Shown here: piece by piece, positions 1-64,000 of the stretch
Numbering within the stretch: position 1 is the stretch's first letter
Layout of the letters: each line of letters begins with the position of its first letter
Assembly (NCBI RefSeq): GCF_036246005.1
Contig: NZ_CP109171.1
Location: 5,010,001-5,074,000 of the forward strand
Reading direction: 5' to 3'
Origin: Streptomyces sp. NBC_01723
GTDB taxonomy: Bacteria; Actinomycetota; Actinomycetes; Streptomycetales; Streptomycetaceae
Length of the DNA stretch: 64,000 nt
Position numbers and translations under genes: made by a program
The notes under the pieces: generated by a model
Databases searched by the model: none
The model's input: the letters and a program-made list of their open reading frames with translations, nothing else
Told to the model about the DNA's origin: nothing

Positions 1-662
1 CCAAGCAGGGCGCCGAACGCGCCTCCGTCGGCCTGTTCACGTACCCGATCCTCCAGGTCGCGGACATCCTGCTCTACCAGGCCAACGAGGTCCCGGTCGG
101 CGAGGACCAGCGCCAGCACATCGAGCTGACCCGCGACCTGGCCGAGCGCTTCAACGGCCGCTTCGGCGAGGCGTTCACCGTGCCCTCCCCGTACATCCTC
201 AAGGAGACGGCGAAGATCTACGATCTCCAGGACCCGTCGATCAAGATGAGCAAGTCGGCGTCCACGCCGAAGGGCCTGATCAACCTCCTGGACGAGCCCA
301 AGGCCACCGCGAAGAAGGTGAAGAGCGCGGTCACCGACACGGACACCGTGATCCGCTTCGACCGCGAGCACAAGCCGGGCGTCAGCAACCTCCTGTCGAT
401 CTACTCGGTGCTCACCGGCACGGCGATCGCCGAGCTGGAGGAGAAGTACGTCGGCAAGGGCTACGGCGCACTCAAGACGGACCTCGCCGACGTCATGGTC
501 GAGTTCGTGACCCCGTTCCGGGAGCGCACCCAGCAGTACCTGGACGACCCGGAGACGCTGGACTCGATCCTGGCCAAGGGCGCCGAGAAGGCACGCGCCG
601 TCGCCGCCGAGACCCTCTCGCGGACGTACGACATGGTGGGCTTCCTGCCCGCCAAGCACTGA
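1..662 (+). CDS. trpS: Tryptophanyl-tRNA synthetase, 3' part
   Basis: The reading frame is open from the first base and ends with TGA at 660-662, so only about 219 C-terminal residues are visible and the true start lies upstream. The class I signature KMSKS is at 243-257, in the context [12 protein letters not shown] typical of TrpRS. The segment before it ([22 protein letters not shown]) is the usual tryptophan/ATP site region, and the end is the helical anticodon-binding domain. The enzyme charges tRNA-Trp in the cytoplasm. No terminator hairpin was resolved before the next gene. Confidence 0.95.
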
Positions 663-840
663 CCCGGGGCCACCGCCCCGCCCTGGTCCCGGCCCCGCCG
701 TGCGCCCCGGCACGCCGCCGTAGCGCTGCACATCACTCCGGTTGCGCCTGCCCCGGACACGGTCGTGGCCGTACAGTCGATAGCCGGGTGTCCGACACAA
801 CGACACATACGACGAGTGACACGTAACGACGGGAGACGAC

Positions 841-1419
841 GTGGGGACCGTAACGATCGGCGTGTCGATCGCGGTCCCGGAGCCTCACGGCAGCCAGCTC
901 CAGCAGCTGCGCGCGGGCTTCGGCGACGCCGCTGCTCACGGCATCCCCACGCACGTCACCCTGCTGCCGCCGACCGAGGTCGACGGCAGCGTGCTGCCCG
1001 CGGTCGAGGCGCACCTTGCGGAGGTGGCGGCGCGCGGCCGGCCCTTCCCGATGCGGCTGTCCGGCACCGGGACCTTCCGTCCGCTGTCGCCCGTGGTCTT
1101 CGTCCAGGTGGTCGAGGGCGCCGCGGCCTGCTCCTGGCTCCAGAAGCGGGTGCGCGACGCGTCCGGTCCCGTTGCACGCGAACTGCAGTTCCCGTACCAC
1201 CCGCACGTCACGGTGGCGCACGGCATCGAGGAAGCGGCGATGGACCGCGCCTACGAGGAGCTGTCCGATTACGCCGCCCAGTGGTCCTGCACGGGCTTCG
1301 CGCTCTACGAGCAGGGTCCCGACGGAGTGTGGCGCAAGCTGCGCGAGTTCCCCTTCGGCAGCGCCACGGTGCCCCCGCAGGCCGGGCGCGTGGAGAGCGG
1401 CTCGCTGCCCGGCGGGTGA
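841..1419 (+). CDS. 2'-5' RNA ligase family protein (2H phosphoesterase)
   Basis: This 192-residue protein carries the two HxT motifs that define 2H phosphoesterases: H38-V-T40 (PTHVTLLPP) and H122-V-T124 (YHPHVTVAHG). Family members act on 2'-5' or cyclic phosphodiesters of RNA or nucleotides; the substrate here cannot be told. The GTG start at 841 follows the purine-rich GGGAGACGAC. It lies 178 bp after trpS in the same direction and is probably transcribed separately or by read-through. The last roughly 15 residues are a loose Gly/Ser tail. Confidence 0.85.
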   Translation: MGTVTIGVSIAVPEPHGSQLQQLRAGFGDAAAHGIPTHVTLLPPTEVDGSVLPAVEAHLAEVAARGRPFPMRLSGTGTFRPLSPVVFVQVVEGAAACSWLQKRVRDASGPVARELQFPYHPHVTVAHGIEEAAMDRAYEELSDYAAQWSCTGFALYEQGPDGVWRKLREFPFGSATVPPQAGRVESGSLPGG

Positions 1420-1444
1420 TCCGAGCCCACCCGGCGGCCGGACG

Positions 1445-2200
1445 TCACACGGGCAGCCGCCGGAACAGCGTCCGCGGCAGGTGCCGCACCGCCGACATCA
1501 CCACCCGCAGCGCGCCGGGCACCCACACCGTCTCCGAGCGCCGCCGCAGCCCCAGCTCGATCGCCGTGGCGACGGCCTCGGGCGTCGTGGCGAGCGGCGC
1601 CTCCTCCATCCCGGCGGTCATCCGCGACCGCACGAACCCGGGGCGTACGACCATGACGTGCACGCCCGTGCCGTGCAGCGCGTCGCCGAGGCCCTGCGCG
1701 AAGGCGTCCAGGCCGGCCTTGCTGGAGCCGTAGATGAAGTTGGCGCGCCTGGCCCGTTCGCCGGCCACCGAGGAGAGCACGACCAGGGAGCCGTGGCCCT
1801 GCGCCTGGAGCGCGCGGGCGCTGACCAGGCCGGCCGAGACCGCGCCGGTGTAGTTGGTCTGCGCGACCCGCACGGCGTTCAGCGGCTCGCGCTCGTCGTG
1901 CGCCTGGTCGCCCAGGATGCCGAAGGCCAGCAGCACCAGGTCGACGTCGCCCTCGGCGAAGACCTTGCCGAGCGCCGCCTCGTGGGACTCGGGGTCGAGC
2001 GCGTCGAAGGCGACGGTGCGCACCTCGGCGCCGAGGCCGCGCAGCTGCTCGGCGGCCGCGTCCAGGGCGGGGGAGGGCCGGCCGGCCAGCCACACCGTGC
2101 GGGTGCGGCGGGCCACCAGACGGCGTGCGGTGGCGAGCGCGATCTCGGACGTACCGCCGAGGACGAGCAGGGACTGGGGGAGGCCGAAGGCGTCCTTCAC
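1445..2200 (-). CDS. SDR family reductase, DprE2-like
   Basis: A 251-residue short-chain dehydrogenase with a nucleotide-binding turn near residues 12-20 (LVLGGTSEIA), catalytic Ser143/144 and YxxxK (Tyr157, Lys161). The GGTSEI variant of the Rossmann turn and the overall sequence match decaprenylphosphoryl-2-keto-ribose reductase (DprE2 of mycobacteria), which finishes epimerisation of polyprenyl-phosphoryl-ribose to arabinose. It starts 16 bp after the DprE1-like gene ends, so the two are almost certainly cotranscribed. The pairing makes this assignment much firmer than the SDR fold alone. Confidence 0.85.
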   Translation of the reverse strand: MKDAFGLPQSLLVLGGTSEIALATARRLVARRTRTVWLAGRPSPALDAAAEQLRGLGAEVRTVAFDALDPESHEAALGKVFAEGDVDLVLLAFGILGDQAHDEREPLNAVRVAQTNYTGAVSAGLVSARALQAQGHGSLVVLSSVAGERARRANFIYGSSKAGLDAFAQGLGDALHGTGVHVMVVRPGFVRSRMTAGMEEAPLATTPEAVATAIELGLRRRSETVWVPGALRVVMSAVRHLPRTLFRRLPV

Positions 2201-2216
2201 GACAGCTCCAGAGGGG

Positions 2217-3578
2217 TCAGAGGGTGAGGCGGCGGGCCAGGTCGGACACGAACACCCCGCGCGGGTCCAGCTCCGCGCGCAGCGCGCGGAAGTCGTCGAG
2301 GCGCGGGTACATCGCGGCGAGCAGTTCGGGCCGCAGCCGCGAGTCCTTGGCGAGGTAGACCCGGCCGCCCGCCCGCGCGACCTCCTCGTCCAGCTCGTCC
2401 AGGAAGGTGCCGAGGCCGGGCAGGCCCGCCGGGATGTCCAGGGCCAGGGTCCAGCCGGGCACGGGGAAGGAGAGCCAGCCCGGGTCGGCCTCGCCGAACC
2501 GCTTGAGGACGGCGAGGAAGGACGGGCAGCGGCGGTCCGAGATGCGCCGCACGATCCGGCGCAGGGCGTCCTCCCGGCCCTCGCCGACGACGAACTGGTA
2601 CTGCACGAAGCCGCCGCGGCCGTAGATCCGGTTCCAGTGCGGGACGCCGTCCAGGGGGTGGAAGAAGGTGGAGATCCGCTGGAGCCGGCCCCGGCTGAAC
2701 CGGGGGGACTTGCGGTACCACACCTCGTTGAACAGGCCCACCGTGGTCCGGCCGAGGAGCCCGTCGGGGACGAGGTCGGGGGCGGCCGGGAGGCGGGAGG
2801 TGCGGAAGGCCAGCGGCGCCCGCCGTGCGCGGGAGCGGGCGGGCAGGGCGTCCAGCGGGGCGTGGTCGCCGCGGGTGAGCACCGCGCGGCCGGTCGCCCT
2901 GCCGCGCGCGAGGAGGTCGATCCAGGCGACCGAGTAGCGGTAGCGGTGGTCGGTGGCCGTCAGACGGGCCATCAGGTCGTCCAGGTCGTCGGCGCGCTCG
3001 GTGTCGACGGACATCAGCGCGGTCTCGACCGGGTGGAGCCGCAGCGTCGCGGTGAGGATCACCCCGGTCAGGCCCATGCCTCCGGCGGTCGCGTCGAACA
3101 GGGGCGTGCCCGGGGTGACGGTGCGGACCCCGCCGTCGGCGGTGAGCAGCTCCAAGGAGACCACGTGCCGCGCGAAGGACCCCGACACGTGGTGGTTCTT
3201 GCCGTGGATGTCCGCGCCGATCGCCCCGCCGACCGTGACGTAGCGGGTGCCGGGCGTCACCGGCACGAACCAGCCGAGCGGCAGCAGCACCTCCATCAGG
3301 TGGTGCAGGGAGACGCCCGCGTCGCAGAGCACGGTGCCGCCGGCGACGTCGACGGCGTGCACCTGGTCCAGGGCGGTCATGTCCAGCACGGCGCCCCCCG
3401 CGTTCTGCGCGGCGTCCCCGTACGCCCGTCCCAGCCCCCGCGCGATGCCGCCGCGGGCCCCGCAGTCCCGGACGGCCAGGGCGGCCTCCTGGTACGTCCG
3501 CGGGCGGATCAGACGGGCCGCGGTGGGCGCGGTGCGGCCCCAGCCGGTGACGGGACCCCAGTCGGTGTCGGCAGACAT
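2217..3578 (-). CDS. FAD-dependent oxidoreductase, DprE1-like
   Basis: A 453-residue FAD-binding oxidase of the vanillyl-alcohol oxidase fold. Residues 22-190 form the FAD_binding_4 domain (RGGIARGLGRAYGDAAQNAGG region), followed by an ALO-type substrate domain with the conserved KDSRLRP stretch (Lys411). This matches decaprenylphosphoryl-beta-D-ribose 2'-oxidase (DprE1), the first step of the ribose-to-arabinose epimerisation. ATG at 3578 was chosen because similarity begins there; the frame stays open further upstream without homology. At the position that, from memory, corresponds to the benzothiazinone-reactive cysteine of M. tuberculosis DprE1 (Cys387), this protein has Ala379 (GWTLALDI). 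Confidence 0.87.
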   Translation of the reverse strand: MSADTDWGPVTGWGRTAPTAARLIRPRTYQEAALAVRDCGARGGIARGLGRAYGDAAQNAGGAVLDMTALDQVHAVDVAGGTVLCDAGVSLHHLMEVLLPLGWFVPVTPGTRYVTVGGAIGADIHGKNHHVSGSFARHVVSLELLTADGGVRTVTPGTPLFDATAGGMGLTGVILTATLRLHPVETALMSVDTERADDLDDLMARLTATDHRYRYSVAWIDLLARGRATGRAVLTRGDHAPLDALPARSRARRAPLAFRTSRLPAAPDLVPDGLLGRTTVGLFNEVWYRKSPRFSRGRLQRISTFFHPLDGVPHWNRIYGRGGFVQYQFVVGEGREDALRRIVRRISDRRCPSFLAVLKRFGEADPGWLSFPVPGWTLALDIPAGLPGLGTFLDELDEEVARAGGRVYLAKDSRLRPELLAAMYPRLDDFRALRAELDPRGVFVSDLARRLTL

Positions 3579-3711
3579 GCCGGTGACCGTATCGCCCCTG
3601 TGCGAACGATTAGTTCCAAAACGTGACGCATATACCCGAAACGGGTGATTAATGGTATGTCGCTCGATCGTGCCGTCCTTCCGGTCCGGCGGGCGGGAAC
3701 AGTGAGTCGGC
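3579..3711. promoter_or_regulatory. Divergent promoter region of the DprE1/DprE2 and PAP2/UbiA/GtrA operons
   Basis: This 133-bp spacer is clearly richer in A+T than its surroundings. It carries two short palindromes, GAAC-GATTA-GTTC at 3604-3616 and ACCCG-AAA-CGGGT at 3634-3646. Both operons must be transcribed outwards from here, so the palindromes are candidate operators; no regulator is known from the sequence. Confidence 0.45.
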
Positions 3712-4221
3712 ATGGACGACCTCGACGACATGGACCACCGGATCGTCACGGCGCTCAGAGCCTGCGGCACGGACCCGCGCGTGGCCGGCGCCGCACGCGC
3801 CCTGTCCTGGGCCGGGGAGCACGCGGCCCTGTGGCTCGCCGCGGGTCTCGCCGGAGCCGCAGTGGACCGCGCGCGGCGGGGGGCCTGGCTGCGCGGCACC
3901 GCGCTCACCGCGGGCGCCCACGTCGTCAGCATGGCCCTGAAGCGGGTCGTGCGCCGTCCGCGCCCGGCACACGTCGTGCCCCTGGTGCGCACCGCCGGAC
4001 GGCACTCGTTCCCCAGCTCCCACGCCACCTCGGCCGCGGCCGCCGCGGTCGCCTTCGGCGCGCTCGGCGTGCCCGCGGTCCGGCCGCTGGCCGCCGCGGT
4101 GTGCGCCTCTCGGCTGGTCGTCGGGGTCCACTACCCCTCGGACGTCGCGGCCGGCGCGGCCCTGGGCGCGCTCACGGCCCGGCTCGGCGCCCGCTGGATG
4201 CGAGGAGGCACCCGTGACTGA
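3712..4221 (+). CDS. PAP2-family lipid phosphatase
   Basis: A 169-residue membrane protein with the three acid-phosphatase signature blocks: KRVVRRPRP, the PSSHATSA block and SRLVVGVHYPSD. Such proteins dephosphorylate polyprenyl-linked or phospholipid phosphates. In mycobacteria a PAP2 gene (Rv3807c) sits next to the UbiA-type decaprenyl-phosphate phosphoribosyltransferase and is thought to remove the 5-phosphate of the phosphoribosyl lipid. Here it overlaps the UbiA gene by 8 bp, suggesting the same role. Confidence 0.85.
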   Translation: MDDLDDMDHRIVTALRACGTDPRVAGAARALSWAGEHAALWLAAGLAGAAVDRARRGAWLRGTALTAGAHVVSMALKRVVRRPRPAHVVPLVRTAGRHSFPSSHATSAAAAAVAFGALGVPAVRPLAAAVCASRLVVGVHYPSDVAAGAALGALTARLGARWMRGGTRD

Positions 4222-5164
4222 CACGGCCGTCCTGGGACAACGCGCCCCGCAGCGGCCGGGGGAGCCCGCGACGCCCCGCGCGAAGGGCGTGCTGAGCGGC
4301 CTGCTCCGGACCGCACGCCCCCGCCAGTGGGTCAAGAACGTCCTGGTCGTCGCCGCCCCGGCCGCCGCGGGCGAGCTGTTCTCGGTGCCCGCGCTGAGCC
4401 GGCTCGCCCTGGTCTTCGTGCTGTTCACCGCCTGCGCCTCCGCCGTCTACCTCGTCAACGACGCCCGCGACGCCGAGGCCGACCGCGCCCACCCGGTCAA
4501 GCGGCACCGCCCGGTCGCGGCCGGACAGGTCCCGGTGCCGCTCGCGTACGCCGTCGGCGGCCTCCTGGGCGTTCTCGCGCCCCTCGTCGCGGCCTGGCTG
4601 TGCCCGCCGTCCGTCGCGGCCCTGCTGACCGCCTACCTCGCGATGCAACTGGCGTACTGCGTCACCCTCAAGCACGTCCTCGTCGTCGACCTGGCCGTCG
4701 TCACCACCGGCTTCCTGATGCGGGCGATGATCGGCGGACTCGCGCTCGGCATCCCCCTGTCGCGCTGGTTCCTCATCACGACCGGCTTCGGCGCGCTGTT
4801 CATGGTCGCCGCCAAGCGGTACTCCGAGGCCGTCCAGATGGCCGGGCAGGCGGGCGCCACCCGCGCGCTGCTCACCGAGTACACCACCGGCTACCTCCGC
4901 TTCGTCTGGCAGCTCGCGGCCGGTGTCGCCGTCCTCGGCTACTGCCTGTGGGCCATGGAGGAGGGCGGCGTCCCGCACACCAGCGTGCTGCCCTGGCGCC
5001 AGCTGTCCATGGTCGCCTTCGTCCTCGCCGTCCTGCGCTACGCCGTCTTCGCCGACCGCGGCACCGCGGGCGAACCCGAGGACGTCGTCCTGCGCGACCG
5101 GGCGCTCGCGCTGATCGGCGTGGTCTGGGTGGCGATGTACGGCCTGGCGGTGGCCAATTGGTAG
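4214..5164 (+). CDS. UbiA-family prenyltransferase, decaprenyl-phosphate phosphoribosyltransferase-like
   Basis: A 316-residue polytopic membrane protein with about eight to nine hydrophobic helices. The first aspartate motif is NDARDAEAD (near residue 93), followed by HPVKRHRPVAAG. The equivalent Mycobacterium enzyme (Rv3806c) transfers 5-phosphoribose from PRPP to decaprenyl phosphate. Placement between a PAP2 phosphatase and a GtrA protein, and opposite DprE1/DprE2, supports that specificity over quinone prenylation. The GTG start at 4214 overlaps the end of the PAP2 gene. Confidence 0.87.
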   Translation: MTDTAVLGQRAPQRPGEPATPRAKGVLSGLLRTARPRQWVKNVLVVAAPAAAGELFSVPALSRLALVFVLFTACASAVYLVNDARDAEADRAHPVKRHRPVAAGQVPVPLAYAVGGLLGVLAPLVAAWLCPPSVAALLTAYLAMQLAYCVTLKHVLVVDLAVVTTGFLMRAMIGGLALGIPLSRWFLITTGFGALFMVAAKRYSEAVQMAGQAGATRALLTEYTTGYLRFVWQLAAGVAVLGYCLWAMEEGGVPHTSVLPWRQLSMVAFVLAVLRYAVFADRGTAGEPEDVVLRDRALALIGVVWVAMYGLAVANW

Positions 5165-5628
5165 CCGACCGGCGCGAGCTGGCCGGCTTCGCCTCCGTGG
5201 GCCTGCTCGCCTACGCCGTCGACCTCGGCCTCTTCACCTGCCTGCGCGGTCCCGCGGGCCTCGGTCCGCTCGGCGCCAAGACGCTGTCCTTCGTGGCCGG
5301 CTGCGCGGTGGCGTACGCGGGCAACGCGCTGGGCACCTACCGGCACACCCGCCCCCGGGGACTGCGCCCCTGCGCCGTGTTCGTCGCGGTGAACCTCGCC
5401 GGTGCCGGCGTGCAACTGCTGTGCCTGACCGTCAGCCACTACGGCCTCGGCCTCACCTCACAGCGCGCCGACACCGTCTCCGGCGCCGGAATCGGCATGG
5501 TCCTGGGCACGATCCTGCGCTTCTGGGGCACAAGAACACTGGTCTTCCGGGCCGCAGACGGATCCGGTGGCCCGACGAGATCATGGACCGGGACGAGCGG
5601 GGGCAGGGTCGGATCATGGACTGGCTGA
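5158..5628 (+). CDS. GtrA-family membrane protein
   Basis: About 156 residues with four hydrophobic segments in the GtrA pattern: GFASVGLLAYAVDLGLF, LSFVAGCAVAYAGNALGTY, CAVFVAVNLAGAGVQLL and GTILRFWGTRTLVF. GtrA proteins are proposed flippases or anchors for polyprenyl-phosphate sugars; Rv3789 of M. tuberculosis has been linked to decaprenyl-phosphoryl-arabinose. The only in-frame start is TTG at 5158, which overlaps the UbiA stop by 7 bp and implies translational coupling. The last 20 residues (Gly/Ser/Thr/Trp-rich) look non-conserved. Confidence 0.8.
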   Translation: MVADRRELAGFASVGLLAYAVDLGLFTCLRGPAGLGPLGAKTLSFVAGCAVAYAGNALGTYRHTRPRGLRPCAVFVAVNLAGAGVQLLCLTVSHYGLGLTSQRADTVSGAGIGMVLGTILRFWGTRTLVFRAADGSGGPTRSWTGTSGGRVGSWTG

Positions 5629-6566
5629 AGAAGCTCCCCCTCGTGGGACCGTGGATCGCGCGCCTGATGACCACGCACGCGTGGCGCTCGTACGAACGGC
5701 TCGACCGGGTGAAGTGGGCACGGCTGGCCGCCGCCATGACCTTCACCAGCTTCGTCGCGCTCTTCCCGCTGCTGAGCCTGGCCGCCGCCGTGGCCGCCGC
5801 CACGCTCAGCAAGGAGCAGCAGGACCAGCTCCAGGACAAGATCGCCGAGCAGATCCCCGGCATCGCCGACCAGCTGAACATCCAGGGCCTGGTGGACAAC
5901 GCCGGCACCGTCGGCCTCATCTCCGGCCTGCTGCTGCTCTTCACCGGCATGGGCTGGGTCGAGGCCACCCGGGGCTGTCTGCGCGCCGTCTGGGAGCTGC
6001 CCGACGAGGAGGAGAACCCGGTCCTGCACCGGGCCAAGGACGCCGGCGTGCTGATCGGTCTCGGCGGCGCGCTGCTGATCACCGTCGCCATCTCCACCGT
6101 CGCCTCGGCGCTGGTGGGCTGGATCATCCGCTCGATCGGCCTGGCCGAGGGCGGCGTCGGCGGCGTCCTGCTCTACATCGCCGCCTTCGCGGTGGCCGTC
6201 CTCGCCGACTTCCTCCTGCTGCTGTACGTGCTGACGCTGCTCCCCGGCGTCCACCCCGAGCGCCGCCGTCTGGTCGTCGCGGCGCTGATCGGCGCGATCG
6301 GCTTCGAACTGCTGAAGCTGCTGATCAGCGGCTACATCCAGGGGGTCGCGGCGAAGAGCATGTACGGCGCCTTCGGCGTCCCCGTGGCCCTGCTGCTGTG
6401 GATCAACTTCACCTCGAAGCTGCTGCTGTTCGCGGCCTCCTGGACGGCGACCGGGAGCAAGGCGCAGGAGGCCGGGAGCGGGGACGACGGCGACGGTGCC
6501 GACGCCCCTGACGTCACGGGCGGGTCCGGCGGCGGACCAGGTCCGGCAGCGGCCACTTCCGGTTGA
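5583..6566 (+). CDS. YihY/virulence factor BrkB family membrane protein
   Basis: About 327 residues. The motif WARLAAAMTFTSFVALFPLLSLAAA near the N terminus and LLLFTGMGWVEATRGCLRAVWELP in the middle are typical of YihY (once mis-called RNase BN), with about six membrane helices. Function is unknown; it is not an RNase. ATG 5583 overlaps the GtrA gene by 46 bp; a second in-frame ATG at 5616 would overlap by only 13 bp and is an equally good start. The C-terminal 35 residues are a disordered Gly/Asp/Ala tail. The 3' end overlaps the convergent carboxypeptidase gene by 53 bp. Confidence 0.85.
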   Translation: MDRDERGQGRIMDWLKKLPLVGPWIARLMTTHAWRSYERLDRVKWARLAAAMTFTSFVALFPLLSLAAAVAAATLSKEQQDQLQDKIAEQIPGIADQLNIQGLVDNAGTVGLISGLLLLFTGMGWVEATRGCLRAVWELPDEEENPVLHRAKDAGVLIGLGGALLITVAISTVASALVGWIIRSIGLAEGGVGGVLLYIAAFAVAVLADFLLLLYVLTLLPGVHPERRRLVVAALIGAIGFELLKLLISGYIQGVAAKSMYGAFGVPVALLLWINFTSKLLLFAASWTATGSKAQEAGSGDDGDGADAPDVTGGSGGGPGPAAATSG

Positions 6567-7788
6567 CCAGGAACGCGCCGCCGGCCAGCAGCACCAGCAC
6601 CCCCGCCGTGACACCGGCCGCGATCCCGACCCCGCCGGAGCCGTCCGAGGCCGTCGCGCCCGCCACCGGCCCGGTGCCCGCCGCGCCCTTCCCGGTGCCG
6701 CCGGCCTCTCCGGAGGCGTCCGGCCCGGGGCTCGCCTGTGCGGCGCTCTTCGGCCGGACCAGCTCGCCCACCGGCCGCGCCTTCCCGGCCGCCGCGAAGC
6801 CCCAGTCGAACAGGCGGGCCGTCTCCTTGTAGACCTCGTTGTGCTCGTCCTTGGCCGGGTTCATCACCGTGACGAGCAGCACCTTGCCGTTCCGTTCGGC
6901 GACGCCGGTGAAGGTGGCGCCCGCATTGGTGGTGTTGCCGTTCTTCACGCCCGCGATGCCCGGGTAGACCTCCATGTCCGAGTCGCCGGCCAGGAGCCGG
7001 TTGGTGTTCTGGATCTCGAAGGGGGTACGGGTCGTCTTGCCCTTCTTGTCCTTCTCCGTCTGGCCGGGGAACTTCGCGCGGACCGTCGAGGCGTACTCGC
7101 GGAAGTCCTTCTTCTGGAGCCCCGAGCGCGCGAACAGCGTCAGGTCGTACGCGGAGGAGACCTGGTGCGGCGCGTCGTAACCGTCGGGGCTGACCACGTT
7201 GGTGTCGAGGGCCTGGAGCTCCTCGGCGTGCTCGTTCATGTCCGCGACGGTCTTGTCGACGCCGCCGTTCATCGCGGACAGCACGTGCACGGCGTCGTTG
7301 CCGGAGCGCAGGAAGACCCCGAGCCACAGGTCGTGGACGGTGTAGGTCTCCTCCTCCTTGACGCCGACCAGGCTGGAGCCGGCGCCGATGCCCGCGAGGT
7401 CGGAGACCTCCACCTTGTGCTCGGTGGTCTTCGGCCACTTCGGCAGCAGCGTGTCGGCGAACAGCATCTTCAGGGTGCTCGCCGGGGCCAGCCGCCAGTG
7501 CGCGTTGTGCGCGGCGAGCACGTCGCCGGACTCGGCGTCGGCCACGATCCAGGAACGGGCGGTGATGTCCTTGGGCAGCACCGGCGCCCCGCCCGCCAGG
7601 TCCACCTGCGTGCCCGGCTTCCCCAGCCGCGCGCCGCCCATGGTCGACATCGACGCGGGGGGAGTGGGCGTCGGGCTCTTCGAGGGGTCGGGGGCCGCGA
7701 GGGCGGCGGGGGAGAGCACGGCGAGTGCGGTCAGGGAGGCGGAGGTGACCGACAGGGTTCGCCTGAGGGCCTTCTTGGGTGCGGGCAC
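6514..7788 (-). CDS. D-alanyl-D-alanine carboxypeptidase (PBP5-like, serine type)
   Basis: A 424-residue secreted penicillin-binding protein. A signal peptide (KKALRRT then a hydrophobic run ending AALA) is followed by a Pro/Thr linker, then the active-site blocks: SxxK in PASTLKML, SxN in RSGND and a KNGNTTNAG box in place of KTG, which is common in actinobacteria. The protein ends in a transmembrane helix and an Arg-rich tail, so it is probably anchored outside the membrane and trims peptidoglycan stem peptides. GTG at 7788 was chosen because GGGAGGT lies 11 bp upstream, although the frame extends further. Confidence 0.9.
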   Translation of the reverse strand: MPAPKKALRRTLSVTSASLTALAVLSPAALAAPDPSKSPTPTPPASMSTMGGARLGKPGTQVDLAGGAPVLPKDITARSWIVADAESGDVLAAHNAHWRLAPASTLKMLFADTLLPKWPKTTEHKVEVSDLAGIGAGSSLVGVKEEETYTVHDLWLGVFLRSGNDAVHVLSAMNGGVDKTVADMNEHAEELQALDTNVVSPDGYDAPHQVSSAYDLTLFARSGLQKKDFREYASTVRAKFPGQTEKDKKGKTTRTPFEIQNTNRLLAGDSDMEVYPGIAGVKNGNTTNAGATFTGVAERNGKVLLVTVMNPAKDEHNEVYKETARLFDWGFAAAGKARPVGELVRPKSAAQASPGPDASGEAGGTGKGAAGTGPVAGATASDGSGGVGIAAGVTAGVLVLLAGGAFLVNRKWPLPDLVRRRTRP

Positions 7789-7879
7789 GAGCGAGAACGT
7801 ACCTCCCGGGAGCGGGCCCTTCCCACCCCCCTCCCCACCCCGCGCACGGTTCAGGACAGCGTGCGGCGATACTGAAACC

Positions 7880-8119
7880 ATGAAGCTCAGCCGCCCCGTC
7901 TCCTGGTTCCTGCTCGCTTTCGGGGTGTGGAGCTGGATCATCTGGATCACTTTCGTCAAAAACCTGATCAAGGACAGCAGCGGGCTCGCCTTCGAGGACG
8001 GCGACCCCACGGCGTACTTCTGGGTGCACCTGCTGCTCGCCGTCGTCTCCTTCGTATTGGGGACGGTCGTCGGAGGCATCGGGTTGCGTTCGGTGCGCGT
8101 ACTGCGCCGAAGCTCATAG
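7880..8119 (+). CDS. SCO4848-family small membrane protein
   Basis: A 79-residue protein with two predicted helices, SWFLLAFGVWSWIIWITFV and WVHLLLAVVSFVLGTVVGGIG, separated by a short acidic loop (SSGLAFEDGDPTAYF), and a basic C terminus. It matches the Streptomyces family named after S. coelicolor SCO4848; no function is known. It is divergent from the carboxypeptidase gene (91-bp spacer) and precedes a metallophosphoesterase gene by 36 bp, probably as an operon. Confidence 0.85.
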   Translation: MKLSRPVSWFLLAFGVWSWIIWITFVKNLIKDSSGLAFEDGDPTAYFWVHLLLAVVSFVLGTVVGGIGLRSVRVLRRSS

Positions 8120-8155
8120 ACGTCGCGGACGTCACAACCGAGGGGATACGGCGGC

Positions 8156-9481
8156 ATGGTGGTCGTCTTCGCGCTGGTCGCGCTGGCAGTGGTGAGCGTC
8201 CTCGTGACGTCCAACTGGTACGTGTGGCGGCGCCTGTTCCGTGACACCACCCCGGGCCCGGGCCCGGGGCGCCGGGCCGGCGGGGCGGTGATCGCCGGGG
8301 GCTGGGTGCTGGCCGTCGGTGCCCTGGTCGCCGAGCGTGCGGGCGCCCCCTTCTGGCTCCAGCAGGTGCTGGCCTGGCCCGGCTTCCTGTGGCTGGCGCT
8401 CTCCGTCTACCTGCTCCTCGCGCTGCTGGCGGGCGAGGTCGTCCGCCCGCTGCTGCGGCGCTTCCTGGAGCGCAGGGCGGTGCGGCGGAGCGGCGCGGAG
8501 CCGCCGCGGCCCGAGGCCGCGGACCAGGAGCGGATACCCGCCGCCACGGCCCCGCCCGAGCAGCCGGAGCCCGCCGAGCCGGGCCGGGCGACCGAGCCGC
8601 CCCGGCCACCCGGGGGACCGCAGCCGCCCGAGGCGCCCGACAGCCCGCTCGCCCTCCCCTCCCGCCGCCTCTTCGTCTCCCGCGTCGTCGCCGGTGCCGC
8701 CGCCGCGGCGGCCGTCGGGACGGTCGGCTACGGCACGTACGGCGTGCTGAACGGCCCCTCGGTGAAGCGGGTCACCGTGCCGCTGGCCAAGCTCCCGCGC
8801 GCGGCGCACGGCTACCGCATCGCCGTGGTCAGCGACGTCCACCTCGGCCCGGTGCTCGGCCGGGGCTTCGCGCAGAAGGTCGTCGACACGATCAACTCCA
8901 CGCAGCCCGACCTCATCGCCGTCGTCGGCGACCTGGTCGACGGCAGCGTGAAGGACCTCGGCCCGGCGGCGGCCCCGCTGGCCGGCCTGAGGGCGCGGGA
9001 CGGCGCGTACTTCGTCACCGGCAACCACGAGTACTTCTCCGGCGCCGAGCAGTGGGTCGAGGAGGTGCGGCGGCTCGGACTGCTCCCGCTGGAGAACGCC
9101 CGCACCGAGCTGCGCCACTTCGACCTGGCCGGCGTCAACGACGTGGCGGGCGAGGAGGAGGGCCAGGGCCCCGACTACGCCAAGGCCCTCGGTGACCGGG
9201 ACCGGGCGCGGGCGTGCGTGCTGCTCGCCCACCAGCCGGTGCAGATCCACGACGCCGTCGACCACGGCGTCGACCTCCAGCTCTCCGGCCACACCCACGG
9301 CGGCCAGCTCTGGCCCGGCAACCTCATCGCGGGCGCCGCCAACCCCACCCTGGCGGGTCTGGAGCGCTACGGCGACACCCAGCTGTACGTCAGCCGCGGC
9401 GCGGGCGCCTGGGGCCCGCCCACGCGCGTGGGGGCGGAGTCGGACGTCACGGTGATCGAGCTGGCGTCCCGTCAGGCCTGA
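8156..9481 (+). CDS. Membrane-anchored metallophosphoesterase
   Basis: A 441-residue protein. The N terminus has about three hydrophobic helices (1-100), then a Pro/Glu-rich linker (to about 165) and a twin-arginine-like RRLFVSRVVAGAAAAAAV stretch, then a calcineurin-like domain with all metal-binding blocks: SDVHLG, GDLVDG, GNHEYF, LAHQP and SGHTHGGQ. The YkuE-like family acts on phospholipids or nucleotides outside the membrane; the substrate here is unknown. The 3' end overlaps the convergent TetR gene by 10 bp. Confidence 0.9.
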   Translation: MVVVFALVALAVVSVLVTSNWYVWRRLFRDTTPGPGPGRRAGGAVIAGGWVLAVGALVAERAGAPFWLQQVLAWPGFLWLALSVYLLLALLAGEVVRPLLRRFLERRAVRRSGAEPPRPEAADQERIPAATAPPEQPEPAEPGRATEPPRPPGGPQPPEAPDSPLALPSRRLFVSRVVAGAAAAAAVGTVGYGTYGVLNGPSVKRVTVPLAKLPRAAHGYRIAVVSDVHLGPVLGRGFAQKVVDTINSTQPDLIAVVGDLVDGSVKDLGPAAAPLAGLRARDGAYFVTGNHEYFSGAEQWVEEVRRLGLLPLENARTELRHFDLAGVNDVAGEEEGQGPDYAKALGDRDRARACVLLAHQPVQIHDAVDHGVDLQLSGHTHGGQLWPGNLIAGAANPTLAGLERYGDTQLYVSRGAGAWGPPTRVGAESDVTVIELASRQA

Positions 9482-10227
9482 CCCCGGGTCTTCCCGTCGG
9501 CCTTCCGGCCGGGGTCCGGCAGTGCCCGCGTCATGCCCGGCAGGAAGTCGGTGAACAGCTCGTGCACCTCCCGCACCAGGGGGCGCAGGACCCGGAAGCG
9601 GGCCAGCACGACGCCCCGCGCGGTGAGCCGGGCGCCGCGTTCGGCGAGCCGGTAGCTGCGCTCGCGGCCCTCCGTCCGGTCGAAGATCCAGTACAGGACG
9701 AGGCCCATCTGGGAGAGCCACATCAGCTCCGGAAGGATGTCCCGCAGCTCCTCCGGCACCTTGGTCTTCGCGCCCGCCAGCACCGCGCGGTGGATGCTGA
9801 TGGCCTCCTGGCGCGCGTGCTCCGACTCGGGGGAGAAGGGGCTGAGCGGGCTGTCCGGGTCGGCGGCGTTCTTGAAGAACTGCACGGCGAACTCGTGGTA
9901 CGGCGTGGCGATGTCCAGCCAGACCTTCAGCACGCCCGCCAGCCGCGCCTCCAGGTCCGTCTCCTTGGCCAGGACCTCGCGGACCGCCGCCTGGTGCTCG
10001 GCGGCGATCCGGTCGTAGAAGCCCTGGATCAGGTGCTCCTTGCCGGCGAAGTAGTAGTACGCGTTGCCGACGGAGACGCCGGCCTCCTGGGCGATGGCCC
10101 GCATCGTGGTCCGGTCGTAGCCGCGTTCCTGGAACAGCCGCATGGCCGTCTCCAGGATCAGCGCGCGGGTCTGCTCGGACTTGGTGAGGGGGGCGCCGTC
10201 GTCGGGGCCGTCGTTGGTCGCAGGCAC
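9472..10227 (-). CDS. TetR/AcrR family transcriptional regulator
   Basis: A 251-residue regulator with an N-terminal helix-turn-helix (residues 17-62; TRALILETAMRLFQERGYDRTTMRAIAQEAGVSVGNAYYYF) and a helical ligand domain. GTG at 10227 gives the usual short N-terminal extension. It is the last gene of a three-gene run, 11 bp after the DCC-family gene. The run's promoter carries two perfect TetR-type palindromes (11150-11163 and 11195-11208), so the simplest reading is autoregulation of the operon; ligand unknown. Confidence 0.9.
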   Translation of the reverse strand: MPATNDGPDDGAPLTKSEQTRALILETAMRLFQERGYDRTTMRAIAQEAGVSVGNAYYYFAGKEHLIQGFYDRIAAEHQAAVREVLAKETDLEARLAGVLKVWLDIATPYHEFAVQFFKNAADPDSPLSPFSPESEHARQEAISIHRAVLAGAKTKVPEELRDILPELMWLSQMGLVLYWIFDRTEGRERSYRLAERGARLTARGVVLARFRVLRPLVREVHELFTDFLPGMTRALPDPGRKADGKTRGQA

Positions 10228-10238
10228 GGGTACAGAGC

Positions 10239-10724
10239 CTATCCAGTGGCGCAGGTGCCGTCGGCACACCCGGGTCCGGCGTACATCCAGCCGAGCCCGG
10301 GTTCGTAGACCCAGCCGTCGGCGCGCCGGTACCCGTTGCCGCCCCACTGCCGTCGTCCGCCCCGCCACTTCGCGGCGGCCAGCACCGCCCCGCGGGCCAG
10401 CCGGGCGCCGGCGGGCGTGCTGAGCCGGTGGGCGAGGGCGCGGTGCTCGCGCAGGGCCCACAGGACGACGATCCAGGCGGCCGCGCCCCGGTAGACCTGA
10501 CCGGCGTCGCCCACGACGGTGACCTCGTCGAGGGTGGCCGCGTGGTCGAGGCCGGGCAGGAGCCCGCGCGCCTCGTCCGACCCGGCCGGGACCAGTTCCA
10601 GCTTCACCAGGTGGGGCTGACGCAGCAGCCAGTCCCGTACGTGGGTGCACAGGGAGCACTCGGCGTCGTAGAGGACGGTGAGCCGGCGCACGGGGGCGCC
10701 GGCCGTCCCGGTGGCGGGAGCCAT
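10239..10724 (-). CDS. Thiol-disulfide oxidoreductase DCC family (DUF393) protein
   Basis: A 161-residue protein with the DCC-family motif YDAECSLC near residue 22, giving a CxxC pair. It ends in a Gly/Trp/Cys-rich tail (GLGWMYAGPGCADGTCATG) with two more cysteines. The family is related to thioredoxins but its physiological substrate is not established. It lies between a small membrane protein (4 bp upstream) and the TetR gene (11 bp downstream) in one transcription unit. Confidence 0.85.
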   Translation of the reverse strand: MAPATGTAGAPVRRLTVLYDAECSLCTHVRDWLLRQPHLVKLELVPAGSDEARGLLPGLDHAATLDEVTVVGDAGQVYRGAAAWIVVLWALREHRALAHRLSTPAGARLARGAVLAAAKWRGGRRQWGGNGYRRADGWVYEPGLGWMYAGPGCADGTCATG

Positions 10725-10728
10725 CGGC

Positions 10729-11136
10729 TCAGGCTCCGGCCGTCGGGGCCACCCAGCCCTGCGGCGGGACCGGCGGCACCTGCTCCCGCTCCATCAGGCC
10801 GCGCCGCCGGATCTTGTTGAGCACGTAGACGTTGCCCAGGTGCATCACGCCGAGCACCAGGAGCACCACGCCGAGCTTGGTCGAGAGCGCCTCGAAGATG
10901 CCGCGGGTGTCGGTGATGGTCGCGTCGTCGCTCAGGTAGAGCGCGACGAAGCCGAGGTTGACCAGGTAGAAGCCGACCACCAGCAGGTGGTTGACGGCGT
11001 CGGCCAGCTTCTCGTTGCCGTGCAGGACGTCGGCGAGGAAGACCCGTCCGTTGCGGCTGAGCGTGCGGGCCACCCAGACGGTCAGTCCGATGCTGACGGC
11101 CAGGTAGATGACGTAGGCGATGACGGTGCGGTCCAT
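10729..11136 (-). CDS. Small integral membrane protein, first gene of the TetR operon
   Basis: A 135-residue protein with three predicted helices: VIAYVIYLAVSIGLTVWVA, HLLVVGFYLVNLGFVALYL and LGVVLLVLGVMHLGNVYVLNKI. The C terminus is Pro-rich. ATG at 11136 is preceded by a GGGGTGGGG purine block. No enzymatic motif is visible. It opens the operon with the DCC-family and TetR genes and begins 14 bp from the nearer TTGAACGCGTTCAA palindrome. Confidence 0.75.
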   Translation of the reverse strand: MDRTVIAYVIYLAVSIGLTVWVARTLSRNGRVFLADVLHGNEKLADAVNHLLVVGFYLVNLGFVALYLSDDATITDTRGIFEALSTKLGVVLLVLGVMHLGNVYVLNKIRRRGLMEREQVPPVPPQGWVAPTAGA

Positions 11137-11149
11137 GCCCCACCCCTTC

Positions 11150-11163
11150 TTGAACGCGTTCAA
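11150..11163. promoter_or_regulatory. Palindromic operator, promoter-proximal copy (TTGAACGCGTTCAA)
   Basis: A perfect 14-bp palindrome 13 bp upstream of the small membrane protein start. With the second copy it fits binding of a TetR dimer; the TetR encoded at the end of this operon is the obvious candidate. Confidence 0.7.
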
Positions 11164-11194
11164 AACGCTGACAGGACTGACTGTAGACCCGTTT

Positions 11195-11208
11195 TTGAAC
11201 ACGTTCAA
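11195..11208. promoter_or_regulatory. Palindromic operator, distal copy (TTGAACACGTTCAA)
   Basis: Same TTGAAC-NN-GTTCAA arrangement, with a single non-complementary central pair (AC in place of GC). The two palindrome centres are 45 bp apart, close to four helical turns, so both would lie on a similar face of the DNA. It is 12 bp from the end of the VOC gene. Confidence 0.65.
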
Positions 11209-11220
11209 GCCGGAAGTCGC

Positions 11221-11631
11221 TCAGGGGCGACGGCCCAGTTCCGGACGCTTGGAGTAGTCCGTCAGGCCGATGACGTTGCCCCACGGGTCGGCGAACTCGA
11301 CGGTCCAGCCGGTGGCGACGGGGAACGGCTCGTCGAGCGGCGGCACCCCGGCCTCCCGCAGCGCCGTGGCGGCGGTGCGGGCGTCGGTCGTCTCCAGCCA
11401 CACCCGCGCGGAGGGCCACAGCGGCGGCTGCCGCCAGAACTCCTCCTCCACCCGCAGCAGCAGCCCGGGTGTCTCGCCCCCCACCTTCAGCAGCGCGATC
11501 CCGGCCTCGTCGAGCCGGTAGGCGACCGTGAACCCGGCCCGCTCGTAGAAGTCGACGGCCTCGCCGAGGTTCCCGACGGGCAGCAGCACGTTGTCGAACC
11601 CGAGCAGTTCGTACGACTCATGATCTGACAT
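11221..11631 (-). CDS. VOC/glyoxalase superfamily protein
   Basis: A 136-residue two-module protein of the vicinal oxygen chelate fold: LLPVGNLGEAVDFYERAGFTVAYR in the first beta-alpha module and ATGWTVEFADPWGNVIGLTDYS in the second. Members range from lyases to binding or resistance proteins and nothing here fixes the substrate. ATG at 11631 gives the expected length. The gene is followed by the operator region of the next operon. Confidence 0.8.
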   Translation of the reverse strand: MSDHESYELLGFDNVLLPVGNLGEAVDFYERAGFTVAYRLDEAGIALLKVGGETPGLLLRVEEEFWRQPPLWPSARVWLETTDARTAATALREAGVPPLDEPFPVATGWTVEFADPWGNVIGLTDYSKRPELGRRP

Positions 11632-11799
11632 GACGTCAGATTAGGTGTGTGCGGGCCCCGGTGGACGGACGCGGCGGCGACAGTGCCGCGCGGTCACCCG
11701 CCCGGGCGGACGGCCGTTCCCGCCCCCGACTTCTCTTGTGCGGCTCCGGTCCTGCAATATGACCGGCAGTTTCCGAAGTCGACCAGGAGTGACCCCACT

Positions 11800-12264
11800 G
11801 TGAGCGAGCAGCCGCCCCAGCCTTCCCAGCCGCCCGGCTACGGCTACCCGAACCAGGGCTCCGGCCCCGCCGGGCAGCCCGGCCCCTACGGCTATCCCCA
11901 GGGTGGCCAGCAGCCCCCGCCCGGCGGCTACCAGACCCCCGGCTACCCGCAGGGCGCTCCCGGCTACCAGACCCCTGGTTACCCCCCGCCGGCGCCGGGC
12001 TACTACGCCACCGACCCGAGCGCCCCCTACGGCTACGACCCCTACGGCCGCCCGTACTCAGACAAGTCGAAGATCGTCGCCGGTGTGCTCCAGCTCTTCC
12101 TCGGCAGCTTCGGCATCGGCCGCTTCTACGTCGGCTCCGTGGGGATAGGCGTGGCCCAGCTGCTCACCTGCGGCGGCCTCGGCTTCTGGGCGCTGATCGA
12201 CGGCATCATGTACCTGGTCAGCAACGACCGCACGGACGACCAGGGCCGCGTCCTGCGTGGCTGA
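11800..12264 (+). CDS. TM2 domain protein with Pro/Gly/Tyr-rich N terminus
   Basis: 154 residues. The first 70 are a disordered Pro/Gly/Gln/Tyr region with repeated YQTPGYP-like units; the rest is a TM2 domain: SDKSKIVAGVLQLFLGSFGIGRFYVG, a polar turn, then GVAQLLTCGGLGFWALIDGIMYL. GTG at 11800 is preceded by AGGAG. TM2 proteins are small double-pass membrane proteins of unknown function. The DUF2752 gene overlaps its end by 8 bp, and a second TM2 gene with almost the same domain sits 0.6 kb downstream. Confidence 0.88.
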   Translation: MSEQPPQPSQPPGYGYPNQGSGPAGQPGPYGYPQGGQQPPPGGYQTPGYPQGAPGYQTPGYPPPAPGYYATDPSAPYGYDPYGRPYSDKSKIVAGVLQLFLGSFGIGRFYVGSVGIGVAQLLTCGGLGFWALIDGIMYLVSNDRTDDQGRVLRG

Positions 12265-12676
12265 CACCGCGCGCTGCGCACCACCCGGCCGGCGACGGCG
12301 TCAGTGGCATCCCGCGGCCGCACCCCTCGGGGTGCTCGTCGCGGGCGCCGCCGGTGCGGGGTACCTGTGGGGCACCGATCCGCACGAGGGCGGCCACCCG
12401 CTGCCCCAGTGCCCGTTCCGCTTCGTCACCGGGCTGCTCTGCCCGGCCTGCGGCGCCACGCGCATGGTCTACGACCTGATGCACGGTCACTTCGCCGCGG
12501 CCTGGCTGGACAACCGCGCCCTGCTGCTCGCCGCGCCGTTCGCGCTGGCGCTGTGGGCCCGTTGGACGGTGGAGGGCCTGCGCGGCCGGTTCTACCGGCC
12601 CCGGATCGCCCCGTGGGGTCAGGCGCTGATCCTGCTGACGGCGGTGGCCTGGACGGTCGTTCGCAACGTCGCGTGA
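12257..12676 (+). CDS. DUF2752 membrane protein
   Basis: 139 residues. The family core is clear: CPFRFVTGLLCPACGATRMVYDLMHGHF followed by AWLDNRALLLAAPFALAL, with the CPxCG pair and conserved His and Asn. About three hydrophobic helices are predicted. GTG at 12257 overlaps the TM2 gene, implying coupled translation. DUF2752 and TM2 genes are often neighbours in actinobacteria; their joint role is unknown. Confidence 0.85.
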   Translation: MADTARCAPPGRRRRQWHPAAAPLGVLVAGAAGAGYLWGTDPHEGGHPLPQCPFRFVTGLLCPACGATRMVYDLMHGHFAAAWLDNRALLLAAPFALALWARWTVEGLRGRFYRPRIAPWGQALILLTAVAWTVVRNVA

Positions 12677-12883
12677 TCAATGATCACGAAATGGGAACGT
12701 TGGATCATAATATTTCCCAACTGACCCACACGTCTCCTACGCTTCGTGACGCACAGAGGGGGGACGGCCACGTCATTGACGTGAGCCGCCGTGCGTCGAG
12801 CGTGCGATCAGCGGTGTCCCCTCCTGGGCCGCCGGGGCCATACCGCCCCGGTCCGTCCCACATCTCCCCAGGAGCACCACACC
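12677..12883 (+). promoter_or_regulatory. AT-rich promoter region of the second TM2 gene
   Basis: A local drop in GC just after the DUF2752 stop contains GATCAATGATC and GTTGG...CCAAC inverted repeats around CATAATATT (about 12676-12723), a likely promoter and operator region. An AGGAG ribosome site lies just before the ATG at 12884. Confidence 0.4.
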
Positions 12884-13150
12884 ATGACCGTTCCCCCGAA
12901 CCCCACCGCTCCCTACGGCGTCGACCCGCAGGGCCGCCCCTACTCCGACAAGTCGAAGATCGTCGCCGGCATCCTCCAGCTCTTCCTGGGCACCCTGGGC
13001 ATCGGCCGCTTCTACGTCGGTTCCGTCGGTGTCGGTGTGGCCCAGCTGCTCACCTGCGGCGGCCTCGGCTTCTGGGCGCTGATCGACGGCATCATCTTCC
13101 TGGTCAGCAACGACCGCACGGACAAGGAAGGCCGCCCGCTGCGCGGCTGA
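12884..13150 (+). CDS. TM2 domain protein, short paralogue
   Basis: 88 residues, essentially only the TM2 domain. From SDKSKIVAG to the C-terminal LRG it differs from the 11800-12264 protein at only about a dozen positions, and the DNA is nearly identical over long runs. ATG at 12884 follows CCAGGAGCACCACACC. It lacks the Pro/Gly/Tyr-rich extension of its paralogue. A strong terminator follows 13 bp after the stop. Confidence 0.85.
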   Translation: MTVPPNPTAPYGVDPQGRPYSDKSKIVAGILQLFLGTLGIGRFYVGSVGVGVAQLLTCGGLGFWALIDGIIFLVSNDRTDKEGRPLRG

Positions 13151-13163
13151 CCCGCCCGTAGGA

Positions 13164-13204
13164 CGGCCGAGGGCCCCGATCACGTGGATCGGGGCCCTCG
13201 GCCG
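13164..13204. terminator. Bidirectional terminator between the TM2 gene and sdhB
   Basis: A perfect 18-bp stem (CGGCCGAGGGCCCCGATC, 13164-13181, with its complement at 13187-13204) and a 5-nt loop lie between two convergent genes. There is no U tract, as usual in Streptomyces. Confidence 0.9.
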
Positions 13205-13222
13205 TGGCGGTCGTCCCGCGGG

Positions 13223-13996
13223 TCAGAAGCGGCGCGTGATCAGCGCCCGCTTCACCTCCGCGATCGCCTTGGTGACCTCGATGCCGCGCGGGCAGGCGTC
13301 CGTGCAGTTGAAGGTCGTGCGGCAGCGCCAGACGCCGTCGCGGTCGTTGAGGATCTCCAGCCGCTGCTCGCCGGCCTCGTCGCGCGAGTCGAAGATGAAG
13401 CGGTGGGCGTTCACGATCGCGGCGGGACCGAAGTACTGCCCGTCGTTCCAGAACACCGGGCACGAGGACGTGCAGGCGGCGCACAGGATGCACTTCGTGG
13501 TGTCGTCGAAGCGCTCGCGGTCCTCGGCGGTCTGCAGGCGCTCGCGCGTCGGCTCGTTGGTGTCCTTCGTGATCAGGAAGGGCATCACGTCCCGGTACGC
13601 CTGGAAGAACGGCTCCATGTCGACGACCAGGTCCTTGAGGACCGTCAGGCCCTTTATGGGCTCGACCGTGATCGGCTTCTCGGGGCTGAGGTCCTTGATC
13701 AGCGTCTTGCAGGCCAGCCGGTTCTTGCCGTTGATCCGCATGGCGTCCGACCCGCAGATGCCGTGCGCGCAGGAGCGGCGGAAGGTCAGGCTTCCGTCGA
13801 GGTCCCACTTGATCTTGTGCAGCGCGTCGAGGACACGCTCCTTCGGGTCGATCTCCAGCTGGAAGTCTTCCCAGGCGGCCTCGGCCGCGACCTCCGGGTT
13901 GAACCGGCGGACGCGGAAGGTGACCGTGATGTAGGGGGAGTCGGCGAAGCCGGGCTCGGGGGCCGAGTCGCTCTTCTCCATGACAGGGGTAGCCAT
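13223..13996 (-). CDS. sdhB: Succinate dehydrogenase iron-sulfur subunit
   Basis: 257 residues with the plant-type 2Fe-2S cysteines (SCAHGICGSDAM...LAC) in the N-terminal half and CILCAACTSSCP / CRTTFNCTDACPRG for the 4Fe-4S and 3Fe-4S centres in the second half. It passes electrons from SdhA to the membrane quinone. The start codon overlaps the sdhA stop by one base (ATGA). It is the last gene of sdhCDAB and is followed by the convergent terminator. Confidence 0.97.
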   Translation of the reverse strand: MATPVMEKSDSAPEPGFADSPYITVTFRVRRFNPEVAAEAAWEDFQLEIDPKERVLDALHKIKWDLDGSLTFRRSCAHGICGSDAMRINGKNRLACKTLIKDLSPEKPITVEPIKGLTVLKDLVVDMEPFFQAYRDVMPFLITKDTNEPTRERLQTAEDRERFDDTTKCILCAACTSSCPVFWNDGQYFGPAAIVNAHRFIFDSRDEAGEQRLEILNDRDGVWRCRTTFNCTDACPRGIEVTKAIAEVKRALITRRF

Positions 13997-15750
13997 CAGT
14001 ACTTACGCTCCATCGGCTGGTAGCGGGTCTGGACGACCGGCTTGTAGTCGAGCCGGATGGACTCGGCGCCGTCGTCGCCCACCTCGCGGTACGCCATGGT
14101 GTGGCGCATGAAGTTGACGTCGTCGCGGTTGGGGAAGTCCTCGCGGTAGTGACCGCCGCGCGACTCCTTGCGGGCGAGGGCGGACACCGCCATCACCTCG
14201 GCCAGGTCGAGCAGGTTCCCCAGCTCGACGGCCTCCAGCAGGTCGGTGTTGAACCGCCGGCCCTTGTCCTGGATCGACACGTTCTTGTAGCGGGCGCGCA
14301 GCTCGGCGATCTTCTCGACGGCCGTCTTGATCGTCTGCTCGGTGCGGAACACCATGACGTTGGCGTCCATGCACTCCTGCAGCTCGCGGCGGAGCGTCGC
14401 CACCCGCTCGGTGCCGGTGGAGGAGCGCAGCCGCTCGATCTGCTCGACGACCAGGGACTCCGGGTCGGCGGGCAGCTCGACGAACTCCGCCTTCTGGGCG
14501 TACTCGGCGGCGGCGATGCCGGCCCGGCGGCCGAAGACGTTGATGTCGAGCAGCGAGTTGGTGCCCAGGCGGTTGGCGCCGTGCACCGACACGCAGGCCA
14601 CCTCGCCGGCCGCGTACAGGCCCGGGACGACGGTGGTGTTGTCCGCCAGGACCTCACCCTCGACGTTGGTCGGGATGCCGCCCATGGCGTAGTGCGCGGT
14701 GGGCTGGATCGGGATCGGGTCCGTGTAGGGCTCGATGCCGAGGTAGGTCCGCGCGAACTCCGTGATGTCCGGGAGCTTGGCGTCCAGCTGCTCCGGCGGG
14801 AGGTGGGTGAGGTCCAGGTAGACGTGGTCGCCCTCGGGACCGCAGCCGCGGCCCTCGCGGATCTCCGTGTAGATGGAGCGGGAGACGACGTCACGGGACG
14901 CGAGGTCCTTCATGACCGGCGCGTACTTCTCCATGAAGCGCTCGCCGTCCTTGTTGCGGAGGATGCCGCCCTCACCGCGGGCGCCCTCCGTCAGCAGGAT
15001 GCCCATGCGCCAGATGCCGGTCGGGTGGAACTGGAAGAACTCCATGTCCTCCAGCGGCAGCCCGCGCCGGTACACGGCCGCCTGGCCGTCACCGGTGAGC
15101 GTGTGCGCGTTGGAGGTCACCTTGAAGAACTTGCCGGTGCCGCCGGAGGCGTAGATCACGGACTTCGCCTGGAAGACGTGGATCTCGCCGGTCGCCAGCT
15201 CGTACGCGACCACACCGGACGACTTCTTGACGCCGTCGACCTCGGTGATCAGCTGGTCCAGGACGTAGAACTCGTTGAAGAACTCCACGCCCTCCTTCAC
15301 GCAGTTCTGGTACAGCGTCTGGAGGATCATGTGGCCGGTGCGGTCGGCCGCGTAGCAGGAGCGGCGGACGGGAGCCTCGCCGTGGTTCCGGCTGTGCCCG
15401 CCGAAGCGGCGCTGGTCGATCGTCCCGTCGGGCGTCCGGTTGAACGGCAGGCCCATCTTCTCCAGGTCGAGGACCGAGTCGATGGCCTCCTTCGCCAGGA
15501 TCTCGGCGGCGTCCTGGTCGACCAGGTAGTCACCGCCCTTGACCGTGTCGAAGGTGTGCCACTCCCAGTTGTCCTCCTCCACGTTGGCCAGCGCGGCGGC
15601 CATGCCGCCCTGCGCGGCGCCCGTGTGGGAGCGGGTGGGGTAGAGCTTCGTCAGGACGGCGGTGCGGCTGCGCTTCGTCGACTCGATGGCCGCGCGCATG
15701 CCGGCGCCACCGGCGCCGACGATGACGGTGTCGTACTTGTGTACCTTCAT
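13996..15750 (-). CDS. sdhA: Succinate dehydrogenase flavoprotein subunit
   Basis: 584 residues. The N terminus has the FAD dinucleotide fold ([18 protein letters not shown]) and the covalent flavin histidine in [11 protein letters not shown]; the catalytic HPT and [16 protein letters not shown] regions and the capping domain are intact. It oxidises succinate to fumarate in the TCA cycle and respiratory chain on the inner face of the membrane. Length is normal for the family. Confidence 0.97.
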
Positions 15751-15769
15751 GATTTTCGCAGCCCCGTGC

Positions 15770-16252
15770 CTAGCGGATGTTCGGGTCGAAGGTGAAGATC
15801 ACCAGCGTGCCCAGCAGGATGGTGAACACCGTGGCGGTGTAGAGCAGGCCCTTGAGCCACAGCCGGGTGTTGGGGCGCTCCGCGTAGTCGTTGATGACCG
15901 TGCGCAGGCCGTTCGCGCCGTGCAGCATCGCGAGCCAGAGCATCAGGAGGTCCCAGACCTGCCAGAACGGCGAGGCCCAGCGGCCGGCCACGAAGGCGAA
16001 ACCGATCTTCGAGACACCGCCGTCCAGCACCAGCTGGATGAGCAGGTGCCCGATGACCAGGACGACCAGCACCACGCCGGACAGGCGCATGAAGAGCCAG
16101 GCGACCATCTCGAAGTTGCCACGGGTGGACTTCGGGGTCTTCTTCGTCCGCGCGCGGGGGGCTTCGATCAGCGGCGCCGGGTTGTCGACCGTGTAGAGGG
16201 AGGCGCCCTCGACGGGGCCGATCCCGGATGCGGGGGATTCAGTCGTGGACAT
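15770..16252 (-). CDS. sdhD: Succinate dehydrogenase hydrophobic membrane anchor subunit
   Basis: 160 residues with a 45-residue polar N-terminal region and three membrane helices. [18 protein letters not shown] holds a candidate haem-ligand histidine, and [14 protein letters not shown] is the family signature. It lies 5 bp after sdhC and 19 bp before sdhA. Confidence 0.92.
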
Positions 16253-16257
16253 TGGCG

Positions 16258-16638
16258 TCAGCTCCCGAACAGTTCACGAGCGGCGTGACCGAGGACGGGG
16301 TAGATCGCCCCGATCATCAGCACGACCCACAGGGCGACGACGGTCCAGAGCATCTGCTTCTGGTAGCGGGCGCCCTTGACCCAGAAGTCGACGGCGATGA
16401 CACGCAGGCCGTTGAGCGCGTGGAAGAGGATGGCGGCGACGAGGCCGTACTCCAGCAGCGCGACGATCGGCGTCTTGTACGTGGCCACGACGGTGTCGTA
16501 GGCCTCGGGGGACACCCGCACGAGAGCGGTGTCCAGCACGTGAACGAACAGGAAGAAGAAAATGAGGACGCCGGTGACTCGATGAGCCACCCAGGACCAC
16601 ATTCCTTCCCGGCCGCGGTACAGCGTTCCAGCCGGCAC
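16258..16638 (-). CDS. sdhC: Succinate dehydrogenase cytochrome b556 subunit
   Basis: 126 residues with three helices; HRVTGVLIFFFLFVHVLDTALV and LFHALNGLRVIAVDF are the SdhC signature segments with candidate haem and quinone site histidines. The frame is open further upstream, but GTG at 16638 has GGAGG 8 bp before it and gives the family length. It opens the sdhCDAB operon, whose promoter must lie in 16639-16808. Confidence 0.93.
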   Translation of the reverse strand: MPAGTLYRGREGMWSWVAHRVTGVLIFFFLFVHVLDTALVRVSPEAYDTVVATYKTPIVALLEYGLVAAILFHALNGLRVIAVDFWVKGARYQKQMLWTVVALWVVLMIGAIYPVLGHAARELFGS

Positions 16639-16808
16639 GGAAATTTCCTCCGGGAGCGGGGATTGGGGCCGCGCCGGCTTTCCTTGTCGGTCGGGCCCGG
16701 CCGGGTACGGTCCACCGGCCCCCAGCATGGTAGCGACGGTTGCCTGCGGCGCTTACGGGGGGCCTGCCTGTGTGATCAAAGTTGCACTCAAAGGAGCAGT
16801 GCGGCGGC
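16639..16808 (-). promoter_or_regulatory. Upstream region of sdhCDAB
   Basis: A 170-bp non-coding stretch between sdhC and the end of the decarboxylase-like gene. The promoter of the sdh operon must be here unless it is read through from upstream. I see no convincing -10/-35 pair or operator. Confidence 0.35.
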
Positions 16809-17408
16809 TCAGGGGGTGGGGGTTTGGGTGCTTTGCCGGGTACGCGTGGTGTGTGGCTGGTCGCGCCGTTCCCCGCGCGCCTGGAGGGTGCTGCTCAGCC
16901 GTGCTCTTGCCAGGCGGCGGAGTTCCTCTGCTGCCACCAGGCGTTCCTCGTCAGGATCGTTTGCCAATCGTGACCGGATGGCTGCCAGTACCCGGTCCAG
17001 TGACTCGTCGGGGTTCAAGCCGTCCAGGCAGATGACGAACACATGTCCGAAGCGGGACTCGTAGGCCGCGTGGGCCGCGCTCAGGGCCGTGTGGGCCGCC
17101 GCGTAGGTGTCGGCGGGGAGGGCGGGCTGGGTCTCCGCCGACAGGGCCTCCGTCAGGGCCGTCGGCGTCAGGTCGTAGGCCGCCTCGTCCGCCGCCGCGA
17201 GGAGGGCGGGGAGGTCCGGGTAGGGGCGGTGGGCCGTCAGGCGGTGGGCCCAGTCGTGGCTGCCCAGGCACGCCAGGAGGGTCCGGGCGGCTTCGTCGGC
17301 GGGGGCCGTGTTGAAGCGGTCCAGTGATGAGTGCGTTGCCGGAGTGGCGCGTGTTTGCACCGGTACCGGTATGGCCACTCGGCCGGAGAGATCTGGGAGA
17401 CGGTGCAC
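16809..17408 (-). CDS. 2-oxo-4-hydroxy-4-carboxy-5-ureidoimidazoline decarboxylase-like protein
   Basis: About 199 residues. The conserved pattern of OHCU decarboxylases is present: DRFNTAPADEAARTLLACLGSHDWAHRL, HRPYPD, ETQPALP, FGHVFVICLDGLNPDE and the NDPDEER...AAEELRRLARARL C-terminal helix. The enzyme makes S-allantoin in purine (urate) breakdown. The start is uncertain: GTG 17408 has a weak GAGG 12 bp upstream, GTG 17360 gives the tightest fit to the family, and ATG 17465 is also in frame. No other urate-pathway gene is adjacent. Confidence 0.75.
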   Translation of the reverse strand: MHRLPDLSGRVAIPVPVQTRATPATHSSLDRFNTAPADEAARTLLACLGSHDWAHRLTAHRPYPDLPALLAAADEAAYDLTPTALTEALSAETQPALPADTYAAAHTALSAAHAAYESRFGHVFVICLDGLNPDESLDRVLAAIRSRLANDPDEERLVAAEELRRLARARLSSTLQARGERRDQPHTTRTRQSTQTPTP

Positions 17409-17560
17409 AGGCAGCGTGGTCCTCGTGTGCGAAGGATGTGGCGTCACGTTATCGAGTGACGGCATGACGTGTCCGACCGATGCCCGAATTTCACCCGAAC
17501 GGGAGAGTTTCAGAACATGTGGTGGACGCATTGCGGCAGCGGCGCGCTTAGGTTGGCGCC

Positions 17561-19177
17561 GTGAGCGAGCACGGACGCCGGATACCGGCGAACAAGGTGA
17601 GGCAGCGGGCCGTGATCGCCGGTGCGGTGGTCGCCTCGCTCGGTGTGGGAGTCGGCCTGTGGGCCACCGACGGAGACGGCGACGGCGGGCCGGGCGGCCA
17701 GGCCGCGCGGTCCCCCGCGGAGGCGGCCGCGCCCAGTCCGAGCCGTTCCTACCCGCTGTCCGAGGAACCGCGCACCATACCCGCCGTACGTGAGCACACC
17801 GCGGCCCGCGGCCCCGGCTGGCAGCCGGAGAAGGAGCACCGCGTCGTCGTCGCCGACGCCGCCCTCGCCGACGAGGGACGGCAGATCGCCGGTGACCTCG
17901 GGCTGACGTACGCGGGGGAGAAGGACGACGAACGCGCCGGGGACGTGCTCCTCGACGTCAAGGCCGACAACGGCGCGAACCCCGAGTCGTACACCATGAC
18001 CGTGCGCGACGGCAGGGTCACCGTGAGCGGGCCGGCCGAGGCCGGTGTCTACTACGGCACCCGCACCCTGAAGCAGGCCGTGGACGGCGGCGGCACCGCG
18101 CCGGAGGGCGTGGTGAAGGACGAGCCCGCCAAGCCGAAGCGCGGCTTCTCGCTCGACATCGCCCGCAAGCACTACGACGCCGACTGGATCAAGGACCGGA
18201 TACGCGAGCTGGGCGACCTCAAGTTCAACGAACTGGGCCTGCACTTCTCCGACGACCAGGCCTTCCGCATCGAGTCCGACTCGCACCCCGAGATCGTCTC
18301 CGACGACCACCTGACCAAGGCGGAGATGGAGGAGATCATCGATCTCGCCGCCTCGCGCCACATCACCGTCGTTCCCGAGATCGACTCGCCCGGCCACCTC
18401 GGCGCCGTGATCGCCGCCCACCCGGACCTCCAGCTGCGCAACGCGCAGGGCACGCCGACGCGCGGCGCCATCGACATCTCCAAGCCCGAGTCCGCCGAGA
18501 TCGTCGACGACCTGCTGAACGAGTACGCCGACCTCTTCCCCGGCTCCCAGTTCCACCTGGGCGCCGACGAGTACCAGGCGCTCGTGGTGCCCGACCCCGA
18601 GGCGTCCTACCCGGACCTGGCCGCCGCCGCCCGCGAGGCCTACGGCTCCGGCGGCACCGTCGCCGACCTCACCACCCAGTGGCTGAACGACCGCGCCAAG
18701 ACGGTGCAGGCCCACGACCGCGTCCCGCGCGCCTGGAACGACGGCTTCTTCAAGGACACGTCCGTCGAACCGTCGAAGGACATCAAGGTCGCCTACTGGA
18801 CCGGCAAGGAGATCGGCGCCCGGCCGCCCACCGAGTACCTCGCCGAGGGGCGCCAGGTCCTCAACTACAACGACGAGTTCCTCTACTACGTGCTCGGCGA
18901 GCCGCAGACCTTCGTCTACCCGACCGGCGAGCGCATCTACGAGCAGTGGACCCCGCGCGTCATCCGCGGCACCACGGCCGTCGACGCCAAGTACGACGAC
19001 CAGATACTCGGCGGCAGCTTCGCGGTCTGGGGCGACATCCCGAGCGCGCAGACGCAGGCGCAGGTCGCCGAGGGCATCAAGCTGCCGCTGGCGGCGACGG
19101 TCCAGAAGCTGTGGGACCCCGGCGAACCCGACCTGTCCTGGGCCGACTTCAGCTCGCTGGCGAACCGGCTCGACTGA
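17561..19177 (+). CDS. Secreted beta-N-acetylhexosaminidase (GH20)
   Basis: 538 residues. An N-terminal hydrophobic segment (AVIAGAVVASLGVGVGLWAT, about 18-37) acts as signal or anchor, followed by a disordered stretch, a small GH20b-type domain (about 95-200) and the (beta/alpha)8 barrel. The catalytic Asp-Glu pair is in FHLGADEYQ, and KPKRGFSLDIARKHY marks the barrel start. It would release GlcNAc from chitin or wall fragments outside the cell. GTG at 17561 is the natural start. Confidence 0.9.
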   Translation: MSEHGRRIPANKVRQRAVIAGAVVASLGVGVGLWATDGDGDGGPGGQAARSPAEAAAPSPSRSYPLSEEPRTIPAVREHTAARGPGWQPEKEHRVVVADAALADEGRQIAGDLGLTYAGEKDDERAGDVLLDVKADNGANPESYTMTVRDGRVTVSGPAEAGVYYGTRTLKQAVDGGGTAPEGVVKDEPAKPKRGFSLDIARKHYDADWIKDRIRELGDLKFNELGLHFSDDQAFRIESDSHPEIVSDDHLTKAEMEEIIDLAASRHITVVPEIDSPGHLGAVIAAHPDLQLRNAQGTPTRGAIDISKPESAEIVDDLLNEYADLFPGSQFHLGADEYQALVVPDPEASYPDLAAAAREAYGSGGTVADLTTQWLNDRAKTVQAHDRVPRAWNDGFFKDTSVEPSKDIKVAYWTGKEIGARPPTEYLAEGRQVLNYNDEFLYYVLGEPQTFVYPTGERIYEQWTPRVIRGTTAVDAKYDDQILGGSFAVWGDIPSAQTQAQVAEGIKLPLAATVQKLWDPGEPDLSWADFSSLANRLD

Positions 19178-19264
19178 TACGAGATTGTCCTATCCGGCTG
19201 CGAACTCCCGTACGGCTGTGGTGGTCTTTGGGCAGCCGAACCGAGACCGGGGGGGAACCGGGAC

Positions 19265-19801
19265 ATGGGGTACTGGGGCTATTTCGTCGTGGGCCGCGGC
19301 GCGCGGCCGCTGGCCGAACTGGACGCGCTGGCCGGCGCCGCGGACATGGCGCTGCGTCAGTCCGCGCCGGACGGCTGGCAGGTGTGGGAGTTCCCGGGCG
19401 GCGACGGAGACGTCGGCAACATGAACGACCTGGCCGCACAGACCGGCGCCCCCGCCCTGTTCGGGTACGTCATGGACAGCGACTGCGTGGTCGTGGAGGC
19501 CGCGGCGCCCGAGAGCGGGGCGTGGACGACCTGTCTGGCGCGGTCCGCGATGGCCGGGTACCTGGGCGCCGAACGGGACGGGCTCACGCTGGAGGACTAC
19601 TTCCTGGAGCCCCGGGACGCCGCCGAACGCGCCGTCGCCTGGGCCGCCGAGGCGGGGCGCACCGCGAGCACCGTGGACCTGGCGGAGGTGCTCGCGGCGG
19701 AACCGGCCGCCGGTGCGGACGCCGGGGGCGACGACTCCGGTCCGGTGGCCGAAAAACTCTTCTTCCGGTTCCTCGACCGGCTGGGCGTCGTCCCGCTGTG
19801 A
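19265..19801 (+). CDS. Hypothetical protein, Streptomyces type
   Basis: 178 residues, ATG start after GGGGGGAACCGGGAC. It begins GYWGYFVVGRGARPLAELDALAG and is acidic and Trp-rich in the middle (DGWQVWEFPGGDGDVGNMNDLAA), with no signal peptide or membrane helix. I do not recognise a domain. Coding bias is normal for the region, so it is a real gene. It is the first of three unrecognised genes in a row. Confidence 0.7.
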   Translation: MGYWGYFVVGRGARPLAELDALAGAADMALRQSAPDGWQVWEFPGGDGDVGNMNDLAAQTGAPALFGYVMDSDCVVVEAAAPESGAWTTCLARSAMAGYLGAERDGLTLEDYFLEPRDAAERAVAWAAEAGRTASTVDLAEVLAAEPAAGADAGGDDSGPVAEKLFFRFLDRLGVVPL

Positions 19802-19888
19802 CACTCCCGGGTCGTCGCACGCTGTAAGGGTCAGTGTGGGCTCCGTGGTGGTGAGCGGGGCGAATCGGCGGGAACAGGGAGGCAACCG

Positions 19889-20419
19889 ATGAGCCTGGTG
19901 GAACTGATCGCACAGGCCGACACACGCGGACTCGCCGCGAGCGGACTGGCTTGTTTGGATCGCTGTCTGCCGCTCCTCGACGGCGACGACGAGGTCCTCA
20001 GACCCCTGTGGGCCACCCTCGCCGACGACGCCGAACCCGACTGGGCGGGGGAGTTGGCGCAGGTGCGCGCCACACTCGCGGGAACCGGTGGCGAGGGCGA
20101 GGACGAGGCCGTGCTGCTGGCCCGCGTGATGCTGGCCGACGCGCCGGACGCGTGCTCCGGCCCGGCGCTGCGGACCTGGGCCGACGCCTGTTCCGCCGCC
20201 GCACTGCGCGTCCACCGGCTCCTGGACCCGGCGGCGGACACGAACCGGCCGGCACCGCTCGTCGCGGGCGAGCTGCGCCGCCAGGTCACCGTCCTGGACC
20301 TGCTCGCCGCGCACGGCCCGGCCGGGCTGCGCCCCGCCCTCGAGGTCTCCACGGAGGGGCGCCGGGTCCTGCGCGCCGTGGTGTCCCGCCGGGCCCGCGG
20401 GCGGGACGCCCGCCTGTGA
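19889..20419 (+). CDS. Hypothetical helical protein
   Basis: 176 residues, Ala/Leu/Asp-rich and predicted largely helical (SLVELIAQADTRGLAASGLACLDRCLPLL...). No motif is recognised. ATG at 19889 follows AGGGAGGCAACCG, a good ribosome site. The C terminus is basic (RRARGRDARL). Confidence 0.65.
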   Translation: MSLVELIAQADTRGLAASGLACLDRCLPLLDGDDEVLRPLWATLADDAEPDWAGELAQVRATLAGTGGEGEDEAVLLARVMLADAPDACSGPALRTWADACSAAALRVHRLLDPAADTNRPAPLVAGELRRQVTVLDLLAAHGPAGLRPALEVSTEGRRVLRAVVSRRARGRDARL

Positions 20420-20545
20420 CGGTCGTGCGGCGAACGCGCGGCGGCGGTGCGGCGGACGTGGCGGAGGTGGGGTGGTCCTGCGCCGGTTGCGGAACGGCCC
20501 CCGCGAGCCTGTGACGAAACTCCGCCCGGCGGCGCTCTAGCCCAT

Positions 20546-20953
20546 ATGACGACTGTGACCAGCGGATTGACGACCCAGCAGGAGAACCGGCCGTCGGCCG
20601 CCGCGAAGCCGGTGCGGTGGGCGGCGGACGCGGTGGCCACGATGCGCGAGGGCGCCCGGCTGCGCCTCGACTACTCGGCGCAGAGCCTGTGGCGCGTCGA
20701 CCGCGTGATCGACGGCATCCGCCGCGAGGGGGCGCCCTACGCCGCCGTGGAGACCGCGCTGCGCGGCCTGGGCGCCTACGCCGGTGAGGTGATCGCGCGG
20801 GAGTCCGGCGGCGAGTGGTGGGCGACCGGGGGCGACCACTGGGTCCGCACCCCCGACGGCCGGCTGTGGGACCCGGTCGACGAGGCCCGTCGCTGCTTCG
20901 CCGGTCACGGTTCGCTCCGGCTGCTGTGCCGGGACGCGACGACCAACCTGTGA
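20546..20953 (+). CDS. Hypothetical small protein
   Basis: 135 residues: a polar N terminus, a helical middle (AADAVATMREGARLRLDYSAQSLWRVDRVIDGIRREG) and a C-terminal half with GEWWATGGDHWVRTPDGRLWDPVDEARRCF. ATG at 20546 begins the conserved-looking part, though the frame opens earlier. No function can be assigned. A terminator hairpin follows at once. Confidence 0.65.
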   Translation: MTTVTSGLTTQQENRPSAAAKPVRWAADAVATMREGARLRLDYSAQSLWRVDRVIDGIRREGAPYAAVETALRGLGAYAGEVIARESGGEWWATGGDHWVRTPDGRLWDPVDEARRCFAGHGSLRLLCRDATTNL

Positions 20954-20954
20954 G

Positions 20955-20995
20955 GGCGGCCCCGTCCGCTCGCCGAGGCAACGGCCGGGGCCGCC
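20955..20995 (+). terminator. Hairpin terminator after the hypothetical gene at 20546
   Basis: GGCGGCCCCG (20955-20964) pairs perfectly with CGGGGCCGCC (20986-20995) around a 21-nt loop, starting 2 bp after the stop codon. Confidence 0.7.
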
Positions 20996-21308
20996 ACCCC
21001 CCACAGGAGAGGCCCCGGCCGTCGCGCGGCACGGGCCGCGCGGCGGCCCGTACTCCCTTCAGCGCCGGGAGTGCGTTTTCTGTCACACCTCACCGCGTCA
21101 CGGGTTAGTTGCATCTTGTACGGCAATGCGATCGGGACATGGACGAGTGGCGGTTTCAAGACGTAACGTGCCATTCGTGCCGACCAGCGGGGGGCTCGCT
21201 CCCGCGATGGGGTTGCGGGAGACCACCGCAACCACCAACGGCGAAACCACGACGGCGAGGACCACGTCCGCGAGAGCGGCGCCGGTTTAGGCGCAGAAAG
21301 GCTTCTCG
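20996..21308 (+). promoter_or_regulatory. Upstream region of the ECF sigma gene
   Basis: About 310 bp without a gene. The part from 21080 to 21180 is comparatively AT-rich (GTTAGTTGCATCTTGTACGG...TTTCAAGACGTAACGTG) and is the likely promoter zone. No ECF-type GAAC motif pair or other known site was recognised. Confidence 0.35.
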
Positions 21309-21971
21309 GTGCTGGGGGACGACGCGGAGTTGACCGCCGCGCTGCGTGCGGCACAGGACGGGAGCGAGAGCGCGTTCCGGACTGTGTACCGCGCCGTGCA
21401 TCCGCGGCTGCTCGGGTACGTGAGGACGATCGTCGGCGATCACGACGCCGAGGACGTGGCGTCCGAGGCCTGGCTGCAGATCGCCCGCGACCTGGAGCGG
21501 TTCGACGGGGACGCCGACCGGTTCCGCGGCTGGGCCGCCCGGATCGCCCGCAACCGGGCCCTTGACCACATCCGCATGCGCGGTCGCCGGCCCGCGATCG
21601 GCGGTGACGAGACGGAGCTGGCCGGCAGGCCCGCCGAGTCCGACACCGCGGGCGAGGCCATGGAGGCCCTGGCCACCGACAGCACCCTCTCGCTCATCGC
21701 CCGGCTGCCCCAGGATCAGGCCGAGGCCGTCGTCCTGCGCGTGGTGGTGGGCCTCGACGCCAAGAGCGCCGCCGAGACGCTCGGCAAGCGGCCCGGAGCC
21801 GTCCGCACCGCCGCGCACCGCGGCCTGAAGCGGCTGGCCGAACTGCTCTCCTGCGATGCGGAATCCGGCGGCGGGCTGGACGCCCTGCCGCCGCAGCGAG
21901 AACCGCGCGGTCGTGCGGTGACGTCCGCCAGTGTGACGCATACGCGTGCGCGGACGCAGAAGGACATGTGA
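21309..21971 (+). CDS. ECF-family RNA polymerase sigma factor
   Basis: 220 residues. Sigma region 2 spans about 20-85 (FRTVYRAVHPRLLGYVRTIVGDHDAEDVASEAWLQI...RGWAARIARNRALDHIR) and region 4 about 125-180 (LIARLPQDQAEAVVLRVVVGLDAKSAAETLGKRPGAVRTAAHRGLKRL). The last 40 residues are disordered. GTG at 21309 follows an AAAGG block. Its stop overlaps the start of the next gene (ATGTGATG), typical of a sigma and its membrane partner. Confidence 0.92.
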   Translation: MLGDDAELTAALRAAQDGSESAFRTVYRAVHPRLLGYVRTIVGDHDAEDVASEAWLQIARDLERFDGDADRFRGWAARIARNRALDHIRMRGRRPAIGGDETELAGRPAESDTAGEAMEALATDSTLSLIARLPQDQAEAVVLRVVVGLDAKSAAETLGKRPGAVRTAAHRGLKRLAELLSCDAESGGGLDALPPQREPRGRAVTSASVTHTRARTQKDM

Positions 21972-23083
21972 TGGCCGACAAGCAGGACAAGTGGCTGGAC
22001 CGCGAAACAGCGGAGCTCTTGCTGCGCGGAGAGTCACCGGACGCTGTCCGCCCCACGGACCGCGAACGCGCCGAACGGCTCGCCCTGGCCCTGGGCGCGC
22101 TCTCCACCCCGCCCCCGCCGACCGCCGACGAACTCCCCGGCGAGGCAGCCGCGTTGGCCGCTTTCCGCAAGGCGTACGCCGAACGAACCGACCTCTCCGC
22201 GGGAGCTCCGGGCGCGCTCGCGACCGGCACCGCGACCCGGCCCTCCGACGCCGGTCTGGTACGGATCGGCCCGCCCGGCGACGGCCCCCGGCGCCCCGGC
22301 TGGAGCCGGCCCCTGCGGCTCGGCCTGGTCGCCGCGCTGACCGTCGGCATGATCGGCGGGGTCGCCGTCGCGGCCGGAACCGGAGTGCTGTTCGACCGCA
22401 CCCAACCGGAACCCGGCGCCAGCGCCTCGGCCGCCGTGTCCCCCGACCGTCCGCTCCTCTCGCCCTCCCCGATGGACGGCGCGCAGGGCGGGGCGGTGCC
22501 CGACGGCACCCCCTCGGGCACGCCCGGCACGGACACCCCGGGCGACGGCGGCACCGCGGCGAACCGGAGCCCGGAGCGCCGGGACTCGGACGACCGGGGG
22601 ACCGCCGGTGCCGACGCCCGGCGTTCCGGCCACGTCGCGATGTGCCGCAAGGTGCGGGCCGGCAAGGACGTCGACGGCGCCCACCGGCGCGCCCTGAAGG
22701 AGGCGGCCGGCGGCTCGTCGCGGGTCGGGAAGTACTGCAAGCACCTCCTCGCCGTCACCGGAGCCGACGGCCGGGACGGCGGACTCCGGACGGGTGGCGG
22801 CGACGGCGACGACAGGACCGACCGCCGCGACAAGAACGACAGGACCGAGAAAGACGCCAAGGACGACAGGGGCGACGAGGACGGCAAGGAGAAGGGCGGG
22901 AGGAAGGGCGACGACGCCAAGGACGAAGACGACGACGACCGCCGCGCCGCTCCGACCGGCCCCGACGCCGTCCGCCCCCAGCGGCACGCCTCCTCCGCCT
23001 TCCGCCCCCTGACCTGCGCTTTCACCGGCGACAGGGAATCGTGCCCCACGGGTGTGACACTTTCGGCCACCCGGGCGCAGTAA
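21971..23083 (+). CDS. Membrane protein coupled to the ECF sigma gene, putative anti-sigma partner
   Basis: 370 residues: a cytoplasmic N terminus of about 110 residues with a helical WLDRETAELLLRGESPD start, one membrane helix (LRLGLVAALTVGMIGGVAVAAG, near 118-139) and a long outside region ending in an extremely charged Asp/Lys/Arg tract (about 275-325). I see no HxxxCxxC zinc-binding anti-sigma motif, so the anti-sigma role is inferred only from topology and the start overlapping the sigma stop. GTG at 21968 is an alternative start. Confidence 0.75.
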   Translation: MADKQDKWLDRETAELLLRGESPDAVRPTDRERAERLALALGALSTPPPPTADELPGEAAALAAFRKAYAERTDLSAGAPGALATGTATRPSDAGLVRIGPPGDGPRRPGWSRPLRLGLVAALTVGMIGGVAVAAGTGVLFDRTQPEPGASASAAVSPDRPLLSPSPMDGAQGGAVPDGTPSGTPGTDTPGDGGTAANRSPERRDSDDRGTAGADARRSGHVAMCRKVRAGKDVDGAHRRALKEAAGGSSRVGKYCKHLLAVTGADGRDGGLRTGGGDGDDRTDRRDKNDRTEKDAKDDRGDEDGKEKGGRKGDDAKDEDDDDRRAAPTGPDAVRPQRHASSAFRPLTCAFTGDRESCPTGVTLSATRAQ

Positions 23084-23214
23084 TGAGTGAGCCGACTGGT
23101 CATCGGCTTCCGCACCGAGCCGGGGTTCCCCCCGTACCTGCGGCTCGTGCACCTGGCGCGGGCGGGACACGTTCCCCCGGTCCCGCCCGCGCCCCATTCA
23201 CCCCGCCCCGCGCC

Positions 23215-24120
23215 TCACCGGTACACGACGACCTTGTCGCCGTTCCTCACCTGCGCGAACAGATCCTTGACCGCCGCTTCGTCCCGTACGTTGACGCAGC
23301 CGTGCGAAGCTCCCGCGTAGCCGCGGGCCGCGAAGTCGTACGAGTAGTGCACGGCCTGGCCCCCGCTGAAGAACAGCGCGTAGGGCATGGCCGTGTCGTA
23401 GAGCGTCGACCAGTGCTCGCGGGACTTCCAGTACACCTCGAAGACGCCCTCGCGGGTCGGTGTGCGCTGCGAGCCGAAGCGCACCGCCATCGTCGAGACG
23501 GTCCGGCCGTCGACCATCCAGCGCAGCGTCCGGCTCGACTTGCTGACGCACAGCACCCGGCCGGTCGTGCAGCGAGGGTCGGGCGCGGCGGCCGGCTGCC
23601 CGCCCATCAGGTACAGGTCCCACTTGCCGGGCTCGCGCGTCATGCCCAGCAGCCGCTGCCAGGTCACGGTGTCCGTCCTGCCCGTCCTCGACAGCCCGCG
23701 CTTGCCCTGGAAGCCGCTCACCGCGCGCTCGGTCAGGTCGTCGTACGTCCCGGTGGGCCCGTCGACCAGCCACTCGACCTGACGCAGCCGGGCCTGGAGT
23801 TCGCGCACGTCCCGGCCGGAGTCGCCGCGCGTCCACAGCACCCGGGCCGGGAGCGGGTCGGGGTCGGAACGAGGTTCGTCCGCACGCGGCTCGTCCGTAC
23901 GCGGCTCGGGTGAACGTGGCCCGTCCGTACGTGGTTCACCCGACGGCGGCCCGCCCGACGGCCGGTCCTCGGCCGGCGTGTGCTTCGGCGGGGCGCCGGT
24001 GACGTCTATGCGCACCGGCGAGTGCCCCTTGCCGTCCGCACCCGTGCCCTGCACGGTGCAACCGGCCGCCACCAGCGCGGCCCCCAGGGCGAGGGCGGCC
24101 GCCCTCCCCGCGTTCCCCAT
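23215..24120 (-). CDS. L,D-transpeptidase lipoprotein with peptidoglycan-binding domain
   Basis: 301 residues. A lipoprotein signal (AAALALGAALVAAGC, lipobox VAAGC) is followed by a Pro/Arg/Thr/Asp-rich linker with repeated EPRTDEPR units, a PG_binding_1 domain (GDSGRDVRELQARLRQVEWL...), and a YkuD domain with the catalytic SHGCVNVRD. It would form 3-3 cross-links or attach proteins in the wall. ATG 24120 was chosen because GTGAGG lies 5 bp upstream; ATG 24135 is an alternative. Confidence 0.9.
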   Translation of the reverse strand: MGNAGRAAALALGAALVAAGCTVQGTGADGKGHSPVRIDVTGAPPKHTPAEDRPSGGPPSGEPRTDGPRSPEPRTDEPRADEPRSDPDPLPARVLWTRGDSGRDVRELQARLRQVEWLVDGPTGTYDDLTERAVSGFQGKRGLSRTGRTDTVTWQRLLGMTREPGKWDLYLMGGQPAAAPDPRCTTGRVLCVSKSSRTLRWMVDGRTVSTMAVRFGSQRTPTREGVFEVYWKSREHWSTLYDTAMPYALFFSGGQAVHYSYDFAARGYAGASHGCVNVRDEAAVKDLFAQVRNGDKVVVYR

Positions 24121-24384
24121 GCTCGCCTCACGCATCACGGCCCCCCGTCGTCCCACGGCTCCGCACGGATGTCCCCTGAGATGTTCCCCGCGGATGACGC
24201 CGCCTGAACGGAGCGGCATTGTTGTGACCGGGACCGCTTGGAGGCTGTGAGCAAGGTCCCAGCGTGCGCCGCTCCACCGGTTGCGGGCGCGCGGATACAG
24301 TCCGTCGGAGGATCGGCCGTACTGGCGAGTAGGAGTCGGTGGTCCGGTCGGTTCGAACAGGTGCTCAGCGGGAGGCGACACACC

Positions 24385-25983
24385 ATGGCACGCGAGTCGG
24401 GCAGTGCTCGGTCCACCGAGAGCGGACTGCCCATCGAACCGGTCTACGGGCCCGACGCCCAGGAGGGCTGGGACCCGGCCGAGCGGCTGGGCGAGCCGGG
24501 GAGGTACCCCTTCACCCGGGGTGTGTACCCGTCGATGTACACGGGCCGGCCGTGGACGATGCGTCAGTACGCGGGTTTCGGTACGGCGACGGAGTCGAAC
24601 GCCCGTTACCAGCAGTTGATCGCCAACGGCACCATGGGTCTGTCGGTGGCCTTCGATCTGCCCACCCAGATGGGTCACGACTCCGACGCGCCGATCGCGC
24701 ACGGTGAGGTCGGCAAGGTCGGTGTGGCGGTCGACTCGGTGGACGACATGCGGGTGCTGTTCGGCGGCATCCCGCTGGACCGGGTGTCGACGTCGATGAC
24801 GATCAACGCCCCGGCCGCGCTGCTGCTCCTGCTGTACCAACTGGTGGCCGAGGAGCAGGGGGTGAGTGCGGACCGGCTGACCGGCACGATCCAGAACGAC
24901 GTGCTGAAGGAGTACATCGCGCGGGGCACGTACATCTTCCCGCCGAAGCCGTCGCTGCGGCTGATCGCGGACATCTTCAAGTACTGCCGGGCCGAGATCC
25001 CGAAGTGGAACACGATCTCGATCTCCGGCTACCACATGGCGGAGGCGGGTGCCTCGCCCGCGCAGGAGATCGCGTTCACGCTGGCGGACGGTATCGAGTA
25101 CGTGCGCACGGCGGTCGCGGCCGGGATGGACGTGGACGACTTCGCGCCCCGTCTGTCGTTCTTCTTCGTGGCGCGTACGACGATCCTGGAGGAGGTCGCC
25201 AAGTTCCGCGCGGCCCGCCGGATCTGGGCGCGGGTGATGCGCGAGGAGTTCGGCGCGCGTGATCCGAAGTCGCTGATGCTGCGTTTCCACACGCAGACGG
25301 CGGGTGTGCAGCTGACCGCCCAGCAGCCCGAGGTCAATCTGGTCCGCGTCGCCGTGCAGGGACTCGCCGCGGTTCTGGGCGGTACGCAGTCGCTGCACAC
25401 CAACTCCTTCGACGAGGCCATCGCGCTGCCCACCGACAAGTCGGCGCGCCTGGCCCTGCGCACCCAGCAGGTCCTCGCCTACGAGACCGACGTGACCGCC
25501 ACCGTGGACCCCTTCGCCGGCTCCTACGTCGTGGAGAAGATGACCGACGACGTCGAGGACGCCGTCCTGGAGCTGATGGCCAAGGTGGAGGAGCTTGGCG
25601 GCGCGGTCAACGCCATCGAGCACGGCTTCCAGAAGGGCGAGATCGAGCGCTCCGCGTACCGGGTCGCCCAGGAGACCGACTCCGGCGAGCGCGTCGTCGT
25701 CGGCGTCAACCGCTTCCAGCTCGACGAGGAGGAGCCGTACGAGCCGCTCCGCGTCGACCCGGCCATCGAGGCGCAGCAGGCCGAACGCCTCGCCAAGCTC
25801 CGCGCCGAACGCGACCAGGAAGCGGTCGATACGGCGCTGGCCGCGCTGAGGAAGGCCGCGGAAGGCACCGACAACGTCCTCTACCCGATGAAGGACGCGC
25901 TGCGCGCGCGGGCGACGGTCGGCGAGGTCTGCAACGCGCTCCGCGAGATCTGGGGGACGTACGAGCCCTCGGGCGTCTTCTGA
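24385..25983 (+). CDS. Methylmalonyl-CoA mutase family large subunit (no B12 domain)
   Basis: 532 residues forming the TIM-barrel acyl-CoA mutase half. The motifs [33 protein letters not shown] and [13 protein letters not shown] are clear. Tyr in RQYAG and Arg in PSLRLIAD match the methylmalonyl-CoA type rather than the isobutyryl (Phe/Gln) type, as I remember those positions. The C-terminal cobalamin domain of single-chain mutases is absent, so a separate small B12-binding subunit encoded elsewhere is required. ATG at 24385 follows GGGAGGCGACACACC. Confidence 0.9.
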
Positions 25984-26054
25984 CGCCGTAGGGGCCGTTC
26001 CCGAACAGTGGAACACCTGGGCGGAGTTTCGTGACTTCGTGCGACACTCCGCCC

Positions 26055-26708
26055 ATGTTCGGCGTCATCGATCTCCCCACCTACCTCGCAGGTCTCGCTC
26101 TGATCGTCCTGCTCCCCGGTCCCAACTCGCTCTACGTCCTCTCCGTCGCAGCCCGTCGCGGCGTGCGCGCCGGGTACACGGCCGCCGCCGGTGTGTGGTG
26201 CGGGGACACGGTGCTGATGACGCTGTCGGCCGCCGGGGTCGCCTCGCTGCTCCAGGCCAACGCGGTGCTGTTCGGGATCGTGAAGTACGCCGGTGCCGGA
26301 TACCTCACCTGGATGGCGTTCGGCATGCTGCGAGCCGCGTGGGTGATGTGGCGTACGCGCCGGGAACAGGCCGCGCGGGACACCGACGTCCCCGCCGCCG
26401 GCGGCGACGAGCGGCCCTTCCGCCGGGCCCTGGTGGTCAGCCTGGTCAACCCCAAGGCGATCCTGTTCTTCGTCGCCTTCTTCGTGCAGTTCGTCGACCC
26501 GGGCTACGCCTATCCCGCTCTGTCCTTCGTCGTCCTGGGCGTCTTCGCGCAGGTGGCCAGCTTCCTGTACCTCAGCGCGCTGATCTTCAGCGGCACCCGG
26601 CTGGCCGCCGCCTTCCGGCGCCGCAGGCGGCTCTCGGCGGGGGCGACCTCGGCGGCGGGCGCGCTGTTCCTGGGCTTCGCCGTGAAGCTCTCGGTCGCGA
26701 GCGCGTAG
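26055..26708 (+). CDS. LysE/LeuE-family amino acid exporter
   Basis: 217 residues with about six hydrophobic helices and the family signature LIVLLPGPNSLYVLSVAARRG near the N terminus, plus VNPKAILFFVAFFVQFV in the second half. It is closest in style to LeuE (YeaS). Family similarity begins at ATG 26055; an in-frame GTG at 26031 has a better ribosome site (GGAG 5 bp upstream) and would add eight residues. Confidence 0.87.
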   Translation: MFGVIDLPTYLAGLALIVLLPGPNSLYVLSVAARRGVRAGYTAAAGVWCGDTVLMTLSAAGVASLLQANAVLFGIVKYAGAGYLTWMAFGMLRAAWVMWRTRREQAARDTDVPAAGGDERPFRRALVVSLVNPKAILFFVAFFVQFVDPGYAYPALSFVVLGVFAQVASFLYLSALIFSGTRLAAAFRRRRRLSAGATSAAGALFLGFAVKLSVASA

Positions 26709-26721
26709 CCGCCGGGCTCCG

Positions 26722-26823
26722 TCAGGGCCGGCCGAAGCGCGCGAGATGGGCGTCGAGGCCGGCGGGGGAGTCGCCCGCCCAGCCGACGTACCCGTCCGGG
26801 CGTACGAGGAAGAGGCCCGTGCC
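26722..26823 (-). pseudogene. 3' remnant of a FAD-dependent monooxygenase gene
   Basis: Only the last 33 or so codons remain: GLFLVRPDGYVGWAGDSP and a short tail, ending at the stop 26722-26724. LVRPDGYVGW is the C-terminal signature of aromatic-ring or tetracycline-type FAD monooxygenases. Upstream codons in this frame lose similarity at about 26823, about 50 bp from where the oppositely oriented TetR remnant begins. Confidence 0.65.
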
Positions 26824-27006
26824 GCGTCGGGAGCGCGGCCGTCGGCCCGCGCCGCACTTCGCCGCGGTGGTCGACCGAGATGTACCGGCGGGTGGAGGCG
26901 GGGACCCCGCTCGATCCGGCCGACACCTGGCGGGAGCGGCTGCTCAAGACCAACCGCGGCCTGCGCGCGAGCCTGCTCGGCTACCGGCACGGCGCCAGGG
27001 TGTTCA

Positions 27007-28344
27007 ACCTGGTCTTGCGAGGAACCCCAGGGCTTCACCTCTGGGAGGAATCGCATCCTTGCGGTCGCGGCGCGGAGCGGCCGGGTGTCGTCTCCGGCGG
27101 GGGCCGGAGATGGTGCGCACAGAGCAGGTTCACCCGGTCGGGTGATCAGGAGGGAACGTGCGGTGGATGGTCGTACACGTATGTACGTTGGGTGATCGTG
27201 AAGCTGACGGTGCAGGTGAGACTGCTGCCGACGCCGGTGCAGGCGGCGGCGCTTGAGGCGACCCTGCGTGCCTGCAATGAGGCGGCCACCTGGGTCAGTG
27301 GCGTGGCGTTCGAGAAGGACGTGAGGCGGAATTTCGCGCTGCGCAGGCTTGTCTACGACGAGGTCAGGGCCCGGTGGGGGCTGGGTGCGCAGGCTGCCCA
27401 GCATGTGGTCAAGAAGACGTGTGATGCGTATGCAACGCTGCGGGCGAACCTGAAGGCAGGCAATCTGGGGAAGCCCGGTTCGAAGCGTTACCGCCGGGCG
27501 GCCGGGAAACCGGTCTGCTTCCGGCCCCAGGGTGCGCAGCCCTATGACGACCGGATGCTGTCCTGGCAGACGGTCGAGAGACGGGTCTCGGTCTGGACGG
27601 TGGCAGGGCGCATCAAGGACGTGGCGTTCACCGCCTCGCCGGAGCAGCTGGCCACCTTGGCCCTGCACCGCAGAGGCGAGTCATCGTCAACATAGCCACC
27701 ACATCGGACGGCGAGATCATGGCCGGACGCGAACTCAATCGTGCGCGCGTCCGAGAACGCGGCCTGCGCGCCAGGCTGCAGCGCAAGAACACTCCGTCCG
27801 CCAAGCGCCGTCTGAAGAAGCGGCGTCGCAAGGAGGCCCGTCGGGCCAGGGACGTCAACCACAAGACCGCGAAGCATGTGGTGGCCGAGGCAGAACGCAC
27901 CGGTCGCGGGATCGCCCTGGAGGACCTGACGGGCATCCGCGAGCGGGTACGGCTTCGCAAGCCCCAACGGGCCACCCACTCCAGCTGGGCCTTCGCCCAG
28001 CTGGGGCAGTTCATCGCGTACAAGGCCCGCAAGGCGGGGGTGCCGGTGGTGCATGTCGATCCGGCGTACACCTCCCGCACCTGCGCCGAATGCGGGTACA
28101 TCGACAAGGCGAACCGGGTCTCGCAGGCCTGGTTCGCGTGCCGGTCCTGCGGATTCGTTGATTACGCGGACCAGAACGGCTCCCGCAACATCCGCGCCAG
28201 AGCGTGGGAGTTGTGGCGACGCGGGGCCCCGTCAACGGCCCCTGCCCCATCCCGAACCCCTCGGAGTGGGACTGGACGCAAACGCAGCATCACCGCCAGC
28301 GATGCCCGTTGTGCAAACCCGGCGCCATAGCGCCGGGTAGTTGA
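27007..28344 (+). mobile_element. IS605/IS1341-like TnpB element
   Basis: The ends are fixed to within one base by the TetR gene it interrupts. The left end has a small hairpin (CCCAG 27026-27030 / CTGGG 27041-27045). The right end has a perfect 8-bp stem with a 4-nt loop (28318-28337) followed by TAGTTGA. There is no target duplication and no tnpA transposase, as in TnpB-only elements. The left-flanking TTCA is a candidate target motif. Confidence 0.8.
27192..28330 (+). pseudogene. tnpB, RNA-guided nuclease gene with internal deletion and frameshift
   Basis: The N-terminal part runs 27192-27695 (GTG start; VKLTVQVRLLPTPVQ...) and stops at TAG 27693-27695. The C-terminal part continues in another frame from about 27683 (IVNIATTSDGEIMAGRELN...). 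The joint drops the segment that should hold the first RuvC aspartate (the DLG just before IVNI). The RuvC-II Glu (IALEDLTG), zinc finger (CAECGY...CRSCGF) and the final Asp (YADQNGSRNI) are still there. Loss of the first catalytic residue and the frameshift make the product inactive. Confidence 0.85.
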
Positions 28345-28663
28345 CCGGCTCACGCTTCACCGGCGCGGAGCACGCCGAGCAGATGGAGGACAGCCTGCGT
28401 CTGTTCACCGCCGCCGGGCTCACCCTCGCCCAGGCGGTGCGGGCCAGTACGACGGCGTACCTGTTCACGCTCGGTTTCGTCACCGAGGAACAGGGCGTCC
28501 AGCCGCTGCCCGACGAGCGCCGGGAGGGCTTCGACGTGGACGAACGCGCCCGCCTGCTGGCCGCCTACCCACTGATGGCCGCGGCGGGCGCGGAGATCTT
28601 CACGGACTACGAGCGGCACTTCGAGGAAGCGCTCGCCCTGGTGATCACGGGCATCGGCACGGC

Positions 28664-29659
28664 CTACGGCCTGGACTGATCCGAACGACGGGCCCTGGCC
28701 CGCCGCGCGGCCAGATACCGGCGCACCGCTCGGGTGACGATCGGCGGGAGCAGGTCCAGGGCCAGCCGGCGGGTCCGGGCGCGGGGGCTCGGCGGCCGGG
28801 TGGTCCGGGCCGTGCCGGCCGCCGGGCGCGGCTGGGTGGTCTGGCCCGGCACGGGCGCGGTGTCCGCCGGCGCTGCCGCCGGCTCCTTCGGCGCCGGGTA
28901 CCGGGAGACCGGCAGCGGGGGCGGGCTCAGCCGCTTGCTCTTGGCGCGGGTGCGCACCAGCCGCTGTCCCGCGGCCCGCTCCACCGTCACGGCGATGTCG
29001 TCGCGCCCGCGCAGCGCGGCCAGCAGGGCCTCCTGCACCGGTTCCGGGTCGCCCCAGGTGCCGTACAGCTTCTGGCTGCTCAGGCAGACCGGGCGCAGCC
29101 CGCGGTTGAGCACCGCCTCCCAGGCGGCGACGGCGACGCCCGGGGTGTGCTCGCTGCGGAAGTCGTCGAGGACGACGATCCCGTCGGGCCCCAGCAGATC
29201 GCGGGCCGCGCCGATGTCGCCCTCGACGTGCTCGTACAGGTGCGAGGCGTCGATGTGGACGAAGCGGCAGCTGCCCGGCGCGACCTCGTCGACGATCGCG
29301 GAGCTGGGCGCCTGGACGATGGTGGGCAGGGTCTTGTGGAAGGAGAGGTAGTTCCGTTCGAAGGCTTGCCGGGTGAGGGAGGAGTACGACTTGGCCGCCT
29401 CCGCCCGGTTGGCCGCGTCCGGCGGCTCGGCCCCGAACAGGTCGCAGACGGTGAGCGTCTCGCCGTCCCGCAGCCGGTGCCCGAGCAGGATCGCGCTCTT
29501 GCCCAGGTAGGCCCCCAGTTCCAGCAGGTCGCCGCGGGTGCCCATGGTCTCCTGTCGCTCCAGGAACCAGGAGAACAGCACCTGGTCGAGCGGCCAGAAC
29601 CAGCCGGGGACGTCGTTCAGCTCACCGGGGTACTTGTGCGTCTCTTGCGCAGTGGCCAT
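28664..29659 (-). CDS. Class I SAM-dependent methyltransferase (Methyltransf_24-like)
   Basis: 331 residues. The SAM site is GDLLELGAYLGKSAILLG near residue 45, and CRFVHIDASHLYEHVEGDI and GIVVLDDF complete the Rossmann core. The C-terminal third is a Pro/Arg-rich tail followed by a basic helix (RAVRRYLAARRARARR). ATG 29659 was chosen as the start of similarity. It belongs by position to the glycopolymer locus and may O-methylate a sugar; the substrate is not shown by sequence. The 3' end overlaps the TetR remnant by 16 bp. Confidence 0.8.
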   Translation of the reverse strand: MATAQETHKYPGELNDVPGWFWPLDQVLFSWFLERQETMGTRGDLLELGAYLGKSAILLGHRLRDGETLTVCDLFGAEPPDAANRAEAAKSYSSLTRQAFERNYLSFHKTLPTIVQAPSSAIVDEVAPGSCRFVHIDASHLYEHVEGDIGAARDLLGPDGIVVLDDFRSEHTPGVAVAAWEAVLNRGLRPVCLSSQKLYGTWGDPEPVQEALLAALRGRDDIAVTVERAAGQRLVRTRAKSKRLSPPPLPVSRYPAPKEPAAAPADTAPVPGQTTQPRPAAGTARTTRPPSPRARTRRLALDLLPPIVTRAVRRYLAARRARARRSDQSRP

Positions 29660-29878
29660 GAGGGGAGGATGCCTCCTCCGAGCCGGAAATGGGGTCGGCG
29701 CGCGCGATCCGATGGAAGGAAAATCGCACGAATTGCTCAATGTGTCCGGGCGGGCACCGTCCGCAACCCGGGCGTCGGCGGCCGCTCCGAGAGCGCCGGC
29801 GAGGCCGCTGACGGCACCCTCGGACCCGCGGGTTCAGCGCGTCCGCCCTCACCCGTCCGGGGTGCTCGCGAACGCTGC

Positions 29879-30763
29879 TCAGGACGCCCGCAGGAAGGCG
29901 GAGTGGGCCGCCCTGCCCAGGTAGCTGAAGCGCGTGCCGTCCCGCAGGTGGTCGTCCAGGGCCTCCTTGATGCCCGGCCAGCTCGGGTCGCCGTAGTCGT
30001 CCAGGACGACGATCCCGCCGGGCGCGGCGATCTCCTCGGCCCACTGGAGGTCCTGGCGGACCCCCTTCGCCGAGTGGTCGCCGTCGACGACGATCACGCC
30101 GTAGGCACGGTCCGAGACGGCCGCCCGGGTCTCGGGGTCCTCGGAGTAGCCGCGCCGGATCCGGGCCTCCTCGCCCGCCCGGCCCGCGAGGGCGAGGTTG
30201 GTGCGCACGGCGTGCTCGTCGACCGGGGTGCCCGTCGGGTCGGGACGCACGGTGGTGCCGGGCTGGAGCTGCACACCGGCGAAGGGGTCCACGATGGTCA
30301 GGTTCGGGCTGCGGCCGTCGCGCTCCAGCATCCGGACCAGCCCGGTGGAGAACATCCCGTACAGCGTCCCTATCTCCAGGATCTCGTCGTTGGGCGGATC
30401 GAGCAGCGGGACGGTGGCGAGCTTGCCGCAGATGTTCATGGTGCCGCCCGCGATCCGGCCCACGCCCAGCGACTCCAGCGCGATCAGGAGACGGTAGGCC
30501 GTCGTGACGTTGCGGGTGGCCGCGGCACGGTCGCCGGACAGCGCCGCGACCTCGGCGCGCAGCCGCTCCAGCGGGCCCTCGGCCAGCACCCGGGACAGGC
30601 CCCGGCCGTCCGCGCCGAGCAGCACGTCGCAGGTCAGCCGGTGTGGAGTGGCCTCCCGGACCGCCGAGCGCACCCGACTGTCGATGCGCTGGTCGATCAG
30701 ATCCGCCACGGGACGCAGCAGACGCCGGGAGACCGGACTGCGGAGCAGGGAACGGCTGTTCAT
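29879..30763 (-). CDS. Class I SAM-dependent methyltransferase
   Basis: 294 residues. The C-terminal two-thirds carry the SAM-binding core (NDEILEIGTLYGMFSTGLVRML), the acidic loop NLTIVDPF, YGVIVVDGDHSAKGVRQDLQWA and GGIVVLDDYGDPSW. The first 90 residues are a helical, basic extension (LLRSPVSRRLLRPVADLIDQRI). It is related to but distinct from the 28664 methyltransferase and has its own 219-bp upstream gap. Likely a sugar or polymer methyltransferase of this locus. Confidence 0.8.
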   Translation of the reverse strand: MNSRSLLRSPVSRRLLRPVADLIDQRIDSRVRSAVREATPHRLTCDVLLGADGRGLSRVLAEGPLERLRAEVAALSGDRAAATRNVTTAYRLLIALESLGVGRIAGGTMNICGKLATVPLLDPPNDEILEIGTLYGMFSTGLVRMLERDGRSPNLTIVDPFAGVQLQPGTTVRPDPTGTPVDEHAVRTNLALAGRAGEEARIRRGYSEDPETRAAVSDRAYGVIVVDGDHSAKGVRQDLQWAEEIAAPGGIVVLDDYGDPSWPGIKEALDDHLRDGTRFSYLGRAAHSAFLRAS

Positions 30764-31065
30764 GGGCGAACGACCTCAATCCGTCACGAAGGTGCAGGTG
30801 GGTACGTGGAACGCCAGTGGGGTGGGTGCGGCCAGACTAGGGAGGTCCTCGGCCGGACGCGCTGCCTCCGGACGGGCCGCGGGGAGAACTTCTGCGGAAC
30901 TCCGGGAGGCCGTCGGATGACGTCTCCCGCCGTTCACCGGAAGGTCACGCACAGGTGGCCGATGTTCATCCGGCACGGCTTCCCGCCGCTCACGGCGCCC
31001 TCATAGCCTGCACCGATGTCCCCGCGCGTCCTACCCGGGAGTGACCACCCATCGCCGCCGAGCCC
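30764..31065. other. Intergenic region between divergent methyltransferase and acyltransferase genes
   Basis: 302 bp. It must contain two outward promoters. I see no terminator, repeat or small gene that I would defend; coding potential in all frames looks accidental. Confidence 0.4.
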
Positions 31066-32154
31066 TTGACCGCCGCCGACTCCGTACGGCCCGCCGCCAC
31101 CGCCGCGGCGCCCTCGCCCCCGCGCGTCCGGGGTGAGCACCGGTACGACATCGACCTCGTCCGCGTCCTGGCCTCGGTCGGGGTCATCGTCTGCCACGCC
31201 GCGGGCGAACTCATGAAGGCCGTGGACCGCAGCCCCGCGGGCGGCGGGCCCGTCTACTGGACCGCCCTCACCGGGGACGCGCTGAGCCGGTGCGCCGTGC
31301 CGCTGTTCTTCGCCATCGCCGGGTGGGTCGTGCTCAGCGGTGCGCCGCCCCGTGACGACGGGCAGGTCCGCAAGCGGCTGACCCGCATCGTCGTGCCGAT
31401 GGCCGTGTGGACCGTCGCGTACCTCCTCTGGGACTGGGTGCGGGACGCCCACACCGACCCCGTGCGCGACCTCGCCCTGGACGCGGTGTTCGGCTCCGTG
31501 CGGCCCGCCTTCCACCTCTGGTACCTGTACGCGTACGTCCCCGTCATCCTGCTGCTGTCGGTGGCCGTCCTGGTCCGGGCCGGCAAACGGCCCTGGGGCG
31601 CGGGTGCCGCGCTGCTCGGCATCGCCCTCGCGCCGACCGTGCTCGGCGACCTCGGGCGCCTCCTCGACGTCCGGGTCCCGCCCTTCGCCTGGCAGTTCGG
31701 CGTCTACCAGATCGTGTACGCCGTCGCCGGGGCCGTCCTGCTCTCGCTGCCGGGCTCCGCCGTCGGCGGCCGGGGACGACGGCTGCTGTGGCTGGCCGGC
31801 GGGCTGTGCGCGTGGGCCGCGGTGGCCGTCTACGAGCACCGGGTGCACTTCCCCGGCCCGTACGCCTCGCTCGTGGTGGCGCTGCTGGCGGGGACCCTGC
31901 TGATGGCCCTCGACCGGATCAGGGTGCCGGAGCGCTTCCGCCCGCTCCTTGCCCGGCTCGCCGGGGCCTCCTTCGGGGCCTACCTGATCCACCTGATGTT
32001 CCTGGAGGCGCTCGCGCCGCGCGTGGTCGCCGCGGACGCGGGCTGGGCGGCCGCCGTGGGCGCTCTCGCCGGGCTGACGGTCGCGACGGTCGTGCTGTCG
32101 TTCGCCGCCGCCCTGCTGTGGACAGGGCTGCGGCTGGGCCGCTGGCTGGGCTGA
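31066..32154 (+). CDS. Acyltransferase family (AT3) membrane protein
   Basis: 362 residues with about ten hydrophobic helices. The acyltransferase-3 signature appears as YDIDLVRVLASVGVIVCHA near residue 27 and VPLFFAIAGWVVLSGAPP near 83, and FGAYLIHLMFLE near the end is the usual last motif. Such enzymes O-acetylate polysaccharides at the membrane. The only usable in-frame start after the stop at 31042 is TTG 31066, with no clear ribosome site, so the start is uncertain. It ends just before a strong terminator. Confidence 0.85.
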   Translation: MTAADSVRPAATAAAPSPPRVRGEHRYDIDLVRVLASVGVIVCHAAGELMKAVDRSPAGGGPVYWTALTGDALSRCAVPLFFAIAGWVVLSGAPPRDDGQVRKRLTRIVVPMAVWTVAYLLWDWVRDAHTDPVRDLALDAVFGSVRPAFHLWYLYAYVPVILLLSVAVLVRAGKRPWGAGAALLGIALAPTVLGDLGRLLDVRVPPFAWQFGVYQIVYAVAGAVLLSLPGSAVGGRGRRLLWLAGGLCAWAAVAVYEHRVHFPGPYASLVVALLAGTLLMALDRIRVPERFRPLLARLAGASFGAYLIHLMFLEALAPRVVAADAGWAAAVGALAGLTVATVVLSFAAALLWTGLRLGRWLG

Positions 32155-32175
32155 GCGGCGGGGGCCCACGACGAC

Positions 32176-32212
32176 GGCCGGGCCGCGGGCGGATGCCGCC
32201 CGCGGCCCGGCC
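32176..32212. terminator. Bidirectional terminator
   Basis: A perfect 17-bp stem (GGCCGGGCCGCGGGCGG, 32176-32192, with its complement at 32196-32212) and a 3-nt loop separate the convergent acyltransferase and polysialyltransferase-like genes. Confidence 0.9.
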
Positions 32213-32216
32213 CGGG

Positions 32217-33590
32217 TCACTTCTTCCCGGCGCCGCGCCGCACCGCCCTGCGCACCACCCGCCGGGCCCGCCGCACCTGGAGCCTCGCGCGCAACTGCGG
32301 GCGGCTGCCGGGCAGTCCCAGCTCCGTCAGCCGCAGCTCGGGGAAGTAGTGGGCGGGGGTGACGGCCAGTTGGGCGCGCAGCCACGCCTCGGTCGGCTCC
32401 CGCAGGTCCGCGTACGTCTTGGGCTGCATGCAGAAGCCGATCGCCCGCACCAGCGGTGACAGCGACTCCGGGGCCGCGCCGACGCGGGCCGGCTCCTCGC
32501 CGCGCTCCAGGTCGGGCACCAGGTGATCGATCACGGCCAACGGCACCCGGTTGCTGTTCGGGTACGGCTTGAGCCGCTCCATCACCAGCGCCGTCCCCAC
32601 CCGGGCGACGGGCACGTCGTAGTAGGCCGAGGCGGTCACCATCGCCGTCGAGAAGCAGCCGACGACCAGCTCGGGCGCGCAGCGGTCGTACAGCGTCTCG
32701 GCCAGCAGCGGCGCGTCCAGCACGGTGAGCCGCACGCCCGCGTCCGCCGCCGCCTTGCTCAGGGCCGCCGTGTAACCGGCGGGGGCCGTCGGGTGCGGCT
32801 TGAAGACCACGGACCGGTGCCCGGCCCGCGCGGCCCCGGTGAGCATCCGGACGTGCAGGTCCTCCTCCTCCTGCGCGGTGAGGACGTTGATCGCCGCCAG
32901 GTACTGGCCGAGCAGCACGGCCGTCGGCTTCTCCCGGATCACCGGAGCCAGTTCGGAGTCGTCCGCCGCCTCCCGGGAGATCTCGTCGAGCACGGCACGA
33001 AAGGCGTCGTCGGGGACGATCTCGGGCTCGACGCCGTACTCGGACAGCAGCAGGGGCCGCAGCCCCGGGATCAGGTCCAGGTGGAGGAGGCGCCGGACGC
33101 GGCTCGCGATGGTCAGCGGGAGCTTCTCGCGGGTCGGGCCGTAGCTCATCAGGCCGTCGGCGTACACGTGGACGGCGCTCTCGGAGAAGATCGCCGCCAG
33201 CGCGCGGGCCGGGTTGACCTGGATCGACTCGACCGCCAGCTCGACCAGGTCCCGCTCGTCGATGCCCCAGGCGAGCCGGAAGGCCTTCTGCCACAGGGCC
33301 GTGTCGTTTCCGCGCGGGCCCCAGGCGCTGGGGTGGTGCGGGCGGATCGCCTCGTTCCAGCTGACGACGGAGTCGAACCGCGCGGTTATTCGCCCGTACC
33401 CGTGCATCTCGTCCAGCCGCAGCGCGGTCTCGGGTATGGCGGCGTTGTTCGAGACCAGCAGCACCCGCCGGGCGCCGTCGCGCGGCCCGAACAGGCCCGC
33501 GTCGAGCGCCGCGGCGAGGGTGGCCGCTCCGTACAGGGTGGAGACCTGGAAGATCTGGGTCCGGTGGGGCGTGGAGGTGGTGTGGGACAT
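32217..33590 (-). CDS. Polysialyltransferase-like glycosyltransferase, copy 1
   Basis: 457 residues. It matches the alpha-2,8-polysialyltransferase family with the HP motif in VVFKPHPTAP and the Ser-Thr motif in VVGCFSTAMV. It starts QIFQVSTLYGAATLAAALDAG and shares long blocks with the 38378 gene (WNEAI, LAWGI, AVESIQV, VYADGLM.YGPTR, EEEDLHVRMLTGAA, NSNRVP, GF.MQPK). It would add nonulosonic acid from CMP-sugar to the polymer. It follows the GT2 gene by 3 bp; its end abuts the terminator. The C terminus is very basic. Confidence 0.82.
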   Translation of the reverse strand: MSHTTSTPHRTQIFQVSTLYGAATLAAALDAGLFGPRDGARRVLLVSNNAAIPETALRLDEMHGYGRITARFDSVVSWNEAIRPHHPSAWGPRGNDTALWQKAFRLAWGIDERDLVELAVESIQVNPARALAAIFSESAVHVYADGLMSYGPTREKLPLTIASRVRRLLHLDLIPGLRPLLLSEYGVEPEIVPDDAFRAVLDEISREAADDSELAPVIREKPTAVLLGQYLAAINVLTAQEEEDLHVRMLTGAARAGHRSVVFKPHPTAPAGYTAALSKAAADAGVRLTVLDAPLLAETLYDRCAPELVVGCFSTAMVTASAYYDVPVARVGTALVMERLKPYPNSNRVPLAVIDHLVPDLERGEEPARVGAAPESLSPLVRAIGFCMQPKTYADLREPTEAWLRAQLAVTPAHYFPELRLTELGLPGSRPQLRARLQVRRARRVVRRAVRRGAGKK

Positions 33591-33593
33591 GGG

Positions 33594-34559
33594 TCAGGCA
33601 GCCTTCCGCCCGTCACGCAGGCGGTTGAGCAGCCTGCCGCGAGTCCTGTCGATGGTCCGGAGGGTCTCCTCCAGCACGTGCTGGGGCATGCGGTGCAGCG
33701 CGTCCCGCGCCTCCCGGCGCAGCCGCTGGGCCGCCGCCGACTCGTACTCGTCCACCTTGCCGAGGTGGAAAGCGATCATGGCGCAGTACGTCCGCACGGC
33801 CTTCGGCAGGAAGCGCTCGGCCTCCGGGTCCTTCAGCAGGTCCGCGAGGAGCATGTCGTAGGCCGGGATGAAGTCCAGCTGCCGGGAGTCCTTGATCTGG
33901 GTCAGCGAGGTGGCGACGCCGCGCCGGTAGAACACGCCGTGCAGACCGACGGACGCGTACGAGCGCGCCTTCAGGTGCAGGCGCCAGATCCACAACCGGT
34001 CCTCGGCGGTGCGCAGTTCGGTCGCGAAGCGCATCCCGCCGTCGGCGAAGAGGTGCCGGCGGTAGATCCCCGCCCAGACGAAGGGGTAGTCCACCATCGT
34101 CTCCATGTGCGGCGGCGCGATGCCGTCGCGCGGGTCCATCACGGTGTTGCGCACGGGCGCCGGCGGCCGCTTGATCACCCGCTCCCTGCCGGTGGCCTGC
34201 ACGTGGTCGGTGCGGGCGAAGTCGCAGCCCAACTCATCCATGCTGCGCACGAGTTCGGGCAGGTAGCCCGGCCCGTACCAGTCGTCGCCGTCGAGGAACG
34301 TGACGTACTCGCCCCGGGCCGCGTCGATTCCGCTGTTGCGGGCCTGCGCTATGCCCCGGTTGGTCTCGTGCCGGATCACCCGGGTGTCGGAGCGTCGCTC
34401 CGCCCAGCGGTCGATCACCCATGACGTGGCATCCGTGGAGCAGTCGTCGACGAGCAGGAACTCGAAGTCCGGGTCCGCGTTGTTGGCGAGACTTCTCAGA
34501 GTGCTCTCGGCGAAGGTCTCCACATTGTGCATGGGGACGACGACGGACAGTTTCGGCAC
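33594..34559 (-). CDS. Family 2 glycosyltransferase, copy 1
   Basis: 321 residues. The GT-A domain begins at once (KLSVVVPMHNVETFAESTLRSLANN), with LLVDDCSTDAT, ARNSGIDAARGEYVTFLDGDDWYGPG giving the metal-binding DGD triad, and LRTAEDRLWIWRLHL as the ED acceptor-site motif. It is nearly colinear with the GT2 at 39709 and, like it, is followed immediately by a polysialyltransferase-like gene. Soluble and probably membrane-associated through a basic C terminus. Confidence 0.88.
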   Translation of the reverse strand: MPKLSVVVPMHNVETFAESTLRSLANNADPDFEFLLVDDCSTDATSWVIDRWAERRSDTRVIRHETNRGIAQARNSGIDAARGEYVTFLDGDDWYGPGYLPELVRSMDELGCDFARTDHVQATGRERVIKRPPAPVRNTVMDPRDGIAPPHMETMVDYPFVWAGIYRRHLFADGGMRFATELRTAEDRLWIWRLHLKARSYASVGLHGVFYRRGVATSLTQIKDSRQLDFIPAYDMLLADLLKDPEAERFLPKAVRTYCAMIAFHLGKVDEYESAAAQRLRREARDALHRMPQHVLEETLRTIDRTRGRLLNRLRDGRKAA

Positions 34560-34694
34560 GCGGGCCTCTCACGCTCGAAGGTCGGGGATTGGAACAGGCT
34601 AACGACGCCGCCGAATCCGCCGGTGTCCGATCGGGCGCGGAAAAGCGAACTCCGTTCGCGGTGGAAGTGAATTCTTGGTGATTCGCGCCCGGGG
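34560..34694 (-). promoter_or_regulatory. Spacer before the copy-1 GT2 gene
   Basis: 135 bp with a lower-GC stretch at about 34640-34680 (GCGAACTCCGTTCGCGGTGGAAGTGAATTCTTGG, including CGAACTCCGTTCG, a short inverted repeat). Probably an internal promoter that lets the GT2/polysialyltransferase pair be expressed separately. Confidence 0.3.
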
Positions 34695-36965
34695 TCACGT
34701 CAGGTCGAAGACGCTCCGCAGTTCCTGGAGGTTCGCCTGCGTGGTCTTCCACAGGAATTCCTGCGCGCCGTACACGTCGGCGACCGCCGCCGCGTGGTCG
34801 TCGAGCACCGCGGACGCCCGCTCCGCGAGGCGCGGTCCCAGCTCCCGGTCGTGCACCGACAGCCCCCACTCCGGGCGCCCGATGTCCGACAGGAAGTAGG
34901 CCAGCTTCGGATGGGAGACGAGGCTCAGGATCGGGGTACCGCAGCCGAACGGGATCATCCCGGCGTGCCCGCGCATCCCGATCACCAGCCGCGCACGGGC
35001 GTACAGGTCGCGGATCGTGTCGTTCGACATGGCGTAGAGCCGCTCGACGGGCAGGGCGATGCCGTGCTCCCGGCGCAGGTCGTGCACGAACCGCTCGTCG
35101 GCCGGCATGTGCGCCGCGTACCGGACGTCCGCCCGCTCCCGCAGCGCGCCGAGCGCGTGGGCCGTCTGGGCGAGGAAGTGCCCGTAGTCGTGGCCGAATC
35201 GCAGGCCCGCGCGGTCGTAGGCGCAGTTGACCAGGACGGTGTCGGAGCGCTCGGCCGCCTCGAAGCGGCCCGGGAGCAGCTGCCGGGCCACCGTGGTCGG
35301 GCAGGGCTGGTAGCGCACCCGGTCGCGCAGCGGGGCGGGGAGCAGCTCGCGGACCCGGTCGATGGAGCCGTGGTTGCGCAGCCCGAAGAACGCCGACCGC
35401 TCCACGAGGACGCGCAGGCTCTCGGCGAACCGGCGCCGCCGGTACAGCTGCCCGTCGAAGACGTTGTAGCCGACCGCGAACACCGCGAGCGGCGCGGTGA
35501 CGCGGGCCAGCAGGTCGTCCGGCACGTTCCACTGCCAGTGGCTGTTGCCGTTGGGGGAGGTGTCCGGGAGGAAGAGCCCGCCGCCGCCCACGACCACCCC
35601 GCGGCGCGCGTTCAGCCGCTCCAGGGCCGCCTCGTCGACCAGCCGGTGCACCGGCTGCGGGTACCAGTGGCGGGGGCCCGTGTCGGTGCCGAAGCACAGG
35701 CGTACGGCCTCGGGCAGGACCTTGTCCCCGGCGTTCTCGTCGCCCTCGGCGAACAGCGCCACGTGCGCGAGCTGTTCGGAGGGGTCCGGCTCCGGGCCGC
35801 GGGCATCGCCGGCCGTGCCGTCGGAGTCCGGGCCGTCCGCCCGGGTGCGGACGTACCAGGCGTGGCAGCCCGCGTCGGTCGGGTCGGCGTCCAGGCCCTC
35901 GCGGGCGTAGGCGTGCGCGTCCGCCTCCCGGCCGCGGAGCCAGGCCAGCCGGGCGAGCTGCGCGAAGGCGCGCGGGGCGACGTCGGGAGAGGCGGCCGCC
36001 AGCAGCAGATGGGCCTCGGCCTCGTCGTAGCGGGACAGTGCCATCAGGCAGACGCCCAGGGTCTCGTGGCAGCGCGGCGCGTCCAGCCGGTCCGCCACGA
36101 CGGGCGCCAGGACCTCGACCGCCTCGTCGTACCGGCCCTGCCCGCGGTACACGTCGGCGACCGTGCGGGCCAGGTCCAGCGAGGGGCGGGCCTTCAGCAG
36201 GGGCGGGGCGTAGTGCGCCAGCAGGTCGGGGTGCTTGCGGCCGCGCAGGGCGCGGAAGGCGGCCCGGAACTCCTCGTCGCCCAGCTCGAAACGGCGCCTC
36301 GCCTCGGCCGCCGGGCCGTGCCCGGGGGTGTCGGACGGTCCCGTGAAGCGCAGGACGACGACGTCCTCGGGCACCGGCAGGTCGTCGTGCAGGCGGCGGG
36401 CGGGGAAGTCGTACCGCGCGTCGAGCGGGGTGAGGATGCCGTCGGGCGCCACGCCCTCGCCGGAGCCGGACGCGGCGGCGAGCCGGGTCGCCAAGGCGTC
36501 GTCCACGTCCGCGCGCTGGACGACGAACAGCCCGCCGGGCAGCACCACCGGCCGCTCCCCGTCCTGCTGTCCGGCGTGCCGTCCGGTGGGCGGCGACTGC
36601 GGTACGGCGGCCACCCCGTGGCGCATCCGCAGCAGCTCGCCGAGGTCGCCCAGGACGACCATGCCGGGGTCGAGGGCGACGACGGTGTCGTACCCCTCCA
36701 GCCGGAAGACGTCCCCGCGGCCGGCCTCCGCGCGGCGGGTGACGAGGCGCGGGTGCAGCGGCCGCAGCGCGTCGAACGCGTCGTCGGGCAGACCGGGGTG
36801 GAGGACCACGAAGTCCTCGCACACCCCCGGGTTGGTCAGCGCCAGGCTGCGTATCAGGGTGGGGAGGCGGGACAGGCCGTCCCGGTCGGTGTGGACGGCG
36901 AAGGCGATCCGGCGTCTGCCGGTGACGGTGCTCCGGTCGTCCGCGGAGGCGGGGGAGTGGGTCAT
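34695..36965 (-). CDS. Three-part fusion: GT8-like domain, TPR region, polysaccharide pyruvyltransferase domain
   Basis: 756 residues. Residues 15-250 resemble a GT8 retaining glycosyltransferase (IAFAVHTDRDGLSRLPTLIRSLALTNPG, then VVALDPGMVVLGDLGELLRM, in which DPG stands where GT8 normally has DxD). Residues about 250-370 are TPR-like repeats. Residues about 385-755 are a pyruvyltransferase domain (FAEGDENAGDKVLPEAV, VVVGGGGLFLPD, MRGHAGMIPFGCGTPILSL). A pyruvylated sugar in the polymer is implied. ATG 36965 overlaps the stop of the GT29-like gene by 4 bp. Confidence 0.8.
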   Translation of the reverse strand: MTHSPASADDRSTVTGRRRIAFAVHTDRDGLSRLPTLIRSLALTNPGVCEDFVVLHPGLPDDAFDALRPLHPRLVTRRAEAGRGDVFRLEGYDTVVALDPGMVVLGDLGELLRMRHGVAAVPQSPPTGRHAGQQDGERPVVLPGGLFVVQRADVDDALATRLAAASGSGEGVAPDGILTPLDARYDFPARRLHDDLPVPEDVVVLRFTGPSDTPGHGPAAEARRRFELGDEEFRAAFRALRGRKHPDLLAHYAPPLLKARPSLDLARTVADVYRGQGRYDEAVEVLAPVVADRLDAPRCHETLGVCLMALSRYDEAEAHLLLAAASPDVAPRAFAQLARLAWLRGREADAHAYAREGLDADPTDAGCHAWYVRTRADGPDSDGTAGDARGPEPDPSEQLAHVALFAEGDENAGDKVLPEAVRLCFGTDTGPRHWYPQPVHRLVDEAALERLNARRGVVVGGGGLFLPDTSPNGNSHWQWNVPDDLLARVTAPLAVFAVGYNVFDGQLYRRRRFAESLRVLVERSAFFGLRNHGSIDRVRELLPAPLRDRVRYQPCPTTVARQLLPGRFEAAERSDTVLVNCAYDRAGLRFGHDYGHFLAQTAHALGALRERADVRYAAHMPADERFVHDLRREHGIALPVERLYAMSNDTIRDLYARARLVIGMRGHAGMIPFGCGTPILSLVSHPKLAYFLSDIGRPEWGLSVHDRELGPRLAERASAVLDDHAAAVADVYGAQEFLWKTTQANLQELRSVFDLT

Positions 36966-38227
36966 CGCAGGGCGATCCTCATCTTGCTGTCGTCGACGTG
37001 CGTCGCGCGGTCCATGACCCACTCGGCCTCCCTCGGCCGCAGCCGCCCGGGCAGGGTGAAGCCGATCAGGTCGAGGCGGGGGCTCGCGTCCAGGAAGTCC
37101 AGGAGCCTGAGCACGGTGAAGGCGGTGGTCGTCGCCGGCTCCCAGCCGCCCTCGCCCAGCAGGGCAGGGTCGGCGAGCGGGCGGCGCAGGGAGGCGTCGC
37201 CGACGTGCTCCTGCGCCCCGGGCGCCAGCCGGGTCCGTACGGCGCGGCGCCAGTCGGCGGCCGGATCGCCGAACACCAGCCGGATGCCGGCCGGCCGCGT
37301 CCAGGCGGGCTCCTCCCAGGGGGCACCGCCCCGCAGCGTGACGGCGTGCAGGCCGGTGCGCTCGCCGGTGCCCTCGGCGCGGACGCGGTAGCCGTCGCAG
37401 CGCACCACCAGGTCGTAGCGGTCGATCTCCGCGCCCAGGGTGCTCGCGGCGACGTCCCCGGCGTTGGCGACCAGGCACACCGTCCGCCCCGCGATCAGGC
37501 CCCGCAGACCGGCCACGCCGACCGGGGTGGCGCCGCCGAGCAGCGGTTCGGGTACGGCGCCCTGCTCGACGAGGCGCCGGTGACGGCCGTGCAGCTCCAG
37601 CAGGCGCCGCACCGCCGGGTCGCCCGGGCCGTGCTCGGCCAGCCGCTCCCGTACGAAGGAGGCGAACCGGGGTTCGACGACCGCGGTGGTCGTGGTGGGC
37701 TCGCGGAGCAGGGCGGCGAGACCGGCGCCCGCCTCGGGGAAGAGCGCCACGGCCGCTTCGACGCAGGCCCGGCGGCGGCGCAGGGTGTCCATCCTGCGGG
37801 CGACCTCGGGCGCCGGGGCGCCGCCGCCGAGGAGCGTGACGTAGCGCTCGTAGCACTGGAGCGCCTCGTCCCCGCGGCCGAGCCCGTCCAGCGCCAGGCC
37901 GCGCAGCCGCCAGGCGCCCTTGGAGCGCTGCCGGATCCCGGCCGACGACTCGGCGAGCCCGAGCGCCAGGCCCAGCCCGCGCTCCCCACCCGCCTCCAGC
38001 GCGCGCTCGCCGACCTGGAGCAGGGCGTCGAAGGGGTCGGCCGACGGGCTGTCCAGCGAGGCCGCGAACACGCCGATCGCCCGGTTGAGCCGCACCTGCG
38101 GGACGCCCGCCCCGTCGCCCTCCCCGGCGAGGTGCTCACCGCACAGACGCATGCTCCGCGCGTACAGCACCGGCCTGGCGGCGTCCTTCTGCCGTGCCTT
38201 GAACAATCCCGCCAGGGGTTTCGTCAT
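36962..38227 (-). CDS. TPR + GT29-like sialyltransferase
   Basis: 421 residues. The N-terminal 230 are helical repeats. From about residue 237 the protein reads GLIAGRTVCLVANAGDVAAS, TLGAEIDRYDLVVRCDGY, the pattern of the large sialylmotif of family GT29 (nucleotide-sugar binding), and it ends with WVMDRATHVDDSKMRIALR, where GT29 proteins carry their small motifs. A CMP-nonulosonate transferase role is inferred from this plus the neuA/neuB neighbours. The frame is open upstream, but ATG 38227 is the sensible start. Confidence 0.7.
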   Translation of the reverse strand: MTKPLAGLFKARQKDAARPVLYARSMRLCGEHLAGEGDGAGVPQVRLNRAIGVFAASLDSPSADPFDALLQVGERALEAGGERGLGLALGLAESSAGIRQRSKGAWRLRGLALDGLGRGDEALQCYERYVTLLGGGAPAPEVARRMDTLRRRRACVEAAVALFPEAGAGLAALLREPTTTTAVVEPRFASFVRERLAEHGPGDPAVRRLLELHGRHRRLVEQGAVPEPLLGGATPVGVAGLRGLIAGRTVCLVANAGDVAASTLGAEIDRYDLVVRCDGYRVRAEGTGERTGLHAVTLRGGAPWEEPAWTRPAGIRLVFGDPAADWRRAVRTRLAPGAQEHVGDASLRRPLADPALLGEGGWEPATTTAFTVLRLLDFLDASPRLDLIGFTLPGRLRPREAEWVMDRATHVDDSKMRIALR

Positions 38228-38377
38228 GCGCTCCACCGTTCTCCGACCGGAGCCCGAATGTGCCGCAGCCCAACGCTCCGCGGGTGTCCGGAGGACGGAC
38301 ACCGCGTGAACACTCGCCCTCCCGCGAAGACCCGCCACGCCCTCACTGCGGGGTGCCCGGGGCCCCCACCGCCCGCC

Positions 38378-39712
38378 TCAACGCCCCAAGGTCCGCCGAA
38401 TCGCCCGTGCCCGGCGCACGACCCTCCGGGCCGTCGAGTTGTGTGGCAGGAAGCCCAGGCGGGACGGGATGCCGCCGGGGAGGCCCAGGGACGTGAGGCG
38501 GCGCTTCTTGAAGTAGCGCCGGGTGTGGGGGGTCAGGCTGGTGCGGAGGTAGGCCTCGGCGGCGGGGCGGAGTTCCGGGAGGACCTTCGGCTGCATCGCG
38601 AACCCGACGGTCCGCAGCAGCGCGGTGAGGGCGACGGCGTCCGTGGCGGGCCGGCCCTCGGCGACCGCGGCGGCGTCGGACAGGTCCGGCAGCAGCGCGT
38701 CCACGAGGGTCGCGGGGACGCGGTTGCTGTTCTCGTACGGCGTCAGCCGGTCCAGCAGCGCCTCGGTGCCGAGCCGTGCCACCGGGAGCCCGTACAGCGT
38801 CGACGCGGTGAGCAGCGCCGTGGAGAAGCAGCCGACGACCAGCGCCGGGCGGGTCCGCTGGAACAGCACCTCCGCGAGGACCGGCGTCTCCACCACGTGC
38901 AGCTCGACGCCGAGCTTCCCGGCCTCCCGCTCCAGCGTCCTCGTGAACCGCGCCGGCGCGGTCGGGTGGGACTTGAACACCACGCGGGTGTGCCCGAGCG
39001 CCGCCGCGCCGGTCAGCATCCGTACGTGCAGGTCTTCCTCCTCCTCGGCGGAGAGCACCCCCAGCGCCGAGAGGTACTGGCCGAGCAGCACCGCGGGCCG
39101 CTCCACGTCCGGCAGACCCGCGCCGGTCTCCGCCAGCTCGGCCAGCACCTTCGTGAACGCCGGGGTCGGCACGATCTCGGGCTCGACGCCGAACTCCGTC
39201 AGCAGCAGCGGCGCGAGCCCCGGCACCAGGTCCAGGTGGAGCAGCCGTTCGACGCGCGTGCCGACCAGGGGGGCCAGCTTGGTGCGGGTGGGCCCGTAGG
39301 TCATCAGCCCGTCCGCGTAGACGGTCAGCGGCGCGTCGGTGAAGATCTGCGCCACGCCGAGCGCGGGGTGCACCTGGATCGACTCCACGGCCAGCGCGAC
39401 GTCGTCGTCGCCGATGCCCCAGGCCAGCCGCAGATGCCGCTCCCACATCGGTACGTCGTCCAGCCGCGGCGACCAGCCGCCGGGGTGGAAGGGGAAGATC
39501 GCCTCGTTCCACGACACCACGTCGTCGAACCGGTCGCGCAGCCGCTCGAATCCCGGCATCCGGTCGACGGACGGGGCCGTCTCGGGCGTCGCCGCGTTGT
39601 TGGAGACCAGCAGGATCCGCCGGTCGGCCGGGGCGAAGCAGCCGGTGTCCAGGGCCGCCGCGAGCGTCGCCGTGCCGTACAGCGTCGACGCCAGGAAGAT
39701 CTGCGTGGTCAT
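38378..39712 (-). CDS. Polysialyltransferase-like glycosyltransferase, copy 2
   Basis: 444 residues, a full-length paralogue of the 32217 protein. The HP motif is VVFKSHPTAP, the Ser-Thr motif VVGCFSTALL, and the N terminus QIFLASTLYGTATLAAALDTG. ATG 39712 overlaps the GT2 stop by 4 bp, so the pair is translationally coupled. It would extend the nonulosonic-acid polymer from CMP-activated sugar. A 150-bp gap separates it from the GT29-like gene downstream. Confidence 0.82.
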   Translation of the reverse strand: MTTQIFLASTLYGTATLAAALDTGCFAPADRRILLVSNNAATPETAPSVDRMPGFERLRDRFDDVVSWNEAIFPFHPGGWSPRLDDVPMWERHLRLAWGIGDDDVALAVESIQVHPALGVAQIFTDAPLTVYADGLMTYGPTRTKLAPLVGTRVERLLHLDLVPGLAPLLLTEFGVEPEIVPTPAFTKVLAELAETGAGLPDVERPAVLLGQYLSALGVLSAEEEEDLHVRMLTGAAALGHTRVVFKSHPTAPARFTRTLEREAGKLGVELHVVETPVLAEVLFQRTRPALVVGCFSTALLTASTLYGLPVARLGTEALLDRLTPYENSNRVPATLVDALLPDLSDAAAVAEGRPATDAVALTALLRTVGFAMQPKVLPELRPAAEAYLRTSLTPHTRRYFKKRRLTSLGLPGGIPSRLGFLPHNSTARRVVRRARAIRRTLGR

Positions 39713-40683
39713 GCCGCCGCCCCCGTCCCCGCACGCCGGCGCAGCCGGCGCAGTCGCGTGGCGCGCTCGGCGTCCATCGACCCGAGCGCGACGTCGAGCG
39801 CGTCCTGCGGCATCCGCCGCAGCGCCGCCGCGCTCATCTCCTTGAGTTTCCGCGCCACGGCAGGCTCGAACCTTTCGATGGAACCGAGATGGTGGGAAAT
39901 GATCGCGCAGTACGTCCGCACGGCCTTGGGCAGCAGCAGCTCCGCCTCCGCGTCACCCGCCGCCCCCGCGACGACCTCGTCGAACGCGCGGATGAAGTCG
40001 AGCTGGCGGACGTCCCCGATCTGGGTGAGCGAGGACGCCACCCCGCGCCGGTAGAAGGCACCGAGCAGCCCGGTCACCGCGAAGGATTCCGCCTCCCGGT
40101 GCAGCTTCCAGATCCACGGCCGGTCCTCGGCCGTGCGCAGCCCGTCGGTGAAGTGCAGCAGACCGCGCTCGGCCAGCCGCCGGTGGTAGATCCCCGCCCA
40201 CGCGAACGCGTAGTCCACGGAGGTCGAGCGGTGCGCGGGCAGGATCGCGTCGCGCGGACGCAGCGCCACGTTGCGGCGGCCGTGCGGGACGCGGTGCAGC
40301 GTGCGGGCCCGCCCCGTGCACTGCACGTGATCGGTGCGCACGAAGTCGACGTCCAGCTCCTCGATCGCGGCCACCAGCCGGGCGCAGTGGCCGGGCGCCA
40401 GCCAGTCGTCGCCGTCCAGGAAGGCGACGTACTCGCCGCGCGCCCGGTCGATGCCGGTGTTGCGGGCGGTCGCCAGGCCGCCGTTCTTCTCGTGTATGAG
40501 CAGCACCGCCCCCGGCAGCTCGCGCTCGGCACGGGCGAGGAGGTCCACGGTCCCGTCGGTCGAGCAGTCGTCGACGAGAATGAATTCGAAGTCGTCCCGC
40601 GCGTTTGCGCGCAGACTCCTCAGGGTGTCTGGTGCGTACTGCCGAACGTTGTAGAACGGCACGATGACGGAGAGCTTGGGCAC
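39709..40683 (-). CDS. Family 2 glycosyltransferase, copy 2
   Basis: 324 residues with the same layout as the 33594 gene: KLSVIVPFYNVRQYAPDTLRSLRAN, FILVDDCSTDGT, ARNTGIDRARGEYVAFLDGDDWLAPG and LRTAEDRPWIWKLHR. The two share about half of their residues, including RTDHVQ.TGR and FYRRGVA.SLTQI. It is the first gene of the leftward operon, 198 bp from the divergent DUF6716 gene. Confidence 0.88.
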   Translation of the reverse strand: MPKLSVIVPFYNVRQYAPDTLRSLRANARDDFEFILVDDCSTDGTVDLLARAERELPGAVLLIHEKNGGLATARNTGIDRARGEYVAFLDGDDWLAPGHCARLVAAIEELDVDFVRTDHVQCTGRARTLHRVPHGRRNVALRPRDAILPAHRSTSVDYAFAWAGIYHRRLAERGLLHFTDGLRTAEDRPWIWKLHREAESFAVTGLLGAFYRRGVASSLTQIGDVRQLDFIRAFDEVVAGAAGDAEAELLLPKAVRTYCAIISHHLGSIERFEPAVARKLKEMSAAALRRMPQDALDVALGSMDAERATRLRRLRRRAGTGAAA

Positions 40684-40881
40684 GTGAGCGACGTTATGCG
40701 CCGGCCCGGCATTCGGTTTGACCGCCGCCTTGATGTGAGGTGAACGCGGCGTGGCGAAGCAGTGAAGCGAACATTTTTACGGATGCCGGGCGAGCTGATT
40801 CCCCTGTCGGCGATGTGCTGTTCACCATTTGTTGGATTCCGGTTGGGCGGTTCCTAGCAATGGCTTCCTAGCGTCTAAGAC
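40684..40881. promoter_or_regulatory. Divergent promoter region of the two glycopolymer operons
   Basis: 198 bp, unusually AT-rich for the window between 40740 and 40840. It has a direct repeat TTCCTAGC (40851-40858 and 40865-40872) and an 11-bp inverted repeat CGTCT-A-AGACG touching the GTG at 40882. No ribosome site precedes that GTG, so the rightward gene may be leaderless. Confidence 0.45.
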
Positions 40882-42222
40882 GTGCCAGCAAGTGCAACGA
40901 AGGCCCTGAGAGTCGCCGTACTGGCGGACTCCGACACCCGGTGGAAATGGGGCGCGCTCACCGCGACCCGGATCTCCCCCGCGGAACCGGAGGACATCCG
41001 CCTCGACGGCTACCTCCTGCGCGGCCGAGCCACCCCCACCGCCCGCCAGTTGCGGGAGGTCGGCGTCACCGCGGACTCGCTCCGCGAGGTGACCGCCGTC
41101 GAGTTCCTGCGCGCCATGGAGGCGGCGAAGGGCGAGGAGTCCTACGACGTCCTCGTCCTCGCCCTGGTCGGCGGCGGCGTCCAGGCGATGCTGCACGGAC
41201 TCGGCCGCGCCTGGCGGGACCGCGCCGACCGGCCCGTGGTCGTCACCGGCTACGTCGGCGTCGTCTACGAGAAGCTCGCCGACGGCCTGCTGCTGCGGCA
41301 CGGCGCCGACCTCGTCCTCGCCAACTCCCGCCAGGACGCGGAGCGTTTCCGGTCCGTGTACGAGGGAGTCGGCGCCGACGCCGCCGCCGTGACCGAGGTG
41401 GCCCTGCCCTTCCTCGGCGGCGCGGGGTACACGGGCGAGCCCGACGGCACCGACCGCCCCTACACGGTCGTCTTCGCCGCCCAGCCCTCCGTGCCGGACA
41501 GCCGCAAGGACCGTACGTACCTCCTCGAACGGCTGATCCGGCACGCCCGCCGGCACCCCGAGCGCGAGGTGCTGCTCAAGCTGCGCTCCAAGCCCGGCGA
41601 GCACACCACGCACATCGAGGAGCTGCCGTACCAGAAGCTGGTGCAGCGGGCCGATCCGCCGCCCAACTTCCGCCTGGTCTACGGGCACATGGGCGAGGTC
41701 CTGGACCGCACCGACCTGCTGGTCACCATCAGCTCCACCGCGGCCCTCGAATCCCTGCACCGCCGCATCCCCACCGTCGTCCTCACCGACCTCGGTGTGC
41801 GCGAGGCGCTCGGCAACCACCACTTCGTCGGCTCCGGCTGCCTCGCCTCCTGGGACCAGCTCGACGAGGGCCACCGCCCGGCACCCGACGCCGAGTGGGT
41901 CGCGCGGCAGGGCGTCGCGGCGGACGGGGAGTACGCGACCGCCTTCGACGAGGCCCGCGACCGCATCGCCGCCCTGCTCGGCCGGTCCGGCGGACTGCCG
42001 CCGCTCACCCCGTACTACACACCCGTCACCGCCCCCGGCTACCTGCCCGGCATCCTCGCCCGCCACCACCTCGCCCCCGACGGCACCCCGCTGCCCGGCG
42101 CCCCGGCCGCCGACCGCGAGCCCGGCCCCGTCCGCCAGGTCGTGCGCAGGGCGGCACGCGGCGCCTACCGCCACGGCGTCCAGCGGGTCGCCCCGGTGAT
42201 CCGACGCATGGGGGAGCTGTGA
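40882..42222 (+). CDS. DUF6716 putative glycosyltransferase
   Basis: 446 residues. It begins LRVAVLADSDTRWKWGALTA and has a two-Rossmann GT-B look: DVLVLALVGGGVQAMLHGLGRAW in the first half, TVVFAAQPSVPDSRKDRTYLL, then VLLKLRSKPGEHTTH and LVTISSTAALESLHRRIPTVV in the second, the latter resembling the nucleotide-sugar site of wall-polymer transferases. It is the first gene of the rightward operon with neuA and neuB, so it likely acts in making the nonulosonic-acid polymer. GTG start without a visible ribosome site. Confidence 0.75.
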   Translation: MPASATKALRVAVLADSDTRWKWGALTATRISPAEPEDIRLDGYLLRGRATPTARQLREVGVTADSLREVTAVEFLRAMEAAKGEESYDVLVLALVGGGVQAMLHGLGRAWRDRADRPVVVTGYVGVVYEKLADGLLLRHGADLVLANSRQDAERFRSVYEGVGADAAAVTEVALPFLGGAGYTGEPDGTDRPYTVVFAAQPSVPDSRKDRTYLLERLIRHARRHPEREVLLKLRSKPGEHTTHIEELPYQKLVQRADPPPNFRLVYGHMGEVLDRTDLLVTISSTAALESLHRRIPTVVLTDLGVREALGNHHFVGSGCLASWDQLDEGHRPAPDAEWVARQGVAADGEYATAFDEARDRIAALLGRSGGLPPLTPYYTPVTAPGYLPGILARHHLAPDGTPLPGAPAADREPGPVRQVVRRAARGAYRHGVQRVAPVIRRMGEL

Positions 42223-42287
42223 CCGCCCCCCGGACCTCCACCTCCGCCCAGATCCCCGCCCACATCCCTGCGCAAGGAGCAGACCCC

Positions 42288-43574
42288 ATGTCCAACCCGC
42301 AAGCGGGCCAGGGCGCTTCGGTGCGCCGGGTGCTCGCGGTGATTCCGGCACGCGGTGGCTCCAAGGGAGTGCCCGCGAAGAACCTCGCCCCCGTCGGCGG
42401 CGTCCCGCTCGTGGCCCGCGCGGTGCGCGAATGCCGGGCCGCCCGTCTGGTGACGGACGTCGTCGTCTCCACCGACGACCAGACCATCGCCGCGGCGGCC
42501 CGGGAGGCCGGCGCCGAGGTCGTCCTGCGGCCCGCCGCCATCGCGGGGGACACGGCCACCTCCGAGGCCGCCGTGCTGCACGCCATGGACGCCCACGAGG
42601 CCCTGCACGGCTCCGCCGTCGACGTGGTGCTGCTCGTGCAGTGCACCAGCCCCTTCATCGTCCGTGAGGACATCGACGGGGTGGCCGGCGCGGTGGCCGA
42701 GGCCGGCGCCGACACCGCGGTGACCGTGGCGCCGTTCCACGGGTTCGTGTGGCGCGACGGCGGGAACGAGAGCGAAGGTGCCGACGGCACCGAGGGCGGC
42801 TACGGCGTCAACCACGACAAGTCGTACCGCCCCCGCCGCCAGGACCGCCCCCAGGACCTGCTGGAGACCGGCGCCGCCTACGCCATGGCCGCCCCCGGCT
42901 TCCGCAAGCACGGGCACCGCTTCTTCGGCCGCACCGAACTGGTCCGCACCGACCCGGCCCGCGTCCTGGAGATCGACGACCCGCACGACCTCGCCCGCGC
43001 CCGGGCCCTGGCGCCGCACTTCGACGCCACCCGGCCCGGCGCCCTCCCGACCGCGCGGGACATCGACGCGGTCGTCCTCGACTTCGACGGCACCCAGACC
43101 GACGACCGGGTGCTGATCGACTCCGACGGACGGGAGTTCGTCTCCGTGCACCGCGGCGACGGACTCGGCATCGCGGCCCTGCGCCGCAGCGGCCTGACGA
43201 TGCTGATCCTGTCCACGGAGGTGAACCCGGTCGTCGCCGCCCGCGCGCGCAAGCTCAAGCTCCCCGTGCTGCACGGCATCGACCGCAAGGACCTCGCGCT
43301 CAAGCAGTGGTGCGAGGAACAGGGCATCGCGCCCGAACGCGTGCTCTACGTCGGCAACGACGTCAACGACCTCCCGTGCTTCGCCCTCGTCGGCTGGCCC
43401 GTGGCGGTCGCCAGCGCCCACGACGCCGTACGCGGCGCGGCCCGCGCGGTCACCACCGTCCCCGGCGGCGACGGCGCCGTCCGGGAGATCGCGAGCTGGC
43501 TCCTCGGCCCCTCGCTCGACTCCCACGACACCCCCGACTCCTTCGAATCCCCCACGATCACCCAGTCCAGGTAA
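42288..43574 (+). CDS. neuA: Bifunctional acylneuraminate cytidylyltransferase / HAD phosphatase
   Basis: 428 residues. Residues 12-235 are a CMP-sialic acid synthetase (RVLAVIPARGGSKGVPAKNL, VSTDDQTIA, LVQCTSPF). Residues 248-415 are a KdsC-like HAD phosphatase (VVLDFDGTQTDD as motif I, LSTEVNPVV, VGNDVNDLPC as the metal motif). The second domain would dephosphorylate the 9-phosphate made by a NeuB-type synthase before CMP activation. ATG 42288 has AAGGAG 8 bp upstream; a GTG at 42219, overlapping the previous stop with GGGGAG before it, is a credible alternative adding 23 residues. Confidence 0.88.
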   Translation: MSNPQAGQGASVRRVLAVIPARGGSKGVPAKNLAPVGGVPLVARAVRECRAARLVTDVVVSTDDQTIAAAAREAGAEVVLRPAAIAGDTATSEAAVLHAMDAHEALHGSAVDVVLLVQCTSPFIVREDIDGVAGAVAEAGADTAVTVAPFHGFVWRDGGNESEGADGTEGGYGVNHDKSYRPRRQDRPQDLLETGAAYAMAAPGFRKHGHRFFGRTELVRTDPARVLEIDDPHDLARARALAPHFDATRPGALPTARDIDAVVLDFDGTQTDDRVLIDSDGREFVSVHRGDGLGIAALRRSGLTMLILSTEVNPVVAARARKLKLPVLHGIDRKDLALKQWCEEQGIAPERVLYVGNDVNDLPCFALVGWPVAVASAHDAVRGAARAVTTVPGGDGAVREIASWLLGPSLDSHDTPDSFESPTITQSR

Positions 43575-43586
43575 GGAACCACTGCC

Positions 43587-44525
43587 ATGAGCACCAACTC
43601 CCGCATCCGCACCTTCGGTACCCGCGAGGCCGGCCCCGGCCGCCCCGTCTACGTCACCGGTGAGATCGGCATCAACCACAACGGCGAGCTGGAGAACGCC
43701 TTCAAGCTGATCGACGCCGCCGCCGAGGCCGGCTGCGACGCCGTCAAGTTCCAGAAGCGCACCCCCGAGATCTGCACCCCGCGCGACCAGTGGGACATCG
43801 AGCGGGACACCCCCTGGGGCCGGATGACGTACATCGACTACCGCCACCGCGTGGAGTTCGGCGAGGACGAGTACCGCCAGATCGACGAGTACTGCAAGAG
43901 CAAGAACATCGCCTGGTTCGCCTCCCCGTGGGACACCGAGGCCGTCGCCTTCCTGGAGAAGTTCGACGTCCCCGCCCATAAGGTCGCCTCCGCCTCGCTG
44001 ACCGACGACGAGCTGCTGCGCGCCCTGCGCGCCACCGGCCGCACCGTCATCCTCTCCACCGGCATGTCCACCCCGAAGCAGATCCGCCACGCGGTCGAGG
44101 TCCTGGGCAGCGACAACATCCTCATGTGCCACGCCACGTCGACGTACCCGGCGCAGGCCGAGGAGCTGAACCTCCGCGTCATCCACACCCTCCAGCAGGA
44201 GTACCCGAACGTCCCGATCGGCTACTCCGGCCACGAGACCGGCCTGCAGACCACGCTCGCCGCCGTCGCCCTCGGCGCCACCTTCGTCGAGCGCCACATC
44301 ACCCTCGACCGCGCCATGTGGGGCTCCGACCAGGCCGCCTCCGTCGAGCCGCAGGGCCTGACCCGCCTGGTGCGCGACATCCGCACCATCGAGGCCTCCC
44401 TCGGCGACGGCGTCAAGAAGGTCTACGAGTCCGAGCTGGGCCCGATGAAGAAGCTGCGCCGCGTCACCGGTGTCGTCGCCGAGGCGGAGATCGCCGACGC
44501 CGCGGGCGAGCCCGTCACCGTCTGA
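43587..44525 (+). CDS. neuB: NeuB-family nonulosonic acid synthase
   Basis: 312 residues forming the NeuB TIM barrel: YVTGEIGINHNGELENAFKLIDAA, DAVKFQKRTPE, KVASASLTDDELLRALRATG, LSTGMST, CHATSTYPA and GYSGHETGLQTTLAAVALGATFVERHITLDR. It condenses phosphoenolpyruvate with a hexosamine or hexose (or its 6-phosphate) to a nine-carbon 2-keto acid. The usual C-terminal antifreeze-like (SAF) domain is absent or much shortened, since the protein ends about 30 residues after the barrel. The fused phosphatase next door argues for a 9-phosphate product such as Kdn-9-P. Confidence 0.9.
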   Translation: MSTNSRIRTFGTREAGPGRPVYVTGEIGINHNGELENAFKLIDAAAEAGCDAVKFQKRTPEICTPRDQWDIERDTPWGRMTYIDYRHRVEFGEDEYRQIDEYCKSKNIAWFASPWDTEAVAFLEKFDVPAHKVASASLTDDELLRALRATGRTVILSTGMSTPKQIRHAVEVLGSDNILMCHATSTYPAQAEELNLRVIHTLQQEYPNVPIGYSGHETGLQTTLAAVALGATFVERHITLDRAMWGSDQAASVEPQGLTRLVRDIRTIEASLGDGVKKVYESELGPMKKLRRVTGVVAEAEIADAAGEPVTV

Positions 44526-44577
44526 CACCAGGCCCCACCACCCCACAAGGCCCTCACCACGGGACGGTCGTACGCCG

Positions 44578-45645
44578 ATGAGCCCCCGCGCCGGGAATGC
44601 CGGCCCCCGCACTCTCGCCTTCGTCGAGAGCCCGGTACAACTGCTGAACGTGCTGGAGTGGGCGCACACCCGCGCACCCGGCGCGGAGCTCACCCTCGTG
44701 GTGCTGTCCCCCGTGGACCCGATGACCCGCGGTCAGCTGCGCCGCATGGCGGAACTGGCCCGCAAGGAGGGCCACGCGATCCGCTGGGAGGAGGCCCGGG
44801 GCGGTGCCACGGCACCCTTCCGCACCGTGGGCGGCCTCACCACCGCCCTGCGCCAGGCCGAACGGGTCGTGATGGGCGACCCCTTCTCCCGCTACGTCCA
44901 ACTGCTCCTGACCATCACCCGCGCCCACGACCTCGTCGTCGTGGACGACGGCACGGCCACGATGGAGTTCGTCACCCAGCTCGCCCAGGGCGAACGCCTG
45001 GTGCGCTGGCACCGCAAGGGCAGCCGGCCCGGCCCGCGCGACCTGCTCTTCGCGCCCGTCTCCCGGTCCGCCCGGCACCGCCTGACCCCGACCCCCGACC
45101 GGCAGGTCTCGGTCTTCTCCTCCATGCCGATCGAGGACGTCCCGGACGGCGTCACCGTCACCGCGAACGACTTCGCCTGGACCCGCGCCCGCTTCGGTCC
45201 GCCGCGCATCACCAAGGGCGCCGACATGGTCGGCACCTCCCTGGTCGAGACGGGTGTGGTCGAGGCCGACCGCTACCTGGACGCCGTACGCGGCCTGGCG
45301 AGGACGCACGGGGCGGCCCGCTACTTCGCCCACCGCCGCGAGAGCGCCGAGAAGCTGCACCGGCTGGCCGTGGAGACGGGCCTGCAGATCGTCCGCCCCG
45401 ACCTCCCGCTGGAGCTGATCGCCCGCCGCGGCCCGATCGGCCGAACGGTTCTCAGTTTCCCGTCCACCGTCGTCCACACCCTGCCGCTGGCCCTGGCCGG
45501 CACCGAGGTCCGCGTCGCGGTCTGCGACATCGACCCCGCCTGGCTCACCCAGCACGCCTCACCGCGGGCCCGGGGCTTCCTGTCCGGGGTCACGGGCTCG
45601 GCCCGGGACGTCCACCGGCTGTCGGCGGTGGCGCACGCGGGATAG
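44578..45645 (+). CDS. GT52-like putative sialyl/glycosyltransferase
   Basis: 355 residues. The start TLAFVESPVQLLNVLEWAHTR resembles the P-L-Q-L-x-N block of GT52 lipo-oligosaccharide sialyltransferases, DLVVVDDGTATMEF is the mid-protein DDG motif, and ARYFAHRRESAEKL and VLSFPSTVVHTLPL are the H-R-E and S/T blocks of that GT-B fold. ATG 44578 lies 52 bp after neuB with no strong ribosome site. It completes the rightward operon and would use CMP-nonulosonate. Confidence 0.65.
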   Translation: MSPRAGNAGPRTLAFVESPVQLLNVLEWAHTRAPGAELTLVVLSPVDPMTRGQLRRMAELARKEGHAIRWEEARGGATAPFRTVGGLTTALRQAERVVMGDPFSRYVQLLLTITRAHDLVVVDDGTATMEFVTQLAQGERLVRWHRKGSRPGPRDLLFAPVSRSARHRLTPTPDRQVSVFSSMPIEDVPDGVTVTANDFAWTRARFGPPRITKGADMVGTSLVETGVVEADRYLDAVRGLARTHGAARYFAHRRESAEKLHRLAVETGLQIVRPDLPLELIARRGPIGRTVLSFPSTVVHTLPLALAGTEVRVAVCDIDPAWLTQHASPRARGFLSGVTGSARDVHRLSAVAHAG

Positions 45646-45881
45646 GACATCTCACGTGGACGGTCCAGCGTGGCTCGGCCGTACCGTGGTATGCGTGAGA
45701 GGAGCAAGTGAACAGGAAAGACGGAGCCGGGTGCCGAGGCCAGAAGCGGGTGAGTGTACCCACCCCCGTTGAGAGCCATGCGCCGAGCGGCCAACTTTCT
45801 TCGCCTAACGGGCTGAAATTTTGTTGATCGCGGGACAGTTGACCACCCCGGCGTCCTACCCTTCAGAGGGTGAAGCAACTG
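45646..45881 (+). other. Intergenic region before the amidohydrolase gene
   Basis: About 236 bp. A candidate 39-codon frame (GTG 45708 to TGA 45827) preceded by GAGGAG is present, but it has no recognisable similarity and non-Streptomyces-like third positions, so I do not call it. An AT-rich block at 45810-45830 may be the promoter of the next gene. Confidence 0.4.
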
Positions 45882-47120
45882 ATGTCCCGTGAGACCGAGG
45901 CCGATCCGTCAGGGGAAGCGCAACTTCCCGGTACGTTGCCGGAGGCGTTGCGCGCAGAACTCGTGGCCTTCCGCCGCGACCTGCACATGCACCCCGAGCT
46001 GGGCAACCAGGAGTTCCGCACCACCGCCGCCATCAAGGAACGGCTCGAACGAGCCGGCCTCAAGCCGCGCGTGCTTCCGGTCGGAACCGGGCTCGTCTGC
46101 GACATCGGCACCAACACCGACTCGGGACAGTGGGCGGGCGGGCCGCGCATGCTCGCCCTGCGGGCCGACATCGACGCCCTGCCCATTCCGGACACCAAGA
46201 GCGACTGCCCGTACCACTCGCGGGTGCCGGACCGCGCCCACGCCTGCGGCCACGACGTGCACACCACCGTCGTCCTCGGCACCGGACTGGTCCTCGCCGC
46301 GCTGCACGAGCGGGGGCTGCTGCCCCGGCCCGTGCGGCTGGTCTTCCAGCCCGCCGAGGAGGTGCTGCCCGGCGGTGCCGCCGACGCGATCGAGGGCGGG
46401 GCGCTCGACGGGGTGCGCCGGATCCTGGCCGTGCACTGCGACCCCCGGGTGGACGCCGGGCGGATCGGACTGCGGGTGGGGCCCATCACCTCCGCCTGCG
46501 ACCGGCTGGAGATCGCCCTCAACGGCCCCGGCGGCCACACCGCCCGCCCGCACCTGACGACCGACCTGGTCACCGCCGCCGCGCGAGTGGTCACCGACGT
46601 GCCCTCGCTCGTCGCCCGGCGCGTGGACAGCCGCAGCGGCCTCGCCCTGACCTGGGGCCGGGTCGAGTCCGGCCACGCCCCGAACGTCATCCCCCAGCAC
46701 GCCGAACTCGCCGGGACGGTCCGCTGCCTCGACCTCGACGCCTGGCGCCAGGCCCCCGACCTGGTGGTGGGCGCCATCGACGAGATCGCCAACCTGTACC
46801 GGGCGAAGTCCGAGATCACCTACGTACGGGGCGTCCCGCCGGTCGTCAACGAGGTGACCAGCGTCGAACTCCTCCAGACCGCCATGATCACCCGGCTGGG
46901 CACGGACTCCGTGGAGAGCACCGAGCAGAGCCTGGGCGGCGAGGACTTCTCCTGGTACCTGGAGCACGTGCCCGGCGCCATGGCCCGCCTCGGCGTCCGC
47001 CCGCCCGGCGAGCGCACCGTCCGCGACCTGCATCAGGGCGACTTCGACGTGGACGAGCACGCCATCACCGTCGGCGTGGAGATGTTCACCGCGGCGGCGC
47101 TCATCGACGCCGTCAACTGA
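45882..47120 (+). CDS. M20-family amidohydrolase
   Basis: 412 residues. Typical M20D metal sites: FRRDLHMHPELG near residue 30, LRADIDALPI, HACGHDVHTT, FQPAEE and the dimerisation domain with GPGGHTARP. Members hydrolyse N-acyl or aminoacyl amides; the substrate is not evident. ATG 45882 has AGGGTGA 8 bp upstream; GTG 45870 is in frame but has no room for a ribosome site. It lies just before two lipoprotein genes of a nucleoside-type transporter, though it need not be cotranscribed with them. Confidence 0.87.
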   Translation: MSRETEADPSGEAQLPGTLPEALRAELVAFRRDLHMHPELGNQEFRTTAAIKERLERAGLKPRVLPVGTGLVCDIGTNTDSGQWAGGPRMLALRADIDALPIPDTKSDCPYHSRVPDRAHACGHDVHTTVVLGTGLVLAALHERGLLPRPVRLVFQPAEEVLPGGAADAIEGGALDGVRRILAVHCDPRVDAGRIGLRVGPITSACDRLEIALNGPGGHTARPHLTTDLVTAAARVVTDVPSLVARRVDSRSGLALTWGRVESGHAPNVIPQHAELAGTVRCLDLDAWRQAPDLVVGAIDEIANLYRAKSEITYVRGVPPVVNEVTSVELLQTAMITRLGTDSVESTEQSLGGEDFSWYLEHVPGAMARLGVRPPGERTVRDLHQGDFDVDEHAITVGVEMFTAAALIDAVN

Positions 47121-47256
47121 GCGCACCCGTCCACCGAGCCCGTCGCGGCCCCGGCCGCGGCGGGCCGGGGCAGCCTGATGCGGTCGTTCACAAGGTCGTA
47201 ACCGGCCAGCGGCACGAATGGGTAACGGCCACGCGGAACCCCGTTCCCAGGAGTTT

Positions 47257-47275
47257 CTACGCGCGTTAATCTGCG
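47257..47275 (+). promoter_or_regulatory. CTACGCGCGTTAATCTGCG element, copy 1
   Basis: 19 bp repeated exactly upstream of the next lipoprotein gene. It begins 66 bp before the start of the first lipoprotein gene. CTACGCGCG followed by TTA resembles the half-sites of the palindrome CTACGCGCGTAG found upstream of the ABC operon. Confidence 0.6.
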
Positions 47276-47322
47276 CCGAACCGAGCGCCCGCTGCGGGGC
47301 TTTGGAGAATGGGGAACTTCAG

Positions 47323-48363
47323 ATGCGTCGGATATCGAGACTCACCCGCGTCGCGGTGGGGGCCGCGTCGCTCGCACTCGCCGCCACGGCCTGCGGAGGC
47401 ACCAGCAGCGACAGCGGAGACGGCAAGGACGACAAGGGCCTCGCCATCGCGTACGACATCGGCGGCAAGGGCGACCAGTCCTTCAACGACGCCGCGTACG
47501 CCGGTCTGGAGCGGGCGAAGAAGGAGTTCGGCTACAAGACCGCCGACATCGAGCCCACCGACGGTGAGACGGACGCCGACAAGGAACAGCGTCTGACCTC
47601 CCTGGCCAAGCAGGGCTACAACCCCGTCATCGGCGTCGGCTTCGCCTACGGCCCGGCGATGAAGGCGGTCGCCGCCAAGTACCCGGACACCACCTTCGGC
47701 ATCGTCGACTCGGTGGTCGAGGGCAAGAACGTGGCCTCCCTCGTCTTCGCCGAGAACGAGGCGTCCTACCTCGCCGGCGTCGCCGCCGCCAAGGCCACCA
47801 AGACCAAGACGGTGGGCTTCGTGGGCGGTGTGGACGTCCCGCTGATCCACAAGTTCGAGGCGGGCTACGAGCAGGGCGTCAAGGACACCGACCCCAAGGT
47901 CAAGGTCATCTCGCAGTACCTGACGCAGACCGCCGAGGAGGGCGGCTTCTCCAGCCCCGACAAGGGTCGCGCGGCGGCCGAGGGGCAGATCGAGAAGAAG
48001 GCCGACGTGGTCTACCAGGCGGCCGGGCTGTCCGGGCAGGGCGTGATCGAGGCGGCCGCCAAGGCGAAGGTCTGGGCGATCGGCGTCGACTCGGACCAGT
48101 ACGAGCAGGAGGCCCTCGCGGCCTACAAGGACCACATCCTGACCTCCGCCCTCAAGGACATCAACGGGGCGGTCTACGCGCTGGCCAAGTCCGTCGAGGA
48201 CGACAAGCCGCTGACCGGCACCCAGACCTTCGACCTGAAGTCGGACGGGGTGGGCCTGTCCGACAGCAACCCGAAGTTCGCCGAGGTCCCGGGCGCCAAG
48301 GACGCCGTGGCCAAGGCCAAGGAGGGCATCACCAGCGGCTCGATCAAGGTGAAGACCGAGTAG
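47323..48363 (+). CDS. BMP-family substrate-binding lipoprotein 1
   Basis: 346 residues. A lipoprotein signal (RVAVGAASLALAATAC, Cys about 24) leads to a BMP/Med periplasmic-binding domain: AIAYDIGGKGDQSFNDAAYAGL, GVGFAYGPAM, TFGIVDS, VGFVGGVDVPLIHKFEAGYEQG, GVDSDQYEQEAL. Characterised relatives bind nucleosides. It pairs with the ABC subunits at 49869-53955. A strong hairpin terminator follows. Confidence 0.92.
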   Translation: MRRISRLTRVAVGAASLALAATACGGTSSDSGDGKDDKGLAIAYDIGGKGDQSFNDAAYAGLERAKKEFGYKTADIEPTDGETDADKEQRLTSLAKQGYNPVIGVGFAYGPAMKAVAAKYPDTTFGIVDSVVEGKNVASLVFAENEASYLAGVAAAKATKTKTVGFVGGVDVPLIHKFEAGYEQGVKDTDPKVKVISQYLTQTAEEGGFSSPDKGRAAAEGQIEKKADVVYQAAGLSGQGVIEAAAKAKVWAIGVDSDQYEQEALAAYKDHILTSALKDINGAVYALAKSVEDDKPLTGTQTFDLKSDGVGLSDSNPKFAEVPGAKDAVAKAKEGITSGSIKVKTE

Positions 48364-48386
48364 CGGGGGCCTCCACGGCACTTCCT

Positions 48387-48421
48387 GAAGCGGGCGGGCG
48401 CCCCGGGCGCCCGCCCGCTTC
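48387..48421 (+). terminator. Terminator after lipoprotein gene 1
   Basis: GAAGCGGGCGGGCGCCC (48387-48403) and its exact complement (48405-48421) form a GC stem of about 15 bp with a tight loop, 24 bp after the stop. Confidence 0.88.
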
Positions 48422-48566
48422 GGCATGCCCCGACCGGGCTCCCGGCACCGCCCGCGGCGTCACACTCCGCCACCCTCCGTTTGCGTCCGGCAAGACTTTC
48501 CCGTTCCTCCGGCCCCCTAGCTCACGGGCGGATAACAAGGTGGACAGAAGGGGTTTTCAGGCAGGT

Positions 48567-48585
48567 CTACGCGCGTTAATCTGCG
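48567..48585 (+). promoter_or_regulatory. CTACGCGCGTTAATCTGCG element, copy 2
   Basis: Exact 19-bp repeat of 47257-47275, 77 bp before the second lipoprotein gene. The similarity continues as CGAA plus a degenerate run, so the promoter region itself was probably duplicated with the gene. Confidence 0.6.
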
Positions 48586-48643
48586 GCGAAACCAGCGCCG
48601 CAGCCGAACCGTCCCAGGCGCTTGTACGACAGGAGCACCAGAC

Positions 48644-49690
48644 ATGCGCCGGATTTCCCGGATCACGGTCGCAGGCGCAGCGACCGCCTCCCTCGCCCTC
48701 GCGCTCTCCGCCTGCGGTGGTACCTCGACCTCCTCCGGGTCGGACTCCGACGGCGACAAGGGCCTCGCCATCGCCTACGACGTCGGCGGCAAGGGCGACC
48801 AGTCCTTCAACGACGCCGCGTACGCCGGTCTGGAGCAGGCGAAGAAGGAGTTCGGCTACGAGACCGCCGACGTCGAGCCCACCGACGGCGAGACCGACGC
48901 CGACAAGGAGCAGCGCCTGGTCTCCCTGGCCAAGCAGGGTCACAACCCGGTCGTCGGTGTCGGCTACGCGTACGCCGCCGCGATCAAGAACGCCGCCGAG
49001 AAGTACCCGGACACCACCTTCGGCATCGTGGACGACGCCACGATCGAGTCGAAGAACGTGGCTGACCTGGTCTTCAACGAGGAGCAGGCCTCCTACCTCG
49101 CCGGTGTCGCCGCGGCCAAGACCACCAAGACCGACACGGTCGGCTTCGTGGGCGGCGTGGACATCCCGCTGATCCACAAGTTCCAGGCCGGCTTCGCGCA
49201 GGGCGTCAAGGACACCGACCCCAAGGTCAAGGTCCTCTCCCAGTACCTCACGCAGACCGCGGAGGAGGGCGGCTTCTCCAGCCCCGACAAGGGCAAGACC
49301 GCCGCCGAGGGCCAGATGGAGAAGAAGGCCGACGTGGTCTACGCGGCCGCCGGCCTCTCCGGCCAGGGCGTGATCGAGGCCGCCGCCGCCAAGAAGGTCT
49401 GGGCGATCGGCGTCGACTCCGACCAGTACAAGCAGGAAGCCCTCGCCAAGTACAAGGACTACATCCTGACTTCGGCCACCAAGGACGTCGCCAAGGCCGT
49501 ATACAACCTCGCGAAGTCCGTCGAGGACGGCAAGCCGGAGACCGGTATCGTTCGGGGCGATCTGAAGTCCGGCGAGGTCGGTCTCTCGGACTCCAACCCG
49601 AAGTTCGCGGACGACGCCGAGCTCCAGGCAGCCATCAAGACGGCCAAGGAGAAGATCATCAGCGGCGAGATCAAGGTCAAGAGCAGCTGA
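48644..49690 (+). CDS. BMP-family substrate-binding lipoprotein 2
   Basis: 348 residues, clearly a tandem duplicate of lipoprotein 1 (most of the mature protein is identical or conservative). Signal RITVAGAATASLALALSAC ends at the lipobox Cys, followed by a short Ser/Gly/Asp linker. The ligand-loop motifs match lipoprotein 1, with GYAYAAAI in place of GFAYGPAM at one ligand loop. A near-perfect hairpin (49755-49793) separates it from the ABC operon. Confidence 0.92.
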   Translation: MRRISRITVAGAATASLALALSACGGTSTSSGSDSDGDKGLAIAYDVGGKGDQSFNDAAYAGLEQAKKEFGYETADVEPTDGETDADKEQRLVSLAKQGHNPVVGVGYAYAAAIKNAAEKYPDTTFGIVDDATIESKNVADLVFNEEQASYLAGVAAAKTTKTDTVGFVGGVDIPLIHKFQAGFAQGVKDTDPKVKVLSQYLTQTAEEGGFSSPDKGKTAAEGQMEKKADVVYAAAGLSGQGVIEAAAAKKVWAIGVDSDQYKQEALAKYKDYILTSATKDVAKAVYNLAKSVEDGKPETGIVRGDLKSGEVGLSDSNPKFADDAELQAAIKTAKEKIISGEIKVKSS

Positions 49691-49754
49691 GCACCGAGCA
49701 GCCGACCAGCAATACCTCGAACAGCGTGTAACCGCGCCGGTCGCACCGCTCGGC

Positions 49755-49793
49755 GGGGTACGGGGAGGGAGCTTCCGGCCCTCCTCGTACCCC
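49755..49793 (+). terminator. Terminator after lipoprotein gene 2
   Basis: GGGGTACGGGGAGGG (49755-49769) pairs with CCCTCCTCGTACCCC (49779-49793), 14 of 15 positions matching, with a 9-nt loop. Confidence 0.8.
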
Positions 49794-49837
49794 GTCGTGT
49801 CGATGTGCCGCCGCCGCTTTTAGATGCCGTAGGGGCG

Positions 49838-49849
49838 CTACGCGCGTAG
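49838..49849. promoter_or_regulatory. CTACGCGCGTAG palindrome before the ABC operon
   Basis: A perfect 12-bp palindrome 20 bp before the GTG at 49869, containing the same CTACGCGCG core as the elements upstream of both lipoprotein genes. Position and symmetry suggest an operator for one regulator of the uptake genes. Confidence 0.55.
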
Positions 49850-49868
49850 ACGGCCCCCGTCCCCAGGA

Positions 49869-51568
<1,700 letters not shown>

Positions 51569-51569
<1 letters not shown>

Positions 51570-52693
51570 TGAAGAAGTTCGACAAGGAGCGCGTGCTCCT
51601 CGCGGTGGCCGGACCGGTCATCGCGCTCGCCGTGGCCTTCGTGCTCAGCGCGATCGTCCTGATCGCCTCGGGCAAGAACCCGGTCGAACCGTTCGCCCTG
51701 ATGTTCGAGCAGGCCGGATTCTCCGACATCCAGGTCCTGATCATCAACCAGGCGTCGATGTACTACATCGCCGCCCTGGCGGTCGCCATCGGCTTCCGGA
51801 TGAACCTGTTCAACATCGGCGTCGACGGCCAGTACCAGCTCGCCGCCATGATGGCCGCGATCGTCGGCGCGCACGCCAACCTGCCGGCGTTCCTCCAGAT
51901 CCCGCTGCTCCTCCTGACCGCCGTGTGCACCGGCGCCTTCTGGTCCGGCATCGCCGGTGTCCTTAAGGTCACCCGCGGCGTCAGCGAGGTCGTCGCGACG
52001 ATCATGCTGAACGCCATCGCCACCTCCGTCATCGGCTACCTGTGGCTGCCTGACGTCTTCGGCGTCAAGATCGGCAACAACAACACCACCGGCGAGATGC
52101 ACGAGTCCGGCTGGGTCCCCGGCATCGACATGGGCGCGGCCGGCGAGATCTACGGCCTGGTCGTCCTCGCCGTGCTCCTCGGCATCGCCTACTGGGTCGT
52201 CCTCAACCGCACCCGATTCGGCTTCGACCTGCGCGCCTCCGGCGCCTCCGAGTCCGCCGCCGCGGCCAGCGGTGTCGACCCCAAGCGCATGGTGCTCACC
52301 GCGATGCTCCTCTCCGGCGGCCTCGCCGGTCTCGCGGGCCTGCCGATCCTGCTCGGCGACACCCACACCTACAGCCTCAACTTCCCCACCGGCATCGGCT
52401 TCCTCGGCATCGGCATCGCGCTGCTCGGCCGCAACAGCCCGGTCGGCATCGCCTTCGCCGCCCTGCTGTGGGCCTGGCTCGACAAGGCCTCGCCCGAACT
52501 GGACTTCCACGGTTACGACAAGGAGATCGCGGTCATCATGCAGGGCCTGATCGTCCTCTCGGTCGTCGTCTCCTACGAGGCCGTCCGCGAGTGGGGTCTG
52601 CGCCGCCAGCAGCGCCGGGTCGGCGCCGAGCTGGCCGCCGGACACGTCCTCGGCGCCACCGACAACACCAAGAAGGAGGTGGCTGGCCGATGA
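51569..52693 (+). CDS. ABC transporter permease 1
   Basis: 374 residues, about eight to ten helices. ALAVAIGFRMNLFNIGVDGQYQLAAMMAA and GDTHTYSLNFPTGIGFLGIGIALLGRNSPVGI are the BPD_transp_2 blocks of BmpB/NupP-type permeases. The gene overlaps the ATPase stop by one base and the next permease by 4 bp, so the three are translationally coupled. Confidence 0.92.
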
Positions 52694-53955
52694 CCACCGC
52701 AACCGACCTCAACCAGCCCACGCTGGAGCACGGGGCGCCGGCCGGCCGCCGGATCTCGCTGGGGGTCCTGATGCTGGTCATCGCCGGCGCCCTGGCGCTG
52801 ACCTCCATCGTCCGCCTCATCACCGGCGCCAACGGCATCACCAACGTCAGCCAGATGTCCACCGCGCTCCAGCTCGCCGTGCCGATCGGCCTCGCCGGTC
52901 TCGGCGGTCTGTGGGCCGAGCGCGCGGGCGTGGTCAACATCGGCCTCGAGGGCATGATGATCCTCGGCACCTGGTTCGGTGCCTGGGCCGGCTTCCAGTG
53001 GGGCCCGTGGACCGGTGTCCTCGTCGGCATCGTCGGCGGCGCGCTCGGCGGCCTGCTGCACGCCATCGTGACGATCACCTTCAACGTCAACCACATCGTC
53101 TCCGGCGTGGCCATCAACATCCTCGCCCTCGGCGCCACCCGTTACCTCGCCCCGCTGGCCTTCGAGGGACACCAGGGCGGCTCGGCCAAGCAGTCCCCGC
53201 CGGTGGACTCCCTCGGGCACTTCACGGTGCCGGGCCTCTCCGACGGGCTGGTGAACCTGAACGACCGGCACTGGTTCCTGATCTCGGACATCGCGGGCCT
53301 GCTCGGCGGTCTGGTCACCAACGTCTCCTGGCTCACGCTGATCGCCGTCGCGCTGATCCCCGCCACCTGGTACATCCTGTGGCGCACCTCGTTCGGCCTG
53401 CGCCTGCGCTCCTGCGGCGAGAACCCGATCGCGGCCGAGTCGCTGGGCGTCAACGTCTACAAGTACAAGTACCTGGCCGTGATCATCTCCGGCGGTCTGG
53501 CCGGCCTCGGCGGCGTCTTCCTCTCCATCGTGGCCAACCCCTTCTACCTGGAGGGCCAGACCAGCGGCCGCGGCTACATCGGCCTCGCGGCGATGATCTT
53601 CGGCAACTGGATGCCGGGCGGACTCGCCATCGGCGCCGGGCTGTTCGGCTACACCGACAGCCTCAACCTGCGCGGCGGCTCCGCCAACGTGCACGCCCTG
53701 CTGCTGCTCGGCGCGCTGCTGCTGGTGGCCGGCGCCATCTGGCTCGCGATCCGCAAGAAGTACGTCAAGGCCGCGATCACGGTGCTCGTCGGCGCCCTGG
53801 TCTTCGCCTGGTACGCCGGCACCGACGACGTCCCCAACCAGGTCGTCTCCGCCACGCCGTACGTCGTCACCCTCGTCGTCCTCGCGCTCTCCGCCCAGCG
53901 GCTGCGGATGCCCAGGGCGAACGGCATGCCGTACCGGAAGGGGCAGGGCAAGTGA
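52690..53955 (+). CDS. ABC transporter permease 2
   Basis: 421 residues with about ten helices. LWAERAGVVNIGLEGMMILGTWFGAW and GRGYIGLAAMIFGNWMPGG are the BPD_transp_2 signature segments. It forms the membrane heterodimer with permease 1. ATG 52690 overlaps the previous stop. Its own stop overlaps the cytidine deaminase start (GTGA). Confidence 0.92.
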   Translation: MTTATDLNQPTLEHGAPAGRRISLGVLMLVIAGALALTSIVRLITGANGITNVSQMSTALQLAVPIGLAGLGGLWAERAGVVNIGLEGMMILGTWFGAWAGFQWGPWTGVLVGIVGGALGGLLHAIVTITFNVNHIVSGVAINILALGATRYLAPLAFEGHQGGSAKQSPPVDSLGHFTVPGLSDGLVNLNDRHWFLISDIAGLLGGLVTNVSWLTLIAVALIPATWYILWRTSFGLRLRSCGENPIAAESLGVNVYKYKYLAVIISGGLAGLGGVFLSIVANPFYLEGQTSGRGYIGLAAMIFGNWMPGGLAIGAGLFGYTDSLNLRGGSANVHALLLLGALLLVAGAIWLAIRKKYVKAAITVLVGALVFAWYAGTDDVPNQVVSATPYVVTLVVLALSAQRLRMPRANGMPYRKGQGK

Positions 53956-54344
53956 CGGCCGCCGACTGGGACGGACTGCGCGCGGCCGCCCGGGACGCGA
54001 TGTCCCGGGCGTACGCCCCCTACTCCGGATACGCCGTCGGCGCCGCCGCCCTGGTCGACGACGGCCGCACGGTGACCGGCTGCAACGTGGAGAACGCCAG
54101 CTACGGCATCTCCCTGTGCGCCGAGTGCGGGCTCGTCTCCCAGCTCCGGCTGAGCGGCGGCGGCCGCTTGACGCACTTCGTCTGCGTCGACGGCGAGGGC
54201 GCGGTCCTCGTCCCGTGCGGGCGCTGCCGCCAGCTGCTGCACGAGTTCGGCGGCCCGGAGCTGCTGCTCGACACCCCGGCCGGGATCGTCCCCCTGTCGG
54301 AGATGCTCCCGCAGGCCTTCGGCCCGGACCACCTCACCAAGTAA
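53952..54344 (+). CDS. cdd: Cytidine deaminase
   Basis: 130 residues. Zinc site: CNVENASYGISLCAE (catalytic Glu, first ligand Cys) and PCGRCRQ (two ligand cysteines); YAPYSGYAVGAA is the substrate-binding N-terminal motif. It converts (deoxy)cytidine to (deoxy)uridine. GTG 53952 overlaps the permease stop, so import and first salvage step are made together. Confidence 0.94.
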   Translation: MTAADWDGLRAAARDAMSRAYAPYSGYAVGAAALVDDGRTVTGCNVENASYGISLCAECGLVSQLRLSGGGRLTHFVCVDGEGAVLVPCGRCRQLLHEFGGPELLLDTPAGIVPLSEMLPQAFGPDHLTK

Positions 54345-54373
54345 CTCCCGCAATCCCGTTAGGAAAGCCATAC

Positions 54374-55657
54374 ATGGGCATGGACGTCATCTCCGTCATC
54401 CGCACCAAGCGGGACCGCGGCGAACTCAGCGGCGAGCAGATCGACTGGGTCATCGACGCCTACACGCGCGGCGAGGTGGCCGACGAGCAGATGTCGTCGC
54501 TGGCGATGGCGATCCTGCTCAACGGCATGAACCGCGGCGAGATCGCCCGCTGGACGGCCGCGATGATCGCCTCCGGCGAGCGGATGGAGTTCTCGTCCCT
54601 GTCCCGCCCCACCGCCGACAAGCACTCCACGGGCGGCGTCGGCGACAAGATCACGCTGCCGCTGGCGCCCCTGGTGGCGGCGTGCGGCGCGGCCGTCCCG
54701 CAGCTCTCCGGCCGCGGCCTCGGCCACACCGGAGGCACGCTGGACAAGCTGGAGTCCATCCCGGGCTGGCGCGCCCTCCTCTCCAACGAGGAGATGCTGA
54801 ACGTCCTGGACACCACCGGCGCGGTGATCTGCGCGGCGGGTGACGGCCTGGCACCCGCCGACAAGAAGCTGTACGCCCTCCGGGACGTCACCGGCACGGT
54901 GGAGGCGATCCCGCTCATCGCCTCCTCCATCATGTCCAAGAAGATCGCCGAGGGCACGGGCTCCCTGGTCCTGGACGTCAAGGTCGGCTCGGGCGCCTTC
55001 ATGAAGACGATCGAGGACGCGCGCGAGCTGGCGTCCACGATGGTCGGCCTCGGTACCGACCACGGCGTGAAGACGGTCGCCCTGCTCACCGACATGGCGA
55101 CTCCGCTCGGCCTCACCGCGGGCAACGCCCTGGAGGTCCGCGAGTCGGTCGAGGTCCTGGCCGGCGGCGGTCCCTCCGACGTGGTGGAGCTGACCCTCGC
55201 CCTGGCCCGCGAGATGCTGGCCGCCGCGGGCCTGCCGGACGCCGACCCGGCGAAGGCGCTGGCCGACGGCTCCGCGATGGACGTCTGGCGGCGCATGATC
55301 GCGGCCCAGGGCGGCGACCCGGACGCGGCCCTGCCCACGTCGAAGGAGCAGCACGTGGTGAAGGCCGCCTCCTCGGGCGTCCTGACCCGCCTCGACGCCT
55401 ACGACATCGGCGTCGCCGCCTGGCGCCTCGGCGCGGGCCGCGCCCGCAAGGAGGACCCGGTGCAGGCCGCCGCGGGCGTCGAGCTGCACGCGAAGCCCGG
55501 CGACGCGGTCACGGCCGGCCAGCCCCTCCTGACCCTCCACACGGACACCCCGGACCGCTTCGAGTACGCCCTCGCGGCGATCGACGGCTCCTACGACGTC
55601 GCCCCGACGGGCACGGACTTCACGGCGTCGCCGGTGGTGCTGGAACGTATCGCCTGA
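54374..55657 (+). CDS. deoA: Thymidine phosphorylase
   Basis: 427 residues. Phosphate and nucleoside sites: DKHSTGGVGDK (near residue 85), SGRGLGHTGGTLDKLESIPG (the pyrimidine phosphorylase signature) and DVKVGSGAFMKT. It cleaves thymidine or uridine to base and deoxyribose-1-phosphate, completing uptake then salvage. ATG 54374 follows AGGAAAG; ATG 54380 is an in-frame alternative. A terminator follows at 55681. Confidence 0.94.
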   Translation: MGMDVISVIRTKRDRGELSGEQIDWVIDAYTRGEVADEQMSSLAMAILLNGMNRGEIARWTAAMIASGERMEFSSLSRPTADKHSTGGVGDKITLPLAPLVAACGAAVPQLSGRGLGHTGGTLDKLESIPGWRALLSNEEMLNVLDTTGAVICAAGDGLAPADKKLYALRDVTGTVEAIPLIASSIMSKKIAEGTGSLVLDVKVGSGAFMKTIEDARELASTMVGLGTDHGVKTVALLTDMATPLGLTAGNALEVRESVEVLAGGGPSDVVELTLALAREMLAAAGLPDADPAKALADGSAMDVWRRMIAAQGGDPDAALPTSKEQHVVKAASSGVLTRLDAYDIGVAAWRLGAGRARKEDPVQAAAGVELHAKPGDAVTAGQPLLTLHTDTPDRFEYALAAIDGSYDVAPTGTDFTASPVVLERIA

Positions 55658-55680
55658 CCAGGCATTTCCCCATTCGGGTG

Positions 55681-55712
55681 AACGGGATCGGTAGACCTCT
55701 GCCGGTCCCGTT
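55681..55712 (+). terminator. Terminator after deoA
   Basis: AACGGGATCGGT (55681-55692) pairs with GCCGGTCCCGTT (55701-55712), perfect except for G-U wobbles, with an 8-nt loop, 23 bp after the stop codon. Confidence 0.85.
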
Positions 55713-55754
55713 CGGCATGCTGGGATCGGTGACGCACCGATGGGAGAACCGCCA

Positions 55755-58282
55755 GTGCGACACGAAGTCGCTCCACCCAAGTAGATGGTCTGTGTGAGGA
55801 AAAGAGGTCATGAGCAGGCCATCTCGGACCAGTGTCCAAGGTCCGTCCCCACTTCCGCATGCGTCGCTGGTAACGGCGGGGTGTGAAGCCGGAAGCGCAA
55901 GCCCAAGAGCGGCACGGCCATCGGACCGCAACAGGCGAGGGGAAGGCCGGACGGGCTAATGAAAATGAACCCTTGACGACATCTCGTAACTCCTGTGCCG
56001 CGTCGATGGTGAGCTGTCGGCGGCAGACAGGCCCTGGCGCGGAAGAGCGCACGACGACCCCAGAGGATTGGCGCCGAAGGGGGAGGACACCGTCGGGCCC
56101 GGGATTAAGAGGGAGCCCACCCCGGTCGCATCTTGTGGGAGCGGAACGTGGAAACCCCGTTGGAGTCCGGGAGTGATCCCGGTAAGCCGGAGGCAACGAA
56201 GGACCAATCCTCCAGCGGGACAGGATGATCCGAGAAGCGAACGCCGACAGGGCGAAAGCCCAGAGGAAAAGGACGTGGAGACCTCAGCCGCGTCCCATAA
56301 CTCGTCGGACACGAGGTGATGCCTCGGCCCGAAAGGGAGCCCACGCGGATCAGGTAGGCCCGTGAAGAAGAACTGCGAAGAGACCCGAACCGAAGGGCAA
56401 GTTGGATGCCGAAGGAAGGTGTGGCAGTGACCGCCGTGGCGGCGATGCCTCCCACGACGGCGAACGGACCGGAGGACCACGCCCAGACCTGGCACAGCAT
56501 CGACTGGGCCAAGGCAGAGGCGTCGGTACGGCGACTGAGGCAGCGCATCTTCACAGCCGCGCAGGAAGGGGACCTGAAGAAGGTCCGAAACTTGCAGAAG
56601 CTCATGCTGCGCTCCCACTCGAACACGCTCGTAAGCGTGAAGCGGGTGACGCAGCAGAGCACAGGCCGTCGGACGGCCGGGATCGACCAGGAACGTGCGC
56701 TCACTCCGAACGCGCGAGGACGGCTGGCCGCTGAGATCACAGCGGAACGCTCGCCTGGAAAACCCTTGCCCGTCCGGCGTGTGTACATTCCCAAAGCCAA
56801 CGGAAGGCAGCGCCCCTTGGGCATTCCAGTCATCCGTGACCGGGTCCGCCAGGCCCGCGTCAAGAACGCACTGGAACCCGAGTGGGAAGCCCGGTTCGAA
56901 CAGCGGAGTTACGGCTTCCGCCCCGGCCGGGGCTGTCATGACGCGATCGGCGCCATCTTCAATATCGCAGGCCAGAAACGGGCCAAGCGGCTATGGGTGC
57001 TCGACGCTGATCTGACAGCGGCGTTCGACCGTATTTCGCACGACCACCTGATGAGCCTCATCGGTACCTTCCCAGCGCGGGAAGCGATCCGGGGGTGGCT
57101 CAAGGCGGGAGTGATGGACTGCGGACGGTTTTCACCCACCGATGAGGGAACCCCTCAGGGTGGTGTGATCAGCCCGCTGCTGCTCAACGTGGCCTTGCAC
57201 GGCATGGAAACGGCGGCCGGGCACCTCACAGAGGGACGTTCCCACAAGTCCCGAAGAGACGTTCCGGTCCTGGTCCGGTACGCAGATGACTTCGCGGTGT
57301 TCTGCCACAGCGAAGACGAAGCGCACCGGGTCAAGGAGCAGCTGGCTGTCTGGATGGCCCCGCGCGGGGGCGCCTTCAACGAGGAGAAGACATCGGTCCT
57401 CCACCTTGAAGAAGGCTTCGACTTCCTCGGGTTCAACATCCGGCGGTACAGCGGGACTCTGCTGATCAAGCCGAGCAAGGCGGCTGTGAAGAGGGTCCGG
57501 GAGCGGCTCCGCAGTGAAGTGATCGGCCTGCGAGGGGCGAACGCTGGAGCCGTGGTGAGGAGGCTCAACCCGATCATCAAGGGGTGGGCCACCTACTACC
57601 GGACGGTGGTGTCCAAGGAGACCTTCAAGTCCCTGGACTTCTACGTGTGGACGCTCACGCAGAAGTGGGTCAAGCACTCCCACCCGAACAAGCCGAAGAG
57701 CTGGCGACTGGCCAAGCACTACGGCGTCTTCAACTCGACCCGGAAGGACCAGTGGGTCTTCGGTGACCGGGACACCGGCACCTATCTCTACAAGTTCAAC
57801 TGGACCAGAATCGTCCGGCACGTGATCGTCAAGGAGGGCAACTCCCCTGACGACCCCTCGCTGGCCGACTACTGGGCGAGCCGCCGACGCAAAAGGGTGC
57901 CCGGGACCGCCGACAGGTGGACCATCACTCTCGCATCCCGCCAGAAGGGGATCTGCCCGCTGTGCAAACAGCCGTTGATCCCCGACGCCGAGTACACACC
58001 GGACAACCCCCGCGAGTGGGCCGCGTGGTTCTCGGCATCGATGAAGCCGCTGCACAAGCACCACTTCATCTACCGGCGCGACGGCGGCTCGGACGAGCGG
58101 ACGAATCTTCGCCTCGTACACGCCGACTGCCATCGCCAGCACCACGCCGGCGACCACAGAAGGGCCAAGCAAGATGACCGACCCGCGTGACTCCAGGGGC
58201 CCGCTTGAGCCGGATGCGGTGAACAGCCGCACGTCCGGTTCTGAGGGGGCCGGAGGGCGGCAACGCCCTCCGGCTACCCGAC
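55755..58282 (+). mobile_element. Complete group II intron (2,528 bp)
   Basis: The 5' end GTGCGACACG at 55755 is the standard group II start. Near the 3' end, domain V is at 58207-58242 (GAGCCGGATGCGG...CCGCACGTCCGGTTCT). Domain VI follows, with an 11-bp stem (58249-58259 / 58264-58274) and a likely branch-point A at 58276, 7 nt before the 3' end CTACCCGAC. Domains I-III occupy about 55755-56400, and domain IV carries the maturase ORF. A 7-bp-stem hairpin (ATCGGTG-acg-CACCGAT, 55725-55741) sits 13 bp before the insertion point. Confidence 0.9.
56406..58190 (+). CDS. ltrA: Group II intron reverse transcriptase/maturase with HNH endonuclease
   Basis: 594 residues. RT domains run from about 85 to 380: RRVYIPKANGRQRPLGIP (RT2), WVLDADLTAAFDRISHD (RT3), EGTPQGGVISPLLLN (RT4) and VLVRYADDFAVFC with the catalytic YADD (RT5). 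The maturase X domain follows (NPIIKGWATYYRTVVSKETF). A C-terminal HNH-type endonuclease has CPLCKQPL and HKHHFIYRRDGGSDERTNLRLVHADCH. All catalytic residues are present, so the protein looks active. GC content is lower than neighbouring host genes, fitting a mobile intron. Confidence 0.93.
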   Translation: MPKEGVAVTAVAAMPPTTANGPEDHAQTWHSIDWAKAEASVRRLRQRIFTAAQEGDLKKVRNLQKLMLRSHSNTLVSVKRVTQQSTGRRTAGIDQERALTPNARGRLAAEITAERSPGKPLPVRRVYIPKANGRQRPLGIPVIRDRVRQARVKNALEPEWEARFEQRSYGFRPGRGCHDAIGAIFNIAGQKRAKRLWVLDADLTAAFDRISHDHLMSLIGTFPAREAIRGWLKAGVMDCGRFSPTDEGTPQGGVISPLLLNVALHGMETAAGHLTEGRSHKSRRDVPVLVRYADDFAVFCHSEDEAHRVKEQLAVWMAPRGGAFNEEKTSVLHLEEGFDFLGFNIRRYSGTLLIKPSKAAVKRVRERLRSEVIGLRGANAGAVVRRLNPIIKGWATYYRTVVSKETFKSLDFYVWTLTQKWVKHSHPNKPKSWRLAKHYGVFNSTRKDQWVFGDRDTGTYLYKFNWTRIVRHVIVKEGNSPDDPSLADYWASRRRKRVPGTADRWTITLASRQKGICPLCKQPLIPDAEYTPDNPREWAAWFSASMKPLHKHHFIYRRDGGSDERTNLRLVHADCHRQHHAGDHRRAKQDDRPA

Positions 58283-58866
58283 TGAGCGCACTCACTGTGA
58301 GCCAGGAGCCCGACCGGAACTGGGACGACCTCGTCCGGTTCTGGGAGGAGATGGAATGGCCCGAGGGCAGCAAGGTGGAGATCATCGAGGGGATCATCAC
58401 CGTGTCACCTGCTCCGGGACTGCCGCACAACGCCATCGCCGAACGAATCCAGCGCCGCTTGTATTCGGTGATTCCTGGTGAGTGGGGGGTCTACCAGACG
58501 CTCGCCCTCGCGGTGCCGTCCCGCCTGGGCATGCTGATCCCGGACATCGTGGTGGCGCAACTGCCCGACCACACCGAGTCCGACACCCACATCCCCGCCG
58601 CTCTCGCGCAGCTCGTCGTGGAGGTCACCTCGAAGTCCAACGCGCGCCACGACCGCATCAGCAAGCCCGCCGCCTACGCCACCGCCGGCATCCCGCTCTA
58701 CCTCCTCGTCGACCGCTGGGCCCCCGGCGGACCCACCGCGACGCTCTACGGTGAACCGAAGGGCGACGTCTACCGGGTGCTGGGCGCCGCCAAGTTCGGC
58801 GACCCCCTCACCCTCCCCGCGCCCTTCGACCTGACCCTCGACACCGGCGAGTTCCCCGAAGCCTGA
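58282..58866 (+). CDS. Uma2-family endonuclease, start codon interrupted by the intron
   Basis: 194 residues in the interrupted frame. Uma2 (PD-(D/E)XK nuclease-like) features: KVEIIEGIITVSP, GMLIPDIVVAQL and LVVEVTSKSNARHDRISKPAAYATAGIPLYLLVDR, which supply the D and E-x-T-S-K catalytic positions. Uma2 function is unknown. Splicing would join A at 55754 to TG at 58283-58284, giving ATGAGCGCACTC, with GGGAG (55742-55746) 8 bp upstream as ribosome site. In unspliced RNA the first codon reads CTG and the site is 2.5 kb away; GTG at 58297 would be the only nearby substitute. Confidence 0.85.
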   Translation: MSALTVSQEPDRNWDDLVRFWEEMEWPEGSKVEIIEGIITVSPAPGLPHNAIAERIQRRLYSVIPGEWGVYQTLALAVPSRLGMLIPDIVVAQLPDHTESDTHIPAALAQLVVEVTSKSNARHDRISKPAAYATAGIPLYLLVDRWAPGGPTATLYGEPKGDVYRVLGAAKFGDPLTLPAPFDLTLDTGEFPEA

Positions 58867-58867
58867 C

Positions 58868-59788
58868 TCACCCCAGTACCGCCGCCACCCCCACCAGCAC
58901 CGGCACCGAGACCAGCGTCGACACCAGGATCGCGTCCCGGGCCAGGCGCTCGCCGACCTCGTACGTCGACGCGTACGTGTACAGGTTCTGCGCGGCGGGG
59001 AGTGCCGACGTCACCACCACGTCCAGGAGTTGGGCGCCCCGCAGCCCGAACACCCCCGACGCCAGCGCCCAGGCCACCGCGGGCTGGCCGACCGCCTTCA
59101 ACGCCACCGCCAGCAGCACCGGTTCGCGGTCCGCGCCCCGCATGGGCATCGTGGAGCCGCACAGCGAGATGCCGAAGGCGAGCAGGACCGCCGGCACCGA
59201 CATGTTGCCGATGAGCGTCAGCGGGTCCATGACCGGGTCCGGCACCCGCAGCCCGGTCGCGGCGACCGCGACGCCGGCGAGGGAGCCCAGCGCGATCGGG
59301 TTGCGCAGCGGCGTCAGCAGTCGCCGCCACAGCGGGCCCCGCGCACCCCCGCCGGACAGGTCCAGGATCGTCACCGCCACCGGTGTCACCAGCACCAGCT
59401 GGAACAGCAGCACCGGCGCCACCAGCGAGGCGTCGCCCAGTACGTACACGGCGATCGGGATGCCGAGGTTGCCGGAGTTGACGTAGCCGGAACAGAGCGC
59501 GCCGATCGTGGTCCGGCCCACGCCCCAGCCGCGTACGACGCCCACCGCGACGAAGACCCCGGCCACCGCCACCGTGGACAGCGCCGTCACCAGGAGCCGG
59601 CTGGAGAAGACCACCGACAGGTCGGCCGTCGCGAGGGTGGTGAACAGCAGGGCGGGGGACGCCACGTGGAAGGCCAGCTTGGTCAGCACCTCGCGCCCCT
59701 GCGGCCCGAGGTGGCCGCGCAGCCCCAGTACGTAGCCGACGGCGATGACGACCGCGATGACCGCGAACCCGGTCAGCACCCCCTGCAC
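58868..59788 (-). CDS. AEC-family transporter
   Basis: 306 residues, about ten helices. TGFAVIAVVIAVGYVLGLRGHL at the start, GYVNSGNLGIPIAVYVLGD in the first half and PLTLIGNMSVPAVLLAFGISLCG in the second are auxin-efflux-carrier family motifs (malate or auxin-like organic acid exporters). GTG 59788 was chosen because GAGGAGG lies 7 bp upstream, although the frame is open further. It is convergent with the Uma2 gene, the two stops being 1 bp apart. Confidence 0.88.
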   Translation of the reverse strand: MQGVLTGFAVIAVVIAVGYVLGLRGHLGPQGREVLTKLAFHVASPALLFTTLATADLSVVFSSRLLVTALSTVAVAGVFVAVGVVRGWGVGRTTIGALCSGYVNSGNLGIPIAVYVLGDASLVAPVLLFQLVLVTPVAVTILDLSGGGARGPLWRRLLTPLRNPIALGSLAGVAVAATGLRVPDPVMDPLTLIGNMSVPAVLLAFGISLCGSTMPMRGADREPVLLAVALKAVGQPAVAWALASGVFGLRGAQLLDVVVTSALPAAQNLYTYASTYEVGERLARDAILVSTLVSVPVLVGVAAVLG

Positions 59789-59917
59789 GGCGACGCCTCC
59801 TCGGCGAGGACGGGCACGTCCGGAGGCACGGCGGGGCACGGCGATGCATGGGGCATACAGCAAACCCTCCGGCGGAGGGCATGCGCAGGTCAATGTGATC
59901 TCTGCCCGCGGACACCG

Positions 59918-60304
59918 ATGAGTTCGGGGCGCATGCCGGGTCTACCGCACGTGGACGCCGTGACACCCGCCGTGCTCGTGCTGCCGGGGCCCGTCTCCCG
60001 AGGGGAGACACCCCGGCTCTGCGACGAGGCACGCGCGCTGCTGGAAGCCACCCGCGCCGGGGTGATCGTCTGCGACGTCGGGGGCCTCGGACCGCCGGGG
60101 CTGGCGGTCGTGGACCTGCTGGCCCGCCTGGAGCTCACCGCCCGGCGGGTGGGGGGCCGGATACGGCTGCGGGACCCCGACCCCGCCCTGTACGCGCTAC
60201 TGGACCTGGTCGGCCTCCGCTTCGAGACGGAGGGGCAGGTCGAACAGCGGGAACCACCGCTTCGTGTCGAGGAAGCAGTGGAACCCGGTGATCCGGCCGT
60301 CTGA
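59918..60304 (+). CDS. STAS-domain protein
   Basis: 128 residues. The core ARALLEATRAGVIVCDVGGL, GPPGLAVVDLLARLELTARRVGGRIRLRDP and ALYALLDLVGL has the length and helix-strand layout of STAS/MlaB-like domains, as in anti-sigma antagonists or lipid-transport partners. ATG 59918 and ATG 59933 are both possible. The last 36 codons run antisense into the ECF sigma gene (overlap 60197-60304), so the 3' part may be non-conserved. Confidence 0.65.
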   Translation: MSSGRMPGLPHVDAVTPAVLVLPGPVSRGETPRLCDEARALLEATRAGVIVCDVGGLGPPGLAVVDLLARLELTARRVGGRIRLRDPDPALYALLDLVGLRFETEGQVEQREPPLRVEEAVEPGDPAV

Positions 60305-61201
60305 GATCTCCAGCACCTGGACCGCCCACGGCGTGTACCCGCCCGCCTCGGGGTCCGGCTTGTAGTGCGCGAAGGCGGGCAGTCCGTTGGCCTCCACCCG
60401 CACCAGCCGGGAATCCGCGCAGGCCGCGCCGAGCGTCGTCATGAAGCCGGTGATGTCCTCGGGACCGGCCAGCCAGAGGTCGAACGGCGGCATCGTCATG
60501 ACCGCGTCCTCGTGCAGCAGCGCCGTGAGCGCCGTCATGTCGTAGCCCTCGAAGGCGGCGACGTAGCGGTCGAGGAGCTTCTGCTGCTCCTCGTCCAGCG
60601 GGTCGGAGACGGCCGCACCGTCCCCGCGGTCCGCCCGGTCGGCGAGGGTGGCGCGGGCGCGCTGGAGGGCGCTGTTGACCGAGGGGACCGAGGTGCCGAG
60701 CAGCTCGGCGACCTCGCTCGCCTTCCAGGCCAGCACCTCGCGCAGGATGAGCACCGCGCGCTGCTTGGGCGGCAGCTGCTGGAGGGCGGCCATGAAGGCG
60801 AGCCGCACGGACTCCTTGGCGACCGCGGCCTCGGCCGGGTCCGCGGTCGAGGGCAGCACGCGGGCGTCGGGCATCGGCTCCAGCCAGGTGTGGTCCGGGC
60901 GGGGGGACAGGGCGGCCTGGGCGAGCGGCGTGGACTCGGTCAGGTCCATCGGGCGGGCCCGCTTGTTGCCCGCGGTCAGCATGTCCAGGCAGACGTTGGT
61001 CGCGATCCGGTAGAGCCAGGAGCGGAGACTGGAGCGTCCCTCGAACTTGTCGTAGCTGCGCCAGGCGCGGACCAGGGTGTCCTGCACCGCGTCCTCGGCC
61101 TCGAAGGAGGAGCCGAGCATCCGGTAGCAGTACCCGGTCAGCTCGGTCCGGTGCTTCTCCAGCGCGGAGTCCAGCTCCGTCGTCATGGTGCCGTTGGTCA
61201 T
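60197..61201 (-). CDS. ECF sigma factor with SnoaL-like C-terminal domain (SigJ/SigG type)
   Basis: 334 residues. Sigma region 2 (HRTELTGYCYRMLGSSFEAEDAVQDTLVRAWRSYDKFEG...WLYRIATNVCLDML), region 4 (AALQQLPPKQRAVLILREVLAWKASEVAELLGTSVPSVNSALQRAR) and then a SnoaL-like cone fold (YVAAFEGYDMTALTALLHEDAVMTMPPF...FHCFLDTKRWFPLFDLP). This layout belongs to the long ECF groups, in which the C-terminal domain replaces an anti-sigma partner. The ATG 61201 start is normal. The SnoaL tail overlaps the STAS gene. Confidence 0.9.
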   Translation of the reverse strand: MTNGTMTTELDSALEKHRTELTGYCYRMLGSSFEAEDAVQDTLVRAWRSYDKFEGRSSLRSWLYRIATNVCLDMLTAGNKRARPMDLTESTPLAQAALSPRPDHTWLEPMPDARVLPSTADPAEAAVAKESVRLAFMAALQQLPPKQRAVLILREVLAWKASEVAELLGTSVPSVNSALQRARATLADRADRGDGAAVSDPLDEEQQKLLDRYVAAFEGYDMTALTALLHEDAVMTMPPFDLWLAGPEDITGFMTTLGAACADSRLVRVEANGLPAFAHYKPDPEAGGYTPWAVQVLEISDGRITGFHCFLDTKRWFPLFDLPLRLEAEADQVQ

Positions 61202-61364
61202 CGTCCACCCACCCCTGTGGCCGTCCCGTCGTGCGCGTCTTCGCGCCCCGCACTTCGGAAGCTACCGCAGGGGACTGACAATGGCCTGTGCAGCGAATGA
61301 AACCGCAGGTCGAGGCGGCCCTTGCAGTCCGGCCCCGACCTGTTCCCCCCGGCCCCCGGGACCC

Positions 61365-62648
61365 TCAGGCGCCCGCCGCGACCGCCCCCGCGGTGCGCCG
61401 TGCCGCCACCGAGCCCGTCACCGTGATCGCCACGACGCCCAGTACCGCCAGCAGGCCGATGCCGACCGTTCCGGTCCAGCCGCCCGCGTGGAAGGCGACC
61501 GCGCCGACCGTGCTGCCCGCGCTGGAGCCGACGTAGTAGGCGGACTGGTACAGGGCCGAGGCCTGCGCGCGGCCGTGCTGGGCGGTCTTGCCCACCGCCG
61601 AGGAGGCCACCGCGTGGCCGGCGAAGAAGCCCGCCGTGATCAGCACCAGGCCCAGCAGGACCAGGGGCAGGGAGGGGGCGAGGGACAGCAGCAGGCCCGC
61701 CGCCGTCGTGCCGCCGCCCAGGTACAGCGCGCCGCGCCGGCCGAGGCGGCCCACCAGACGGCCCGCCGTCGAGGCCGAGACCGTACCGACCAGGTACACC
61801 AGGAAGATCGAGCCGATGAGGCCCTGCGGGAGGGAGAACGGCGCCTCCGCCAGCCGGTAGCCGATCACCGTGTAGACGCCGCCGAAGACCGTCATGAACA
61901 GCGCGCCGATCGCGTACAGGCGCCGCAGCAACGGGTTGGCGAGGTGGTCGCGGACCGTGCGGACCAGGACGCGTGGGCGCAGCGAACCGGCCCTGAAGTG
62001 CTTCGGCGCCGGCAGCAGCAGCCGGAAGGCGACCGCGCACGCCACCGCCACGACGCCGATCACGCCGACGGCGACCCGCCAGCCCCACTCCTGGGCCACC
62101 CAGCCGGTGATCACCCGGCCGCTCATCCCGCCGACGCTGTTGCCCGCGACGAACAGGCCGATCGCGGTGACCAGCGCCCGCGGCGTGACCTCCTCCGCGA
62201 GGTACGCCGTCGCCGAGGCCGGCAGCCCCGCCAGTGCCGCGCCCTGCACCGCGCGCAGCGCGACCAGCGCCGGCAGCGAGGGGGCGAAGGGGACCAGCAG
62301 CCCGACGGTCACCGCGACCGCCAGCGACGCCGTCATGACCGTACGCCGCCCGAAACGCTCCGAGAGCGCGCTCATCGGCAGCACGAACACCGCCAGACCA
62401 CCGGTCGCGGCGGCCACCGTCCAGCTCGCGTCGCTCGCCGTGACGCCCATGTCGCCCGAGATCAGCGGGAGCAGCGCCTGCGTGGAGTACAGCAGCGCGA
62501 AGGTCGCGACGCCCGCGAGGAAGAGGGCGAGGCTCATCCGGCGGTAGCCGGGGCCGCCCGGGGCCATGCGCGCGTCGGAGGTGTCGGGGACGGAGACTGC
62601 GGATGCGGCGCCCACGGTGGTGGACGCCCCGGTATCGGCGGGAGTCAT
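61365..62648 (-). CDS. MFS transporter
   Basis: 427 residues, about twelve helices. Motif A is SALSERFGRRTVMTAS in loop 2-3, with PLISGDMGVTASDASWTVAAATGGLAVFVLPM before it, and ITAGFFAGHAVASSAVGK in the C-terminal half; this resembles YnfM-type drug or arabinose efflux proteins. The substrate is unknown. ATG 62648 was chosen as the family start. It is divergent from the LysR gene across 63 bp, which suggests control by that regulator. Confidence 0.88.
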   Translation of the reverse strand: MTPADTGASTTVGAASAVSVPDTSDARMAPGGPGYRRMSLALFLAGVATFALLYSTQALLPLISGDMGVTASDASWTVAAATGGLAVFVLPMSALSERFGRRTVMTASLAVAVTVGLLVPFAPSLPALVALRAVQGAALAGLPASATAYLAEEVTPRALVTAIGLFVAGNSVGGMSGRVITGWVAQEWGWRVAVGVIGVVAVACAVAFRLLLPAPKHFRAGSLRPRVLVRTVRDHLANPLLRRLYAIGALFMTVFGGVYTVIGYRLAEAPFSLPQGLIGSIFLVYLVGTVSASTAGRLVGRLGRRGALYLGGGTTAAGLLLSLAPSLPLVLLGLVLITAGFFAGHAVASSAVGKTAQHGRAQASALYQSAYYVGSSAGSTVGAVAFHAGGWTGTVGIGLLAVLGVVAITVTGSVAARRTAGAVAAGA

Positions 62649-62711
62649 ACCGTGACCGTACGGAGCCCGTGACTCATCCGTCCAATGCATGGAATGGCCA
62701 TAATCGTTCCC
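62649..62711. promoter_or_regulatory. Divergent MFS/LysR promoter with TCCA-ATGCA-TGGA operator
   Basis: The 63-bp spacer contains a palindrome TCCAATGCATGGA at 62681-62693 next to CCATAATCG. A LysR protein usually binds such an inverted repeat between itself and its target gene. Confidence 0.5.
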
Positions 62712-63665
62712 ATGCTGCATCAGCAAAGCTCACAGGCTCGCCTGTCACGGTCCGGTGACACAGAAGACATCGTCGCGCTGCTCGCGCCCCGCCTCGCGCA
62801 CTTCGCCGGGGTCGCCCGCACCGAGCACGTGACCCGGGCCGCGCAGGAGATGAACGTCCCCCAGTCGACCCTCTCCCGCGCCCTGGTCCGCCTCGAAGCC
62901 GACCTGGGCGTCGACCTCTTCGTCCGCCACGGCCGCACCCTCGCGCTGACCGTCGCCGGCCGCACCTTCCTCGGCTCCGTCGAACGCGCCCTCGCCGAGG
63001 TCGAGCGCGCCGCCGAGGAGGTCCGCGCGGACGCCGACCCGGCCACCGGCAAGGTCGCCTTCGGCTTCCTGCACACCATGGGCGCCGAGACGGTCCCCGG
63101 CCTGCTGCACGCCTTCCGCGCCGACCACCCCCGCGTCCGCTTCAGCCTCGTCCAGAACTACGGCGAGGCCATGCTGGAGCGCCTGCGCGCCGGTGAGCTC
63201 GACCTCTGCCTCACCTCTCCGGTCCCGGACGCCCCCGACCTGGTCGCCCGCCGCCTCGACGAGCAGAAGCTGCGCCTGGTCGTCCCGGCCGACCACCCCC
63301 TGGCCGCCCGCAGGCGCATCCGCCTCGCCGAGGCGGCCGACGAGAACTTCGTGACCCTGGAGCCCGGCTACGGCCTGCGCCGGATCACCGACGCCCTGTG
63401 CGCGGAGGCCGGGTTCCGCCCCAAGGTCGCCTTCGAGGGGGAGGAGGCCGAGACGCTGCGCGGCCTGGTCGCGGCGGGGCTCGGCGTCGCCCTGCTGCCC
63501 CCGCCCGCCGTTCCCCGACCCGGCGTGGTCGAGTTGACGGTCACCGCCCCGCGCGCGGCCCGGGAGATCGGCGTGGCCTGGCTGGCGGGCCGCGCGGACA
63601 CCCCGCCCGTGGCCGCGTTCAAGAGGTTCCTGCTCTCCAGGAGGGGGAGCCTGCTGCCGTCCTGA
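62712..63665 (+). CDS. LysR-family transcriptional regulator
   Basis: 317 residues. Helix-turn-helix at about 35-75 (LAHFAGVARTEHVTRAAQEMNVPQSTLSRALVRLEADLGVDLFVRHGR), then the LysR substrate-binding domain (VAFGFLHTMGAETVPGLLHAF...ELDLCLTSPVPDAPDLVARRL...). ATG 62712 was chosen; upstream ATGs in frame at 62685 and 62694 fall inside the presumed operator. Probably regulates the divergent MFS gene and itself. Confidence 0.9.
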   Translation: MLHQQSSQARLSRSGDTEDIVALLAPRLAHFAGVARTEHVTRAAQEMNVPQSTLSRALVRLEADLGVDLFVRHGRTLALTVAGRTFLGSVERALAEVERAAEEVRADADPATGKVAFGFLHTMGAETVPGLLHAFRADHPRVRFSLVQNYGEAMLERLRAGELDLCLTSPVPDAPDLVARRLDEQKLRLVVPADHPLAARRRIRLAEAADENFVTLEPGYGLRRITDALCAEAGFRPKVAFEGEEAETLRGLVAAGLGVALLPPPAVPRPGVVELTVTAPRAAREIGVAWLAGRADTPPVAAFKRFLLSRRGSLLPS

Positions 63666-63667
63666 CC

Positions 63668-63714
63668 CAGGCACCCGGCATCCAGTACCCGGCACCCGGC
63701 ATCCGGCATCCGAC
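63668..63714. repeat. Short imperfect tandem repeat of ACCCGGCATCC
   Basis: About four to five imperfect copies of a 10-15-bp unit (CACCCGGCATCC, GTACCCGGCAC, CCGGCATCCGGCATCC, CGACACC) fill the space between the LysR gene and the convergent gene at 63729. No hairpin terminator is seen here. Confidence 0.6.
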
Positions 63715-63728
63715 ACCCTGCGCTCGCC

Positions 63729-64000
63729 CTACCGCAGTAACGACTTGCCGAACCCCACCGCCAGCGGCATCCGCAGCCCCAGCGGCGGCGGAGCGGCCAG
63801 CGCGTCCTCCACCGGGCGCGAGAAGGACTGCCCGAAGAGGGTGCCCATCACGAAGTCCTCCGCCAGCGCGGCGACTTCCTCCCGGTACTGGCGCAATCCG
63901 TGGCCGTCGGAGTGCACTTCGAAGCGGCACACCGCGCGGTTGGCCTTCTTCGCCCGCGAGGCCAGCCGGAACGACAGCTCGGGGTCGCTGCGTTCGTCGT
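63729..64000 (-). CDS. Unrecognised protein, 3' part
   Basis: Only the last 90 codons are visible; the frame runs off the window's right edge. The readable part is DPELSFRLASRAKKANRA, VCRFEVHSDGHGLRQYREEVAALAEDFVMGTLFGQSFSRPVEDALAAPPPLGLRMPLAVGFGKSLLR, with good Streptomyces coding bias. I do not recognise the family; a helical C terminus with no membrane helix or signal is all that can be said. Confidence 0.6.
   Translation of the reverse strand, partial: DERSDPELSFRLASRAKKANRAVCRFEVHSDGHGLRQYREEVAALAEDFVMGTLFGQSFSRPVEDALAAPPPLGLRMPLAVGFGKSLLR

Follow-up and report, generated by a model that had tools for sequence, protein, structure and literature searches.

Group II introns within start codons: a lineage with an anti-Shine-Dalgarno-like guide sequence and a spare in-frame ATG

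A group II intron of Streptomyces sp. NBC_01723 splits the start codon of a Uma2-family gene, and start codon splitting is a habit of the family to which this intron belongs rather than a one-off on-switch. The sites, the reading frames, the EBS/IBS covariation and the conservation of an ATG within the intron are demonstrated below. The preferred reading, to which a probability of roughly 0.7 is assigned, is that the element is a retroelement specialised for translation starts, with the native start re-formed by splicing and a leader-bearing host protein possible from unspliced RNA; the targeting part of this reading is stronger than the restart part.

The intron at the Uma2 start codon

Coordinates refer to the window, i.e., the whole stretch of 64,000 nucleotides that was analysed. 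The features are as follows.

55742..55746, + strand: GGGAG, the Shine-Dalgarno sequence of the Uma2 gene and at the same time IBS2 of the intron (-13 to -9)
55749..55754, + strand: IBS1, CCGCCA (-6 to -1), whose last base A is base one of the start codon
55755..58282, + strand: group II intron, 2528 nt, GTGCG...CTACCCGAC (from sequence, Rfam and the same ends in the second copy, L002)
55990..55994, + strand: EBS2, CUCCU, anti-Shine-Dalgarno-like (covariation scan, z 8.6)
56069..56074, + strand: EBS1, UGGCGC (covariation scan, z 9.3)
56406..58190, + strand: intron-encoded reverse transcriptase/maturase with an HNH domain
58174..58176, + strand: ATG inside the intron, in the Uma2 frame, 36 codons ahead of the junction and overlapping the maturase end
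58174..58866, + strand: read-through frame of unspliced RNA (36-residue leader, CTG codon, Uma2; 230 aa)
58205..58282, + strand: ribozyme domains V and VI (Rfam RF00029, 55.4 bits)
58283..58866, + strand: 3' exon, with the TG of the start codon and the remaining Uma2-family gene

The intron separates A 55754 from TG 58283-58284, which is in frame with the Uma2 gene (Pfam PF05685, E 1.6e-19), and leaves the GGGAG in the 5' exon, seven bases before the A. Its boundaries are fixed because the same genome holds two copies with identical ends and unrelated flanks; the second (L002) is 99.9% identical over 2528 nt and is likewise cut at A|TG (AAGGAGACTGCTCA|TGGCC), there in the start codon of a Robl_LC7 gene. 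Intron-free Uma2 homologues corroborate the ends at the window site. A homologue is present in 30 of the 100 genomes searched (window counted), and 27 of the 29 in other genomes are intron-free, with (A/G/T)GGAG, a short spacer and a start codon at the corresponding place, one of these matches (L249) appearing fortuitous; the homologues are 66-84% identical to the window gene, a range that does not imply orthology of all of them. In a genome of the same species (G277), where an empty site was expected, a diverged Uma2-like allele without the intron-encoded leader was found instead.

The ends follow the group II pattern GUGYG...AY and are accompanied by domains V and VI, the region of which (58190-58284) has a fold z of -5.2, while part of domain I was recognised at 55824-55912 (Rfam RF02012, 38.1 bits). 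The maturase reading frame is intact and contains RVT_N, RVT_1, GIIM and HNH domains (PF00078, PF08388, PF01844), so that reverse transcriptase, maturase X and HNH are combined in one protein (TIGR04416 320.8 bits, cut-off 300). Residues 16-586 match PDB 6me0_C (E 2e-115), the nearest solved chain, a Thermosynechococcus elongatus maturase. Judged by its maturase, the intron probably lies near the IIB, chloroplast-like kind. Sequence comparison reveals both the near-identical second copy and spread to several sites, and splicing and retrohoming of the window intron are presumed. The first-pass annotation had described the split ATG, the ribosome site retained in the 5' exon and the intact domains V-VI and maturase motifs, all of which are borne out.

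The two guide sequences were located by a scan in which the pairing of intron bases with the intron's own 5' exon was compared with that for permuted exons (n=39 introns). EBS2, the five bases after CGTNA in domain I, pairs with -13 to -9 (3.56 of 5 versus 2.16, z 8.6), and EBS1, ~80 bases beyond it, pairs with -6 to -1 (4.41 of 6 versus 2.61, z 9.3), z-scores that overstate independence because relatives share both EBS and target; the EBS1-IBS1 and EBS2-IBS2 pairings of a group II intron are thus both present as covariation across the 39 introns. These were hand-picked out of 50, with near-copies omitted, as was L021, whose 5' end had been placed one base off; the window genome and S. ipomoeae each contribute one intron twice, from two sites, and L113 is kept with a mis-set EBS2 anchor. 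An earlier EBS1 candidate, the loop after GATGG just past EBS2, was without covariation (best z 2.8) and was replaced by the loop at intron position ~315. In the window itself, CUCCU faces GGGAG with four Watson-Crick pairs and one G-U pair, and UGGCGC forms five of six pairs with CCGCCA, in a register one base off the best-scoring one of all introns (which would start at 56068).

EBS2 is anti-Shine-Dalgarno-like in five of the six start-splitting lineages, and the intron guide therefore reads the ribosome-binding site as IBS2. Guide and ribosome site covary by lineage, as CUCCU/(A,G,U)GGAG, GCUCC/GGAGC, UCCCC/GGGGA, CUUCC/GGGAG and ACUCC/GGAGA, with four of five pairs in the last combination and four or five of five in the others. 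The ribosome site of L217 is weak (GAAAG, four of five pairs), and L136 splits a start codon yet has a non-SD EBS2, CAGCU facing AGUUG. Sister introns mostly have a different EBS2 and different targets, and EBS2 is the presumptive cause of target choice. The IBS2 register is loose, the ribosome site being one base nearer (-12 to -8) at roughly half the sites in the window clade. The spacing from IBS2 through IBS1 to the cut equals a usual spacing from ribosome site to start codon, which explains how one geometry serves both.

Sites, hosts and descent

Eleven distinct start-splitting sites were found, including those of two introns beyond the 16 rows of the window clade in the maturase tree.

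Site i: Uma2 gene behind deoA, occupied in 11 genomes (window; S. ipomoeae, L007; S. olivaceoviridis, L010; S. seoulensis, L011; S. tibetensis, L012; L018; G172; G297; G148; G605; G602)
Site ii: Robl_LC7 gene in the window genome (L002)
Site iii: DUF6243 gene (L008)
Site iv: host frame without a Pfam match, doubtful as a gene (L009)
Site v: GNAT gene in G148 (L149/L128)
Site vi: TctB gene with a GTG start (L013)
Site vii: DUF397 gene (L014)
Site viii: second Uma2-family gene, in G396, of a different bacterial family (L136)
Sites ix and x: two DUF6879 genes in G765, of a different genus (L196 and L217)
Site xi: SDR gene in G209 (L139)

A Pfam family lies in frame at 10 of the 11. In this GC-rich DNA, an open frame ahead of the start in the 5' exon is of little informative value, being seen at several sites with good Pfam matches too. 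In G148 both sites fall on four contig ends, which were paired via the Uma2 flanks and by elimination.

The sites came from GTDB contig relatives (79 loci among the best 80 of 255) and from whole-genome searches amounting to 1838 genome look-ups, repeats included; where hundreds of genomes were searched, two candidates were scored in each, so that copies were missed and the counts are lower bounds. No further copies were found in the genera of G765 (35 genomes) and G396 (10 genomes). The viral contigs searched gave one distant relative only (39%), and two short matches came from phage entries, both records belonging to a single phage. Matches were present in 13 plasmid records, the full-length ones being ~73% identical, and the three of these records inspected had no intron at a start codon. 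One intron (L157), 88% identical to L139 across its initial 1407 bases, has a 5' exon without a clear ribosome site.

All 11 sites are cut between the first base and TG because this was the criterion by which the set was selected, and the tree is therefore the non-circular test. Among 63 maturases (IQ-TREE quick, SH-aLRT), the window clade has an SH-aLRT of 98, and all 16 of its rows, at nine distinct sites, split a start codon at x|TG; none of the remaining 46 actinobacterial and cyanobacterial rows is start-splitting, as far as their ends are readable. L139 is placed apart, among introns with other targets, and an AU test rejects a single clade (p 0.017; the group was defined with the first tree already in view, and the branch of L139 is long). 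An earlier tree of 56 rows, without four short rows, gave the same picture with a support of 96 for the window clade, and its well-supported branches are compatible with fewer than two origins; the later tree adds L196, L217 and five others. The habit has at most two origins on the tree, for which reason the lineages do not count as independent cases.

Six full introns at the Uma2 site share 92.6-95.3% identity with the window intron, compared with 77.9-83.9% for Uma2 and 87.0-90.0% for deoA. The interrupted introns of G172 and G297 are 94.5% and 89.3% identical over the longer piece, with Uma2 at 72-73%. Identity that is higher in the intron than in Uma2 and deoA, together with the many intron-free homologues, fits repeated entry (homing) into one favoured site.

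The in-frame ATG within the intron

The Uma2 frame is free of stops through domains VI and V back to ATG 58174. All six start-splitting lineages have an in-frame intronic ATG, 36 codons before the junction in the near relatives of the window intron, L013, L014, L136 and L196/L217, and 34 codons before it in L139. None of 43 other intron ends (near-copies among them) has an ATG at 28-42 codons in the corresponding frame, and three of the 43 have one in the other two phases. The 3' exon does not start with TG at 39 of these comparison ends; of the remaining four, L023 and L111 run on within a longer coding frame, the frame at L208 is two codons long and the 5' end of L094 is lost. Fisher's p for six of six lineages versus none of 43 is 7e-8, or 1e-3 when the two origins alone are counted.

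The ATG lies 30 bases from domain V (24 in L139) and is invariant, whereas none of the first 20 columns past it is invariant among five lineages. The six-base length difference of L139 preserves the frame, the length remaining a multiple of three. The maturase stop overlaps the ATG as ATGA in L014, L136, L196/L217 and the separate lineage L139; the overlap is not universal, because the stop lies 14 nt past the ATG in the window intron's near relatives and 49 nt past it in L013. Translational coupling at ATGA overlaps is established, and coupled restart translation is presumed at the intronic ATG. L139 has a good ribosome site ahead of its ATG (GGAGAAACAACC-ATG), and the best candidate before ATG 58174, AGAAGGG, is weak and distant.

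A search for proteins bearing the leader returned three, two of them Uma2 (from L018 and from another Streptomyces) and the third a 375-residue protein without a Pfam match; a second search with the L196 leader returned the same two Uma2 proteins only. The database entries of these two relatives start Uma2 at the intronic ATG (230-231 residues, with 230 in L018), which shows only the choice made by a gene caller. In G602, a 1144-nt intron with the maturase deleted retains the ATG, and the Uma2 frame behind it ends early, after 114 codons, and may be unused.

The intron begins with the codon GUG, whose distance from the ribosome site exceeds that of the true ATG by one base. Ribosomes on unspliced RNA could read a putative frame from this GUG into domain I, of 9 residues in the window and of 1-43 residues in the other 13 introns examined.

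These features can be arranged in a single proposed mechanism. EBS2 of the intron RNA would pair with the Shine-Dalgarno sequence as IBS2, and EBS1 with IBS1, formed by the spacer and base one of the start codon; integration would take place ahead of TG. Splicing would restore the native mRNA, with ribosome site and ATG joined as ...GGGAGAACCGCC-ATG-AGCGCACTC and a predicted native protein of 194 aa. In unspliced RNA the host frame could be read from the intronic ATG near or over the maturase stop, and ribosomes ending the maturase may restart there to give a host protein whose leader is encoded by domains V and VI. With the host frame readable in spliced and unspliced RNA, insertion would cost the host little; splicing, homing, restart translation and a benefit to the host are what we infer. 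About evenly balanced is the bolder proposal that the element has copied the ribosome's own code, with an anti-Shine-Dalgarno guide to find start codons, a replacement start coupled to the maturase, in a frame suited to every target since entry always follows base one of the start codon, and two N-terminal forms of each invaded gene, and that the habit arose twice (in the window clade and in L139).

Alternative explanations and related systems

The first-pass annotation had proposed that splicing is a clean on-switch for Uma2, the unspliced RNA giving no Uma2 protein. It is correct that the native ribosome site and ATG are joined only by splicing, but the unspliced RNA is not start-less, since the frame is open to ATG 58174, which had not been listed and whose counterparts are kept across six lineages and absent from the 43 other ends. 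The identical arrangement also occurs in many unrelated genes; placement follows the target pairing of the intron and recurs in Robl_LC7, DUF6243, GNAT, TctB, DUF397, DUF6879 and SDR genes, and was therefore not devised for Uma2 in particular. Given the spare start and this recurrence, a clean on-switch is very unlikely. The opposite extreme, in which the leader fusion from the intronic ATG is the sole practical host product and splicing serves mobility only, could draw on the deposited Uma2 starts of the two relatives and on the ATG retained in the maturase-deleted intron of G602; the former are gene-caller choices and the latter precedes a truncated and perhaps unused Uma2, while domains V-VI and the EBS pairings of the window intron are intact, and this is the least probable explanation of all.

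Survivorship deserves more weight and is still unlikely: introns would insert at many sites with partial pairing, and copies at gene starts would be kept as the least harmful, the start not being recognised as such. Purine-rich ribosome sites are common, the IBS2 register shifts by one base, and in the window without its intron 27 of the 109 RGGAG sites with T at +1 have ATG, GTG or TTG there (spacings 7 and 8, both strands). Against this, the anti-Shine-Dalgarno-like EBS2 of five lineages tracks the local ribosome site, and sister introns mostly differ both in EBS2 and in target. A retroelement specialised for translation starts accordingly remains the preferred reading.

The portions of the open-access literature covered contain no report of introns directed to start codons by an anti-Shine-Dalgarno EBS2, nor of a spare start within an intron. 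The account of specialised bacterial intron lineages by Michel et al. 2007 (Biochimie 89:542) may describe a related specialisation, which lowers the certainty of novelty.

Among the closest known systems are the group IIB introns with chloroplast-like maturases (Thermosynechococcus TeI3/TeI4 and EcI5), which share EBS1/EBS2 guiding and an RT-maturase-HNH protein; in the parts of the source drawn upon, certain TeI3 introns lie between two start codons in the RT gene of another intron, and the other insertion sites of these families are an IS element, a tRNA gene and intergenic regions, whereas the window lineage lies inside the start codons of varied genes and, unlike those introns as described there, has a spare start (PMC2882425). 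The Azotobacter groEL intron is likewise a bacterial group II intron at a translation signal, although, from the sections consulted, the signal is a termination codon in one gene (PMC4465626). According to excerpts on C.te.I1 of Clostridium tetani, unspliced RNA is the commonest form and annotated start codons of downstream genes lie within intron domains 5/6, a precedent in part, but C.te.I1 has no maturase and its splicing fuses frames and removes those starts (PMC3919590). Splicing also brings a ribosome-binding site to a start codon in the c-di-GMP group I intron of Clostridioides difficile, which, as far as the passages used describe it, is a ligand-controlled, domesticated regulator, whereas the window element is a mobile group II intron without a known ligand (PMC3984707). 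Bacterial group II introns are stated, in the part of one further source used, to nest mostly intergenically, in other mobile elements or after terminators (PMC8919778).

For genome annotation, these introns are a warning that gene callers put starts inside introns, and the element may be a possible tool for insertion at gene starts. The system makes it possible to test how evolution moves a guide RNA towards a functional signal, and how domains V and VI accommodate both translation and ribozyme folding. The window lineage lies where a gene is most vulnerable, and it seems to bring its own remedy.

The intron and its host gene at the Uma2 site

The RNA of the split Uma2-family gene offers a short frame before splicing, and one relative carries a shortened intron at the same site:
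Window 55755-55784: frame of 9 codons from the GTG at the intron's 5' end, in unspliced RNA
Genome G602, locus L181/L195, 1501-2644: shortened intron of 1144 nt

The GTG of the window intron lies at the distance of the true ATG from the host ribosome site, plus one base. The G602 intron has lost most of its maturase and retains both ends together with the spare ATG (the intron-internal candidate start in the host-gene frame); the Uma2 frame at this locus contains an early stop. Introns at the Uma2 site are larger than the window intron in G172 (L129, ~3.8 kb) and G297 (L130, ~3.5 kb), and in each the window intron is matched by two pieces with other DNA in between.

Within the window's own species, genome G277 (L252) carries at the equivalent chromosomal position a Uma2-like gene that has diverged and lacks the ribosome-site leader, indicating that alleles vary at this locus.

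Distant introns near an intact and a possible start codon

Two more distant introns, sisters in the maturase tree, lie beside an intact start codon (L141) and a possible one (L208):
L141 (G201), junction 1437/3953: 1 base before an intact ATG, CCCA/CATGAGTGAG
L208 (G795), minus strand: EBS2 (intron guide bases) UCCUU opposite AAGGA in GAAAGGAGGTGATCC/TGAGTTGAGT

The L208 insertion is immediately 5' of a possible TTG start. The L141 intron lacks an in-frame spare ATG; this would be expected were such an ATG required only where the start codon is split.

A tandem pair and a possible further site

At position 3941 of L105 (G183), the end of one intron abuts the GTGCG of the next (CTACCCGAC/GTGCGACGTGAGG), forming a head-to-tail pair.

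The database protein P0003 (375 aa) carries the same leader, the peptide predicted from the spare ATG, joined to a sequence without a Pfam family, and perhaps marks a further insertion site.
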